Assembly: GCA_028275505.1 (NCBI GenBank)
Contig: JAPWUP010000008.1
Location: forward strand, 1-47,520
Reading direction: 5' to 3'
Origin: Bryobacteraceae bacterium
GTDB taxonomy: Bacteria > Acidobacteriota > Terriglobia > Bryobacterales > Bryobacteraceae
DNA length: 47,520 bases
The position numbers were made by a program, and so were the translations under genes. The notes beneath the pieces were generated by a model. It ran no database searches. It was given only the letters and a program-made list of their open reading frames with translations, and had not been told where the DNA came from. Position 1 is the first letter of the stretch. The number at the start of each line of letters is the position of its first letter. Shown here in pieces: positions 1-47,520 of the stretch.

Positions 1-938
1 CAGCGAGTTACCGTCTCGATTTGCCCGGGGACCAGGCGGCGAGTGGCTGCTTCACTTTCCTGCCTCCACGTTGTGATTCTCTCTTCGGCGCTCAACAAGC
101 CGGTGTGGCGCACCACGGGAGGACTTGCAGGTTGCTCCAGCCAGGCAATCAATGCCTGCATTTCCTCGAGCAACTGCCGTCGTTCTTCGGCTACGCGCTC
201 GACGGCGGCCTCAGTCAGGCGATGAATTTCGGCGGCAGCGAACCAAAGGGATTCCTCCAGCGCCAGAGCCCCGCTCGCAGCTTCTGCCAGCCGCCTCCAC
301 CAGGCCAGCCGCTTTCGAAGCCGGTCTTCCAGCCGCTCGGAGCGAGCCGCCTGCGATGGCCTGCGGGACAGCCTCAGAGGAGGCGACGCCGCCAGTTTCT
401 GGAGGACTTGATTGACGGCGAGACGCAAACTGGCGATGCGAGCAGCCCATGTCGCGTGAGCGAAGCGAGGATCGGGTCCACCGTTTATCCCGGCTGCGCG
501 ACGCTGTGCGCTTCGCCGCAGCAGTTGCCACGGCGTCAGCACCTCCAGCGCCGCTTGCGCCATGAGCGCCACGAGTTGACCGTAGCGAGCGCCCGCTTTC
601 AGCTCGAGGGTGCGCAGCAAATCCGCTGCGAGGTCGCGCCCACGTTCGGTGGGCAGGGCGCGAGCGCTTTGAGCAGCGAATTCCTGCCGCCATCGGTTCT
701 GGGCTTCTATCGCCTCAAGAACACCCTCGAGCGGCCGCGCTCTTCGCAAGGTCTCCAAGGGCGCGACGAGCCAATCATGCGCGTACTCTTCGAGCCGCCA
801 GGGGACGGGAGGAAACGGGCGCGCCGCGAGATCGGCGAGAAGGCCGTCCAGGTCTTGCCACGCGGCCTGGAATTCCCCGAGCAGGCGCGCCTGCGCGTCG
901 TGGATCTGCTCCGCGACTTCTGGCGGTAGAGCGTTCAT
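1..938 (-). CDS. Uncharacterised alpha-helical protein, truncated by the left window edge
   Basis: An open minus-strand frame starts with ATG at 936-938 (protein begins MNALPPEVAEQ) and runs without a stop to base 1, so about 312 N-terminal residues are visible and the C-terminus is missing. The visible part is rich in Ala, Leu, Arg and Glu, with long amphipathic stretches that look helical or coiled-coil (for example LEEMQALIAWLEQ near residue 270). It has no signal peptide, membrane segment or nucleotide-binding motif. I do not recognise the family. It is the last visible gene of a minus-strand run that includes 996-1268 and 1279-4161, separated from the former by 57 nt. Reading frames on the opposite strand here give low-complexity, shadow-like translations, which supports the minus-strand frame. 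The rest of the protein could carry a catalytic domain. Confidence 0.6.
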   Translation of the reverse strand, partial: MNALPPEVAEQIHDAQARLLGEFQAAWQDLDGLLADLAARPFPPVPWRLEEYAHDWLVAPLETLRRARPLEGVLEAIEAQNRWRQEFAAQSARALPTERGRDLAADLLRTLELKAGARYGQLVALMAQAALEVLTPWQLLRRSAQRRAAGINGGPDPRFAHATWAARIASLRLAVNQVLQKLAASPPLRLSRRPSQAARSERLEDRLRKRLAWWRRLAEAASGALALEESLWFAAAEIHRLTEAAVERVAEERRQLLEEMQALIAWLEQPASPPVVRHTGLLSAEERITTWRQESEAATRRLVPGQIETVTR

Positions 939-995
939 GCCGGCGACTGACCCCGTTCGTTACCGGTCTATGGTACTACGCACCCGGCGGCAAAC

Positions 996-1268
996 TCAGC
1001 TCGCCTCGAACGGATCGGTAAAAGGCTGGAAGCCGTGCCGGAGCATGATCTCGCGTGCGGCGGCCTCGGCCTCGGCGAGCACATAAAAGAAAGCTCCGAT
1101 GCGTTCGCGGCGGATGATGACGCCGCCGATGTAACGGTCGGCCCCGACCACATAGTCCACGCCGGCTTGCGTGAGCACGGCTTCCAGTTGCTGGGCCTCG
1201 CGCAGGCGTTTGGCGATGTAAATGAGGACCAGCTCCCGGTCGGCGAAGTCTTCGGGCGAACGTCGCAC
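996..1268 (-). CDS. Small DUF2007-like protein
   Basis: This encodes a 90-residue soluble protein with an apparent GTG start and no clear Shine-Dalgarno sequence, so the start is uncertain by a few codons. The pattern of a hydrophobic strand (LVLIYIAKR), a helix (REAQQLEAVLTQAGVDY), a Gly-containing turn (YIGGVIIRRER), a second strand (AFFYVL) and a final helix (EAEAAAREIMLRHGF) resembles the small ferredoxin-like or GlnB-like fold of DUF2007 proteins, which sit at the ends of many bacterial operons and have no settled biochemical role. It starts 10 nt downstream of the beta-propeller gene on the same strand, suggesting co-transcription. The family call rests on overall pattern and is tentative; that it is a genuine gene is fairly sure. 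Confidence 0.65.
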   Translation of the reverse strand: MRRSPEDFADRELVLIYIAKRLREAQQLEAVLTQAGVDYVVGADRYIGGVIIRRERIGAFFYVLAEAEAAAREIMLRHGFQPFTDPFEAS

Positions 1269-1278
1269 GGCTTTGAAG

Positions 1279-4161
1279 TTACTGGACTACAGGCGGGCGC
1301 TGCACGGTCACCACGACCGGGTCGCTCACCTGCGCCGTAGCCAGCGAGCGGACCTGCACGACGTATTGTCCAGGCCGGATGTTCTCGGGCAATTGCGCCG
1401 AGATCTGTTCCGGTGAAGTTTCGAGCAGCCGCAAGGGCACGTCGCTGAAGGTCACGCAGGAGCCGCCCAGCACGGTCGGCGGAGGAACTTCGTCGGCGGT
1501 AGCGGCCAGCGCCAGATTGGAGCCGAGCACGGTGATGAAGGCGCCCGGGGTGAAGTTGGGTGTGCCGTCCGTGGAGTTGAGGATCCCGCGAGCGCCGCCG
1601 CGAATCACAGGCCGGCCCGTGCCGGGCGGGGTCAGAGGGATGTAACTCAGGCCGGAAAGGGTGATGGCGTAAATGTTCCCTTTGGAATCCACCACCATGC
1701 GGCGGGGCGAAACGTTGATCCGGGCCTGACCGAACGCGCTGACCGTAGGCTGCTCGGCGGCGATGGCAGCCACGGTTTCGGCTCCCGTGGCGATATCCAC
1801 CTGCTCGATGACCGGCCTTACGTCGTCGCGCGTGGTGGCGGTGACGCTCTGCCGGACCGCGGTGGTCAGGCGCACGAAGGAGCGTTCATCCAGTGGCGCT
1901 ACGGCCGCCACATGCCGCTGGCCGGCGCTGACCACAGTTTGCGTGGGCTGGCCGCCCGGAGTCGTGGGGGGAGCGAACTGCACCACGCCCGGACGTTCCG
2001 CTCCGCCAATGACGGCGATCGAGGGGCTCAGGATGAGTCCGTTGGCCAGATAGTAGGCTCCGCGCGGCGCCGCGCCCAGGACGCCATAGTAACTTATGAT
2101 TGGCTGGTTGGGCGTGTAAATCTGGCGCGAAACCGTATAATTGTCCACCAGTGCGTCATAAAGATAGGCGGTGCCGTTACCGCCCAGCAGCAGAATATAT
2201 TCGCCGCCGGGCGTGGCGATCATCTCCTGCGGGGACGCTACCGTATTGGTGGGGAATATGTTCGGGTTGGCAGGTCGCGGAACAGCCTGATTGCCCACTA
2301 CTTTCCACATCGTGCCGTTCGACATCGTGATCTGCAGGCCCGACAGCCCCATAGCCAGCGCTCGGGGATAGATCACTCCGGCGCTCGCGTTGCGCGGCAC
2401 AGGCGGGAATTCGATTTCGCCGACCACCTTGCGCTGTTCCAGATCCACAATACTGATGGACTCCCCGCCCGTGTTGCCCACGTAGAGCAGGCTCCCGTCG
2501 AGCGACATCGCCATTTGCCGCGGTAACTGCCCGACTTTGATCGGCTCCAGGAATTTCAGCTTTTTGATGTCGAATACTTCGATCCGGTTGTAACCTGGAT
2601 TCGTAGCATAAAGGAGGCCGCGTGGCTCGTCCAGCACCAGGTCCTGCAAGCCCTGATCCCCATAGAGGGCAGATGGCACCGGGAAAATAAGCCCCCTCTG
2701 ATCCGGCTGGCGGTAGTTCATGTAAACGCGGATCGTGTTGGGGATGTTGATGGCCTCGGGCGAGACCAAATTGACGTTGACCGCACTGCCGTTGTTTCCC
2801 GAGTAGAGATTGGTGCCCGGCTGCCGGTTCACATTGAAGCGGCCCGGCTCCATCATAAACGTGATGGTGGCAGGGGCCACGCCGCTGGAAACTTCCGCCA
2901 CCAGCGCGTTGCCCAAAGGCGGGACGGAAAACGTCAGCTTCCCTTTGCCGAGGTTGACCACCCGCACCGAAGCGCGAGCAATGCCCTGGTTGCACAAGTC
3001 GTACGCCAGGAAGACCTGCGTGGTTTCCGGCTGCAAAATCGGGTAATCATAAAGCTTGCCCAGCGGCAGATAGATCAGGCCGGATTCTGACAGGCCCCAG
3101 GCATGCTCGCCGTCGGAGGTAATCACCATGCGGGCCACGATGCTCTCAGGCAGCTTGATGCCGAGCCGAATTTGCAGGTTGGTGGCGTCGGAAATCATCA
3201 GGATGGAGGATTGCGGCCGCGGCGGCGGCTGGCTGGTAGCCGCCACGTTGAAGGCGCTGTAAAGTGTGCTGCCGTCGGGCGAGAACACGCTGCCGCCGAC
3301 GTTCTGCTGCACGTTGAACGACGCCGCCGGGAAGGGGAAGGGCGAGTTGGCCGTGCTCTGCTGTGCGATCACGTTGAGGTTCGAGGTGCGGTACATCGTG
3401 AACCCGGCCATGAAACGGGAGCCGTCGGGGGCCATGGAAAGAACGCTGGACTGGCCCGATACGGCGCGGCTGCGCAGAATGGTCCCGCTGGCGACTTCAT
3501 AGACGAACAGCATCATGGCCGAGGTGGTGTAGTTGGTGAGGCCCACGATGAATTGGCCATCGGGCGTCGTGATCAAACGCGTGCGGATGGGAGAAATCGG
3601 ACGGGGCAGCGTCACCGCCGGCAGCGGCGACGGCGTGGGCGGCGGCGGAGCGTACTGCACCGGAAGAATCTGCTGGGATACGGCCTGATTGCGGTCGTAG
3701 ATCAGCAGCGTGTTCTGCAAGTTGCCGACGCCGGTGCCTTGGGTGCTGATGAGCACACGCCCGTCGGCGCCCACCGCCACGCCTTCGGGCCGCGCGGGCA
3801 GGCTCAGCGTCTGCACCACGTTCCGCGTGCCCAGGTCAATCACGCTCAGGCTGGCGGACTGGTTGTTGGTGACGTAAAGATAGGCCCCGTCGGGCGACAT
3901 GGCCGCCGCCAAGGGCGACGTTCCCACGCGGATCGAGCCGATGATCGCTTTGTCCCTGTAACTGTAAATGTCCACGCGGTTGGCGTTGGTGTTGACCAGA
4001 TAGAGTCGCTGGCGCGCCTCGTCGAGCACGATGTCCGAGGGAGTTCCGCCCAGGGAGATCACCTCGCCGAACGTGGCGCCGGTGGTTTGGGCCAGGGCCA
4101 GCGTAGCCGTCCACAACCAGGCCAGCCCGATCAGGGACTGAAGAATCCTTTGCCTGCGCAT
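1279..4161 (-). CDS. Exported YVTN-type double beta-propeller protein with C-terminal TIGR03437 domain
   Basis: I chose the ATG at 4159-4161 because it opens a clear signal peptide (MRRQRILQSLIGLAWLW, then an ALAQ cleavage region), giving 960 aa; the frame is open further upstream but that extension is Pro/Gly/Arg-rich and unlikely. Residues about 30-330 and 500-850 each contain repeated blades of the YVTN/SMP-30 type (VIDLGTRNVVQTL, AMSPDGAYLYVTNNQ, AMSLDGSLLYVGNTGG), suggesting two propellers. The last ~105 residues (from GILNSTDGTPNFTPGAFITV, with ITVLGSNLA and the PEQISAQLP segment) match the TIGR03437 domain, described as typical of Solibacter extracellular proteins. Such proteins are secreted or periplasmic and presumably bind partners or polymers; no enzymatic residues are evident. 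It is divergent from the DUF192/Tad genes, sharing a 158-nt intergenic region with them. Confidence 0.85.
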   Translation of the reverse strand: MRRQRILQSLIGLAWLWTATLALAQTTGATFGEVISLGGTPSDIVLDEARQRLYLVNTNANRVDIYSYRDKAIIGSIRVGTSPLAAAMSPDGAYLYVTNNQSASLSVIDLGTRNVVQTLSLPARPEGVAVGADGRVLISTQGTGVGNLQNTLLIYDRNQAVSQQILPVQYAPPPPTPSPLPAVTLPRPISPIRTRLITTPDGQFIVGLTNYTTSAMMLFVYEVASGTILRSRAVSGQSSVLSMAPDGSRFMAGFTMYRTSNLNVIAQQSTANSPFPFPAASFNVQQNVGGSVFSPDGSTLYSAFNVAATSQPPPRPQSSILMISDATNLQIRLGIKLPESIVARMVITSDGEHAWGLSESGLIYLPLGKLYDYPILQPETTQVFLAYDLCNQGIARASVRVVNLGKGKLTFSVPPLGNALVAEVSSGVAPATITFMMEPGRFNVNRQPGTNLYSGNNGSAVNVNLVSPEAINIPNTIRVYMNYRQPDQRGLIFPVPSALYGDQGLQDLVLDEPRGLLYATNPGYNRIEVFDIKKLKFLEPIKVGQLPRQMAMSLDGSLLYVGNTGGESISIVDLEQRKVVGEIEFPPVPRNASAGVIYPRALAMGLSGLQITMSNGTMWKVVGNQAVPRPANPNIFPTNTVASPQEMIATPGGEYILLLGGNGTAYLYDALVDNYTVSRQIYTPNQPIISYYGVLGAAPRGAYYLANGLILSPSIAVIGGAERPGVVQFAPPTTPGGQPTQTVVSAGQRHVAAVAPLDERSFVRLTTAVRQSVTATTRDDVRPVIEQVDIATGAETVAAIAAEQPTVSAFGQARINVSPRRMVVDSKGNIYAITLSGLSYIPLTPPGTGRPVIRGGARGILNSTDGTPNFTPGAFITVLGSNLALAATADEVPPPTVLGGSCVTFSDVPLRLLETSPEQISAQLPENIRPGQYVVQVRSLATAQVSDPVVVTVQRPPVVQ

Positions 4162-4319
4162 GACGCGTTTTCCAGAATAAACGAAAAGGCTTGGCGCCGC
4201 CAAGCGGCCCTTGCAACCTGCTAAACCCGTCGGGCGCGGGCGAGTTGCGCCTGCCGCGGGCTCGGGTCCGCCCCCCAGGCCCGGCCGCAACACCCTCGCG
4301 GGATCTGTGTTATAACGTC

Positions 4320-4676
4320 TTGCTGAAGCTCAGGATCCGAAACCTCACCCGGGACAAGTTGCTGGCTACGGAAGCCGAGGTCGCCGACACCAGCAAGAAG
4401 CGGCGGACCGGGCTGCTCAAGCGGGAGAGCTTGCCCCAAGGCGAGGGTTTGTGGATCACCCCGTGCGAGGCAATCCACACCATCGGAATGAAGTTTCCGA
4501 TTGACGTGCTGTTCCTGAGCCGGACGAAGAAGGTGCTCAAGATCAAGGAACGCATGCCGCCCGGGCGGATTGCGGTCTGCCTGTGGGCGCACTCGGTGCT
4601 GGAGCTGCCCGCGGGAACCGTCGCCGCCACGGGCACTGCTGTCGGCGATCAGTTGGAGTTCGAGAAGGTGATATGA
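4320..4676 (+). CDS. DUF192 family protein
   Basis: A protein of about 118 aa with the DUF192 signature: the segment GLLKRESLPQGEGLWITPC, then IHTIGMKFPIDVLFLS, then RMPPGRIAVC, then a C-terminal VLELPAGTV and GDQLEF. DUF192 proteins are small beta-barrel-like proteins of unknown function, often exported; here no signal peptide is visible if translation starts at the TTG at 4320. The frame is open to 4191, but the upstream translation is Pro/Arg-rich and not family-like, so a TTG (4320) or adjacent CTG start is preferred. A TATAAC box at 4311-4316 lies just upstream and could be a promoter -10 giving a very short leader. Its stop overlaps the ATG of the next gene (ATGA), so it is coupled to the TPR lipoprotein and through it to the Tad pilus locus. 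Confidence 0.8.
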   Translation: MLKLRIRNLTRDKLLATEAEVADTSKKRRTGLLKRESLPQGEGLWITPCEAIHTIGMKFPIDVLFLSRTKKVLKIKERMPPGRIAVCLWAHSVLELPAGTVAATGTAVGDQLEFEKVI

Positions 4677-5632
4677 GGCGGCTGCTGGTGTGGGCATGTC
4701 TGTTGGTGGCTGGGTGCGCGCACCGCGGCCTTCCTGTCCGGCGTCCGATTGCCGCTGCGCCCTCGGGAATCCAGACGACGCTTCACCGCCAGGTGGTCAA
4801 CGCGGTAGATGCCGGGGAAGGGGATCTGGCCATCGCTTCCTTGCGGCGAAAGCTGGCGGCAGAGCCGGAGAACCTGGCCGTGCGGCTGGAGCTGATCCGG
4901 CGTTATCGTGAGTTGGGCTTCCCCGACCTCTCCCTGGAGCACGCGCGGTTCGCCGTCGAACGATTCCCGGATTCTCCCGACGCCCACATCGAGCTGGCCC
5001 GGGCCTTGCGCGCCTTGGGCATGCACGAGAAAGCCGCCGACGAGCTGGAGGCGTTTTTCCGGCAGCATCCGCAGGCTTCCCCGAACGTCGCTGCGTGGCT
5101 CGGAATCCTTCGCGACGAGTTGGGACAGTGGAAGCAAGGGGAGGCGGCACACCGCGCGGCTTTGGCGATGGCGCCCAACCGGGATGACTTGCACAACAAT
5201 CTCGGTTACAATTTGCTCCGCCAGGGGCGGCTCGATGAGGCCCGGCAGGCGCTGGAACGGGCCTTGGCTTTGAACCCGAAGTCCAAGGCGGCGCGAAACA
5301 ATCTGGGTTTGGTGCTGGCGGCGCAGGGCTCGGGCGGGCTGGAGGAGTTCCGCCATACGAGCGATCCGGCGACGGCCCACAACAACCTGGCCTGCGCGCT
5401 GATCGAGCAGGGCCGGTATGAGGAGGCCCGCAAGGAGTTGGAGAGCGCGCTAGCATATAATCGGAATCATCCCGCGGCGCTGGCCAATCTGCGGCTATTG
5501 GCAGAGCTGGACGGCCAGCCGCCTGCGGTCAGGCTGCCCCAATCCCCGCGCAGCAAGTGGTCGCGGTTCTGGGCAGCCGTCTGGAGGGTTTTGGCAGGAG
5601 CAGAACCATCGGGAGAGCGCCCGCAGCGGTGA
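4673..5632 (+). CDS. TPR-repeat lipoprotein, TadD-like
   Basis: The start ATG at 4673 overlaps the DUF192 stop and opens a lipoprotein signal (MRRLLVWACLLVAGC, lipobox LVAGC), giving 319 aa. Residues about 50-290 contain tandem TPR units, such as NNLGYNLLRQGRLDEARQAL, ALALNPKSKAARNNLGLVLA and NNLACALIEQGRYEEARKEL. In Tad loci the TPR lipoprotein TadD helps secretin assembly or stability at the outer membrane; the position immediately before the flp pilin gene and the lipid anchor fit that role. The C-terminal ~40 residues are basic and tryptophan-containing (SKWSRFWAAVWRVL), which could be an amphipathic membrane-contacting tail. The TadD assignment is by context; other TPR lipoproteins would look similar. 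Confidence 0.82.
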   Translation: MRRLLVWACLLVAGCAHRGLPVRRPIAAAPSGIQTTLHRQVVNAVDAGEGDLAIASLRRKLAAEPENLAVRLELIRRYRELGFPDLSLEHARFAVERFPDSPDAHIELARALRALGMHEKAADELEAFFRQHPQASPNVAAWLGILRDELGQWKQGEAAHRAALAMAPNRDDLHNNLGYNLLRQGRLDEARQALERALALNPKSKAARNNLGLVLAAQGSGGLEEFRHTSDPATAHNNLACALIEQGRYEEARKELESALAYNRNHPAALANLRLLAELDGQPPAVRLPQSPRSKWSRFWAAVWRVLAGAEPSGERPQR

Positions 5633-5650
5633 AAGGGGGTCGCCGGGCGC
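5617..5650 (+). other. Inverted repeat upstream of flp
   Basis: GCGCCCG at 5617-5623 and CGGGCGC at 5644-5650 form a perfect 7-bp GC stem around a 20-nt loop that includes the stop codon of the TPR lipoprotein gene. It lies just before the ribosome-binding site of flp. It could be a weak terminator or an mRNA stabilising/processing element that uncouples pilin expression from the upstream genes. No U-tract follows. In GC-rich DNA a 7-bp repeat can arise by chance. Confidence 0.35.
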
Positions 5651-5674
5651 GACTCCTGAATACACGCAACCGAA

Positions 5675-5701
5675 AAGGAGGATATGGATTATGTGGCGTG
5701 A
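5675..5701 (+). promoter_or_regulatory. Strong flp ribosome-binding site with overlapping 5-codon decoy frame
   Basis: AAGGAGG at 5675-5681 is the most complete Shine-Dalgarno sequence in the pilus locus and lies 9 nt before the flp ATG at 5691. A second ATG at 5684 lies only 2 nt after the Shine-Dalgarno and reads five codons (MDYVA) to a TGA at 5699-5701, overlapping the flp start in another frame. The spacing strongly favours 5691. The strong site fits high expression of a major pilin. Confidence 0.7.
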
Positions 5702-5867
5702 GTTGCTGCGAGGCGAACAGGGCCAGGACCTCGTCGAGTACGCTCTGATCGTAGCTGCGGTGGGCCTGGCGCTGATCACGACCGTCAACACGCTCTCGCA
5801 GGGCGTGGCGAGCCTGTATTCCAGCATTACCCAGGATCTGTCCAGCATCGGCGCCACCCAGCAGTGA
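5691..5867 (+). CDS. flp: Flp-family type IVb pilin (major Tad pilin)
   Basis: This is a 58-residue protein with a class IVb prepilin layout: a short basic leader (MWRELLRGEQG), then a processed N-terminus QDLVEYALIVAAVGLAL whose Glu at mature position 5 and Tyr at 6 are the hallmark of Flp pilins, then one hydrophobic helix and a short polar tail (SSITQDLSSIGATQQ). Prepilin peptidase would cut after the Gly at residue 11 or 12, and the mature subunit would polymerise into the Tad adhesion pilus. It has the best ribosome-binding site of the locus, follows the TPR lipoprotein by 58 nt, and is bracketed by short inverted repeats. The length is typical of Flp proteins. Confidence 0.93.
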   Translation: MWRELLRGEQGQDLVEYALIVAAVGLALITTVNTLSQGVASLYSSITQDLSSIGATQQ

Positions 5868-5878
5868 GCGACATGCGG

Positions 5879-5900
5879 GCCGGCTGTCCTGCGCGCCGGC
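5879..5900 (+). other. Inverted repeat just downstream of flp
   Basis: GCCGGC at 5879-5884 and 5895-5900 can pair across a 10-nt loop, 11 nt after the flp stop. A hairpin here could protect the flp message from 3' decay or reduce read-through into the longer downstream transcript. The stem is only 6 bp, so support is modest. Confidence 0.35.
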
Positions 5901-5916
5901 GCCACGGGGGTGAGGC

Positions 5917-7452
5917 GTGCGCGGCCTGCGTGCGTGGCTGATCCCCGATGTGGCGCTGGTCGGGGCGGCGGTCGCGCTGGCTTACTGCCTGCTCCTGTGG
6001 GACGGGCCGCAGCGGCTCTTTCGTGACGCCGATGCCGGCTGGCACATCCGCACGGGGGAAAGAATTCTCGAGCAGCGTTCCTTGCCGCGCGAGGACCCCT
6101 ACTCCTTTTCCCGTGAAGGCCGCCCGTGGGTTGCCTGGGAGTGGGGCGCCGATGTGCTCATGGGTGTGGCCCACCGCCGGGCAGGCTTGGTTGGCGTGGT
6201 CTGGCTCTATGCGGGCGCGATTGCGGCGACGGTTTGGTTATGGTTTCGCCTGAACTGGCAAGTGCAAGGGGACTTCTTGCTCGCCTGCGCCCTGGCTGCG
6301 CCCATGCTTTCCACGGCCAACCTTCACTGGCTGGCTCGTCCCCACGTGTTCGGGTGGCTGTTCACGCTGGCGGCTGTCGGGTGCGCGGAACGCGCCGGAT
6401 CGCGCTTTCGGCTCAGAGATGCTCTCGCGATTGCGGTCGCATCGGCCGTGTGGGCCAACGTCCACGGAAGCTTTTTCCTCGGTCCCGTGATCGGGTTGAT
6501 CTACGCGGCGGGGCACGGCTTGCACGCAAGGATCTGGCAGGAAGACGACAGTCAGACTCGCCAGTTACGTTCCAAGGCGCGCTGGCTGCTGCTGGCGGCT
6601 ACGGTCTCGCTGGCCGGCACGCTGGCCAATCCCAACGGCTGGCAGTTGCACCGGCATGTGTTCGCCTATTTGACCGACTCCGAGTTGCTGGCGCGCATCG
6701 GCGAATTCCAGAGCTTCAACTTTCACGCCGAGGGCGCCGGTCAGATCCTGCTCGCTGTGGGCGTGGCAGGTCTGGGCGCTTGTGTGGCGCTTTACGAGCG
6801 AAGGCTGGCGCACTTCCTGCTGATCGCCCTGCTTGTGGCCACCTCCTTGCGAATGGCGCGAGGCTTGCCCTTACTGGCGCTCATTGGCTTGCCGCTGGCC
6901 AACGGGGCCATCACGGCCGCGCTGCGGCGTGCGGCGGCGGGCGCGTCGCTGCGGCCCGGTCTGCGTCGTCGGCTGCAAGGCTTCCTGGACTATTCGGCGC
7001 GGCTGCGCGCTTTGGAGACCGGCCATCACGGCGGGCTGGTTGCTGCGGCGCTCCTCGGCATCGCGCTGCTGTGGTTGCTCTCGCCCGGCGTCCAGGCGCG
7101 CACCGGGTTTCCTCCCGACCAGTTTCCCGTGGATGCAGCAACGGCTGTCGGACAACTGCCTGCGGAAGCCCGCCTTCTCAGCACGGACAAGTATGGAGGC
7201 TATCTCATCTATCGCTTCGCAGGCCGGCGCAAGGTGTTCTTCGACGGGCGAAGCGATTTCTACGGCGCCGATTTCCTGAAACAGTACGGGCGGTTGATGC
7301 AGGTTCGCCCGGGCTGGCGACAATTGATCGAGCAATTCGGTTTCACCCATGCCCTGCTGCCGAACGATTATTCCCTGCGCGGGGCGCTGGAGGATTCGGG
7401 TTGGAAGCGACTATATGCGGACAGGGTGGCTACGCTGCTGGCCCGGCCTTGA
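5917..7452 (+). CDS. Polytopic membrane protein, GT-C glycosyltransferase-like
   Basis: This is a 511-aa protein with a GTG start preceded by a GGGGGTGAGG ribosome-binding site. The first helix (residues about 10-30) is followed by a loop with DADAGWHIRTGERIL near residue 38, an acidic pair in the first extracytoplasmic loop as in GT-C enzymes (PMT/ArnT/RgtA-like), and then about ten hydrophobic segments up to residue 390. A soluble C-terminal domain of ~110 residues (TDKYGGYLIYRFAGRRKVFF and DFYGADFLKQYG) follows. GT-C enzymes use polyprenyl-phosphate sugars to modify proteins or glycans outside the membrane. Its place between flp and cpaB suggests a possible role in glycosylating the pilin or a surface glycan; this is inference. 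It is not a prepilin peptidase: no aspartyl GxGD motif is present. Confidence 0.7.
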   Translation: MRGLRAWLIPDVALVGAAVALAYCLLLWDGPQRLFRDADAGWHIRTGERILEQRSLPREDPYSFSREGRPWVAWEWGADVLMGVAHRRAGLVGVVWLYAGAIAATVWLWFRLNWQVQGDFLLACALAAPMLSTANLHWLARPHVFGWLFTLAAVGCAERAGSRFRLRDALAIAVASAVWANVHGSFFLGPVIGLIYAAGHGLHARIWQEDDSQTRQLRSKARWLLLAATVSLAGTLANPNGWQLHRHVFAYLTDSELLARIGEFQSFNFHAEGAGQILLAVGVAGLGACVALYERRLAHFLLIALLVATSLRMARGLPLLALIGLPLANGAITAALRRAAAGASLRPGLRRRLQGFLDYSARLRALETGHHGGLVAAALLGIALLWLLSPGVQARTGFPPDQFPVDAATAVGQLPAEARLLSTDKYGGYLIYRFAGRRKVFFDGRSDFYGADFLKQYGRLMQVRPGWRQLIEQFGFTHALLPNDYSLRGALEDSGWKRLYADRVATLLARP

Positions 7453-7503
7453 GATCCCTGGCCAGGCAACCGTTTCGGAGTTTTGGTGTTTAATAAGAAT
7501 CGC

Positions 7504-7528
7504 CGGATCGGGCGCCGCGCCCGGTCCG
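7504..7528 (+). promoter_or_regulatory. GC-rich stem-loop in the cpaB leader
   Basis: An 11-bp stem (7504-7514 with 7518-7528, one G-U pair) closes a 3-nt loop, 16 nt before the cpaB ATG and just upstream of its AAGGGGCAGGA ribosome-binding region. It has no U-tract, so it is more likely a structure affecting translation, stability or processing than an intrinsic terminator. It separates the flp/membrane-protein part of the locus from the secretin and motor genes. Confidence 0.55.
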
Positions 7529-7544
7529 CAATGAAGGGGCAGGA

Positions 7545-8447
7545 ATGGATCGGCAAAAGGTGATCGTAATCTTCGGCGTGGCGCTGCTGGTGGCCCTGGC
7601 GCTGACCTGGTTCCTCTGGGCCAAGACGACCGCGCCGAAGAAGGAAGCGCAGGTGCTGGCGGTGGCGGCGGCGCGTGATCTGTCGCCGGGCACGCGGATC
7701 CGAAAGACGGACGTCAAACAGGTTCGCATCGCGCAGACGGCCCTGCCCAAAGGCGCCGTGCTCGATGTGAAGGCCGTATTGGATCGCGCCGTCCTTTACC
7801 CCATCAACGCCAACGAGATTCTGACCGCCAACAAGCTGGCCAGCACGGCGGGAGTGGAAGGCATCCCGGCCATGATCGAGCCGGGCATGCGCGCCGTGAC
7901 CGTGCCCATTACCGAAGCCAGCGGAGCGGCCGGGTTGATCCAGCCCCGTTCCCGCGTGGACGTGCTGTTCACCCGGACCGGCTCGATCGCCGAAGCCTCG
8001 ACCGTTACTCTCTTGCAGGATGTCGAGGTGCTGAGCATCGGGCGCGCCATGGCGCCGGGCCAGACCGGAACCCAGGTGGATCCGCGGGCGCCGCGGAGTA
8101 CGACAGCGACCTTGCTGGTGACGCCCGAGGACGCGCGCAAGCTCGAGCTGGCGAAGAATCAGGGCAGAATCAGCCTGGTCCTGCGCAACCCCATGGACCG
8201 TTCCAGGCTATCGGATGGCGGACCGGTCACCATTGACGCGTTGGATCCGATGATCTTTGCGCGCACAGCCCGAGCGCGACGGGGGCTGCCGCCGACGCCC
8301 GGCCGTCTGGCCGACGTGCGGGACGAAGAGGCTTGGCGGCGGCTGACCGGCGAGCCCAAGCCGCAGCCCAAACCCGAGCCGCCCAAGCCCAAACACGTGG
8401 TGGACGTCTTTCGCGGGGACAAGCACGTGCAGGAAATCTTTCCATGA
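7545..8447 (+). CDS. cpaB: Flp pilus assembly protein CpaB (RcpC family)
   Basis: A 300-aa protein with one N-terminal membrane anchor (IVIFGVALLVALALTWFLW, residues about 6-26) and a periplasmic region. Residues about 40-105 form a SAF-type domain (VLAVAAARDLSPGTRIRKTD, with ALPKGAV and YPINANEILTANKL), followed by the conserved GMRAVTVPITEASGAAGLI segment and the CpaB core (PRSRVDVLFTR). The C-terminus is a proline/lysine-rich linker (KPQPKPEPPKPKHVV). CpaB sits in the periplasm with the CpaC secretin and is thought to bind peptidoglycan or gate the pore. Its stop overlaps the cpaC start by 4 nt (ATGA). The length is normal for the family. Confidence 0.92.
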   Translation: MDRQKVIVIFGVALLVALALTWFLWAKTTAPKKEAQVLAVAAARDLSPGTRIRKTDVKQVRIAQTALPKGAVLDVKAVLDRAVLYPINANEILTANKLASTAGVEGIPAMIEPGMRAVTVPITEASGAAGLIQPRSRVDVLFTRTGSIAEASTVTLLQDVEVLSIGRAMAPGQTGTQVDPRAPRSTTATLLVTPEDARKLELAKNQGRISLVLRNPMDRSRLSDGGPVTIDALDPMIFARTARARRGLPPTPGRLADVRDEEAWRRLTGEPKPQPKPEPPKPKHVVDVFRGDKHVQEIFP

Positions 8448-9847
8448 GTTCAGCCAGATCATTTTTCGCCCTGATTGTTTTTGCGGGTCTTCTCCCGGCG
8501 CAGGATCCCGCGACCGCGCCCGTGGCTGCCGAGCACAGCCTCGCGCTGGTGGCGGGCCGGGGACGGCTGTTGCGTTTCGCCAGGGAAGTCAGTCGGGTGG
8601 CCGTGGCCGAACCCAAGATCGCCGACGCCGTGGTCGTCTCCCCGCGCGAAATCATGGTGAACGGAAAGACGCCGGGCCACACCACGCTGGTCATCTGGGA
8701 GGCCGACTCGGAGCCCGTCCAGTACAACATTCAGGTCTTGCAGGACACGACGTTCCTGGAAAATTTGCGGCGCGAGCTCAAGGAGCGCCTCCCGGAGGCG
8801 GAGATCAAGGCGGATGGAACGCCGGAGAAGATGGTCCTCACCGGAACGGCGCGCGACGAAGAGCAGGCCAAGCGGGCGGTGGCCCTGGCTTCGACTTACG
8901 CGCGTGTGGTCGAGAATCTGATCAAGGTGCCACCCCGGCCGGATCCGCGCCAGATCCTGTTGCAGGTCAAGTTCGCCAGCGTGGATCGGGTGGCCTTGAG
9001 CGAGCTGGGATTCAATTACTTCAGCCGCAACGACAAGACGCTCGGCTCGGTCAGCACGCAGCAGTTCACCCAGCCGCGCTTCAGCCAGTTCCAATTCCAG
9101 GACCAGCGGTTCGAGAACACCACGATCAGTTTCTCGGACTTGCTGAACCTGTTCATCTTCCGGCCCGATCTGAACATCGGCGCCACGATCCGGGCTTTGC
9201 AGGCGCGCAATTTGCTTCAGATCCTGGCCGAGCCGAACCTGATCACGGTCGAGGGCAAGGAAGCGAGCTTCCTGGCAGGCGGCCAGTTCCCGTTCCCGGT
9301 GATCACCACCACGCCGACGGGCGGCGCGATCGCTCCGGTCATCACGGTGCAATTCAAAGATTTCGGCGTGCAGCTCAAGTTCACGCCCACGCTGACCGAT
9401 TCCGGGGCCATTCGCCTGCGTGTCGCCCCGGAGGTCAGTTCGCTGGATTTCACCAATGCGGTCACCTTGCAGGGCTTCCTGATTCCGGCCATTTCGACGC
9501 GGCGCGCGGAGACCGAAGTGGTCCTGAAGGATGGAGAGAGCTTCGCCATCGCCGGCCTGCTCGACAACCGGGTCGAACAGGTGCTGAGCAAGATCCCGGG
9601 CATCGGCGACATACCCATCATCGGCCACCTGTTCCGCAGCCGCTCGACGCGCAAGACGGCCAACGAGCTGCTGGTGGTGATCACGCCGCGCTTCGTACGC
9701 CCGCTCACGCCGGAGGAGAAGGCGACGCTGCCTGAGACCCTGGAGCCGTTCCTGCCGCCGGCGGCGCAGGAGAAGGCGCAGCGCGGCGCGAAGCCGAAGC
9801 GACAGCCGGAGTTTGTAGGACCCCGTGGGCACCAGGAACCCAAGTGA
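8444..9847 (+). CDS. cpaC: Tad pilus outer-membrane secretin CpaC/RcpA
   Basis: The ATG at 8444, overlapping the cpaB stop, opens a signal peptide (MSSARSFFALIVFAGLLPAQ) and gives a 467-aa protein. Residues about 35-120 form the N-terminal pilus-secretin domain (GRGRLLRFAREVSRVAVAEP, KTPGHTTLVIWE), followed by a BON-like segment and the secretin core: VEGKEASFLAGGQFPFPV, VQFKDFGVQLKFTPTL and, near the C-terminus, GIGDIPIIGHLFRSRS with ELLVVITPRFVRP. It would form the gated outer-membrane ring through which the Flp pilus passes. The C-terminal tail is basic and proline-rich. The reading frame is complete, and the next gene starts inside its last 23 nt. Confidence 0.94.
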   Translation: MSSARSFFALIVFAGLLPAQDPATAPVAAEHSLALVAGRGRLLRFAREVSRVAVAEPKIADAVVVSPREIMVNGKTPGHTTLVIWEADSEPVQYNIQVLQDTTFLENLRRELKERLPEAEIKADGTPEKMVLTGTARDEEQAKRAVALASTYARVVENLIKVPPRPDPRQILLQVKFASVDRVALSELGFNYFSRNDKTLGSVSTQQFTQPRFSQFQFQDQRFENTTISFSDLLNLFIFRPDLNIGATIRALQARNLLQILAEPNLITVEGKEASFLAGGQFPFPVITTTPTGGAIAPVITVQFKDFGVQLKFTPTLTDSGAIRLRVAPEVSSLDFTNAVTLQGFLIPAISTRRAETEVVLKDGESFAIAGLLDNRVEQVLSKIPGIGDIPIIGHLFRSRSTRKTANELLVVITPRFVRPLTPEEKATLPETLEPFLPPAAQEKAQRGAKPKRQPEFVGPRGHQEPK

Positions 9848-11111
9848 GGCTGGGCGTCGCTCTCACGCCGAGCGCGGCACGACCAGTGTGCAGATTTTGG
9901 TCCTGCTGGTCCCGGTAATTTTTGCCCTGATGGGCTTTGCGGTGGATCTGGGCAGGCTCTACTTGATCCGCGGCGAGCTGAAGACGGCCGCGAACGCCAT
10001 GGCCCTGGCGGCGGCGCAGCAGTTGATCGGGACGGAGGCCGCACTGGAAAACGCCACCGCCATGGCCCTGCTCACCCTGGATCAGGGCAGCGGGATCGGC
10101 AATCGCTACAACTTTGGCATGCTTCGGCTGGGCGAAACCACGGGTCTGCTGGCCAGCGAGACGCCGCAGCCGGCCTATTTCGCCACGCTGGAGGAAGCGG
10201 CCGCGGGTGATGAAACCGCGTCGCAGGCTTCCGGGACCGAGGCGCGGTATGTCCGGGTGACGGTCAGCGCCGAGGCGCCGCTGACTTTCTGGGGCCTGCT
10301 CTCGCTGGGGGCCGAGCGCAAGACCCTGGTGCGCGCCCAGGCGGTGGCGGGGATCAGCGCGCCCTTGTGCACGGCCTGCGGCATCGAACCGATTGCGATC
10401 CCGGCGCTCGATCAGGAAGACCCGGTGCATTTCGGCTTCACGCCCAACACCAAGTACACATTTGCCTATTCGTGCACGGGAGCGCCGGCGCCGGGCACGC
10501 TGGCCAACACGGTGCAGGTCCTTTCATACGTGCTGCTCGATCACTACAATGCGGAGGCCGAGACCCTTGCCGACGAGCAGACGCAGCTTTACCGCATCGG
10601 CGCGCAAGGCCTGCTGCCTTCCACCAACACGGCGGTTTCCTGCCTGAGCATCAACGCCGAGAAGCAGATCTGGACCAATGCTGCGCCGCGCGCCTGCAAT
10701 CAGATCGTCGTCTCGCAGGTTACCTCGTTTTTGTGCGGGCTGACGACACGCTTTTCGGCCGAGACGCCCGAGGCCTGCGCGGGCATTCCTGAAATCGAGT
10801 CGCTGGCCGGAGTCTACGCTCCCGACACTGATTTGACGGACGTGGAGGACTATGCCTCGTATGCGGGCAACGCGCGGCGCGTGATCACGGTCGCGGTGGT
10901 GGACCAGATCCAGAACACCAGCTCCATGATCGTGCTCGGTTTCCGGCAGTTCCTGGTGGAGCCGAATCCCGACGACGTGACCATCAATCCATCGGACCGG
11001 TACGGGCGCTTCGCGGCTCTCTACATCGGTTATCCCGTACCGGTGCGGCAGGGACGTTTCGACGGCTGCACGGTAGCGGCCGGTCCCGGCAAGGTGGTGT
11101 TGCATCAATGA
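9825..11111 (+). CDS. TadG-like pilus assembly protein
   Basis: A 428-aa protein with a GTG start inside the end of cpaC. It has a short basic N-terminus and one membrane helix (VQILVLLVPVIFALMGFAVD) followed by LGRLYLIRGELKTAANAMALAAAQQ, the typical TadE/TadG or 'Flp-TadG N-terminal' pattern in which a pilin-like helix is followed by an Ala-rich stretch. The long remainder is extracytoplasmic and carries eight cysteines (CTAC at about residue 182-185, others to residue 420), which probably form disulfides. TadG-type proteins are minor pilins or anchors of the Tad machine. A VWA domain, found in some TadG proteins, is not evident. It overlaps the next gene by 4 nt. Confidence 0.82.
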   Translation: MGTRNPSEAGRRSHAERGTTSVQILVLLVPVIFALMGFAVDLGRLYLIRGELKTAANAMALAAAQQLIGTEAALENATAMALLTLDQGSGIGNRYNFGMLRLGETTGLLASETPQPAYFATLEEAAAGDETASQASGTEARYVRVTVSAEAPLTFWGLLSLGAERKTLVRAQAVAGISAPLCTACGIEPIAIPALDQEDPVHFGFTPNTKYTFAYSCTGAPAPGTLANTVQVLSYVLLDHYNAEAETLADEQTQLYRIGAQGLLPSTNTAVSCLSINAEKQIWTNAAPRACNQIVVSQVTSFLCGLTTRFSAETPEACAGIPEIESLAGVYAPDTDLTDVEDYASYAGNARRVITVAVVDQIQNTSSMIVLGFRQFLVEPNPDDVTINPSDRYGRFAALYIGYPVPVRQGRFDGCTVAAGPGKVVLHQ

Positions 11112-11602
11112 GGCGGCGCGGCAGCACGACCATGGAAACCATCCTGTTTCTGCCTCTGCTGCTATTGCTGTTCATGGGGATGGTGGAGATCGGCCGCCTC
11201 ACGTACACCTACTACAGCCTTTACAAGGCCCTGTACACCCTGGCCAGGCAGGCCGGCACGGCGCAGGGGGCCAACTTCTGTAACGAGGAGGACGCGGTCC
11301 TGCAAGCGGTCAAGAACTGGGTGCTGACGGGCACGGAAGATGGCAGCGGGGAACCGCTGATCCGCGATCTGACGCCGGATCGGGTCCAGATCCGGCTGGA
11401 GCGTTACAACGCCGACACCGGCGAGCTGGAAGAATGCCCCTGCGGCGTGCCGGGTTGCGACGTGGCCAATGGCGGTCTGAGTCCGGACTACATCGTGGTG
11501 AGCGTGCCGGAGGGCTATCCTGTGCAGTTGCGAATTCCGTATCTCACGCTGGCGCCGATCCCGCTCCGGCCGCAGGTGCGAGTGCCATTCGGGGGGTTGT
11601 GA
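11108..11602 (+). CDS. TadE-like minor pilin 1, with cysteine cluster
   Basis: A 164-aa protein starting at an ATGA overlap with the TadG-like gene. It has the TadE layout: a short basic leader, STTMETILFLPLLLLLFMGM with the pilin-type Glu near the start of the helix, and MVEIGRLTYTYYSLYKALYTLARQ after it. Extracytoplasmic residues about 85-164 include four cysteines in all (58, 110, 112, 117), three of them in the cluster ECPCGVPGC. The neighbouring TadE-like protein has cysteines at equivalent places. TadE proteins are pseudopilins processed by the prepilin peptidase and help initiate or tip the Flp pilus. It ends 1 nt before the next start. Confidence 0.85.
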   Translation: MRRRGSTTMETILFLPLLLLLFMGMVEIGRLTYTYYSLYKALYTLARQAGTAQGANFCNEEDAVLQAVKNWVLTGTEDGSGEPLIRDLTPDRVQIRLERYNADTGELEECPCGVPGCDVANGGLSPDYIVVSVPEGYPVQLRIPYLTLAPIPLRPQVRVPFGGL

Positions 11603-11603
11603 C

Positions 11604-12110
11604 ATGCGAGGGCAGCGCGGTCAGAGCACGCTCGAGTTCGCGCTGATCTACGGCGGCGTGTTGATGCCGCTGACCTTCATGATCATTTTCACCGCCGAGC
11701 TGTTGTGGGTCTGGCACAGCGTGGTGGAGTTCACGCGGGATGGCGCGCAGTACGCGGCCACGCACTGCTGGCAGGCGGGCGCGGAGAACGTGTTGAATTA
11801 CATGCGCAGCCGCGTGCCGCCTATGATTGACCGGGAGCAATTTCAGAACGGCCCGGCCGAGATCGTCGTCGAATACTATGGGCGCGATCCGGAGACCGGT
11901 GCGCTGACGGAGTTCAGTTGCGACGGCGGGGATTGCTCGACGGCCTGCGTGCCCGACGTAGTCACGGTGCGGGTCCGCAATTACGAGTTCCGCCGGTTCA
12001 CGAATTTTCTGGGTCTGCCGCCCATTCCTTTGCCCGACTTCCGCATGACGCTGCCCATGGAGAGCGCGGGCTGCGTAGCCGGAGAGCAGGAAGTCACGTG
12101 CACGCCATGA
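11604..12110 (+). CDS. TadE-like minor pilin 2, with cysteine cluster
   Basis: A 168-aa paralogue of the preceding protein. Leader RGQRGQ, then STLEFALIYGGVLMPLTFMI with the Glu at the expected position for a processed pseudopilin, then EFTRDGAQYAATHCWQAG. Cysteines lie at residues 55, 106, 111, 115, 157 and 166. The segment around ETGALTEFSCDGGDC aligns by eye with DTGELEECPCGVPGC of TadE-like 1, so the two share a cysteine-stabilised loop before a VTVRV/IVVSV strand and a proline-rich PPIPLP segment. It probably functions as a heterodimer partner or second pilus-tip subunit. It is followed 21 nt later by the cpaE-like gene. Confidence 0.83.
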   Translation: MRGQRGQSTLEFALIYGGVLMPLTFMIIFTAELLWVWHSVVEFTRDGAQYAATHCWQAGAENVLNYMRSRVPPMIDREQFQNGPAEIVVEYYGRDPETGALTEFSCDGGDCSTACVPDVVTVRVRNYEFRRFTNFLGLPPIPLPDFRMTLPMESAGCVAGEQEVTCTP

Positions 12111-12131
12111 GAGCGAGGAGATTCTGAGCCT

Positions 12132-13304
12132 ATGCCCATCACCCTGTTGGTCGCCTCCAGCGATGAGCACTTTCGCGAGATGGTGCGGGAAAGTCTGCTG
12201 AACATCGCCAACGCGAAAGTGGTTGCGGAGTATCCCGAGATCACGCCCAACCTGTATATCCGCGTGCTCCAGGATCTGGAGCGTCACCCCGAAGCGGCCC
12301 TGGTTATCGACCTCGCCAGCGATCCCGAGATCGCGCTGAAGGCGCTGGAACGGATCAAGCAGGCGGCGCCCGAGCTGTACGTGATCGCTTCGAACTACCA
12401 GGCGGACGGCGAGTCGGTGATCGCCGCGGTGCGGGCTGGGGCTAACGACTTTCTCGTCCAGCCGTTCAAACGGCTGGAATTCCGGGAGGCCATGGCGCGG
12501 CTGGAGCGGGCCCCGCGGCGGGCAACGCCCGGCGTCAGTCGGCTGGGCAAGATCTACACGTTCCTGGGCGTCAAAGGGGGCGTGGGTACGACGACCCTGG
12601 CGGTGAATTTCGCGGCCGTGCTCGCGCAGCGCGGCCAGCACACCGTCCTGATTGATCTGGACTGGGTGGGCAACGATGTGGCCATGCAGCTCGGGGCGCA
12701 GCCGCAGAATACGTTGCTCGAAATTGGTGAGAACCTGAGCCGCATGGACCAGGCTCTGTTCGAAGGGCTGGTGACGCGGGACCCGCTGGGCATGTTCGTG
12801 GTCAGCCCGGCCGACAGCTTCGAGCACCGGGGCTATTTCACCGAGCCGATGTTCCGCGAGTTCTCGGCCTTCCTGGTAGACAAGTACGAGGCCATCGTGA
12901 TTGACGCCGGGCGCTGGATCAACGACGACGTGGTGCTGGGCGCCTTGCAGGTTTCCAACACGATCTTTCTGGTGATCACGCAGGAGTTCCCGGCGATCCG
13001 CAACGCGCAGCGCTATTTGGGCTACCTGATGCGCATGGGTTTTACGCAAGACCAGGTGCGGGTGGTGATCAACCAGTACAGCAAGCGTGCGGATTCCAAC
13101 CGTGCTACACTGGAGCAGGTCCAGCAGACGCTGAATCAGCCTGTCTTTTGCGGGATCCCCAGTTCGCCGGCGGTGCTGGCGTTCATCAACCGGGCCAGAC
13201 CCTTCGTCAGCGATCCCAAGGCTGCGGGGGATCTGGACCGGGCTTTCCGGGCCTTCGTGGACAAGGCTACGGGCGCCAGGGCTGCCCTGGCCAAGGCAGG
13301 CTGA
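12132..13304 (+). CDS. cpaE: CpaE/TadZ-like pilus localisation ATPase
   Basis: This 390-aa protein combines an N-terminal response-regulator-like domain (residues about 1-130: MPITLLVASSDEHFREMV, ALVIDLASDPEIAL, GANDFLVQPFK) with a MinD/ParA-type ATPase domain (from about residue 138). The latter has the deviant Walker A FLGVKGGVGTTTLAVNFA with its signature lysine, then TVLIDLDWVGNDVAMQLG as the switch I/Walker A' region, and VIDAGRWIND. CpaE/TadZ proteins position the Tad machine, often at a pole. The receiver domain keeps an Asp (VIDLA) but the usual Lys-Pro pair is Gln-Pro, so phosphorylation is doubtful. The position before cpaF is standard. Confidence 0.9.
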   Translation: MPITLLVASSDEHFREMVRESLLNIANAKVVAEYPEITPNLYIRVLQDLERHPEAALVIDLASDPEIALKALERIKQAAPELYVIASNYQADGESVIAAVRAGANDFLVQPFKRLEFREAMARLERAPRRATPGVSRLGKIYTFLGVKGGVGTTTLAVNFAAVLAQRGQHTVLIDLDWVGNDVAMQLGAQPQNTLLEIGENLSRMDQALFEGLVTRDPLGMFVVSPADSFEHRGYFTEPMFREFSAFLVDKYEAIVIDAGRWINDDVVLGALQVSNTIFLVITQEFPAIRNAQRYLGYLMRMGFTQDQVRVVINQYSKRADSNRATLEQVQQTLNQPVFCGIPSSPAVLAFINRARPFVSDPKAAGDLDRAFRAFVDKATGARAALAKAG

Positions 13305-13321
13305 ACCAGAGGGGTTGAACG

Positions 13322-14638
13322 ATGGCGACCAGAACTCTGACCCGGCCGACCACAGGAACCGAGCGCTGGTTTGAGATCAAGAGCGAGATCCACAGCAAGC
13401 TGCTCAATTCGCTGACTCCCGAGGAGCTGCGCGCGCTCAATCGCGACGGCATGCGCGATCAGATCGGCCTGGTGGTGGAGAAACTGGTGGCCGAGGAAGC
13501 CATTCCGCTCACCATCGCCGAGCGCGAGCGGCTCATCGAGGAGGTGCTGGACGAGGTCTTCGGCCTGGGGCCGCTGGAGCCGCTCCTGAAGGATCCTTCC
13601 ATCAGCGACATTCTGGTCAACGGCTTCGACAACGTCTACATCGAGCGCAACGGGCGGCTGATCGAGACCAACGTGCGTTTCAAGGACACGGCGCACGTGC
13701 GCATGATCATTGACCGCATCGTTTCCAACGTCGGCCGGCGCATAGACGATTCCTCGCCCATTGTGGATGCGCGCCTGCCCGACGGTTCGCGCGTCTGCGC
13801 CGTGATCCCGCCCATTTCTCTGATCGGGCCGGTGCTGGCCATCCGGCGCTTCGGCAAGAAGCTGCTTTCCACCGAGGATCTGCTCAAGAACGAGACGCTG
13901 ACTACGGGGATGCTCGATTTTCTGAGCGCCTGCGTGGAAGCGCGCATGAACATCGTGGTTTCGGGCGGCTCCGGCTCGGGCAAGACCACGATGCTGAACA
14001 TGCTCTCCCGGTTCATTCCCGAGGAAGAGCGCATCATCACCATCGAGGACACGGCCGAGTTGCAGCTTCAGCAGCCGCATGTGGTGCGCCTGGAGACGCG
14101 CCCGGTCAACATCGAGGGCGTGGGCGCGGTGACGCAGCGCGATCTGGTGATCAACTCGCTGCGCATGCGTCCGGACCGCATCGTGATCGGCGAGTGCCGC
14201 GGCCCCGAGGCCCTCGACATGTTGCAGGCCATGAACACCGGTCACGAGGGTTCGATGACGTCGGTGCACGCCAACTCGCCTCGTGACGCTTTCGGGCGCC
14301 TGGAGACCATGGTGATGATGGCCAGCGAGCACATCCCGGATCGCGTGATCCGGCAGATGCTGGCTTCGGCCATTCATCTGGTCGTGCACACCGTGCGGTT
14401 GAGCGACGGCACGCGCAAGGTCGCGTCCATCACGGAGGTTCTGGGCACGGAGGGCGATCACATTCTGATGGAGGACGTGTTCGTCTTCGAGCGCTTCGGC
14501 CTGAGCCGTCGTGGCCGGGTCATCGGCAAGTTCCGCGCCACCGGCTATCGTCCGGCGTGTCTGGAGCGGTTGAAGACGCACGGCATCCACCTCTCGCCAT
14601 CCATCTTCGAGGAGGAGTACGAGGTCAAGGACCGGTGA
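13322..14638 (+). CDS. cpaF: Tad pilus secretion ATPase CpaF/TadA
   Basis: A 438-aa hexameric type II/IV secretion ATPase that powers Flp pilus assembly at the inner membrane. Residues about 60-150 contain the CpaF N-terminal segment ([20 protein letters not shown] then [17 protein letters not shown]). The Walker [15 protein letters not shown] lies at about 215-228, the Asp box/Walker B region includes [13 protein letters not shown] and [19 protein letters not shown], and the His box [17 protein letters not shown] follows. All motifs appear intact and the length is normal. It begins 17 nt after cpaE, preceded by a GGGG/GGTTG region rather than a strong ribosome-binding site. Its stop overlaps the GTG start of tadB. 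Confidence 0.95.
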
Positions 14639-15615
14639 GCCCGGTTGGGTTTTTCCTCGTCAGCTTCCTGATAGTCTCCGGCTGCCTGCTGGCGGCGGCT
14701 TACGTGGTGTGGTCGTTGCCCGCACAGCAGGCCAACCGGATGCTGGCGGCGCGCCTGCGGGAGGTGCGCGTGCAGGCAGGGGGCCGTTCGCGGGGCCCGG
14801 CGGATCTGATCGTGCGCGAGCGGACGAGCGGGGCAGCGGCCCTGGGACGGTTGCTCAGCCGGCTGGGCGGGATCGAGCGCCTGCAAGAGTACATTGATCA
14901 GGCCAATCTCAACTACCGTGCGCCCGAGGTGGTGCTGGCTTCGCTGGCCATCGGCGTAGTGAGCTTCGCTCTGCTGGGCGTTTTGGGATTCCGGCTGGCG
15001 CTGTTGCGGCTGTTGTTCGCCGCGGCTCTGGCGTCGCTGCCTCTGGTCTACATCCTGCGCGTTCGCCGCATCCGGCTGCGCAAGTTCGAGGAAGCGCTGC
15101 CCGACGCGATTGATCTGTTCAACCGCTCGATGAAGGCGGGTCACAACATTCACGCGGGGCTGGAGACGCTGGCGGCGGAGACCCTGGATCCTGTGCGTGC
15201 CGAGTTCCGCAAGGTGATGGAGGAGCTGGCGCTTGGCGCGCCCTTGGAGACCGCGCTGCACAATCTGGGTCGGCGCGTGCCGCTCATGGACCTGAAATTC
15301 TTCGTCACTGGCCTGATCTTGCAGCGGCAGACGGGCGCCAACCTGATCGGCGTGCTCGAGAACCTGTCGCTTTTGATGCGCGAGCGCTTGTCGCTGGCGG
15401 CCAAGATGAAAGCCCACACGGCGCAGCAGCGGTTTTCGGCCGGCCTGCTGTGCGCCTTGCCTCTGGTGGCGGCGCTTGGGATCTGGTTCATCAAGCCCGA
15501 TTACATCCGCTTGCTGTACACGCATCCGGTGGGCAGCAAGTTTCTGACCTACGCCATCATTTCCGAGATCGTGGGGATCCTGATTATCCGGCGCATCGCC
15601 AATATCCGGTACTGA
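14635..15615 (+). CDS. tadB: Tad pilus inner-membrane platform protein TadB
   Basis: The chosen start is the GTG at 14635, which overlaps the cpaF stop (GTGA) and has AAGGA a few bases upstream; the open frame extends into cpaF but the upstream translation is not protein-like. The 326-aa product begins with a membrane helix (VGFFLVSFLIVSGCLLAAAYVV), has two further helices near residues 100-145, and carries the type II secretion F domain: EEALPDAIDLFNRSMKAGHN, GLETLAAETLDPVRAEF, GAPLETALHNLGRRVPLMDL and LILQRQTGANLIGVLENLS. A C-terminal helix pair follows. TadB pairs with TadC as the platform on which CpaF acts. Confidence 0.92.
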   Translation: MSPVGFFLVSFLIVSGCLLAAAYVVWSLPAQQANRMLAARLREVRVQAGGRSRGPADLIVRERTSGAAALGRLLSRLGGIERLQEYIDQANLNYRAPEVVLASLAIGVVSFALLGVLGFRLALLRLLFAAALASLPLVYILRVRRIRLRKFEEALPDAIDLFNRSMKAGHNIHAGLETLAAETLDPVRAEFRKVMEELALGAPLETALHNLGRRVPLMDLKFFVTGLILQRQTGANLIGVLENLSLLMRERLSLAAKMKAHTAQQRFSAGLLCALPLVAALGIWFIKPDYIRLLYTHPVGSKFLTYAIISEIVGILIIRRIANIRY

Positions 15616-15618
15616 GCC

Positions 15619-16545
15619 ATGCTGGCGATTTTCTTCGTGCTCGCGTTCCTCACCGTGGCGGCGCTGTTGTGGTCCGGGCTGATGCTGCTGCGCAGCGATG
15701 AGAACCCGTTGCGCGACCGTCTGGAAGAGTTGCAGCTCCAGGCGATGGTGAATCCGGCGCGCCCGTCGCGACGCCGCGCGGGCGGCGGAATCGCCAACTT
15801 TTTCCTCTATCTGATCAGCCTGGTGCCGGGCGGCGACGACTGGCTGCGGCGAAGCGAGCGCGAGCTCAACCAGGCCGGCATCCGCCGACGGGAGGCGCTC
15901 GCCATCTATGCGCTGGGCCACCTGCTGTTTTTTGCCGGCGCGCTGGCGGCGATGGCGTGGGTGCAGCGGCACAACACGGGCGTCACCTATCTGACCGGGA
16001 TGGTGGCAGGCGCGATCCTGGGCTGGCTCCTGCCACAGCAGTTTCTGCATTATCTGGTGCGGCGCTACCGTCGCAAGCTTCAGGAGGCGCTGCCCGACAT
16101 GGTGGACATGCTGGGCGTGGTGCTGGGCACGGGTCTGGCGCTGGACCAGGCCATGCTGCGCGTGGCCGAGGAGATGCAGTTCATCTACCCGGAGCTCTCG
16201 AATGAATTTCTCACCGTGGTGATGCAGGTCAAGGCCGGTCAGGAGCGCAGCAAGGCTTTCCAGCAGCTCGTGCGGCGCACGGGGGTCGAAGACATCAAGT
16301 CGCTGGCGGCCATGATCGTTCAGAGCGAGCGGTTTGGGACGAGCCTGGCGCAGGCCTTGAAAGTTTACTCCGATGCCCTGCGGACGCGCCGGCGGTTGCG
16401 GGCGGAAGCTATGGTGGGCCGGGCGGGCATCAAAATGCTGTTCCCCATTGTCCTGTTCATCCTGCCGGTGCTGTTCGTGATCACGCTGGTGCCCGGACTG
16501 CTCAGTGTGCTGGACAACTTGCAGTTCCTGGGCAGGCCGCGCTGA
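15619..16545 (+). CDS. tadC: Tad pilus inner-membrane platform protein TadC
   Basis: A 308-aa protein starting 3 nt after tadB. It has an N-terminal membrane helix, two helices near residues 95-140, and the T2SSF domain (QEALPDMVDMLGVVLGTGLA, LDQAMLRVAEEMQFIYPELS, NEFLTVVMQVKAGQERSKAF, IQSERFGTSLAQALKVYSDA with a preceding Val), ending in a pair of hydrophobic segments (MLFPIVLFILPVLFVITLVP). It would form the inner-membrane core with TadB. It is the last gene of the Tad locus: larE converges on it from the opposite strand with only 6 nt between the stops, leaving no room for a conventional terminator. Confidence 0.92.
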   Translation: MLAIFFVLAFLTVAALLWSGLMLLRSDENPLRDRLEELQLQAMVNPARPSRRRAGGGIANFFLYLISLVPGGDDWLRRSERELNQAGIRRREALAIYALGHLLFFAGALAAMAWVQRHNTGVTYLTGMVAGAILGWLLPQQFLHYLVRRYRRKLQEALPDMVDMLGVVLGTGLALDQAMLRVAEEMQFIYPELSNEFLTVVMQVKAGQERSKAFQQLVRRTGVEDIKSLAAMIVQSERFGTSLAQALKVYSDALRTRRRLRAEAMVGRAGIKMLFPIVLFILPVLFVITLVPGLLSVLDNLQFLGRPR

Positions 16546-16551
16546 AGGGAA

Positions 16552-17421
16552 TCATTCGCCGCCGGCGCGTTGCCGCAACGCTTCGTTGAGCGATCCCTGA
16601 CGGTAACCTTCCAGATCGAGTGTCACGTAGTGGAAGCCCAGGGGCTTGAAAATCTCCACGAACCGACGCGCCATCTCCGGATCCAGGGCGCGAGGCAGTT
16701 CGTCGGCAGCGATTTCGATGCGCACCAGCTCGCCGTGATAGCGGACGCGACACTGGCGGAAGCCCAGCGCGTGGAGCGCTTCCTCACCGCGCTCGACGAT
16801 CTTGACTCTCTCCGGAGTGACCGCCGTGCCGTAGGGGATGCGCGACGCAAGGCACGCGGAAGCGGGCCGGTCCCAGGTGGGCAAGCCGGCGCGTCGGGAA
16901 AGTTCGCGGATTTCGGCCTTGCTGAGGCCGGCCTCAACCAGAGGCGCTTTTACTTGATGGAGCCAGGCAGCCTTCTGGCCCGGCCGATAATCCCCTAGGT
17001 CGTCCGTGTTGACCCCGTAAATGATGTGAGGGATGCCGCGGCTTCGTCCCAATTCTTCCAGGCGGGTGAACAACTCGTCCTTGCAATAGAAGCAGCGGTC
17101 GGGATCGTTGCGGACGTAATTGGGGTTGTCGAACTCGCGCGTGGCGAGAAACTCGTGGCGGAAGCCGATGCGGCGGGCCAGTTCCTCGGCGTCGCGCTTG
17201 TGAGACTCAGGCAGCGAAGGTGAATCGGCGGTGACGGCCAGGGCGTTGTCTCCCAGCACGTGATGCGCGGCCCAGGCCAGATACGCGGAATCCGTCCCGC
17301 CGGAGTAAGCGACGATCACGCGGCCGAACCCGCGCAGAATTTCGAAAAGCCGCTGTTGCTTGCGCTCCAGCGTTTCTTCGTCCAGCCCAGCGAGGCGGCC
17401 CAGCGCCACAAAGCTGCTCAT
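16552..17421 (-). CDS. larE: LarE-type ATP-dependent sulfur transferase
   Basis: This 289-aa PP-loop protein has the adenylating motif VIVAYSGGTDSAYLAWA at residues 35-51 and LarE-specific stretches (SLPESHKRDAEELA, DRCFYCKDELF, GVNTDDLGDYRPGQKAA, ASACLASRIPYG). LarE sulfurates the pyridinium dicarboxylate adduct during synthesis of the nickel-pincer nucleotide cofactor of lactate racemase. Cys110 and Cys113 (CFYC) plus Cys190 (SACLAS) match the three-cysteine LarE class reported to hold a 4Fe-4S cluster, rather than the single sacrificial-cysteine type. It starts 7 nt after the gyrA stop, so it is probably expressed from the gyrA promoter. No larA, larB or larC is in the window, so the downstream use of the cofactor here is unknown. 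Confidence 0.9.
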   Translation of the reverse strand: MSSFVALGRLAGLDEETLERKQQRLFEILRGFGRVIVAYSGGTDSAYLAWAAHHVLGDNALAVTADSPSLPESHKRDAEELARRIGFRHEFLATREFDNPNYVRNDPDRCFYCKDELFTRLEELGRSRGIPHIIYGVNTDDLGDYRPGQKAAWLHQVKAPLVEAGLSKAEIRELSRRAGLPTWDRPASACLASRIPYGTAVTPERVKIVERGEEALHALGFRQCRVRYHGELVRIEIAADELPRALDPEMARRFVEIFKPLGFHYVTLDLEGYRQGSLNEALRQRAGGE

Positions 17422-17428
17422 ATGGCCA

Positions 17429-20035
17429 TTATACGGGGGAGTCGGAGTTCAGCGGCAGTTCGGGCTGCTGTTCGCCGTTTGCGCCGTTGCTCTCGCTTTC
17501 CTCCGCCTCTTCTTCCGGGATGACCGAGGCGGCGGCCACGCGATCGCCAGGATCGAGCGTCACGATCCTCACGCCCTGCGCGGAGCGTCCCAGTTCACGG
17601 ATTTTGTCCGCTTCCAGCCGGATGATCTTGCCGTCCTTGGTGATGATCATGACTTCGGAGTTTTCCTTGACGGCGAGGACCGCGGCGACCGGCCCGTTGC
17701 GCTGGGTGGTCTTCATGTTGATCACGCCCTGGGCTCCGCGACGGGTCTTGCGGTACTCGCGCACCGGCGTCCGTTTGCCGTAGCCTAGCTCCGAGATGGT
17801 CAGGATCAGGTCGTCGTCGTTGACCACCTCCATACCCACCACGTGGTCATCCTCGGCCAGGGTCATACCGGTGACTCCGCGCGCCTGACGGCCCATGGGC
17901 CGCACTTGCTCTTCCGGGAAGCGGACGGCCTTGCCGCGGTAGGAGCCCAGGAAGACCTGGTCGTGGCCGGAACTGAGGCGTGCTGCGATCAGTTCGTCTC
18001 CCGGCTCGAGAGTAATGGCGATGATGCCGCGCGCGATGGGGTTATCGAACTCGCTGAGCTCGCATTTTTTCACCACCCCACGACGGGTGGCCATGATCAC
18101 GAAGCGATCGTGAACGAACTCGCGCACGGGCAGGATGGCCTTGACGGAATCGTCCGGCTGCAACGCCACCAGGTTCGAGATGTGTTTGCCCTTGGCGCCG
18201 GCGGCTGCTTCCGGGATCTCGTACACCTTGAGCCAGTAGACGCGGCCCTTGTCGGTGAAGACCAGCAGGTAGGCGTGCGTGGAGGCGATGATGAGGTGCT
18301 CGACGAAGTCCTCATCGCGCACTTCCATGCCCTTGCGGCCGCGGCCGCCGCGACGCTGGCTGCGGTAGGAGTCTACCGAAGTCCGCTTGAGGTAGCCCTG
18401 ATGCGTCACGGTGACCGCCATGTCCTCGTCGGCGATCAGATCCTCCAGGGTGATCTCCGCAACGTCGTCCACGATCTGGGTGCGGCGCGCGTCGCCGTAC
18501 TCCTTGACGACTTCGCGCAGTTCTTTGACAATGACGCCGCGGAGAACTTTCTCCGAACCGAGAATTTCCAGGTATTCGGCGATGCGCCGCTGGGTTTCCG
18601 CGAGCTCTTCCAGGATCTTCTGGCGCTCCATGCCGGTGAGCCGCTGCAATTGCAGCTCCATGATGGCCTGGGCCTGACGCTCGCTGAAGTCAAAACGGAA
18701 GTCTTCGGCGACAACGACTTCCTCGATCACGCGCTGCGGCAGCGGGGCAAGTCCCATCAGGATGTCCCGGGCTTCTTTGGGGGTCGAAGAAGCGCGGATG
18801 GTTTCGATCACCAGATCGAGCTGGTCCAAAGCCTTCTGGAAGCCCAGCAGGATATGTTCGCGTTCGCGCGCCTTGCGCAGCTCGAACTCGGTGCGGCGGC
18901 GGACGACCTCGATGCGGTGGTCGAGGAACCGGCGCAGCATCTCCGCCAGCGTCAGCACGCGAGGCTGGCCGTTGACGATGGCCAGCATGGTGACGTTGAA
19001 GCTGTCCTGGAGCTGGGTGTGCTTGTACAGGTTGTTGAGCACGATCTGCGCCGGCTCGCCTTTCTTGAGCTCGAAAACGATCCGCATGCCCTCGCGATCG
19101 CTCTCGTCGCGGATGTCGGCAATGCCCTCGATTTTCTTCTCGTTCACCAGGGCCGCAGCTTGCTCGATCAGGCGCGACTTCTGGACCTGGTAGGGAATCT
19201 CGGTGACGACGATGGCCTCGCGATCCTTGCCCAGCCGCTCGATGGCGGCGCGGGCGCGAACTTTGATGTGGCCGCGCCCGGTCAGGTAGGCCTCGCGAAT
19301 ACCCTGGCGGCCGCAGATGATGGCACCGGTCGGGAAATCCGGCCCTTTCACGTAATCCAGCAGCTTCTCCGGGGGCAAGTCCGGATTTTCGAGGAGGGCG
19401 ATGGCGGCCTCGACAATTTCACCCAGGTTATGAGGAGGAATGTTGGTGGCCATGCCCACGGCAATGCCTGAGCTGCCGTTGATGAGCAGGTTGGGGATGC
19501 GCGCCGGCAGGACCTCGGGTTCGCGTTCGCTGTCGTCGTAGTTGGGCCGGAAATCAACGGTCTCCTTGTCAATGTCGGCCAGCATGGCGGAGGCGATGCG
19601 AGCCAGCCGGGCTTCCGTGTATCGCATGGCGGCCGGCGGATCGCCATCAATGGAGCCGAAGTTGCCTTGGCCTTCGATGAGGGGGTAGCGCATGGTGAAG
19701 GGCTGGGCCATGCGCACCAGGGCTTCGTAAACAGGCACGTCGCCGTGAGGGTGGTACTTGCCCATCACCTCGCCGACGATCTTGGCGCACTTGCGCGTGG
19801 GGCGATTGAAGGTCAGCCCCATTTCATGCATGCCGTAGAGGATGCGGCGCTGCACGGGCTTGAGGCCGTCGCACACGTCCGGCAGCGCTCGTCCGATGAT
19901 GACGCTCATGGCGTAGTCCAGGTACGAGCGCCGCATTTCGTCCTCGATGTCTACGGGGACCAGATGCGCGGCGGCAGGCGGACCAAGGGGGAGTTGGTCG
20001 GGCGTCTGCGGCTCAGGGTGTTCAGAGTTGGGCAC
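17429..20035 (-). CDS. gyrA: DNA gyrase subunit A
   Basis: An 868-aa type IIA topoisomerase A subunit. The N-terminal breakage-reunion domain contains [17 protein letters not shown], the catalytic Tyr139 in [10 protein letters not shown], and GINGS-type DNA-gate residues ([20 protein letters not shown]). The C-terminal pinwheel domain carries the GyrA-box version QRRGGRG near residue 560, which marks it as GyrA rather than ParC. In the quinolone-resistance region the segment HGDVPVYE has Val100, Pro101 and Glu104 at the places of E. coli Ser83, Ala84 and Asp87. The tail is acidic ([12 protein letters not shown]). gyrB is not adjacent. It is divergent from the TonB receptor across a 240-nt intergenic region and is followed closely by larE. 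Confidence 0.97.
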
Positions 20036-20108
20036 GGATCATACCCCCGGGAAGTTTGGTATTTTCGCCTTTCTTTTGCCTCTTTCCGGCGCGGCGAACC
20101 AACTTATC

Positions 20109-20136
20109 AGTCTAGCACAATTCATTGAAGAACAAA
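20109..20136 (-). promoter_or_regulatory. Candidate gyrA promoter
   Basis: On the minus strand, an extended -10 (TG-C-TAGACT, the hexamer at 20109-20114) is preceded by TTTGTT (20131-20136) at a 16-nt spacing, about 75 nt upstream of the gyrA start. This is the best promoter-like match I see in the gyrA leader, but neither hexamer is a close consensus match. Confidence 0.35.
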
Positions 20137-20209
20137 GGGATTGCTGTTACGACGGGGCGGGATATCGCCGTGCTGCTTCCCGCACTGCGCGCCGATGCTC
20201 ACTTTTTCA

Positions 20210-20238
20210 TTGACAACGTTAAACGGAAGCGTCATAAT
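20210..20238 (+). promoter_or_regulatory. Sigma70-type promoter of the TonB receptor gene
   Basis: TTGACA (20210-20215) and CATAAT (20233-20238) are separated by exactly 17 nt, 37 nt before the receptor ATG, with AGGAAGGA as ribosome-binding site at 20263-20270. This is a near-consensus housekeeping promoter and suggests strong constitutive transcription of the receptor. Confidence 0.75.
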
Positions 20239-20275
20239 CCAGTGAGACGTTAGATCGCTAAGAGGAAGGACAACA

Positions 20276-23200
20276 ATGTCAGGCCAATTGTTTTCTTCGC
20301 GGCGCGCGCGGGCCATCCTTGCCCTCGTCGCAGGACTGCTCATCGCGGCGGCGCCCACGGCCGCCCAGGAGGTCAGCGCCGGCATCACGGGTCGCATTAC
20401 CGATCCCAGCGGAGCTGCCATCGTGGGCGCTACGGTGACCGCACGAGACGTGAACCGCGGAACGGTATGGCCGACCCAGACCAACGAGGAAGGGGTATAT
20501 GCGTTTCCGCGCCTTCCGGTGGGAACTTACGAAATCAAGGTGGAAGCCAAGGGCTTCAAGACCCTCACTTACCCCAACGTTGTGCTCGAGTTGAACCAGC
20601 GCGCACGGCTCGACTTGCGGCTGGAGATCGGCGCCGTCACGGAAACCGTGCAGGTCACGGGCGAGGCGCCGTTGCTCAATACCGAAACCACGATCGTGGG
20701 GTCGGTCCTCACTTCCAACTCGATCGTCAACACGCCTCTCATTTCGCGAAATTACATTGCTCTGACCTTGCTGGCGCCGGGAGTGACGACGACCGACCCG
20801 TCGGCGTTCCGGAACGGCGTGCGGACAAGCGGCGGCGGGCGGCCTTACGTGAACGGGAATCGCAAGGAGGCCAATAACTTCCTGCTGGATGGCGTGGACA
20901 ACAACCATACCTCGGATAACTTGACGGCGTATCAGCCTAACCTGGACGCTATCCAGGAAGTCAAGATGATCACCAACAATGCTTCGGCCGAGTTCGGTAA
21001 CTTCCAGGGTGGCGTCATCAATGTAACCCTGAAGTCGGGCACCAACGAAGTGCACGGCACGATCTTCGAGTTCTTCCGCAACGACAAACTGAACGCCAAT
21101 AACTGGGCGAGGAACTGGTCGCTCGCTCCGGACCCGCGCACGGGCAAGGCGCCGCGTTCGCCTATCCGGTGGAACGAGTTCGGAGGCACGATCGGCGGTC
21201 CCATCAAGCGCGACAAACTCTTCTACTTCGGCGACTACCAGGGGATCCGGCGGTACACCCCGCCTTCCATCAGCACGATCAGCGTGATTCCCACGGCGTT
21301 CCGGCAGGGCGATTTCTCCCGCCTGCTGACCGAGCGCAACACGCAGCTCTACGATCCGCTCACCATCAACGCCCAGGGCATCCGGCAGCCGTTCCCCAAC
21401 AACCAGATTCCAGTCTCCCGCCGCAACATCGTGGCGACCAATCTGTTCAACTCCCCCGATCTTTATCCCGCGCCGATCAACAACGAACTTCGTTTCAATC
21501 AACTGAACGCTTCGCGCAGCCAGCTCATCACCGATCAATTCGACGTGAAGATTGACGCCAAACTGAGCGACAAAGATGATTTCTCTTCGCGTTATTCCTG
21601 GAGCCGGCAGGAATTGCCGGGGAAGAATACGTTCCCGCTGTTTTTCAACAGTTTCAATCACGCGCCCTTCCAGAATGCGGTGGTGAACTGGACCCGCTCC
21701 ATCAGCCCGACCAAGGTCAACGAGCTGCGCATCGGTTTCAACCGGATTGTGCTCTGGAACGGCGGCGAGGACAAGGGCCTGGGCAACGTGGCGGAGAAGC
21801 TGGGAATTCGGCAAGGCAACGAGCGCGGTCCGGGTCTGATGGCGATCATTTTCTCGGGCGGGCTGGCGAGCACCATCGGCAGCGCCAACATCGGCACGCA
21901 GCAGAAATTCCCCAACAATACCTTCCACTACGCGGATAACCTGACCATCATCCGCGGTCGCCACATGATGAAGACGGGCGGTCAGCTTTTGCGGCAGCAG
22001 ATGAACCCGTTCTATGCGGGGAACTGGGGCCGCACCGGTCAGATTCGGTTCAACGGGCAGTACACCGCGGGGCCCAATGCCGGGGCTCCGGTATCGCGCG
22101 GTTTTGCGGAAGCTGATTTCTATCTCGGTTATGTGGAATGGGCCGGTCGCGGCGTGGATACCGGGAGTTGGGGCCATCGCAAGATCATCCTGGGCTTCTA
22201 TTTCCAGGACGACTGGCGAGCGACCGACGAGCTGACCTTGAACCTGGGCATCCGCTGGGAGTATCACAGCCCGCTGGTGGAGGTCAAGGACCGGCAGTCC
22301 AACTTCGAGCCGTTCAACGGACGGCTGATGCTGGCGGGCAAGGACGGCAACAGCCGGGCGCTCTACGAGCCTTACTTCCGCGATTTCCAGCCGCGGGTGG
22401 GATTCGCCTACACGCCGCGGGCGCTGGGAGGCAAGATGGTTTTCCGCGGCGCTTACACGATTTCATCCTTCATGGAAGGCACCGGGACCAATCTGCGGCT
22501 GCCCATGAATCCGCCGTTCAACTATGAGTTCGAGGCTATTTTTACGGGGCAGACGACGGTCAGCGCCACCACGGATCAGGGACTTACCATCCTGCGCGCG
22601 CAGGATCCCTGGAAGAACGCGACCATCCGGCTCTGGGATCCGTTCGTGCGCCCGGCCAATGTACAGCAGTGGAGCTTCATCATCGAGCGGCAGCTGCCGG
22701 CCCAGACCGTGATCACCGCCGGTTACGTGGGCCAGCACGGCACGCACCTGGTTGTGCCCATGCCTTACTTCCAGCGACGCCTCATCGCTCCGGGCGTCAC
22801 CGAGCCCAGTCCGTACCTTTCGGGCAATCCGCTACTGGCCAGCATAGCCCAGATTTCGGGAACGGAGTCCTGCGGTAACCAGCGTTACGACTCGCTCCAG
22901 GTTACGGCGCGCAAGCGGCTCTCGGCCGGGCTGGAGTACCAGCTTTCCTATACCTGGTCGAAAGGTATGAGCGATGCGATCGGCTACTACGGCGAGGGCG
23001 GCCAGGCGGCGTCCCAGTCCGCTTACTGGCAGTATCTCTACAACCGGAAGGCGGAATGGGGGCCGACGTATTTCGACGCCACACACATGCTGACCTACGT
23101 GTACACTTATGAGATCCCGGTGGGTCGCAACAAGCGCTTCGGCGCGAACTGGAATCGGTGGGCTAACGGCCTGCTGGGCAACTGGCAGATGGGCGGCATC

Positions 23201-23617
23201 CTGATGCTGCACACCGGCTTCCCATTGACGATCACGGCGACCGACCGTTCCGGCACGCGGTCCCGCGGGCCGCGCGCCGACCGACTGGCCGACGGCAAAG
23301 GGCCGCGCGAAGTGGGGCCGTATCCCAAGACCTGGCTCGATCGCTCGGCCTTCAAGGAGCCTGCCGCCGGCACTCTGGGGAATTCGGGCGTCGGGGTGGT
23401 GCGCGGGCCAGGCTGGAAGACCTTCGACCTGTCGCTCCACAAATTCTTCCCGATTCGCGAGCGGATGAGGCTGGAGTACCGAGCGGAGTTCTTCAACCTG
23501 ACGAACACGCCACAATTCAACGCGCCCAATCGCAGTGCGTCTAGTGCGACCTTCGGCGAGGTCACGAGCGCGCAGGGTGAGCGGAACATCCAGTTCGCGC
23601 TGAAACTCTATTTCTGA
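20276..23617 (+). CDS. Oar-like TonB-dependent outer-membrane receptor
   Basis: This is a 1113-aa protein with a signal peptide (residues 1-30, ending TAAQ). Residues about 33-115 form a carboxypeptidase-regulatory-like beta-sandwich (GITGRITDPSGAAIVGATVT, GVYAFPRLPVGTYEIKVEA). A TonB plug domain follows (ETVQVTGEAPLLNTETT, NNFLLDGVDNNH, QEVKMITNNASAEFGNFQGG, NVTLKSGTNEVHGTIFEFFR), then a long beta-barrel ending in the aromatic terminus FALKLYF expected of outer-membrane proteins. Such Oar-type receptors are hugely expanded in Acidobacteria and are thought to import oligosaccharides or peptides; the substrate cannot be read from sequence. It has its own near-consensus promoter and a strong Shine-Dalgarno. 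It is monocistronic: the next gene converges on it. Confidence 0.93.
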   Translation: MSGQLFSSRRARAILALVAGLLIAAAPTAAQEVSAGITGRITDPSGAAIVGATVTARDVNRGTVWPTQTNEEGVYAFPRLPVGTYEIKVEAKGFKTLTYPNVVLELNQRARLDLRLEIGAVTETVQVTGEAPLLNTETTIVGSVLTSNSIVNTPLISRNYIALTLLAPGVTTTDPSAFRNGVRTSGGGRPYVNGNRKEANNFLLDGVDNNHTSDNLTAYQPNLDAIQEVKMITNNASAEFGNFQGGVINVTLKSGTNEVHGTIFEFFRNDKLNANNWARNWSLAPDPRTGKAPRSPIRWNEFGGTIGGPIKRDKLFYFGDYQGIRRYTPPSISTISVIPTAFRQGDFSRLLTERNTQLYDPLTINAQGIRQPFPNNQIPVSRRNIVATNLFNSPDLYPAPINNELRFNQLNASRSQLITDQFDVKIDAKLSDKDDFSSRYSWSRQELPGKNTFPLFFNSFNHAPFQNAVVNWTRSISPTKVNELRIGFNRIVLWNGGEDKGLGNVAEKLGIRQGNERGPGLMAIIFSGGLASTIGSANIGTQQKFPNNTFHYADNLTIIRGRHMMKTGGQLLRQQMNPFYAGNWGRTGQIRFNGQYTAGPNAGAPVSRGFAEADFYLGYVEWAGRGVDTGSWGHRKIILGFYFQDDWRATDELTLNLGIRWEYHSPLVEVKDRQSNFEPFNGRLMLAGKDGNSRALYEPYFRDFQPRVGFAYTPRALGGKMVFRGAYTISSFMEGTGTNLRLPMNPPFNYEFEAIFTGQTTVSATTDQGLTILRAQDPWKNATIRLWDPFVRPANVQQWSFIIERQLPAQTVITAGYVGQHGTHLVVPMPYFQRRLIAPGVTEPSPYLSGNPLLASIAQISGTESCGNQRYDSLQVTARKRLSAGLEYQLSYTWSKGMSDAIGYYGEGGQAASQSAYWQYLYNRKAEWGPTYFDATHMLTYVYTYEIPVGRNKRFGANWNRWANGLLGNWQMGGILMLHTGFPLTITATDRSGTRSRGPRADRLADGKGPREVGPYPKTWLDRSAFKEPAAGTLGNSGVGVVRGPGWKTFDLSLHKFFPIRERMRLEYRAEFFNLTNTPQFNAPNRSASSATFGEVTSAQGERNIQFALKLYF

Positions 23618-23628
23618 TTGCCGGTCTG

Positions 23629-23657
23629 CGGGGTGCGTCGCGGGCCGGCGCACCCCG
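23629..23657. terminator. Bidirectional terminator-like hairpin between convergent genes
   Basis: CGGGGTGCG (23629-23637) and CGCACCCCG (23649-23657) form a perfect 9-bp stem with an 11-nt loop, 11 nt after the TonB receptor stop and 5 nt beyond the end of the convergent manC gene. No U-tract follows on either strand, so termination may be weak, or the hairpin may mainly stabilise 3' ends. Confidence 0.6.
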
Positions 23658-23662
23658 TCCCC

Positions 23663-24748
23663 TCAGAGCAAATCCTCGCGGTTTTGTTTCTCCAGGGCCT
23701 TGACGATTTCGCCCACCTTCTGGGCTTGCGCACGGTCGGCCACCAGCAGGGCGTCGGGAGTATCCACGACGATGAGGTTACGGACACCAAGCAAAGCCAC
23801 CAGTTTGTTCTCGGCGTCCACATAGTTGCCGCTGCTCGCGTGGAAGAGGGCGTCGCCGCGCGCGGCATTACCGTCCGCATCGTGGGGCAGCAGTTCGTAG
23901 ACCGCGTTCCAGCTTCCCACGTCGTTCCATTCGATCGCATTGCTGGGGAAGCCCACCACGTTGCGGCTTTTCTCGAGCACGGCGTAATCCACGGAAATGT
24001 TTTCGCAGCGGGGATAAATCTCGCGCAGCCGTGCGGCAAAGCGCCGATCCGCGAAACGGGGCAGTTGGGCGAGGAGGCGCGCCGTCTCGGGAAGGTATTT
24101 CTCCAGTTCCTCCAGAAAAACACTGGCGCGCCAGAAAAAGATACCGGAGTTCCAGTAGAAACGGCCGGCCCGGAGGTAGCGCCGCGCCGTCGCCAGGTCG
24201 GGTTTTTCGCGGAAACGGACGACTGGCACAGGCTTCAGGGCGTCCGGCTGGAAGCCCTGCGGGAATTCGATGTACCCGTAGCCGGTTTCCGCCCACCGGG
24301 GCCGGATGCCGAAAACCACGAGGTGGTTGCGGGCGGCGGCGCGATAGGCGGCGCGCACCAGGCGCTGAAACGGCTTGGGAGTGGTGATCAGGTGATCAGC
24401 CGGGAAGACGCCCATGAGGGCTTCAGGATCGAACGAGCGCAGAATGTGGGCTGCCAGCCCGATGCAGGGCGCAGTGTTGCGCTGCGCCGGCTCGGCGACG
24501 ATCTGCCGTGGGGGCACTTCGGGCAACTGGCGAGCGATCTCCGGGCGCAAATCGTGGTTGGTAATCACCCAGATGCGCTCGGCAGGCACGAGGGGCAGCA
24601 ACCGCTCGACCGTCTGCTGGATGAGCGAACGATCTCCGAAGACTTTCAAAACCTGCTTGGCGTGGCGCTTGCGGCTGCGCGGCCAGAACCGGGTCCCGCG
24701 GCCGCCCGCCATGATTACTGCGTAACAGCGTTCGTCCATCATCGTCAT
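23663..24748 (-). CDS. manC: Mannose-1-phosphate guanylyltransferase (GDP-mannose pyrophosphorylase)
   Basis: A 361-aa nucleotidyltransferase that makes GDP-mannose from mannose-1-phosphate and GTP for glycan synthesis. The N-terminal signature reads YAVIMAGGRGTRFWPRSRKR and then HAKQVLKVFG, followed by LMGVFPADHLI (substrate-binding Asp), ETGYGYIEF, and FYWNSGIFFWRASVFLEEL. The usual Pro-Lys pair of the signature is Ala-Lys here. The C-terminal part includes ISVDYAVLEKSRNVVGFPSN and DVGSWNAVYELLPHDADGNA. The family's optional phosphomannose-isomerase C-terminal domain is absent, as in monofunctional enzymes. Two more in-frame ATG codons lie within 4 codons of the chosen start, so the exact N-terminus is uncertain. 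It is divergent from the oligopeptidase gene. Confidence 0.9.
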   Translation of the reverse strand: MTMMDERCYAVIMAGGRGTRFWPRSRKRHAKQVLKVFGDRSLIQQTVERLLPLVPAERIWVITNHDLRPEIARQLPEVPPRQIVAEPAQRNTAPCIGLAAHILRSFDPEALMGVFPADHLITTPKPFQRLVRAAYRAAARNHLVVFGIRPRWAETGYGYIEFPQGFQPDALKPVPVVRFREKPDLATARRYLRAGRFYWNSGIFFWRASVFLEELEKYLPETARLLAQLPRFADRRFAARLREIYPRCENISVDYAVLEKSRNVVGFPSNAIEWNDVGSWNAVYELLPHDADGNAARGDALFHASSGNYVDAENKLVALLGVRNLIVVDTPDALLVADRAQAQKVGEIVKALEKQNREDLL

Positions 24749-24875
24749 CGTCCAATGTGTCAGGATAACCGACGGGGACCGGGCCGGGCGAGAGGCGCCC
24801 GGGCCGCGCTAAACTCATGGATTCGGGCCGGACATTTCGGTCCCGGCGCGGCCCTTTACTTCAGGGAGAAGCAGG

Positions 24876-26984
24876 ATGCGCGCACGGTTGGGTTTGCTGG
24901 CTGGCGCGTTGAGTGCGCTGGCGTTTCAGGGACAGCCGCCGATGAAACCACCGGTAGCCAAAGTGATTCCCCACAAGCTCGAGAAACACGGGCACGTTCG
25001 GATCGACAATTACTACTGGCTGCGCGAACGGGACAATCCTGAGGTCCTGAAGTACCTGGAGGAGGAAAACCGTTACACGGAAGCGGTCATGGCCCACACG
25101 GCTGCCTTGCAGGAACGCCTTTTCCAGGAATTCCGGACGCGGATCAAGCAGACGGACATTTCGGTCCCGTATCTGCGCGATGGTTATTACTATTACACGC
25201 GGACCGAGGAAGGCAAGGAATATCCGATCTACTGCCGCAAGAAGGGTTCGCTGGAGGCGCCGGAAGAAATCCTGGTGGACGTCAACGAAGTAGCGCGCGG
25301 GCACAAGTTCTGCTCGGTGACACGCCCGGCGGTCAGCACCAACAATAACCTGATTGCGTACGCCGTGGATACCGTGGGCCGGCGGATTTACACCTTGTAT
25401 TTCAAGAACCTCGCCACCGGAGAATTGTTGCCCGACCGGATTCCCCAAGTGACCGGCAACGTGGTCTGGGCCAACGACAACCGGACCGTGTTCTATGCGC
25501 GGCAGCATCCGACCACGCTCAGGTCCTACCAGATCTACCGGCATGTTCTTGGGACGGATCCCGCCCGTGATGACCTGGTGTTCGAGGAGAAAGACGAAAC
25601 ATTCCGGTGCTTCGTCACCAAGACCAAATCCAAGCGCTACATCATGATCGCCTCCACGCAAACTTTGAGCACGGAGTACCGGCTGTTGGAGGCGGACAAT
25701 GCGCAGAGCCAGTTCCGGGTCTTCCTGCCGCGCGAACGCAACCACGAATACGAAATCGAACACTACGGCGATCACTTCTACATCCGGACCAACTGGAAGG
25801 CACGGAACTTCCGGCTGATGAAGACGCCGGTGGCGCGGACGGGCAAGGAAAACTGGCAGGAGGTGATCCCTCACCGCGACGACGTCTTGCTCCAGGATTT
25901 CGAGATCTTCCGCGACCACTTGGTGGCAGTGGAGCGCAAGGACGGGCTGACGCGGCTGCGGATCATGCCATGGAGCGGGAAGGGTGAACATTACGTGGAT
26001 TTTGGTGAGCCAGCCTACCTGGCTTTCCCCACGGATAACTACGAGTTCGATACGCCGCTTTTGCGCTTCACTTACAGTTCGCTGACGACGCCGACTTCGG
26101 TCTACGACTACAACATGAACACCCGGCAGAGGACGCTGCTCAAGCGGGAGGAGGTGCTGGGCGGTTTCGATCCGGCGAACTATCAGGCGGAGCGGGTTTA
26201 CGCCCCCGCGCCCGACGGCGTGCGCGTTCCCATTTCGCTGGTCTATCGCAAGGGTTTCCGCAAGGACGGCTCGCATCCATTGCTGCTTTACGGCTACGGC
26301 TCCTACGGCAACAGCACGGAGGCCTCGTTCAACCCCTTCCGGATCAGCCTGCTCGATCGCGGGTTCGTGTACGCCATTGCGCACGTGCGCGGAGGCCAGG
26401 AGCTGGGCCGGCAGTGGTACGAGGACGGCAAGTTACTCAAGAAAAAGAACACCTTCACGGATTTCATAGCTTGCGCGGAGTATCTGATCCGCGAGAAATA
26501 TGCCGACCCGAAGCGGGTTTTCGCGCAAGGCGCGAGCGCCGGAGGCCTGCTCATGGGCGCGGTGGTCAACATGCGACCGGATCTGTTCCGCGGCGTGATC
26601 GCGGGGGTGCCCTTCGTGGACGTGGTCACCACCATGCTGGATGAAAGCATACCGCTGACCACGAACGAGTACGACGAGTGGGGGAACCCCAACGACAAGA
26701 AGTATTACGATTACATGCTGTCTTACTCGCCGTATGATCAGGTGGAGCGCAAAGCTTACCCGAACCTGCTGGTCACCACGGCGTTTCACGATTCCCAGGT
26801 CCAATACTGGGAACCCGCCAAGTGGGTGGCGAAGCTGCGGGCCATGAAGACCGACAATAACTGGCTACTGCTGAAGACCCGCATGGACGCCGGGCACGGG
26901 GGCGCCTCGGGTCGTTACCAGCGCTACCGCGAGATCGCGTTCGAGTACGCGTTCCTGCTCGACCTGGCCGGGATCAAGGAATAG
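24876..26984 (+). CDS. Exported prolyl-oligopeptidase family peptidase, oligopeptidase B-like (S9A)
   Basis: A 702-aa serine peptidase. A short hydrophobic N-terminus (MRARLGLLAGALSALAF) suggests export to the periplasm, unlike the cytoplasmic OpdB of E. coli. The propeller domain begins with HGHVRIDNYYWLRERDNPEV, a typical S9A entry. The alpha/beta-hydrolase domain has the nucleophile Ser554 in GASAGG, Asp639 in FHDSQVQYWEP and His674 in DAGHGG. EYDEWGNPND supplies the acidic residues typical of oligopeptidase B, which cleaves after Arg or Lys in short peptides. The ribosome-binding site AGGGAGAAGCAGG precedes the ATG. It converges with the DUF1080 gene with 8 nt between stops. Confidence 0.9.
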   Translation: MRARLGLLAGALSALAFQGQPPMKPPVAKVIPHKLEKHGHVRIDNYYWLRERDNPEVLKYLEEENRYTEAVMAHTAALQERLFQEFRTRIKQTDISVPYLRDGYYYYTRTEEGKEYPIYCRKKGSLEAPEEILVDVNEVARGHKFCSVTRPAVSTNNNLIAYAVDTVGRRIYTLYFKNLATGELLPDRIPQVTGNVVWANDNRTVFYARQHPTTLRSYQIYRHVLGTDPARDDLVFEEKDETFRCFVTKTKSKRYIMIASTQTLSTEYRLLEADNAQSQFRVFLPRERNHEYEIEHYGDHFYIRTNWKARNFRLMKTPVARTGKENWQEVIPHRDDVLLQDFEIFRDHLVAVERKDGLTRLRIMPWSGKGEHYVDFGEPAYLAFPTDNYEFDTPLLRFTYSSLTTPTSVYDYNMNTRQRTLLKREEVLGGFDPANYQAERVYAPAPDGVRVPISLVYRKGFRKDGSHPLLLYGYGSYGNSTEASFNPFRISLLDRGFVYAIAHVRGGQELGRQWYEDGKLLKKKNTFTDFIACAEYLIREKYADPKRVFAQGASAGGLLMGAVVNMRPDLFRGVIAGVPFVDVVTTMLDESIPLTTNEYDEWGNPNDKKYYDYMLSYSPYDQVERKAYPNLLVTTAFHDSQVQYWEPAKWVAKLRAMKTDNNWLLLKTRMDAGHGGASGRYQRYREIAFEYAFLLDLAGIKE

Positions 26985-26992
26985 GGCGCGGT

Positions 26993-27616
26993 TCAGGGGA
27001 GTTCCTTGATGCGGATGTTGCGGAACTCGACGCGCGTGCCGTGTCCCAGAAATCCGATGTGACCGGAGGTCCGCAGCAGCCCGGGATGTCGCTTGAGGAC
27101 GGCCGGCTCGCGAACAATGTCCAGGTTGACGTCGAGGATGATGACGCCGTTCAGGGTGACGCGAATGTGCCGCCCGTCGGCCATGATCTCTTCCTCGTTC
27201 CACTCGCCGGCCGGCTTGAGAAAGCCGGTGCGCGCGGGAATTACGTCATAAATCGAGCCGTGATGCTGCTCAGGCTTGATCCAACCTTTGTATTTGGGGT
27301 GCTGATCGTCGAGGATCTGGATTTCCATGCCCTGGTAGGCGGCGTCGCCTTGTAAGGGCGCGCGGATGCCCACGCCGTTGTTAGCCCCTGGCTCCATGCG
27401 GAACTCGAAACGAAGGATAAAGTTCGAATACTCCTTTTCGGTGAACAGATTGCCGCCGCCCTCGGCGGGGCAGACCAGGATGCCGTTTTCCACCACGTAG
27501 CCGGGGCCGCGCCCGCCCACCAGGATCCAGCCTTTGAGCGATTTCCCGTCGAACAGCGGGGTAAAGCCAGGCTCAACGGTCTGAAGCAGCAGGAACGCCG
27601 TCAAAGCAGCAAGCAT
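26993..27616 (-). CDS. Exported DUF1080 protein (3-keto-glycoside/disaccharide hydrolase family)
   Basis: This is a 207-aa protein with a short signal peptide ([14 protein letters not shown]) and one DUF1080 domain: [90 protein letters not shown], and [20 protein letters not shown]. This concanavalin-like fold is abundant in Acidobacteria, Planctomycetes and Bacteroidetes; members have been shown to hydrolyse 3-keto-glycosides. It has a good ribosome-binding site (GGGAGG) and starts 15 nt after the sulfatase stop, so the two are probably co-transcribed for breakdown of a sulfated or modified glycan. Confidence 0.9.
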
Positions 27617-27631
27617 CGCAGAACCTCCCTT

Positions 27632-29014
27632 TCACGTGGTTCTTCGGGGCAGAGCGCCCGGCGTGTACGGGGATCCGCCCCGACGTCGCGTCTCTTCGTA
27701 GTCTTTCCGGATCGGTTCGGGAAAGCCGGCCATCAACCGCTCGATGCGGTTTTGAATTTCCGCCACGATTTTGGGATTTTCCGGAGCCACGTCGTAACTC
27801 TCGTCCGGGTCGTTGAGCAAGTCGTATAACTCCGGGGGATCCACGGGAAAGTTTTGCCTGCCGCCGGGGGGCGCCGGATTGTAGGCGAAGGTGTTGTAGC
27901 GGGCTACGTGGAGTTTCCAGCGGCCCCATCGCGCGCATTGCAGGTGAATGTTGTCAAAGTACAGCAGCACCTCCCGCTCCAGTTCCTGGCGCTGACCGCT
28001 GAGGATAGGCCAGATATCAATGCCGTCCAGGGGCTTGGGTGGCGGCGGAGCGCCGGCCAGCTTGAGGAAAGTGGGCACGATGTCCATCATCGAGGTCAGC
28101 GCGTTCGACACGCGGCCTTTCGGGATGCGTCCGGGCCAGCGAGCGAGGAAGGGAACGCGCACGCCGCCTTCCCAGGTGCTGCCCTTGCGACCACGCAACC
28201 GGCCAGGGCTGCCCTGATACCACGGCCCGTTATCGCTGGAAAACAGCACCAGCGTCCTGTCTTCCAGGCCCAGTTGCTTGAGCGCGCCCAGCACCTCGCC
28301 CACGCTCCAGTCAATTTCTTCGACTACGTCGCCGTAGAGGCCGAGCGGGGAGCGCCCTCGGAAACGCGGCGAGGCGTGGAGCGGGATATGGGGAAAAGTG
28401 TGAGCGAAATAGAGGAAGAAAGGCGAATCTTTGGCTTCCCGCAAGAAGCGGAGCGCATGCTCGGTGTAACGCTGGGTCAGGGTTTCCTGGCGCGCCGGCT
28501 CTTCCACCGTCTCGGTGTTATGCAATAGCGGGGTGGGTTTCATGTCGTTGCTGTACGGGATGCCGAAATACTCGTCGAAGCCGCGGTTGGTGGGCAGAAA
28601 CTCGGGCAGGTGCCCGAGATGCCATTTGCCGATGCACATCGTCTTGTAACCCAGCGGCTTCAACATTTCCGCCAGGGTAAGTTCGTCCTTGGGCAACCCG
28701 GTGGTGTCCTTGGGATTGAGGACGCGGGGCACGCCCACGCGAGTCGGGTAGCGCCCGGTGAGCAGGGAGGCGCGCGAAGGCGAGCAAACCGGGTTGGCGG
28801 AAATGTGTTGCATGAAGCGCATGCCTTCGGCGGCCATGCGGTCGAGGTTCGGGGTTCGGATGCGCGAGCCGTAGCAGCCCAGGTCTCCGTAGCCCAGGTC
28901 GTCGCAGAAAATGATCACGAGGTTGGGAAGCTGGGCGGCGCTGGATGCAAGCGATGAGAGGCTCCAGCCCGCGCCTGCGGCCAGGAATGCGCGGCGGGTC
29001 AGCGAATCCTTCAT
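27632..29014 (-). CDS. Tat-exported sulfatase
   Basis: A type I sulfatase of 460 aa from the ATG at 29012-29014, chosen because it opens a Tat-type signal ([20 protein letters not shown]); the frame is open to 29059, and neither start has a clear ribosome-binding site. Metal-binding Asp38-Asp39 lie in [16 protein letters not shown]. The maturation motif [16 protein letters not shown] starts at Cys77, which a formylglycine-generating enzyme would convert to formylglycine. Other conserved parts are [26 protein letters not shown] and LFSSDNGPW. It would remove sulfate esters from carbohydrates in the periplasm or at the surface. The N-terminus diverges from ribBA with only 57 nt between start codons. 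Confidence 0.93.
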
Positions 29015-29071
29015 GTCACGTGATGATAGCAAAGCGACGGCAGGAGTGGGACCGTACAATAGGAGTCAGAT

Positions 29072-30199
29072 ATGCCCTTCGCCACGATTCCCGAGGCCCT
29101 CGAGGAGCTGCGCGCCGGACGCATGCTGGTCGTCGTGGACGACGAGGATCGGGAAAACGAAGGCGACCTGACCTGTGCGGCGGAAAAGGTCACTCCGGAG
29201 ATCATCAACTTCATGGCCACGTACGGGCGAGGCCTGATCTGCCTGGCTCTCACTCCGGAGCGTTGCGATGAACTGGGACTTTCGCTGATCGCGCCGCAAA
29301 ACACGTCGCGTTTCGGGACGGCCTTCTGCGAGAGCATTGATGCGCGGGAAGGCGTGACCACGGGGATTTCGGCCCACGATCGCGCGCACACGATTCGTGT
29401 GGCGATTGATCCGCGCACGCGGCCGCAGGATCTGGCGCGGCCGGGTCACGTTTTTCCGCTGCGGGCGCGTCCCGGCGGGGTCCTGGTGCGCGCAGGGCAG
29501 ACGGAAGCCGCGGTGGATCTGGCGCGGCTGGCGGGATTGACGCCCGCCGGCGTCATCTGCGAAATCATGAATCCCGATGGCACGATGGCCCGCCTGCCCC
29601 AACTGGAGGAATTCTGCGCGCGCCACAACCTGAAGCTGGTCTCGGTGGCCGATCTCATTCGTTACCGGCTGCAACACGAGCGTTTCATCCGGCGCGTCGC
29701 GGAAGGGGTTTTGCCGACCGAGTTCGGCGAGTTCCGCACCATCGTGTACGCCACTTCGATTGACCCGGAAACGCACGTGGCCCTGGTGCGCGGCGAGGTA
29801 CGCGGGCGGGAAGGCGTGCTGGTGCGCATGCATTCGCGCTGCCTCTATGGCGACGTTTTCGCTTCCACGGCGTGCGATTGCCATCGCATCATACGCGCCT
29901 CGCTGGAGCGGATCTCGCAGGAGGGCTGCGGCGTTCTCGTTTACCTGCACCAGACCGGCCCCGGCATTCGGATCGAGGGCCGCGAGGGAGAAGTGGGAAG
30001 GCTGGAAACCCACTCGCGCGATTCGGCCCGCTATGCTACGCGGGACGGCCAGCGGTTGCTGCAGTACGAAGTCGGCATCGGGGCGCAAATTCTCTCCGAT
30101 CTGGGCTTGCACACGATCCGGCTGCTCACCAACCATCCGCGGCGGATCGCGGGTTTGGAAGGGTTCGGGATCCGCGTCGTCGAACAGGTTGCCGTGTAG
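29072..30199 (+). CDS. ribBA: RibBA-like protein: intact DHBP synthase fused to a degenerate GTP cyclohydrolase II domain
   Basis: A 375-aa two-domain riboflavin protein with ribosome-binding site AGGAG. Residues 1-200 are a complete 3,4-dihydroxy-2-butanone-4-phosphate synthase: [68 protein letters not shown]. Residues 205-375 resemble GTP cyclohydrolase II and keep its three zinc cysteines (257, 268, 270). However, the catalytic RQEGRxIG motif reads HQTGPGIR (Glu to Thr295, Arg to Pro297), and the regions holding E. coli Tyr105 and Arg128 show no equivalent Tyr or Arg. The end ([20 protein letters not shown]) is normal. I expect only the RibB activity to remain, as in the RibBX proteins described in Proteobacteria. 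A TACAAT box at 29056-29061 may be the promoter -10. Confidence 0.9.
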
Positions 30200-30208
30200 G
30201 TTTTCGAG

Positions 30209-30226
30209 CCGGGACGTCGTCCCCGG
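30209..30226. terminator. Short hairpin between convergent ribBA and DUF5107 genes
   Basis: CCGGGAC (30209-30215) can pair with GTCCCCGG (30219-30226) with one bulged C and a 3-nt loop, 10 nt after the ribBA stop. It may help end transcripts of both convergent genes. No U-tract is present and the stem is short. Confidence 0.35.
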
Positions 30227-30236
30227 ATAACTCACC

Positions 30237-33200
30237 TCAGCGGCGCAGTTCTGCCAGTTGGGTCCTGGCGCCCAGATGATCAGGCATGTAACGGACCGCG
30301 GCTTCGAACTCCTGTCGCGCCTTGTCCGTTTCCGCCAGGCCCAGATGGCCCAGGCCTTTCAGGTAATGGGCGCCGGCCAGACGGCTGCGCTGCGATTGTT
30401 GTTCGCCGAAGGAAGCGAAGAAGTCAATCTCGGCCGAGGTCTGCTGCAAGGTCTGCGTGGCGCTGCGCACCAGCTCCTCGTAAATCTGACGTGCCTGCTG
30501 CGTCTGGCCCAACTTTTCGAGGGCGCGAGCTCGGTAGTAACTCTGGACTGCAAGCGGGCTGCCGGCTCGGGCAAGCCTCGAATCTGCGGCGGCGGCGGCT
30601 TTTTGCCAGTGTTCGCGGGCCTTTGACGACTCGCCGAGCGCCTCCCAGGCCAGGCCTATCCAGTAGTGGATCTCGGCCTCGCGCGATTCGCCAAAGCGCC
30701 GTTCGGCCGGCAGGTTGTCGGGAACGGCCAGCGCCGTCTCGTAGTCGCGCAGGGCCTCACGATAGCGACCCGCAGCCCTGTGCTGGTGGCCGCGCAACAG
30801 GTGAGCGTCGGTCCAGTCGTCGGCGACGCGGAGCGAACCGCCCTCCCAGACTGAGAAACGCCGTCCGCTCATGAGCCGGATGGCCTCGTCGTACTTGCCC
30901 AGCACCACCTTCAGAGTGATCTCGCGCGCCAGGGCATCGTCCCGCTCGGCCACCACATCGTGGTTGCGCTCGAGCACTGCCAGCCGTTTCTCGGGATCCA
31001 AGCCGGCGGCCTCGTAGAGGGCATCCAGTTCGGCGAAATGCAGGGCGTGCTTTTGGGGTAGCGAGATCGCCTTCTCCAGCCAGGCGATGGCGCGCTTGAG
31101 GTCGCTTCCCCTGGCCGCCCTTGCGTAAGCGATCCCCAGGTTGCGCAGCACAATGGGGAAGGAGCCGTCCAGTGCGGCGGACTTTTCCCATAACTGGACG
31201 GCCCGCTCGGGTTGCCAGTCATAGAGCAGGTTACCCAGATAGTAAGGTGCGCGGGCGTCGCGCGGATTGCGTTCCATAGCTCGCCCGAGTATGTCAATGA
31301 CCTCGTGCTGGAAGGGGAAGACATAGTCGGGCGCGGCTTTCTCCGCCAGGTCGTAATAGCGCCCGGCTTGATCCGTCTGCCCGAGTTTTTCGGCAAAGTA
31401 ACCCAGGTAGTAATAAACCAGCGGCGAGACTTTGCCTTTCTCGGAGGCTTCCAGCTCCGAAAGCAGCCGCGCTCCCTCGGACCACAGTCCGGCGTTCGCG
31501 TATTCAGCGGCGGTTTCCAGCGCGGTCGCGGGATGGGCGCGCATGACGTCCACTAGCTCCCTGCGCGCCTCGGCCGAGCCGCTGGCGAGCCAGTGTTCGG
31601 CCATGAGGCGAACGTCGAGAGGATCGGTCCGCCGGAAGGCCTCCGTCACCACGGCCAGGGCGTCCTCAGGGCGTCCGCGCAGCCGCAGCAGGGAGGCCTT
31701 CAGGCCCAGTGCGCGGACGTTCAGAGCGTTGGCCTCCAAGGCACGTTCCGTGAAATCGAGCGCGGCCGCGTGATCGCCGCGGGCTGCGGCAATCTCGGCC
31801 AGGCAGTAATAAGCGGGGCCCCGCCACGCCATGCTCCAGGTAGCACGGTAGCATTCGGTGAAGGCTTCCTCGAGCCGGCCCTGAGCTTTCAAAGCGAGGC
31901 CCAGATAGTAAATGGGCTCGGCGTCTTTCGGCGTGGTGTATCGGTCTGTGGCCCGTTCCAGGGCTTTGCGGAACAACCGCTCCGCGTCCGCATAGCGGGC
32001 TTTCTTGAGATAGTTGATGCCCAGCGCGGTGTTCACGCGCACGTCGCCCGGATCGCGCCGCAACGCTTCTTCCCAGTAAGGATCGGGATCGAGACTGGGA
32101 TGATGGAACTGTTCGATGCGCAGGCCAGTGAGGTAGAGTTCCTCGTTGGTCTTGATCTGCTCGGGCGGCGGCGGGGGCTCGACCGGCTTGGGCATGGGTT
32201 GGGGAGTGACGCGAACCGGGGAGTAGCTGATCAGTTCGCGGCCGCCGACGGAGAGGGAGGCGCGCAGACTGTACTCGTCGGTGCCCGGCGGCAGCTCGAT
32301 CTCGCGCCGGTAAGGCTGCGCGGGGCTGATGGCAACGGTCTCGCGCAACAGTGCCTTGCCCGCAGCGGTGAGCGAGACAGTAGCTGCGGGATGGGCGGCG
32401 GGAGTGTAAAAGCCCAGGCGCGCACGACCGCCCGTTACCTCCAGATTGACCGCCGCCTCGAGATTGGCGTTCTTGACGCCACCGATTTCGCGGAACGGAT
32501 ACCAATACATCGAGAAGGATTTGGTTTCGAAGGGCTGGAGCCAGCTATAGTCCGGCTGATTGTCGGAGTACGCGCCAACCATCAGTTCGATGTAGGGGCC
32601 ATCGTCATCGGTCAGGATCTTGTCCCACATGCGGCCGCGCGGCCCGGTTCCCCAAGTCCACAGTTTCTTGCCGGGGACGATGTGATGGTCGGCCACGCTG
32701 ATGATGCCGGCCTGCTTGCCGTGGTCATAGCCGGCGAAGAAGTCGTCTTCGTAATTCCAGGCGAAGATGGAGTTGGAGGCGACGTGGTTCTTGTACCAAC
32801 TCACGTCCACGCCGCGGGAGAAATCGGCGCCGCCATAGCGTTCGCGCGCGATGGGCCATCGGATGAACTCACGCTTGTGGTGGTGGGTTCCCCACTGGGT
32901 CCGTGGCGGGAAAATGATCTGATAATTCTCGTTCACATGGACAGCCACGTTGGCCCAGCAGAGCATGGTCTGGACGAAGGGAGTACGGTTGAGAATGCGA
33001 ATCTTCGCTTCCAGGTGAGCCCTTCCCGGGTGCAGCGTGTAACCCACCGCCCAGCGCATGCGGTGGCGGATCTCCAGCTCGCCCACCCACACCGTCTTGC
33101 TGCCATCGGGATTGCTTTCGATCCGGTACTGTACGGGGAGAACCGTGGTGGCGCGGTGATGATGAGGGATGTTCCACTCGATGCCGCCCGAAATCCAGGC

Positions 33201-33593
33201 CCCGATGAGGCCGATCAGGGCGGGCTTGATCACATGCTGCCTGTAAATGAAGTGATAATTGTTGGTTTTGTCTATAGCCTCGAACAGGCGGCCTCCCAGT
33301 TCCGGCACGATGCCCAGGCGAACGTACTCGTTTTCCAGATAGACGATCCTGTAAGTCTTGTCGGTCTTTCGGTAAGTCAGGCGGTCGTACAACGGATAAG
33401 GATAAACACGGCCTTCGGCCCCCTGGGAGGCGCGACCGAAGAAAAAGATGGGATTGGGTTCGGGCGGACCGATCAGGTAGGTGGGAACGACCAAATCTTG
33501 TTCCCAGACTTTAACCGCGGTTTGCGCCGCAGCCGGTGCAGGGCGCAGGATCGCGATCGCCAGAAGCATGAACCACGAACGCCACGTGCGCAT
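30237..33593 (-). CDS. Exported DUF5107 - TPR protein
   Basis: From the ATG at 33591-33593 (ribosome-binding site GGGAGGT), a 1118-aa protein with a signal peptide (MRTWRSWFMLLAIAILRPAP, cleavage after AAAQ). Residues about 70-400 match DUF5107, a beta-rich domain of the galactose-mutarotase-like class (VPELGGRLFEAIDKTNNYHF, GGIEWNIPHHHRATT, NRTPFVQTMLCWANVAVHVN, PFRCEIGG-like YPFREIGG). Residues about 520-1118 hold many TPR units (NTALGINYLKKARYADAERL, YYLGLALKAQGRLEEAF). The combination suggests a periplasmic carbohydrate-binding or epimerase-like head on a protein-interaction scaffold. It starts 19 nt after the glycosidase-like gene and is presumably its operon partner. Exact substrate unknown. 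Confidence 0.88.
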   Translation of the reverse strand: MRTWRSWFMLLAIAILRPAPAAAQTAVKVWEQDLVVPTYLIGPPEPNPIFFFGRASQGAEGRVYPYPLYDRLTYRKTDKTYRIVYLENEYVRLGIVPELGGRLFEAIDKTNNYHFIYRQHVIKPALIGLIGAWISGGIEWNIPHHHRATTVLPVQYRIESNPDGSKTVWVGELEIRHRMRWAVGYTLHPGRAHLEAKIRILNRTPFVQTMLCWANVAVHVNENYQIIFPPRTQWGTHHHKREFIRWPIARERYGGADFSRGVDVSWYKNHVASNSIFAWNYEDDFFAGYDHGKQAGIISVADHHIVPGKKLWTWGTGPRGRMWDKILTDDDGPYIELMVGAYSDNQPDYSWLQPFETKSFSMYWYPFREIGGVKNANLEAAVNLEVTGGRARLGFYTPAAHPAATVSLTAAGKALLRETVAISPAQPYRREIELPPGTDEYSLRASLSVGGRELISYSPVRVTPQPMPKPVEPPPPPEQIKTNEELYLTGLRIEQFHHPSLDPDPYWEEALRRDPGDVRVNTALGINYLKKARYADAERLFRKALERATDRYTTPKDAEPIYYLGLALKAQGRLEEAFTECYRATWSMAWRGPAYYCLAEIAAARGDHAAALDFTERALEANALNVRALGLKASLLRLRGRPEDALAVVTEAFRRTDPLDVRLMAEHWLASGSAEARRELVDVMRAHPATALETAAEYANAGLWSEGARLLSELEASEKGKVSPLVYYYLGYFAEKLGQTDQAGRYYDLAEKAAPDYVFPFQHEVIDILGRAMERNPRDARAPYYLGNLLYDWQPERAVQLWEKSAALDGSFPIVLRNLGIAYARAARGSDLKRAIAWLEKAISLPQKHALHFAELDALYEAAGLDPEKRLAVLERNHDVVAERDDALAREITLKVVLGKYDEAIRLMSGRRFSVWEGGSLRVADDWTDAHLLRGHQHRAAGRYREALRDYETALAVPDNLPAERRFGESREAEIHYWIGLAWEALGESSKAREHWQKAAAAADSRLARAGSPLAVQSYYRARALEKLGQTQQARQIYEELVRSATQTLQQTSAEIDFFASFGEQQSQRSRLAGAHYLKGLGHLGLAETDKARQEFEAAVRYMPDHLGARTQLAELRR

Positions 33594-33612
33594 GGTGACC
33601 TCCCGGGTTAGT

Positions 33613-35475
33613 TCAGCGGATCTGGGCTTTCTGGCTGAAGGGCGGCTCCTTGCCGGAGTGCACCGCCAGGAGCCGGCGGTGGGTAGCTTTGGCAGCCTCG
33701 ACAAGCTCGACATAGGGCCGATCGGTTACATCCACCAGACCGATGTTATAATTTTCGCCGTCCATGCGGCCGGTGGCGGGCTGGTCCACCCACTGGAACC
33801 AGTGCGTGCCGATGAGGGCCGGGTGGGCGGCCGCGTTCTCCACGTAGTAGCGGTAGGCGACGCCGCGTTCCTGCTGGTCGCGTGTCTGGCGCAATCCCGC
33901 CGCCAGTCCTCGCCCGGGCGTCCCGAAGTGAAATTCGCCGATGATGACAGGCCGCCCGGTCAATTGATAAATGTGATCGAGCAGCGCGGGATCGGGCACG
34001 TAGTCGTAGACGTTGTGACTGTAAACATCGAAGACGCGCGCGGCGCGAATCGCTTCCTCCGGCGGCCGGCCCCCGAAACGTATGCCGAGATTGAGGTGAT
34101 TCGGATCGTACTTGCGGATCGCCGCATTTACGGTTTCCAGGAACTTCTCGAAGCAGCGATACACGAAGGTGCGGCGGCGTTCGGGAGTATCTCCTGCGGC
34201 AAGGAACTCTTTCAGCGCGCGTTGGGTCGCAGTGGGCGGGCCGGAAAGCAGCATCTCCACGAGTAACTGCTCACGGCCCGGCCATGGCGGTTCATTGGCT
34301 ACGAAGTAACCGAGAACGTAAGGATCGTTTTTACGCGGGGCGCACTGTTCGGCAGCAGCTTTGTCCACCTGCTGTGCCCATTCGGCCGAAAAGACGTCCG
34401 GCATGCCCAGGGGCCCGGTCTCGATTCCCCACCCGCGCAGCGTAACCACGTAAGGGACGCGCTGCGCAGCCCCGAGTCTCGGATCGGACCAGTTCGCAAC
34501 GGTGTTGAAGCCCCAGGCCTGCATGCGCCGGAGCGTGAGCTCCACCCATTTTTGAGGCCAATCGTCGCCAAAGCGCCGCAGCAGATTCCACGTATAGAAA
34601 GAAACCTGGGTCGAGCGGACGCCGCCGCGTGCCGGAGGTCGCAGTTCCTCCGGCGGCAAAGCGGCAAAAATTGTCTGGCGGCCTTCGACGCGCGTGCCCG
34701 AGTAGGGCGTGATCACATCCACGCCTGCGGAAAAGAATAAGTGGCCGTCAGGATCCACGAACCACCACCGTCCGTCAATTTGCTCCACGCGGAAAAATCC
34801 CGTGGCTTTGGCTTTCGTGTTGCGGTAACCGCCGTAACGGCAGTACTCGAAATCGCCGGCGCGGAGCGTGGCTTCCTCCGCCGCCCATTCCTTGCGCAGT
34901 TGCGCGAGGCTGGTCGCTTTGCCGGGCCATTGCGCCGGAATCCACTGGCCGAACTCGTCCACGACGGGTCCGGGGTCCAGGACGGCATCACCCGGGTCAT
35001 CCTTGGCCAGACGCACCGAGCGGATCTCCAAGGTCGGCTGGCCGACCGGATCCTGCATCGCCACACCCAGGCCTTCCACGTTTTTCAGGGATCCCACAGG
35101 CCCGGAGGCGCTGATCCAGAACGTACCGCGCGGCTTGTTGCCCAGCGACGCCAGATCATGGCCCTCGCGCTCCACCCGCGCGTAATAGCGCAGGGGAACG
35201 GCGGCCCGGATCCATACGCCGGAAAACGGGTGGATGCGGCGGCCCAGCGTGCGCTCGGCAGTATGGATGCGCAACTCGAAGCGTTGCGGCGAGGAGGCTT
35301 TCATTTCCAGCACCAGAAATTCAAAGCCCGACCAATCCGAAGGCAGCGCCGGGTCAATCTCTTTGAGCGACCACCGATGCTCGGAGAGGGCGCCTTCGAA
35401 TACCACGCGCAACGGACCTGCATGGGCAGCCTGCGCAAGAACGGCCAGCGCGATGATCAAGAAGGGTCTCGACAT
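33613..35475 (-). CDS. Exported clan GH-A-like glycoside hydrolase (agarase-like)
   Basis: I set the start at the ATG 35473-35475 because it opens a signal peptide (MSRPFLIIALAVLAQAAHAG); the frame is open 500 nt further but that part is antisense to the glycine-rich gene. The 620-aa product has an N-terminal beta-rich carbohydrate-binding-like region (about 20-190), then a TIM-barrel segment beginning RVEQIDGRWWFVDPDGHLFF. The candidate acid/base is Glu395 in GYFVANEPPW and the candidate nucleophile Glu514 in RPVIIGEFHFG, the Asn-Glu-Pro and strand-7 Glu pattern of clan GH-A and beta-agarase-type enzymes. The substrate (galactan, agar-like or other) cannot be told. The ribosome-binding site is weak. 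It heads an operon with the DUF5107-TPR gene. Confidence 0.85.
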   Translation of the reverse strand: MSRPFLIIALAVLAQAAHAGPLRVVFEGALSEHRWSLKEIDPALPSDWSGFEFLVLEMKASSPQRFELRIHTAERTLGRRIHPFSGVWIRAAVPLRYYARVEREGHDLASLGNKPRGTFWISASGPVGSLKNVEGLGVAMQDPVGQPTLEIRSVRLAKDDPGDAVLDPGPVVDEFGQWIPAQWPGKATSLAQLRKEWAAEEATLRAGDFEYCRYGGYRNTKAKATGFFRVEQIDGRWWFVDPDGHLFFSAGVDVITPYSGTRVEGRQTIFAALPPEELRPPARGGVRSTQVSFYTWNLLRRFGDDWPQKWVELTLRRMQAWGFNTVANWSDPRLGAAQRVPYVVTLRGWGIETGPLGMPDVFSAEWAQQVDKAAAEQCAPRKNDPYVLGYFVANEPPWPGREQLLVEMLLSGPPTATQRALKEFLAAGDTPERRRTFVYRCFEKFLETVNAAIRKYDPNHLNLGIRFGGRPPEEAIRAARVFDVYSHNVYDYVPDPALLDHIYQLTGRPVIIGEFHFGTPGRGLAAGLRQTRDQQERGVAYRYYVENAAAHPALIGTHWFQWVDQPATGRMDGENYNIGLVDVTDRPYVELVEAAKATHRRLLAVHSGKEPPFSQKAQIR

Positions 35476-35536
35476 GGCGTCATCTATTGAACCACCGCCG
35501 GAGGCCGTCCGGGTAGAGCCGCCCGGTTCGCCGCGC

Positions 35537-35565
35537 TTGCGCTCGGGATTGCGCAGGCGTATGCT
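35537..35565 (+). promoter_or_regulatory. Candidate sigma70-type promoter of the glycine-rich protein gene
   Basis: TTGCGC (35537-35542) and TATGCT (35560-35565) are separated by 17 nt, 28 nt before the ATG at 35594. The gene also has a perfect AGGAGG at 35582-35587. The hexamers each differ from consensus at two positions. Confidence 0.45.
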
Positions 35566-35593
35566 TTGATAAACAGACCATAGGAGGTTCCCC

Positions 35594-36361
35594 ATGCGAA
35601 GGTCATTATTCACTGTCCTGATTGTGCTCGGGCTGGGCGCCTGGGTGCTGAGCGCGGCCGAGTTTTGGGAAAAGAAGAAATTCTCAGAGTGGACCGAGAA
35701 GGAGGTCCGCAAGATCCTGAGCGATTCGCCTTGGTGCCGGCCTGTCGAGATCCGTCTCGACACAGCGGGTGGGGCACGGATGGCCGGGGGCGGCGGTAGA
35801 GGCCGAAGAGGCGGCGGGGGCGGCGGTGGTTTCGCGGACGCGTCCACGGGCAGCATGGGCGGGACGGACGAGAGCATGGGCGGCGGGATGGGCCGCGGGG
35901 CCGGTAGCATGTCCATGCCTGAAGCGGCGCCCACCATCACGGTGTACGTGCGCTGGCGGACGGCCTTGCCGGTCAAGCAGGCGCTGGTCCGTGCGCGCTT
36001 CGGCGATGAGGCCGCTACCTCGCCCGACGCCGCGAAGTTCCTCTCCGCCCAGGAAACCCATCACATCATCGAGATCGCGGGCATTCCCATGCCGATGCTG
36101 CGCATCAAGCCCGATCAGCTCAAAGCCGGCGCTCAGCTCCGCATCAAGGACAAGCCGCCGATTCAAGCCGTGGACCTGAAGGCGGGGCGCGAAGAGAATC
36201 GCGTGAACCTCTACCTGATCTTTCCGCGAGAGCAGAACGGCACGCCTGTGATCGCTCTGGAAGACAAGGAAGTGGAGGTCTTCCTGAAGGCCGGCCCGCT
36301 GGACATTCGCCGCAAGTTCCGGCTCAAGGACATGATCTTCGAGGGCAAGCTGGAGATCTGA
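35594..36361 (+). CDS. Secreted protein with glycine-rich low-complexity insert, function unknown
   Basis: A 255-aa protein with a strong ribosome-binding site (AGGAGG, 6-nt spacing) and a signal peptide (MRRSLFTVLIVLGLGAWVLS). The mature N-terminus FWEKKKFSEWTEKEVRKILS, followed by DSPW, resembles a segment I associate with GWxTD-type or 'EWTEKE' secreted acidobacterial proteins. Residues about 62-110 are almost only Gly, Arg, Ser, Met and Ala (GGGGRGRRGGGGGGG, GGTDESMGGGMGRGAGSMSM), a flexible linker. Residues 115-255 form a predicted beta-rich domain (ITVYVRWRTALPVKQALVR, VNLYLIFPREQNG, IRRKFRLKDMIFEGKLEI). It is divergent from the glycosidase operon. I do not recognise a function; secretion and the two-part layout are clear. 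Confidence 0.8.
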   Translation: MRRSLFTVLIVLGLGAWVLSAAEFWEKKKFSEWTEKEVRKILSDSPWCRPVEIRLDTAGGARMAGGGGRGRRGGGGGGGFADASTGSMGGTDESMGGGMGRGAGSMSMPEAAPTITVYVRWRTALPVKQALVRARFGDEAATSPDAAKFLSAQETHHIIEIAGIPMPMLRIKPDQLKAGAQLRIKDKPPIQAVDLKAGREENRVNLYLIFPREQNGTPVIALEDKEVEVFLKAGPLDIRRKFRLKDMIFEGKLEI

Positions 36362-36374
36362 GCGCGGCCGCGGA

Positions 36375-37232
36375 TCAACCGGCCAACGGGCGCGCGTTGG
36401 CCAGCATGAGCAGGTAGAGCGCAGGCAAGTAGACCACGGTGGTGCGCAGCAGAAGGCGGGCGGCGGGCGTAGCGCGCTTTCGGTCCCATCGCAAGGCGGC
36501 GATCAACATTATTCCGCCTAGCAGAACGGACCCCGCTGCGTAAATCCCGCCCGCCATTCCCAGCGCGGCGGGCACCAGCCCGGCGGGAATCAACAGCAGG
36601 CTGCACAGGGTGATCTGCCGCGCGGTGCGCGATCCGTCGCGGTCCACTACGGGCAACATGCGGATGCCGCCGCGTCGGTAGTCCTCGCGATACATCCATC
36701 CGATGGCGAGGAAGTGCGGGAATTGCCAGAGCCAGAGAATGGCGAACAGCGCCAGAGCGCGTGCGTCCAGTGTGCCCGATGCTGCCGCGTATCCGATGAG
36801 CGGCGGCATGGCCCCCGGGATGGCCCCCACCGCCGTTGCCCAGGGCGTGCGCGACTTCAACGGGGTGTAGGCGAGCAGGTAAAGGCCCAGCGTGATCAGG
36901 CCGCACAAGGCAGCTACCAAATTGGCGCCCAGCCACAGCTCGACGAAACCGAGCAACGAAATGGCCAGGCCGAAGGCCAGGGCGCGCCCGGGTGCGATCC
37001 GACCTGCCGGAATGGGCCGGTGCCTGGTCCGGTGCATGCGAGCATCCGTGTGGCGCTCGTACCACTGGTTCAAAGCGGCCGTGCCCGAGGCCATCCACGC
37101 GGCGCCGAGCAGTGCGTGAACCAGCCGCCAGGCATCCCATGCGCCGGTGCGGCCAAAATAATACCCGGCGGCCACACTCATCACGATGAGCCAGGTGATG
37201 CGCGGTTTGGTGAGTTCCAGATAGTCTCTCAT
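36375..37232 (-). CDS. ctaB: Protoheme IX farnesyltransferase (heme O synthase)
   Basis: The ATG at 37230-37232 overlaps the ctaA stop by 4 nt, giving a 285-aa UbiA-family membrane enzyme beginning MRDYLELTKPRITWLIVMSV. It transfers a farnesyl group to heme B to make heme O. The first Asp-rich polyprenyl-binding motif is seen as NQWYERHTDARMHRTRHRPI, and the second region as YREDYRRGGIRMLPVVDRDG. IPGAMPPLIGY is also typical. About eight or nine hydrophobic segments are present. The longer open frame upstream is antisense-like and rejected. Together with ctaA it supplies heme A for a cytochrome aa3-type oxidase encoded elsewhere. Confidence 0.94.
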   Translation of the reverse strand: MRDYLELTKPRITWLIVMSVAAGYYFGRTGAWDAWRLVHALLGAAWMASGTAALNQWYERHTDARMHRTRHRPIPAGRIAPGRALAFGLAISLLGFVELWLGANLVAALCGLITLGLYLLAYTPLKSRTPWATAVGAIPGAMPPLIGYAAASGTLDARALALFAILWLWQFPHFLAIGWMYREDYRRGGIRMLPVVDRDGSRTARQITLCSLLLIPAGLVPAALGMAGGIYAAGSVLLGGIMLIAALRWDRKRATPAARLLLRTTVVYLPALYLLMLANARPLAG

Positions 37233-38131
37233 CCGGCGGCGCGGAGCCGGTCCAGTCCCGCCTCCTCTGCCACCCGGCGCACGCTGCGCTGCACTTCGGC
37301 AGCGAGCAGGAAGCCGCTGGCCATCACCAGCGCTCCCACGGCCACGTGCGCGACGGTGAATGTCACCATGACCGGATGCGGGCGGACTGCCTCCTCCCAT
37401 ATGATGCGGCTCAGGTACGCCACGATGCCGAGGACGATCTGGAGGCCCGTCAGCCAGAGAAGCCTGCGCGCTGCCCTGGCCAGAGCTGGGTGCCTGCCGT
37501 GAACGCTGAGCACGCTGATGCCCGCCATGAAAATTACCCCGCCCACCACCAGCGCGCCCACGATGTGGGGGATGATCCCCAAGGCTTTGTGCCGGTAAGC
37601 CGCGCCCAGCAGGAGTTGGATGACGATGGCCGGCGGCACGACCCAGGCCAGCACCTTCAACGGCGGGGATCCGGCATCCTCGACGATTTCAGGCTCAGAC
37701 TGCCACTCGTCCGAGGTGGCTCGCGCGATTACCACCAGCGAGGAGAAGAACAGTTGCGCCAAGCACGCGTGGCTGACCGAAACGGCAGGCGGTAGCTTCA
37801 GCAGCACCGTGGCGCCGCCCAAAAGGCCTTGCACGATGACCGCGGCGAGCGCCGCCCAGCCGAGCCGCTTGACCCATCGCGGCGCCGACGAGCGCCAGAG
37901 CCAGATCGTCAGCACGACCGTCAGTAGTCCGACTGTGGCCCCAATCAGGCGGTGGGTGTGCTCATAGACCACGCCGCCTTCCATGGGCGGCATCAATTGC
38001 CCGAAGGAGAGCGGCCAGTCAGGTACGGCGAGACCCGCCTCGTTCGAGGTCACCAATCCCCCGGCCGTGATGAGAACCAATGCGCTCGCAGCCGTCAGCA
38101 CGGCATACCGGTGCAGCCACTTGCCTTGCAT
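37229..38131 (-). CDS. ctaA: Heme A synthase (COX15/CtaA family)
   Basis: A 300-aa protein with eight predicted membrane helices that oxidises the C8 methyl of heme O to give heme A. Conserved histidines are visible in each half: VYEHTHRLIGATVG and VSVSHACLAQLFF in the first, GIIPHIVGALVVGG and FTVAHVAVGALVMA in the second. The N-terminal GGLVTSNEAGLAVPDWPLSF matches the start of the family. The extracellular cysteine pair known from Bacillus CtaA is not evident. The stop overlaps the ctaB start. A TACAAT -10-like box (minus strand, 38176-38181) precedes it, without a clear -35. It is divergent from moeA with 104 nt between starts. Confidence 0.94.
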   Translation of the reverse strand: MQGKWLHRYAVLTAASALVLITAGGLVTSNEAGLAVPDWPLSFGQLMPPMEGGVVYEHTHRLIGATVGLLTVVLTIWLWRSSAPRWVKRLGWAALAAVIVQGLLGGATVLLKLPPAVSVSHACLAQLFFSSLVVIARATSDEWQSEPEIVEDAGSPPLKVLAWVVPPAIVIQLLLGAAYRHKALGIIPHIVGALVVGGVIFMAGISVLSVHGRHPALARAARRLLWLTGLQIVLGIVAYLSRIIWEEAVRPHPVMVTFTVAHVAVGALVMASGFLLAAEVQRSVRRVAEEAGLDRLRAAG

Positions 38132-38235
38132 GTTTCCGCCCCCGCTTTTCCGGTGCCCGGAGCCTGTTTTCGACCATTGTAACAGCCCCGCCCTTGCGCG
38201 CCGAGAATCGCGTCGCGCGGGAACGCTCGGCTACA

Positions 38236-39438
38236 ATGGCGTCGGTGACTTCGCTGTCTTTTTGGGACGCGCGCCGTTCGGTGATCGAGAACGTACTGGC
38301 GGCCCGCGGCACGCCGGCTGTGGAGGAAGCAGGCCTGGAGTGCGCCGAGGGGCGTGTGTTGGCCGAAGAAATTAGCGCCGATCGCGACTATCCCCCGTGC
38401 GACCGTTCCATGCGGGATGGTTTTGCAGTGCGTGCTTCGGACACTCCGGGCACGCTTCGTGTGATCGGTGAGATTCGTGCGGGCGGCGATGCCACGTTCA
38501 GGGTCGGTCCGGGTGAAGCCGTCGAGATCATGACCGGTGCCCCGCTGCCCGAGGGCGCCGACGCCGTGGTCATGTACGAACATGTGCAGCGGGACGGCTG
38601 CCTGATTACGGTGGCCGAGGCGAGCCCGCCGGGACGCTGGGTCATGGCACGGGGTGCAGAGGCGCGTTGCGGCCAGCGATTGCTCGAGGCCGGGCATCGC
38701 ATCGGCTTCGCCGAGATCGCGTTGCTGGCCGCGCTGGGGCGACGCCGGGTGCGCGTGTATCGTCGTCCGCACATCGCGATTCTTGCGACGGGCGATGAAA
38801 TCGTCGAGCTGGACTGCGACCCCATGGAACATCAGGTCCGCAATTCGAACGCCTGGTCGCTCGCTGCCCAAGTGCGCAGGGCCGGCGGGATTCCCGAGAT
38901 CCTGCCCATTGCTCCCGATCGCCTCGAACCCACGCGGGAGCTCATGGCGCGCGGCTTGGAAGCTGACTTGCTGCTCATTTCCGGCGGCGTTTCGACCGGC
39001 AAGTACGACCTGGTGGAGCCGGCCGCGCGCAGCCTGGGCGCAGAGTTCTTTTTCACCGGAGTTCAGATGCAACCCGGCTACCCGCTGGTGTTCGGCCGCG
39101 CCCGCGGGACTTTTTTCTTCGGCCTGCCCGGCAATCCCATCTGCACCATGGTGGCTTTCGAGGTCTTCGCACGTGCGGCGCTCCAACTGCTGGCGGGAGA
39201 GGACGAACCCGTGCTGCCTTTGTTGCAGGCACGGCTGGCAGCGCCATTTCGTCACGCGCCGGGGTTGACGCGACTGGCGCCGGCGCGCCTGAGCGCGGAC
39301 GGGTCCACGGTCACGCCGCTGGCCTGGCGAGGGTCGGCGGACATCTTCGCCCTGGCGCGCAGCAACTGTTTTCTGGTAGCCGAGGCGGAGCGCGAATCCT
39401 GGGCGCCGGGCGATCTGATCCGCGTGCTGCTACGATGA
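38236..39438 (+). CDS. moeA: Molybdopterin molybdenumtransferase MoeA
   Basis: A 400-aa protein from the ATG at 38236 (MASVTSLSFWDARRSVIEN), chosen because family similarity begins there; the ribosome-binding site is weak and further upstream translation runs into the ctaA leader. It inserts molybdate into adenylylated molybdopterin. Conserved parts are PPCDRSMRDGFAVRASDTPG, GEAVEIMTGAPLPEGADAVV, the domain III stretch IAILATGDEIVEL, NSNAWSLAAQ, LLISGGVSTGKYDLV and FFFGLPGNPICTMVAFEVFA. The C-terminal beta-barrel domain IV is present. No other molybdenum-cofactor gene is adjacent, though a SLOG-family protein 2.8 kb downstream might relate. Confidence 0.94.
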   Translation: MASVTSLSFWDARRSVIENVLAARGTPAVEEAGLECAEGRVLAEEISADRDYPPCDRSMRDGFAVRASDTPGTLRVIGEIRAGGDATFRVGPGEAVEIMTGAPLPEGADAVVMYEHVQRDGCLITVAEASPPGRWVMARGAEARCGQRLLEAGHRIGFAEIALLAALGRRRVRVYRRPHIAILATGDEIVELDCDPMEHQVRNSNAWSLAAQVRRAGGIPEILPIAPDRLEPTRELMARGLEADLLLISGGVSTGKYDLVEPAARSLGAEFFFTGVQMQPGYPLVFGRARGTFFFGLPGNPICTMVAFEVFARAALQLLAGEDEPVLPLLQARLAAPFRHAPGLTRLAPARLSADGSTVTPLAWRGSADIFALARSNCFLVAEAERESWAPGDLIRVLLR

Positions 39439-39493
39439 AGTTGAGGGCCGCGCCGGCAGGTCTGGGCGCGGCGTTCAGGAAACGGGGAGGCAG

Positions 39494-40582
39494 GTGGCCG
39501 CGTCACCAACAATGATGTGGCGGAGCTTGCTCTGCGCAGCGTGGTTGTGCGCCCTGCCCCTGGCGGCTCAACCGGACCAGGAGCCGGTCTTCCGCGCGGG
39601 CGTTCAGGTGGTCGTCGCCCCCACGATCGTGCTTGACCGCGACGGCAACTTCGTCCACGGCCTGGAACGCCAGGACTTCATCCTGCTGGATAACGGCAAG
39701 CCGCAGGATATCCGCGTGGATACGACGTATATCCCCATTTCGCTGGTGGTCGCGATCCAGGCGAACTCCGCCGTCGAAGTAGTTCTGCCCAAGGTGCGCA
39801 AGCTGGGCACCATGCTGCACTACCTGGTGGCGGGCGAGCAAGGCGAGGTGGCGGTGATCGCGTTCGACCACCGGGTGCAGTTGCTCCAGGATTTCACCAC
39901 GGACACGGACAAGATCCGGCAAGCGTTGGAGAAGATCCGTCCCGGATCCACGAGCAGCGTCATGGTGGATGCCGTGCTTTACGGCATCCGCATGCTGCGC
40001 CGGCGCCCCCCAGACCGCCGTCGCGTGCTGTTGCTGATCAGCGAGACGCGCGATTACGGGAGCCAGGCGCGCAAGCGCGACGTACTCGAGATGGCCCAGT
40101 TCTCCGACGTCGTGATCTACTCGCTCAACATCAACCGCCTGGTAACTACGCTGACCGCCAAAGCCCAGCCGCCGCGGCCCGATCCGTTCCCGCCCGCGGC
40201 GCGCCCGTTGCCCGCCGGCGTGCCGGCCACGCCGCATACCGCCGCGCAGGTCAGCGGCAACCCGACCAACTCGGCCAACTTCGTTCCTGTTTTCGTGGAA
40301 ATTTTCCGCGCCGTGCGCGATATCTTCGTGGACAACCCGGTCGAGCTGTTCACCAAGTGGACGGGCGGCACCGAGCATCCCTTCATCACGCAGGAACATC
40401 TGGAGCGCGCCGTGCGCCGCATCGGCGAGGAGCTGCACTCGCAGTACATCATCAGTTACACGCCGAACAACCGCGACGAAGGCGGCTTTCACGAAATTCA
40501 GGTGCTGGTCCGCGGGCGCAACGACGTCCGCGTGATCACGCGACCGGGTTACTGGATGGCGGCTCAGCCTTCAGGCAACTGA
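39494..40582 (+). CDS. Acidobacterial VWFA-related exported protein with degenerate MIDAS
   Basis: A 362-aa protein starting at a GTG (39494) with GGGGAGG just before; an ATG at 39512 is an alternative. A signal peptide (MMWRSLLCAAWLCALPLAAQ) is followed by the N-terminal part of the VWFA-related acidobacterial family (VVVAPTIVLDRDGNFVHGL, DFILLDNGKPQDI) and a von Willebrand A-like fold (residues about 80-310: GEVAVIAFDHRVQLLQDFTT, RRRVLLLISETRDYG). The metal-site motif usually reading Asp-x-Ser-x-Ser is AIQANSA here, so metal-dependent adhesion seems lost. A proline-rich insert lies around residues 222-245. The end (SQYIISYTPNNRDEGGFHEI, then VLVRGRNDVRVITRPGYW) is typical. It overlaps the convergent MEMO gene by 12 nt at the 3' end. 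Confidence 0.88.
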   Translation: MAASPTMMWRSLLCAAWLCALPLAAQPDQEPVFRAGVQVVVAPTIVLDRDGNFVHGLERQDFILLDNGKPQDIRVDTTYIPISLVVAIQANSAVEVVLPKVRKLGTMLHYLVAGEQGEVAVIAFDHRVQLLQDFTTDTDKIRQALEKIRPGSTSSVMVDAVLYGIRMLRRRPPDRRRVLLLISETRDYGSQARKRDVLEMAQFSDVVIYSLNINRLVTTLTAKAQPPRPDPFPPAARPLPAGVPATPHTAAQVSGNPTNSANFVPVFVEIFRAVRDIFVDNPVELFTKWTGGTEHPFITQEHLERAVRRIGEELHSQYIISYTPNNRDEGGFHEIQVLVRGRNDVRVITRPGYWMAAQPSGN

Positions 40583-41788
40583 GGCGGGCGTGAACACGAT
40601 GGCGGCGAAGCTGACCACGCTGTCCTCGTCTATATTCCACTGTTCGTAGCGGAGCACGGTTCCGCGCACGCCCGGCACGGCGCGCAGGAACGTGTACAAG
40701 GCCGAGGCGCCGCACCACTTGAGCGCATCCTGCTCGCCCTTGACCAGCTTCCAGAAGCCCTCCGCGTCGCCCGCTTCCACGCGCTCCAGCCGTCGCCGGT
40801 CCTGTTCTTCCACCGCGCGCATGCGCCCCTGCCGCGCCCGGGCGGAGAAGCCATCGCCGTAGCGACGGCCCATGTGCGCCAGGTCCACGCCCAGCACCCA
40901 CCGCAGGCGGTCTCCTTGCTGCTCGGCGAGCTCGCGTAAGGCCTCCAGGAAGCGGCCCACGGCAGGCTGGTCTTCGGGAAGGCGGCCGCCTCCCGAGGAA
41001 AACGAGCCGCACAGCACGGGCAACACTCGCACCGAGGGTCCGTACAGGTGCTGGAGGAAAATGACCTGAAATTCGACGGAGTGCTCCACGGCGTGGCAGT
41101 AATCCTCCAGCACGACGGCATCTGGGGCGCGCGTGGCCAGCCACTCGACCAGCTCCGCGGCAGGACTGGTGTCACCCAATGGCGTGCGGTACGGTTTGCG
41201 CGTCAATCCGAAGGCATCCGGGGCGCCGTAATGCGAGGTTCCCAGCACCACGAAGGTGCATTCGCGCGCGTTGGGATCCAGGCAGGCGTAGGCATCCCGA
41301 TAGCAGTGCCAGCCGCCCTCCGGGCTGACGTGCGGCGCCGCCACGCCGAGAACCGGTTCCCGCCACGGGCCGGCCCCGTCCAGGCAGCGGGCCAGAGTGA
41401 CTTTCAGCACATCGGGGTCGGCCGGGTACGCCGAGCCTGCGTGAGTTGGCTCGCGCGCAGGGGCGGCTTCGAATGCGCGGTGCCGCTCCTGTCGCAACGC
41501 GGCGTACACTTCGTCCTCGAGGAATCCCGCCTCGCTCAGGGTGCGGACCAGGTGGTCTACCAGCTCGCCCACGCGCAGGTCGCCCGTGATCCGCACCAGC
41601 GCGGCGCGCAGATCCAGTTCGGTTCGCTCCCCGTCGAACAGCGACAGGCACTCCACCAGTGGCGGAGGGATGATCAGGGTGGCGTCGGAGTAACGGAAGG
41701 GATCGCGAATCATCAAGCCGGGCCGGTCGGGCACGGGCGACGGCATGAAGTCGAGGTTCGTTCGCAAACGGGGCAGACCGCGGGCCAT
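40571..41788 (-). CDS. MEMO-family protein with extra N-terminal domain
   Basis: This 405-aa protein ends in a MEMO (AmmeMemoRadiSam system protein B) domain, residues about 120-405: THAGSAYPAD, VLGVAAPHVSPEGGWHCYRD, FVVLGTSHYGAPDAFGLT, VEHSVEFQVIFLQHLYGPSV, LGVDLAHMGRRYGDGF and a conserved Cys in LKWCGASALYTFL. MEMO proteins resemble extradiol dioxygenases and are often found with AMMECR1 and a radical-SAM protein; neither is here. The first ~110 residues (LIIPPPLVECLSLFDGERTE, LVDHLVRTLSEAGFLEDE) look like a small winged-helix domain of the PqqD/RiPP-recognition type, which is inference. It follows the HTH gene by 43 nt on the same strand. Confidence 0.88.
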   Translation of the reverse strand: MARGLPRLRTNLDFMPSPVPDRPGLMIRDPFRYSDATLIIPPPLVECLSLFDGERTELDLRAALVRITGDLRVGELVDHLVRTLSEAGFLEDEVYAALRQERHRAFEAAPAREPTHAGSAYPADPDVLKVTLARCLDGAGPWREPVLGVAAPHVSPEGGWHCYRDAYACLDPNARECTFVVLGTSHYGAPDAFGLTRKPYRTPLGDTSPAAELVEWLATRAPDAVVLEDYCHAVEHSVEFQVIFLQHLYGPSVRVLPVLCGSFSSGGGRLPEDQPAVGRFLEALRELAEQQGDRLRWVLGVDLAHMGRRYGDGFSARARQGRMRAVEEQDRRRLERVEAGDAEGFWKLVKGEQDALKWCGASALYTFLRAVPGVRGTVLRYEQWNIDEDSVVSFAAIVFTPASVA

Positions 41789-41831
41789 CTAGTTCCCATT
41801 ATCCGCCGGGCGGGAGGCAGGCATGGCTCGC

Positions 41832-42176
41832 TCAGATCAGGCTCCGCAGCAAGGATGCGGGCCCGCGCAGTCGGAGGCGTTCCTTGACGCCGCTTGAGGG
41901 AGCAGAGGGCGTTGTCTCGATTTGTCCGGTCATCAGGCGGTAATGGCGAACAAGCTCCTCCTCGTCGAACTGGATCGCTCGCGCGTATTGCCGCAGGTAG
42001 TTGAGATCGTAAATTCCGCCGGGCAGACAGTCGAAGCGGCTTTCTTCGATGGCCCGCAAATAGCCGAGGCTGATTTTTGTGGCTTCGGCGATCTGTTGCA
42101 GGCTCAGGCCGCGCTTTTCTCGCCATGCGGCCAGATCGGGCAGGACGCGGGACGGGGCAGCGGGTCGCTCGTTCAT
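41832..42176 (-). CDS. RodZ-like helix-turn-helix protein (HTH domain only)
   Basis: A 114-aa protein whose residues about 12-85 match the HTH_25 domain of RodZ: LAAWREKRGLSLQQIAEATK as helices 1-2, ISLGYLRAIEESRFDCLPGG as the recognition region, and YDLNYLRQYARAIQFDEEEL. RodZ itself continues into a membrane helix and periplasmic domain linking MreB to the wall; here only a 30-residue polar/basic tail follows, so this is a soluble stand-alone version that could bind DNA or MreB. It is upstream of the MEMO gene in the same direction and divergent from the SLOG gene. Confidence 0.85.
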   Translation of the reverse strand: MNERPAAPSRVLPDLAAWREKRGLSLQQIAEATKISLGYLRAIEESRFDCLPGGIYDLNYLRQYARAIQFDEEELVRHYRLMTGQIETTPSAPSSGVKERLRLRGPASLLRSLI

Positions 42177-42282
42177 GCTCTCTCGCCACTATGACGCAGC
42201 CGGGCGGGAAAGTCAAATGCGGCGGGCGGGCGCGTCCACATCGCGGGCCGTCCCCGTTAATATGGTGCGGGAGCAGCCAGCG

Positions 42283-42816
42283 ATGAAGCGACCGGCGCAT
42301 CGTCCTTTGCAAGCTGCGGTGATTGGGGACGCCAGCCCGCCACCCGAAGTCGCGCAGGCCGCCGAGCAACTCGGCAGACGCCTCGCGCGCCTGGGCATCA
42401 CGGTGATCACGGGCGGGCTGGGCGGCGTGATGGAAGCCGTGAGTCGAGGGGCGCGCCAGGCGGGCGGTCTGGTGGTGGGCATCGTGCCCTCGAGCCGGCT
42501 GGAAGAAGCCAACCCCTGGTGCACTGTGGTCTTGCCCACCGGCTTGGGGCACGCACGCAACGTCCTCACCGCGCTGGCAGGAGACCTGGTGATCGCGCTG
42601 GGCGGCGGCGCCGGAACGCTATCCGAGATCTGTTTCGCCTGGATCCACGGCCGCCCCATCCTGCTCTGGGAAGGTTCGGGCGGCTGGACGGACCGACTCG
42701 AGGGCGCTCCCCTGGATTCGCGGGCCAGTTCCACCATTCACCGCTGCCGCTCCCTGGACGAGATCGAGCGCGTCATCCGCGAGTTGTTCGGCGACGCGCC
42801 CTCAGCTTCGCTCTGA
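42283..42816 (+). CDS. SLOG/LOG-like nucleotide-binding protein (TIGR00725-like)
   Basis: The ATG at 42283, with GGGAG ten bases before, gives 177 aa; an ATG at 42262 is possible but has no ribosome-binding site. The Rossmann-like core contains LQAAVIGDASPPPEVAQAAE, ITVITGGLGGVMEAVSRGAR and DLVIALGGGAGTLSEICFAW, the GG-x-GT-x-x-E pattern of the SLOG superfamily. Related proteins include cytokinin-activating LOG enzymes, molybdenum-cofactor carrier proteins and nucleotide-sensing proteins. Because the LOG phosphoribohydrolase Arg motif before the Gly-rich loop (PGGxGT) is changed to LGGGAGT, a carrier or sensing role is as likely as hydrolase activity. The next gene starts 15 nt downstream, so it may be co-transcribed with the Tat-exported proteins. 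Confidence 0.8.
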   Translation: MKRPAHRPLQAAVIGDASPPPEVAQAAEQLGRRLARLGITVITGGLGGVMEAVSRGARQAGGLVVGIVPSSRLEEANPWCTVVLPTGLGHARNVLTALAGDLVIALGGGAGTLSEICFAWIHGRPILLWEGSGGWTDRLEGAPLDSRASSTIHRCRSLDEIERVIRELFGDAPSASL

Positions 42817-42831
42817 ACTCTGGAGGCTTCC

Positions 42832-44289
42832 ATGGGACAACTTTCCCGTCGCACGTTCCTGCAATCGGCGGCGCTGGCGTCCGCCCAGTCGCCCGCTGCG
42901 CCCCGCATGATCGGCATTCAGATTGGCGCCGTGTCTTTTCTGGACGAAGGCGTCGAACCGGTGCTCGACATTCTGCAACAGAAGGCCGCCATCAACACCC
43001 TTTTCGTGGCGACTTTCACTTACGGGCGCGGAATCGCCGGACGGCAGGTGCCCGGCCAGCCCTTGCCCGATCACGGCAAGCAGGAGTACGACCTGGATTT
43101 CCGCGGCGGATGTTTCACCCGCATGCGACCCGAGTTTTACCGCGATACCGTGCTCAAGGATGTGCGTTCCCGCGATTACGGCGATTACGACGTGCTCGAG
43201 GCTGTTCTTCCCGCCGCCCATCGCCGCGGTTTGAAGGTTTTCTGCTGGTACGAGGACGTGTGGCGTAACGACGTCCCCGGCATCGAAAAAGTGCAGGAAG
43301 TGGATCTTTACGGCCGCCGCGGTTCACGCACTTGCCTGAACAACCCGGATCATCGCGCCTTCCTGGCCGCTATTGCCGAGGACTGGACACGCAGTTACCC
43401 GATTGACGGCATCATGTGGGGATCGGAGCGGCACGGCGCGCTCGGCCTGGCGCTGGGCGCCAGTCACGGCGGGCGCTCCAGCGATCCTTCCCGCGTCGGC
43501 TGCTTCTGCACTTACTGCGAACGCAAGGCCCGCGAGCGCGGCCTCGACCCTGCCCGCGCCAGGGAAGGCTTCCGCACCCTCGAGCAGTTCGTGCGCGCGG
43601 CCCGCTCCGGGCAGCGGCCCGTGGACGGTTACTTCGTGCAGTTTCTGCGAATTCTCATGCGGTACCCGGAGATTCTAGCCTGGGAGCAGCTTTTCCACGA
43701 CAGTCTGCGGGAATGCTACCGGCTGATTTACGATCGCGTGAAATCCGCGAGGCGCTCGGTCCTGGTGGGCTGGCATATCTGGCACAACAATTCGTTCAGT
43801 CCTTTCTATCGCGCCCAGCAGGATCTGCGCCAGCTCGTCCCCTGCTCGGACTTTCTGAAAATTGTCATGTATCATAACTGCGCGGGCGAACGCATGGCCA
43901 GTTACATAGACAGCGTCCAGCAACACATTTTCGGCGACATGAGCAAGCAGGAGGCCCTCGATTTTCACTACCGCGTCATGAATTTCGCCGAGGGAACTTA
44001 CGAGCGCATCCCCTTTACCGGTTTCTCGGCGGATTACGTTTTCCGGGAAACGCAACGCGCGCTCCGGGCCGTGGAGGGGACTCCGACCCGCATCTGGCCG
44101 GGCATTGACATTGACATTCCCACGGCGCTGGAACATTCGCGCTCCACGCCCGAGGGAACACGGGCGGCCGTCCTGGCCGCTCTCCGCGCCGGTGCCCACG
44201 GCGTTCTGCTTTCGCGCAAGTATTCGGAAATGCGGCTGGCAAATCTGGCGGCGGCGGGCGAGGCCATCCGGGAGTTCGGGGCCGCCTGA
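42832..44289 (+). CDS. Tat-exported putative glycoside-hydrolase-like protein 1, with CxCxxC motif
   Basis: A 485-aa protein with ribosome-binding site GGAGG and a Tat signal (GQLSRRTFLQSAALASAQ). The rest looks like an (alpha/beta)8-barrel: AINTLFVATFTYGRG, RGLKVFCWYEDVWRN, YPIDGIMWGSERHGALGLAL and SVLVGWHIWHNNSFSPFYRA. The motif CFCTYCERKA around residue 224 has three closely spaced cysteines (C-x-C-x-x-C), shared with the next protein. Glu in GIMWGSERHG is a candidate catalytic or ligand residue. I do not recognise a named family; similar uncharacterised proteins occur in Acidobacteria and Planctomycetes. It ends 14 nt before the next start, so the pair is an operon, likely acting on a common carbohydrate outside the cytoplasm. 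Confidence 0.75.
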   Translation: MGQLSRRTFLQSAALASAQSPAAPRMIGIQIGAVSFLDEGVEPVLDILQQKAAINTLFVATFTYGRGIAGRQVPGQPLPDHGKQEYDLDFRGGCFTRMRPEFYRDTVLKDVRSRDYGDYDVLEAVLPAAHRRGLKVFCWYEDVWRNDVPGIEKVQEVDLYGRRGSRTCLNNPDHRAFLAAIAEDWTRSYPIDGIMWGSERHGALGLALGASHGGRSSDPSRVGCFCTYCERKARERGLDPARAREGFRTLEQFVRAARSGQRPVDGYFVQFLRILMRYPEILAWEQLFHDSLRECYRLIYDRVKSARRSVLVGWHIWHNNSFSPFYRAQQDLRQLVPCSDFLKIVMYHNCAGERMASYIDSVQQHIFGDMSKQEALDFHYRVMNFAEGTYERIPFTGFSADYVFRETQRALRAVEGTPTRIWPGIDIDIPTALEHSRSTPEGTRAAVLAALRAGAHGVLLSRKYSEMRLANLAAAGEAIREFGAA

Positions 44290-44303
44290 GGAGGCGTGCG
44301 GCG

Positions 44304-46568
44304 ATGTCGCGTAGCTTGCTGCCCCCTGTTCTTACGCGCCGCGCCTTTCTCGGGTCCGCCGCCGTGGCGCTGTCCGGCGCTCGTTCTTCCGGCGAGCCCT
44401 GGTACCGCCGGGTCTATCGCTGGGGCCAGACCAACATCACGGAAAAGGACCCGGAGCGTTACGACATCGAATGGTGGCGTCGCCATTGGAAACGCACCGC
44501 CGTGCAGGCCGTGATCATCAATGCCGGCGGCATCGTGGCTTACTATCCCAGTAAGTTTCCCTTGCATTACCGGGCCCGTTTTCTGGGCGGTCGCGATTTG
44601 TTCGGCGAACTCGTCGAGGCGGCGCACCGTGACGGCATTTACGTCATGGCGCGCATGGATTCCAGCCGCGCCAGCGAAGAATTTTTCCGGGCTCACCCCG
44701 ACTGGTTTGCGCGCGACCGCCAGGGCAATCCCTATCGTGCGGGGGATCGCTATCTGGCCTGCATCAACAGCCCTTACTTCGAAGAGTATCTTCCCGGCGT
44801 CCTCGTCGAAATCATCGAGCGCTATCATCCCGATGGTTTCACGGACAACAGTTGGGCTGGCCTGGGCCGCGACAGCATTTGTTACTGTACTTACTGCGAG
44901 CGTTCCTTTCGCGCGGCTACCGGTCTGGCGCTGCCCGAGCGGCACGACTGGGACGATCCGGCCTTCCGGCGCTGGATCTTGTGGAGTTACCGCCGGCGGC
45001 TGGAAATCTGGGATCTGAACAATCGCACTACGCAATCGGCTGGCGGGCCGGAGTGTATCTGGTCGGGAATGCTCAGCGGCTCGCTTTCCGGTCTGGCTCG
45101 CAGCTTTCGCGATCTGCGCGAAATCGCCCGCCGGGCGCACATTCTCATGCTCGATCACCAGCGGCGCGAGGACGACCTCGGTTTTCCACAGAACGGCGAT
45201 CTCGGCAAGCGCATCCACGAGCTGGCGGGCTGGGACAAACTGGCGCCGGAGAGCATGGCCATGTACCAGAACCATCCGGGCTACTTCCGCGTGACGAGCA
45301 AAACGCCGGCCGAGGCCCGGCTGTGGATGATCGCGGGCATCGCGGGCGGCATCCAGCCGTGGTGGCACTACGTGGGCGCCTACCACGAGGACCGCCGCAT
45401 GTACCGCACGCCGGAGCCGGTCATGAACTGGGTCCGCGAGAACCAGGAGTTTCTGGTCCGGCGCGAGCCGGTGGCTTCGGTGGGGTTGGTGTGGTCCCAG
45501 CGCAACGCGGATTTCTTCGGGCGGGATCAGGCAGCGGACCGGGTGGAAGCGCCGTACTACGGCTTCATGCACGTCCTGGTGCGGGCGCGCATCCCCTATT
45601 TGCCGGTGCACGTGGATGACATCCCGGCCGGTCCCGAGCGCTTCGCCGTGCTCATTCTGCCCAACCTCGGTTCGCTCAGCGACGCGCAGTGCGAGGCGAT
45701 TCGCCGGTACGTGAAGGCAGGCGGCTCGCTCGTGGCTACCGGCGCCACTTCGCTTTATGACGAATGGGGCGATCCGCGCCCGGATTACGCGCTGGCGGAC
45801 GTGTTCGGCGCCCATCTCGATTCGGCCGCGCCGCGATTGCCCGCAATGCGCACAGCGACTGCCGGCCCGCCGGCGGACGAGCACACTTATTTGCGCCTGC
45901 ATCCGCAGTGGCGCGCGCGGGTTGACGGCCCCAAGGCCGGGGATGAGCCCGCCCCGACCGGTTCGCGGCACGTTGTTCTGAACGGCTTCGAAGAGACCGA
46001 TCTGATCCCCTACGGCGGAAATCTCCTGCCTCACCGCTTCGCCGCCGGCGCGATCGTGCCGCTGACCTTCGTGCCGGCGTTCCCCACCTATCCGCCAGAG
46101 TTCGCGTGGATGCGCACTGCCGACAGCGGCCTGCCCGCGCTGGTTTTGAGCGAGCGCGGGCGCTCGCGCATCGCCTTCCTGCCCGCGGATCTGGACCGGC
46201 GTTACTTCCGCCAGCACCTGCCCGATCACGCACGGCTGCTCGAAAACCTGGTGCGCTGGTGCGCCGGCGATTCGATTCCGCTGGCCGTCGAGGGACCAGG
46301 CCTGCTCGATTGCCACCTGTATCGCCAGCCTGGCCGCTGGATCCTCCACATCGTCAACCTGACCAACCCCGGGGCCTGGCGCGCGCCTGTTGAAGAGTTG
46401 TATCCGGTGGGGCCTCTGCGCGTTTCGATCCGGGTGGGGGACGGCGGGGCGCCGCGGCGCGCCATGGCTCGTGTGGCAGGCCGCTCGTTGCCGCTGAGGC
46501 GGCGCGATAGCTGGGTGCGAGTGGAACTGTCATCCGTGCTCGATCACGAAATGATCGTGCTCGAGTGA
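44304..46568 (+). CDS. Tat-exported putative glycoside hydrolase 2 (GH42-like layout), with CxCxxC motif
   Basis: A 754-aa protein with ribosome-binding site GAGGAGG and a Tat signal (LTRRAFLGSAAVALSG). Residues about 30-390 resemble a TIM barrel of the hypothetical-glycosidase type (DGIYVMARMDSSRASEEFFR, HPDGFTDNSWAGLGRDSICY), with the cysteine motif ICYCTYCERSF at about 190-200. Residues about 410-560 resemble a beta-galactosidase trimerisation domain (FAVLILPNLGSLSDAQCEA, RRYVKAGGSLVATGATSLYD). A C-terminal beta-domain follows. The layout is like GH42 relatives. The substrate and the catalytic acid pair are unclear. It is convergent with udk, 11 nt apart. Confidence 0.8.
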   Translation: MSRSLLPPVLTRRAFLGSAAVALSGARSSGEPWYRRVYRWGQTNITEKDPERYDIEWWRRHWKRTAVQAVIINAGGIVAYYPSKFPLHYRARFLGGRDLFGELVEAAHRDGIYVMARMDSSRASEEFFRAHPDWFARDRQGNPYRAGDRYLACINSPYFEEYLPGVLVEIIERYHPDGFTDNSWAGLGRDSICYCTYCERSFRAATGLALPERHDWDDPAFRRWILWSYRRRLEIWDLNNRTTQSAGGPECIWSGMLSGSLSGLARSFRDLREIARRAHILMLDHQRREDDLGFPQNGDLGKRIHELAGWDKLAPESMAMYQNHPGYFRVTSKTPAEARLWMIAGIAGGIQPWWHYVGAYHEDRRMYRTPEPVMNWVRENQEFLVRREPVASVGLVWSQRNADFFGRDQAADRVEAPYYGFMHVLVRARIPYLPVHVDDIPAGPERFAVLILPNLGSLSDAQCEAIRRYVKAGGSLVATGATSLYDEWGDPRPDYALADVFGAHLDSAAPRLPAMRTATAGPPADEHTYLRLHPQWRARVDGPKAGDEPAPTGSRHVVLNGFEETDLIPYGGNLLPHRFAAGAIVPLTFVPAFPTYPPEFAWMRTADSGLPALVLSERGRSRIAFLPADLDRRYFRQHLPDHARLLENLVRWCAGDSIPLAVEGPGLLDCHLYRQPGRWILHIVNLTNPGAWRAPVEELYPVGPLRVSIRVGDGGAPRRAMARVAGRSLPLRRRDSWVRVELSSVLDHEMIVLE

Positions 46569-46579
46569 GAGGGTTGGCG

Positions 46580-47212
46580 TCAGTGCGGTGGCGGCTCTCG
46601 CCGCGGCCACAGCCCGCGCCGTTCCAGCTCCCGCAGGACGCTTTCGACGAGCGCTTCGCGCGGAGCCGTGCCATCGAGCACCAGGTCTGCCCAGACCCGG
46701 GTCGGCAAAATGTAGCGCTCCGCCATGGGGCGCACGGTGCTCTCGAACTGCCGGCGGACGGACTCGGGGGTGCGGCCTCGCTCGCGCACGTCGCGCTCCA
46801 GTCGCCGCGCGAGGCATACCTCGTCGGGCGCCTCGACGAACACCTTGAAATCGAGCAGCGCACGAATGTCTTCCCGATAAAGCGTGAACAGACCCTCGAA
46901 GACCACGCAGTCCGCGGCCGCCACCCGGGTGCGCTGGTTGGTGCGTACGTGCTGCGTGAAGTCGTAGACAGGGATCTCGACCGTCTCGCCGGCCGCCAGG
47001 GCTGTTAAATGAGAGGCGAGCAGGTCCAGCTCGAGGGCGTCAGGGACGTCGAAGTTCCAGCGCGTGCGTTCCTCGAAGCTGAGGTGGGACAAGTCGCGGT
47101 AATAGCGATCGAGGGAGACGACGGTGGCGGGCAGCAGGGCGCCCAGCCTGTGGGCCAGCTCGCTTTTGCCCGCGCAGGATGGTCCGGCGATGCCGATGAG
47201 CAGAGGCTTCAA
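46580..47212 (-). CDS. udk: Uridine kinase family protein
   Basis: A 210-aa P-loop kinase: Walker A IGIAGPSCAGKSELAHRLG at residues 6-24, SLDRYYRDLSHLSFEERTRW with the substrate-binding Asp-x-Tyr-Tyr, VYDFTQHVRTNQRT, and VVFEGLFTLYREDIRAL. Uridine kinase phosphorylates uridine or cytidine in pyrimidine salvage. The start is TTG at 47210-47212, since Walker A must lie close to the N-terminus and no ATG or GTG precedes it; no Shine-Dalgarno is visible. The TTG overlaps a stop codon in another frame, so coupling to an upstream short frame is possible but unproved. ArgK/phosphoribulokinase-like relatives are less likely. Confidence 0.88.
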   Translation of the reverse strand: MKPLLIGIAGPSCAGKSELAHRLGALLPATVVSLDRYYRDLSHLSFEERTRWNFDVPDALELDLLASHLTALAAGETVEIPVYDFTQHVRTNQRTRVAAADCVVFEGLFTLYREDIRALLDFKVFVEAPDEVCLARRLERDVRERGRTPESVRRQFESTVRPMAERYILPTRVWADLVLDGTAPREALVESVLRELERRGLWPRREPPPH

Positions 47213-47520
47213 ATTTCGATGATAGGCGAGACAGGTAGCGCAGGGCGGGCCGCGCCTACCAGAATCCGGAGACGGTCTTCCAGCGATGGGAGCGGAGGGG
47301 CGGGGCTACCAGACATGCGCGTCGGTGCAGGGCATGGTCGTGTCTGCGAGTTCGGTGATGGGCTTGTCGGTTGGAGGGAAGCACGGCCTTTGCCGCGGCC
47401 TCGGATTGACCATTGACATCCCGGGGGTCCTGGCAGTATACTCCGGGGGATACGAGGCAGGCACCGGTCAGCGGACTGGAGAGGCCTTGAGATCACAGGT
47501 GGGGCAGTGCTCCTGGGAAG
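47213..47520. other. Right-end intergenic region
   Basis: About 308 nt with no convincing coding region. A minus-strand frame (47209-47496) exists but its translation is Pro/Ser/Arg-rich and its 5' half lies across a strong plus-strand promoter, so I do not call it a gene. I see no tRNA, repeat or clear riboswitch fold. The last ~70 nt, after the promoter, would be the leader of a gene beyond the window. Confidence 0.5.
47413..47442 (+). promoter_or_regulatory. Near-consensus sigma70-type promoter directed out of the right edge
   Basis: TTGACA (47413-47418) and TATACT (47437-47442) are separated by 18 nt. The transcript would start near 47449 and leave the window after about 70 nt, so the gene it drives is not seen. 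It is one of the two best promoter matches in the window. Confidence 0.65.

Follow-up and report, generated by a model that had tools for sequence, protein, structure and literature searches.

Two adjacent predicted Tat-exported proteins with a glycoside-hydrolase-type fold and a putative structural four-cysteine metal site in a Bryobacteraceae bacterium

Two neighbouring genes of a Bryobacteraceae bacterium encode proteins of different length that share a cysteine-rich motif, which raises the question of what these cysteines do and on what the two proteins might act. We analyzed the whole stretch of DNA that carries them, 47,520 nucleotides of contig JAPWUP010000008.1 (assembly GCA_028275505.1) and hereafter the window, together with relatives of both proteins, here called P1 and P2. 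The explanation we favour, with a probability of about 0.67, is that they form an exported pair with a glycoside-hydrolase fold, that each carries a structural four-cysteine zinc site and that they act jointly on a glycoside. Our literature search found no paper on either protein. The reading frames and their N-terminal motifs are as follows:

42832-44289, forward strand: P1 open reading frame, 485 amino acids, intact
42844-42864, forward strand: P1 Tat motif SRRTFLQ, residues 5-11, arginine pair conserved
44304-46568, forward strand: P2 open reading frame, 754 amino acids, intact
44334-44354, forward strand: P2 Tat motif TRRAFLG, residues 11-17

Only 14 bp separate the two frames, and a GGAGG-like purine-rich stretch lies upstream of each start. 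Both N-termini fit the S/T-R-R-x-F-L pattern, and the arginine pair is kept in at least 98% of P1 relatives and at least 90% of P2 relatives. The Pfam model TAT_signal matches 25 of 85 P1 family members at E ≤ 0.01 and the window P1 at E 0.1 only. Judged by their twin-arginine motifs, P1 and P2 are predicted Tat substrates, in support of the export signals that the earlier note had read in both. The shared motif occurs once in each protein, as CFCTYCER in P1 and CYCTYCER in P2, and nowhere else in the six frames of the window; a six-frame search for C.C.YC.R likewise returned exactly two sites, at 43501 and 44880, confirming that it belongs to two adjacent Tat-signal proteins. When residues were shuffled, CxCxxC appeared in both proteins in 0 of 20000 trials. 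P1 and P2 are homologous over the motif region (BLASTP 6e-5; hhalign 97.9%), and the shared motif is therefore a product of common descent.

We compiled 85 P1 rows (alignment A1, without three fragments shorter than 440 amino acids) and 45 P2 rows (alignment A2), with the window sequence counted in each. The three cysteines first noticed in the motif are real, but the conserved set numbers four in each protein (C168, C224, C226 and C229 in P1; C153, C193, C195 and C198 in P2), the fourth lying 56 residues upstream of the motif in P1 and 40 in P2:

43333-43335, forward strand: P1 Cys168, the fourth candidate ligand for zinc, within C-L-N-N-P and following the extra strand; 85/85 A1 rows
43501-43518, forward strand: P1 Cys224-x-Cys226-x-x-Cys229, by conservation and hhalign to zinc-type GH42
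44760-44762, forward strand: P2 Cys153, the fourth candidate ligand for zinc, within C-I-N-S-P; 45/45 A2 rows
44880-44897, forward strand: P2 Cys193-x-Cys195-x-x-Cys198, by conservation

All four are present in every row of A1 and A2 and are the only invariant cysteines there, so that the family-wide conservation proposed earlier as a check was borne out; among 88 non-diverged P1 rows, C168 is cysteine in 87 and glycine in one. The CxCxxC and upstream cysteine of a zinc-type GH42 protein were aligned by hhalign with those of P1 (probability 82.9) and P2 (98.6), and the four cysteines of P2 also align with 6tvk (GH151) and 3tts (GH42). In 22 diverged P1 rows, a set that counts the window and contains some duplicates (L163 is the L155 plasmid; L156 holds genes of L059), C229 is histidine in three and all four positions are lost in two. 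In P2-family plasmid relatives, all four cysteines are found in 9 of 13 and none of the four in the other 4, and N182, Q286, R288 and D363 are retained in all 13. These relatives come from 12 regions picked by hand out of 42 plasmid records; of their 15 coding sequences, L175_17853 and L178_15850 were dropped for having no BLAST match to P2. The four cysteine-less P2 relatives share a single operon type from Rhizobiaceae, and their loss of the set may be a single event.

Because the cysteines are kept or lost together and one can be swapped for histidine, while the pocket residues stay, the four probably form a structural metal site, not a catalytic or redox one. The metal site that had been suspected from the motif is thus likely. 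That the cysteines instead build a catalytic metal, redox or Fe-S centre of a hydrolase or lyase is suggested by the cysteine-rich motif, by its place in the loop after strand 4 and by the Tat signals; however, relatives without the set retain the pocket residues, and the same cluster in GH42 is reported to be structural zinc (PMC8573354). We consider such a centre highly improbable, and this part of the earlier proposal found no support. Disulfide bonds stabilising an exported protein, which the two Tat signals would accommodate, are also very unlikely: one position is histidine in 3 of the 22 diverged P1 rows, all four cysteines vanish at once rather than in pairs, and five four-cysteine relatives (L172, L174, L179, L180 and L183) have no evident signal peptide when their N-termini are read by eye.

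A structural metal site would not be new, since the GH42/GH151 cysteine cluster has the same, ordinary-looking arrangement, and the four-cysteine sites of P1 and P2 lie at the same places as in the GH42 beta-galactosidases 3tts and 1kwg. PMC8573354 describes these cysteines as zinc ligands in a homology model of the GH42 enzyme Gal42, reports that zinc increased its activity and stability, calls the cluster structural (citing Maksimainen 2012) and says that it is not conserved across GH42. We found the cluster in 1 of 13 GH42 proteins picked by pattern from 30 loci. By analogy, the four cysteines of each protein would hold one metal ion, presumably zinc, with one ligand following an extra strand that lies between strands 3 and 4 and the other three in the loop that follows strand 4, pinning loops beside the active site. 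The metal would stabilise the fold and take no part in the chemistry, and metal-dependent folding before export would fit the Tat route. The motif can thus be explained as a structural metal site of the GH42/GH151 type, and the signature C-x-[NS]-x-P followed by CxCxx[CH] helps to recognise related barrels that Pfam cut-offs miss.

The P1 model is a single (beta/alpha)8 barrel (pLDDT 92.6), unlike the GH42 enzymes, in which further domains accompany the barrel. Its nearest folds are the GHL10/Cwp19 barrel (Z 26.7, 307 residues aligned) and the barrel of PgaB (24.8), followed among the best solved-structure matches by 6tvk (24.1). The PgaB barrel we take to be GH153. P1 had no Pfam family above cut-off: it scores 19.1 bits against GHL10 (PF02638; cut-off 27.9), although this model matches 74 of the 85 A1 members at E ≤ 0.01, and 14.4 bits against GHL6 (PF14871; cut-off 35). 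Sequence search with P1 found no solved structure, its profile reached E 0.18 or worse against solved structures, and NCBIfam had no match for P1 or P2. P1 is an unnamed family. Catalysis would take place at the C-terminal face of the barrel, where two candidates stand out:

43426-43428, forward strand: P1 Glu199, candidate acid/base, two residues past beta-strand 4 (strand 193-197)
44107-44109, forward strand: P1 Asp426, candidate second catalytic carboxylate, last residue of strand 7

Glu199, invariant in 110 of 110 rows, is the most likely acid/base; the second carboxylate may be Asp426, which is glycine in 4 of the 22 diverged rows, or else Glu39 or Glu466. The place of the GH42 Asn-Glu pair may correspond to Ser198-Glu199, where the hhalign alignment is gapped, and 6 of the 22 diverged rows have Asn-Glu at 198-199. 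Cwp19 differs: near strand 4 it has Asp196, and Gly328 stands at strand 7 (PMC5765458). The GH156 and Cwp19 passages compared with P1 yielded no matching residue.

P2 is a three-domain GHL6/GH151-like protein (model pLDDT 89.3). Its model matches the GH151 alpha-L-fucosidase of Paenibacillus thiaminolyticus (6tvk) with Z 32.2 over 626 aligned residues (rmsd 3.1), sharing three domains, fold, four cysteines and profile homology (3e-27), whereas identity is 17% and only P2 carries a Tat signal; the next full-length structural match has Z 25.6. The layout also resembles that of GH42. Unlike P1, P2 exceeds the cut-off for GHL6 (81 bits against 35), a model itself named hypothetical, and scores 14.6 bits against GHL10 (cut-off 27.9). 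The P1 barrel model and the match of P2 to 6tvk support the hydrolase-type fold that had been proposed, and on fold a glycoside hydrolase is more likely than a lyase for both proteins.

44847-44849, forward strand: P2 Asn182, which alignment to 6tvk puts where GH151 has its nucleophile Asp154
45153-45167, forward strand: P2 D284-H-Q286-R-R288, candidate active-site residues after strand 6

According to a review, GH151 has its nucleophile, Asp154, where strand 4 ends and its acid/base, Glu235, on strand 6, and takes His503 from a neighbouring monomer. P2 has Asn182 at the nucleophile place in 45 of 45 A2 rows and 13 of 13 plasmid relatives; Asn182 aligns with Asp183 of the deposited 6tvk chain, equated with Asp154 by an inferred 29-residue offset. 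The GH42 Asn-Glu pair corresponds to Asn182-Ser183 in P2, so that the GH42 acid/base is replaced as well. At the GH42 strand-7 nucleophile Glu the alignment of P2 is ambiguous; P1 has Asp426 at the end of its strand 7. With the two former places altered, P2 is very unlikely to be a typical GH151 alpha-L-fucosidase or GH42 beta-galactosidase, even though fold and domains match 6tvk and 3tts and a P2 relative in Sinorhizobium B11 lies near alpha-L-fucosidase and GH95 genes. Lacking both residues, P2, if active, would use another route. Asp284, Gln286 and Arg288 are candidates; the sequence alignment with 6tvk ends before Glu235, a search with residues 225-407 did not reach it, and Asp284 is our candidate for its counterpart. 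P2 might instead be catalytically dead, a GH151-like subunit serving to bind substrate or to complete the P1 active site. The invariant Asn182 would fit, as would the complementation of active sites between GH151 monomers described in PMC10154630. However, D284, Q286, R288, D363 and R365 are each invariant in 45 of 45 rows, and in a comparison of plasmid records P2 relatives were found on 42 and P1 matches on only two, both from other organisms; we regard a dead subunit as unlikely. We retain the view of P2 as a GH151 body with an altered active site. Same-genome paralogues vary at the Asp154 place, with Asp in L114 and Asn in L113, and a third, L115, has no CxCxxC; L114 relatives turned up in 2 of the 120 other genomes searched in its class.

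The fold and the zinc-type site are known; the unnamed P1 family, the altered P2 active site and the pair are uncharacterised. A P2-family gene directly adjoins P1 in 20 of 80 loci and makes up 20 of 151 immediate neighbours versus 3 of 540 farther genes (Fisher 2e-11, relatedness ignored), and the paired or unpaired state changed at least 10 times on a quick P1 tree. In 58 of the 80 loci, some of them with short flanks, no such gene is seen, and G003, which is 98% complete, contains P1 but gives no P2 match at 1e-10. P1 and P2 would thus be related proteins of one operon, acting jointly on a glycoside outside the cytoplasm. The SLOG gene, 15 bp upstream of P1 and co-directional, had been thought a possible operon member, which found no support: it is missing from all 80 other P1 loci, of which some have short flanks, and does not precede P1 in two stretches from the same genus that cover about 4 and 11.6 kb. 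MEMO, seven other window genes and a RodZ-like gene likewise had no match in these 80 loci.

Relatives outside the phylum, in Parabacteroides and Rhizobium, point to a possible substrate class. In Parabacteroides, SusC/SusD genes lie directly upstream of two P1 relatives, and a glycerate kinase and a GntP-type permease lie downstream; neither of these last two was matched by any of 772 neighbour ORFs. In Rhizobiaceae and Martelella, P2 relatives occur with an ABC transporter, OtnI/Hyi and tartronate semialdehyde reductase (2-hydroxy-3-oxopropionate reductase); one such set also includes a glycerate kinase, and Sphingobium has similar genes. Glycoside breakdown may perhaps feed glycerate, hydroxypyruvate or glyoxylate metabolism. 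An undescribed pathway from a glycoside to glycerate or hydroxypyruvate, in which P1 would found its own glycoside hydrolase family and P2 would be a GH151-type body after an Asp-to-Asn change, is a tentative and rather doubtful proposal. If true, P2 would reveal how such a body works once its catalytic Asp has become Asn; the glycerate link, if it held, would give a function to proteins so far annotated as hypothetical. The glycerate link is weak in Acidobacteria, where two of the 80 P1 loci hold GlxR-like genes and one holds a glycerate kinase. We dropped extensin as a substrate because the hydroxyproline-type and GH127 genes of Granulicella had no match among neighbour ORFs. The outcome is a pair of uncharacterised, predicted-exported enzymes with defined residues (E199 in P1; N182 and D284 in P2).

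Around P1 more widely, a Pfam scan of the nearest other gene on each side (150-900 amino acids; 97 of 101 scanned, four contig-edge fragments excluded) returned 90 families, the commonest among the 25 listed being beta-helix (8) and DUF6282 (7). TonB/Oar-type receptor genes are weakly enriched beside P1 (13 of 151 versus 20 of 540, p 0.017).

The cysteine motif pointed out in the earlier note is real. In the window, C[FY]CTYCER occurs once in each of two adjacent proteins with a Tat motif at the N-terminal start and nowhere else in six frames. The two genes run in the same direction, 14 bp apart:

42832-44289, plus strand, P1, 485 aa
44304-46568, plus strand, P2, 754 aa

The homology between P1 and P2 spans the motif region. 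Among the matches listed, the nearest relative of P1 (83%) belongs to an uncultured Bryobacteraceae (L002), on which basis we assign the window's own genome (G000, 392 contigs) to Acidobacteriota. Antisense to P2, the minus strand has an open frame of 771 aa (44034-46349), which is probably a high-G+C artefact, because the conservation of relatives lies on the plus strand. The stretch 27632-35976 holds genes of sulfatase-like, DUF5107-like and glycoside-hydrolase-like type, and a DUF1080-like gene immediately precedes them; these were named from translations alone.

With the window's proteins included, four cysteines were invariant in homologues of P1 (168, 224, 226 and 229; 85/85 rows) and P2 (153, 193, 195 and 198; 45/45 rows), and conservation in homologues is supported. 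No cysteine outside these sets was invariant (P2 C463, 22/23 rows; P1 C350, 72/85). Two profile comparisons aligned all four cysteines of P1 and of P2 with a zinc-type GH42 sequence, L121. According to sections of one paper, a homology model of the GH42 enzyme Gal42 has the four equivalent cysteines as zinc ligands, and zinc increased the enzyme's activity and stability (PMC8573354); the same sections report from Maksimainen et al. that, in a related enzyme, zinc is not involved in the catalytic cycle.

Distant relatives either keep or lose the set, which, judged from the alignments, behaves as a single unit. Among 22 diverged P1 rows, 20 carry Cys or His at all four places and two have lost the set; position 229 is His in three (two Parabacteroides genes and L159). 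Nine of 13 P2-family plasmid relatives hold four cysteines and four hold none, while Asn182, Gln286, Arg288 and Asp363 are kept in 13/13; position 284 holds Asp in 11 of them and Glu in the other two. Disulfides between the four cysteines are unlikely, because five of the nine four-cysteine plasmid relatives lack an evident signal peptide. The pattern of retention and loss is that expected of a dispensable tetrahedral metal site, for which we infer zinc. Of the metal site or redox cluster suggested in the earlier note, the first is supported, as a site of the kind known from GH42 and GH151; it is most likely structural, since pocket residues of P2 stay where the cysteines are lost. Four P2-family proteins lack all four cysteines (L175, L176, L177 and L178), and two from operons of the same type keep them (L179 and L180), which together amount to a natural experiment on the metal site.

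The fold is also of a known type. In Pfam, P2 scored above cut-off for GHL6 and for Glyco_hydro_42, with a trimerisation domain slightly under its cut-off; no Pfam family reached the cut-off for P1 (weak GHL10 and GHL6 matches). A profile search with P2 matched 6tvk, a GH151 alpha-L-fucosidase, over three segments (3e-27), followed by GH42 enzymes. The AlphaFold models were of good quality (pLDDT 92.6 for P1, 89.3 for P2). P1 was modelled as a single (beta/alpha)8 barrel, and its best solved match was Cwp19 (Z 26.7, 307 aligned, rmsd 3.1), followed by PgaB (Z 24.8) and 6tvk (Z 24.1, 296 aligned), which are tied. P2 matched 6tvk across its length (Z 32.2, 626 aligned, rmsd 3.1), ahead of PgaB, where the match covered the barrel only (27.4), and of the GH42 structure 5e9a (25.6). 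The novelty lies in the P1/P2 pair, and the motif itself is explained by a known type of site.

In GH151, according to sections of PMC10154630, the catalytic residues are Asp154 at strand 4 and Glu235 at strand 6, and a neighbour contributes His503. At the nucleophile place of Asp154, P2 instead has an invariant Asn182, and residue 183, which corresponds to the acid/base Glu of GH42, is variable; therefore, P2 is neither a canonical GH151 nor a canonical GH42 enzyme, and either is inactive or uses another mechanism. D284, Q286 and R288, after strand 6, together with D363 and R365, are invariant in 45/45 P2 rows. Two further G000 GHL6 proteins with CxCxxC have Asp (L114) or Asn (L113) at the Asp154 place. 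In P1, Glu199, just after strand 4, is invariant in 110/110 rows, as are D38, E39 and H81; K343 and Y347 are kept in each of the 107 rows that have a residue there, and E466 in 105/106. Glu199 is preceded by Ser in the window's P1 and by Asn in 6/22 diverged rows, the latter resembling the GH42 Asn-Glu. Asp426, the last residue of strand 7, is Gly in 4/22 diverged rows.

P1-P2 pairing is not obligate. Among the best 80 of 129 P1 matches from genome contigs, a P2-family gene was present in 22 loci and not seen in 58; it immediately adjoined P1 in 20, on the same strand in 17 of these and in both orders. The P2 family accounted for 20/151 immediate P1 neighbours versus 3/540 farther genes (Fisher 2e-11, which ignores relatedness), and on a quick tree of the 80 P1 rows the P2-neighbour label needs at least 10 changes, eight forced by starred branches. 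Across 297 genomes drawn evenly from the phylum, P1 (E <= 1e-20) was found in 12, P2 (E <= 1e-40) in 17 and both in six, G000 included. G003 has P1 and gave no P2 match at 1e-10. In the same-genus genome G001, barring assembly error, a P1 copy in pieces adjoins an intact P2 (L119, C190, about 24751-26088). The SLOG gene, suggested earlier as an operon member, ends 15 bp before P1 here but was found in 0/80 P1 loci, and the suggestion was not borne out.

Neighbouring genes of relatives, named by annotation, offer a link to glycerate as a lead, not a result. A LacI/ABC transporter/P2/OtnI or Hyi/2-hydroxy-3-oxopropionate reductase operon occurs in Agrobacterium, Rhizobium, Neorhizobium and Martelella, with glycerate kinase added in A. 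vaccinii; its beginning is visible at a record end in Roseinatronobacter. The same reductase occurs in Sphingobium, together with hydroxypyruvate isomerase and glycerate 2-kinase, between two P2 relatives. Against this link, twelve plasmid P2 regions examined out of 42 records showed the isomerase-reductase pair in six and not in five, and one ends early; in Acidobacteria, a GlxR-like or glycerate kinase gene accompanied only 3/80 P1 loci. L033 (1-9464) carries, in one direction, genes for an IclR regulator, malate synthase, P2, an enolase-superfamily protein, P1, DUF6282 and P1, and the P1-DUF6282-P1 order recurs in L042, L053 and L059. On Parabacteroides distasonis plasmid 56 (L154:6917-17370), SusC/SusD are followed by two P1 relatives, both with CxCxxH, then by a glycerate kinase and by a permease that carries an SLC13 annotation and matches Pfam GntP, in what appears from gene content to be a compact utilisation locus in Bacteroidota. 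The surroundings of a P1 relative (46% identity) on Granulicella pACIX901 (L155) include proline racemase, dihydrodipicolinate synthase-family, oxidoreductase, GH127 and peptidase genes, neighbours that we take to be suggestive of hydroxyproline-glycoprotein use.
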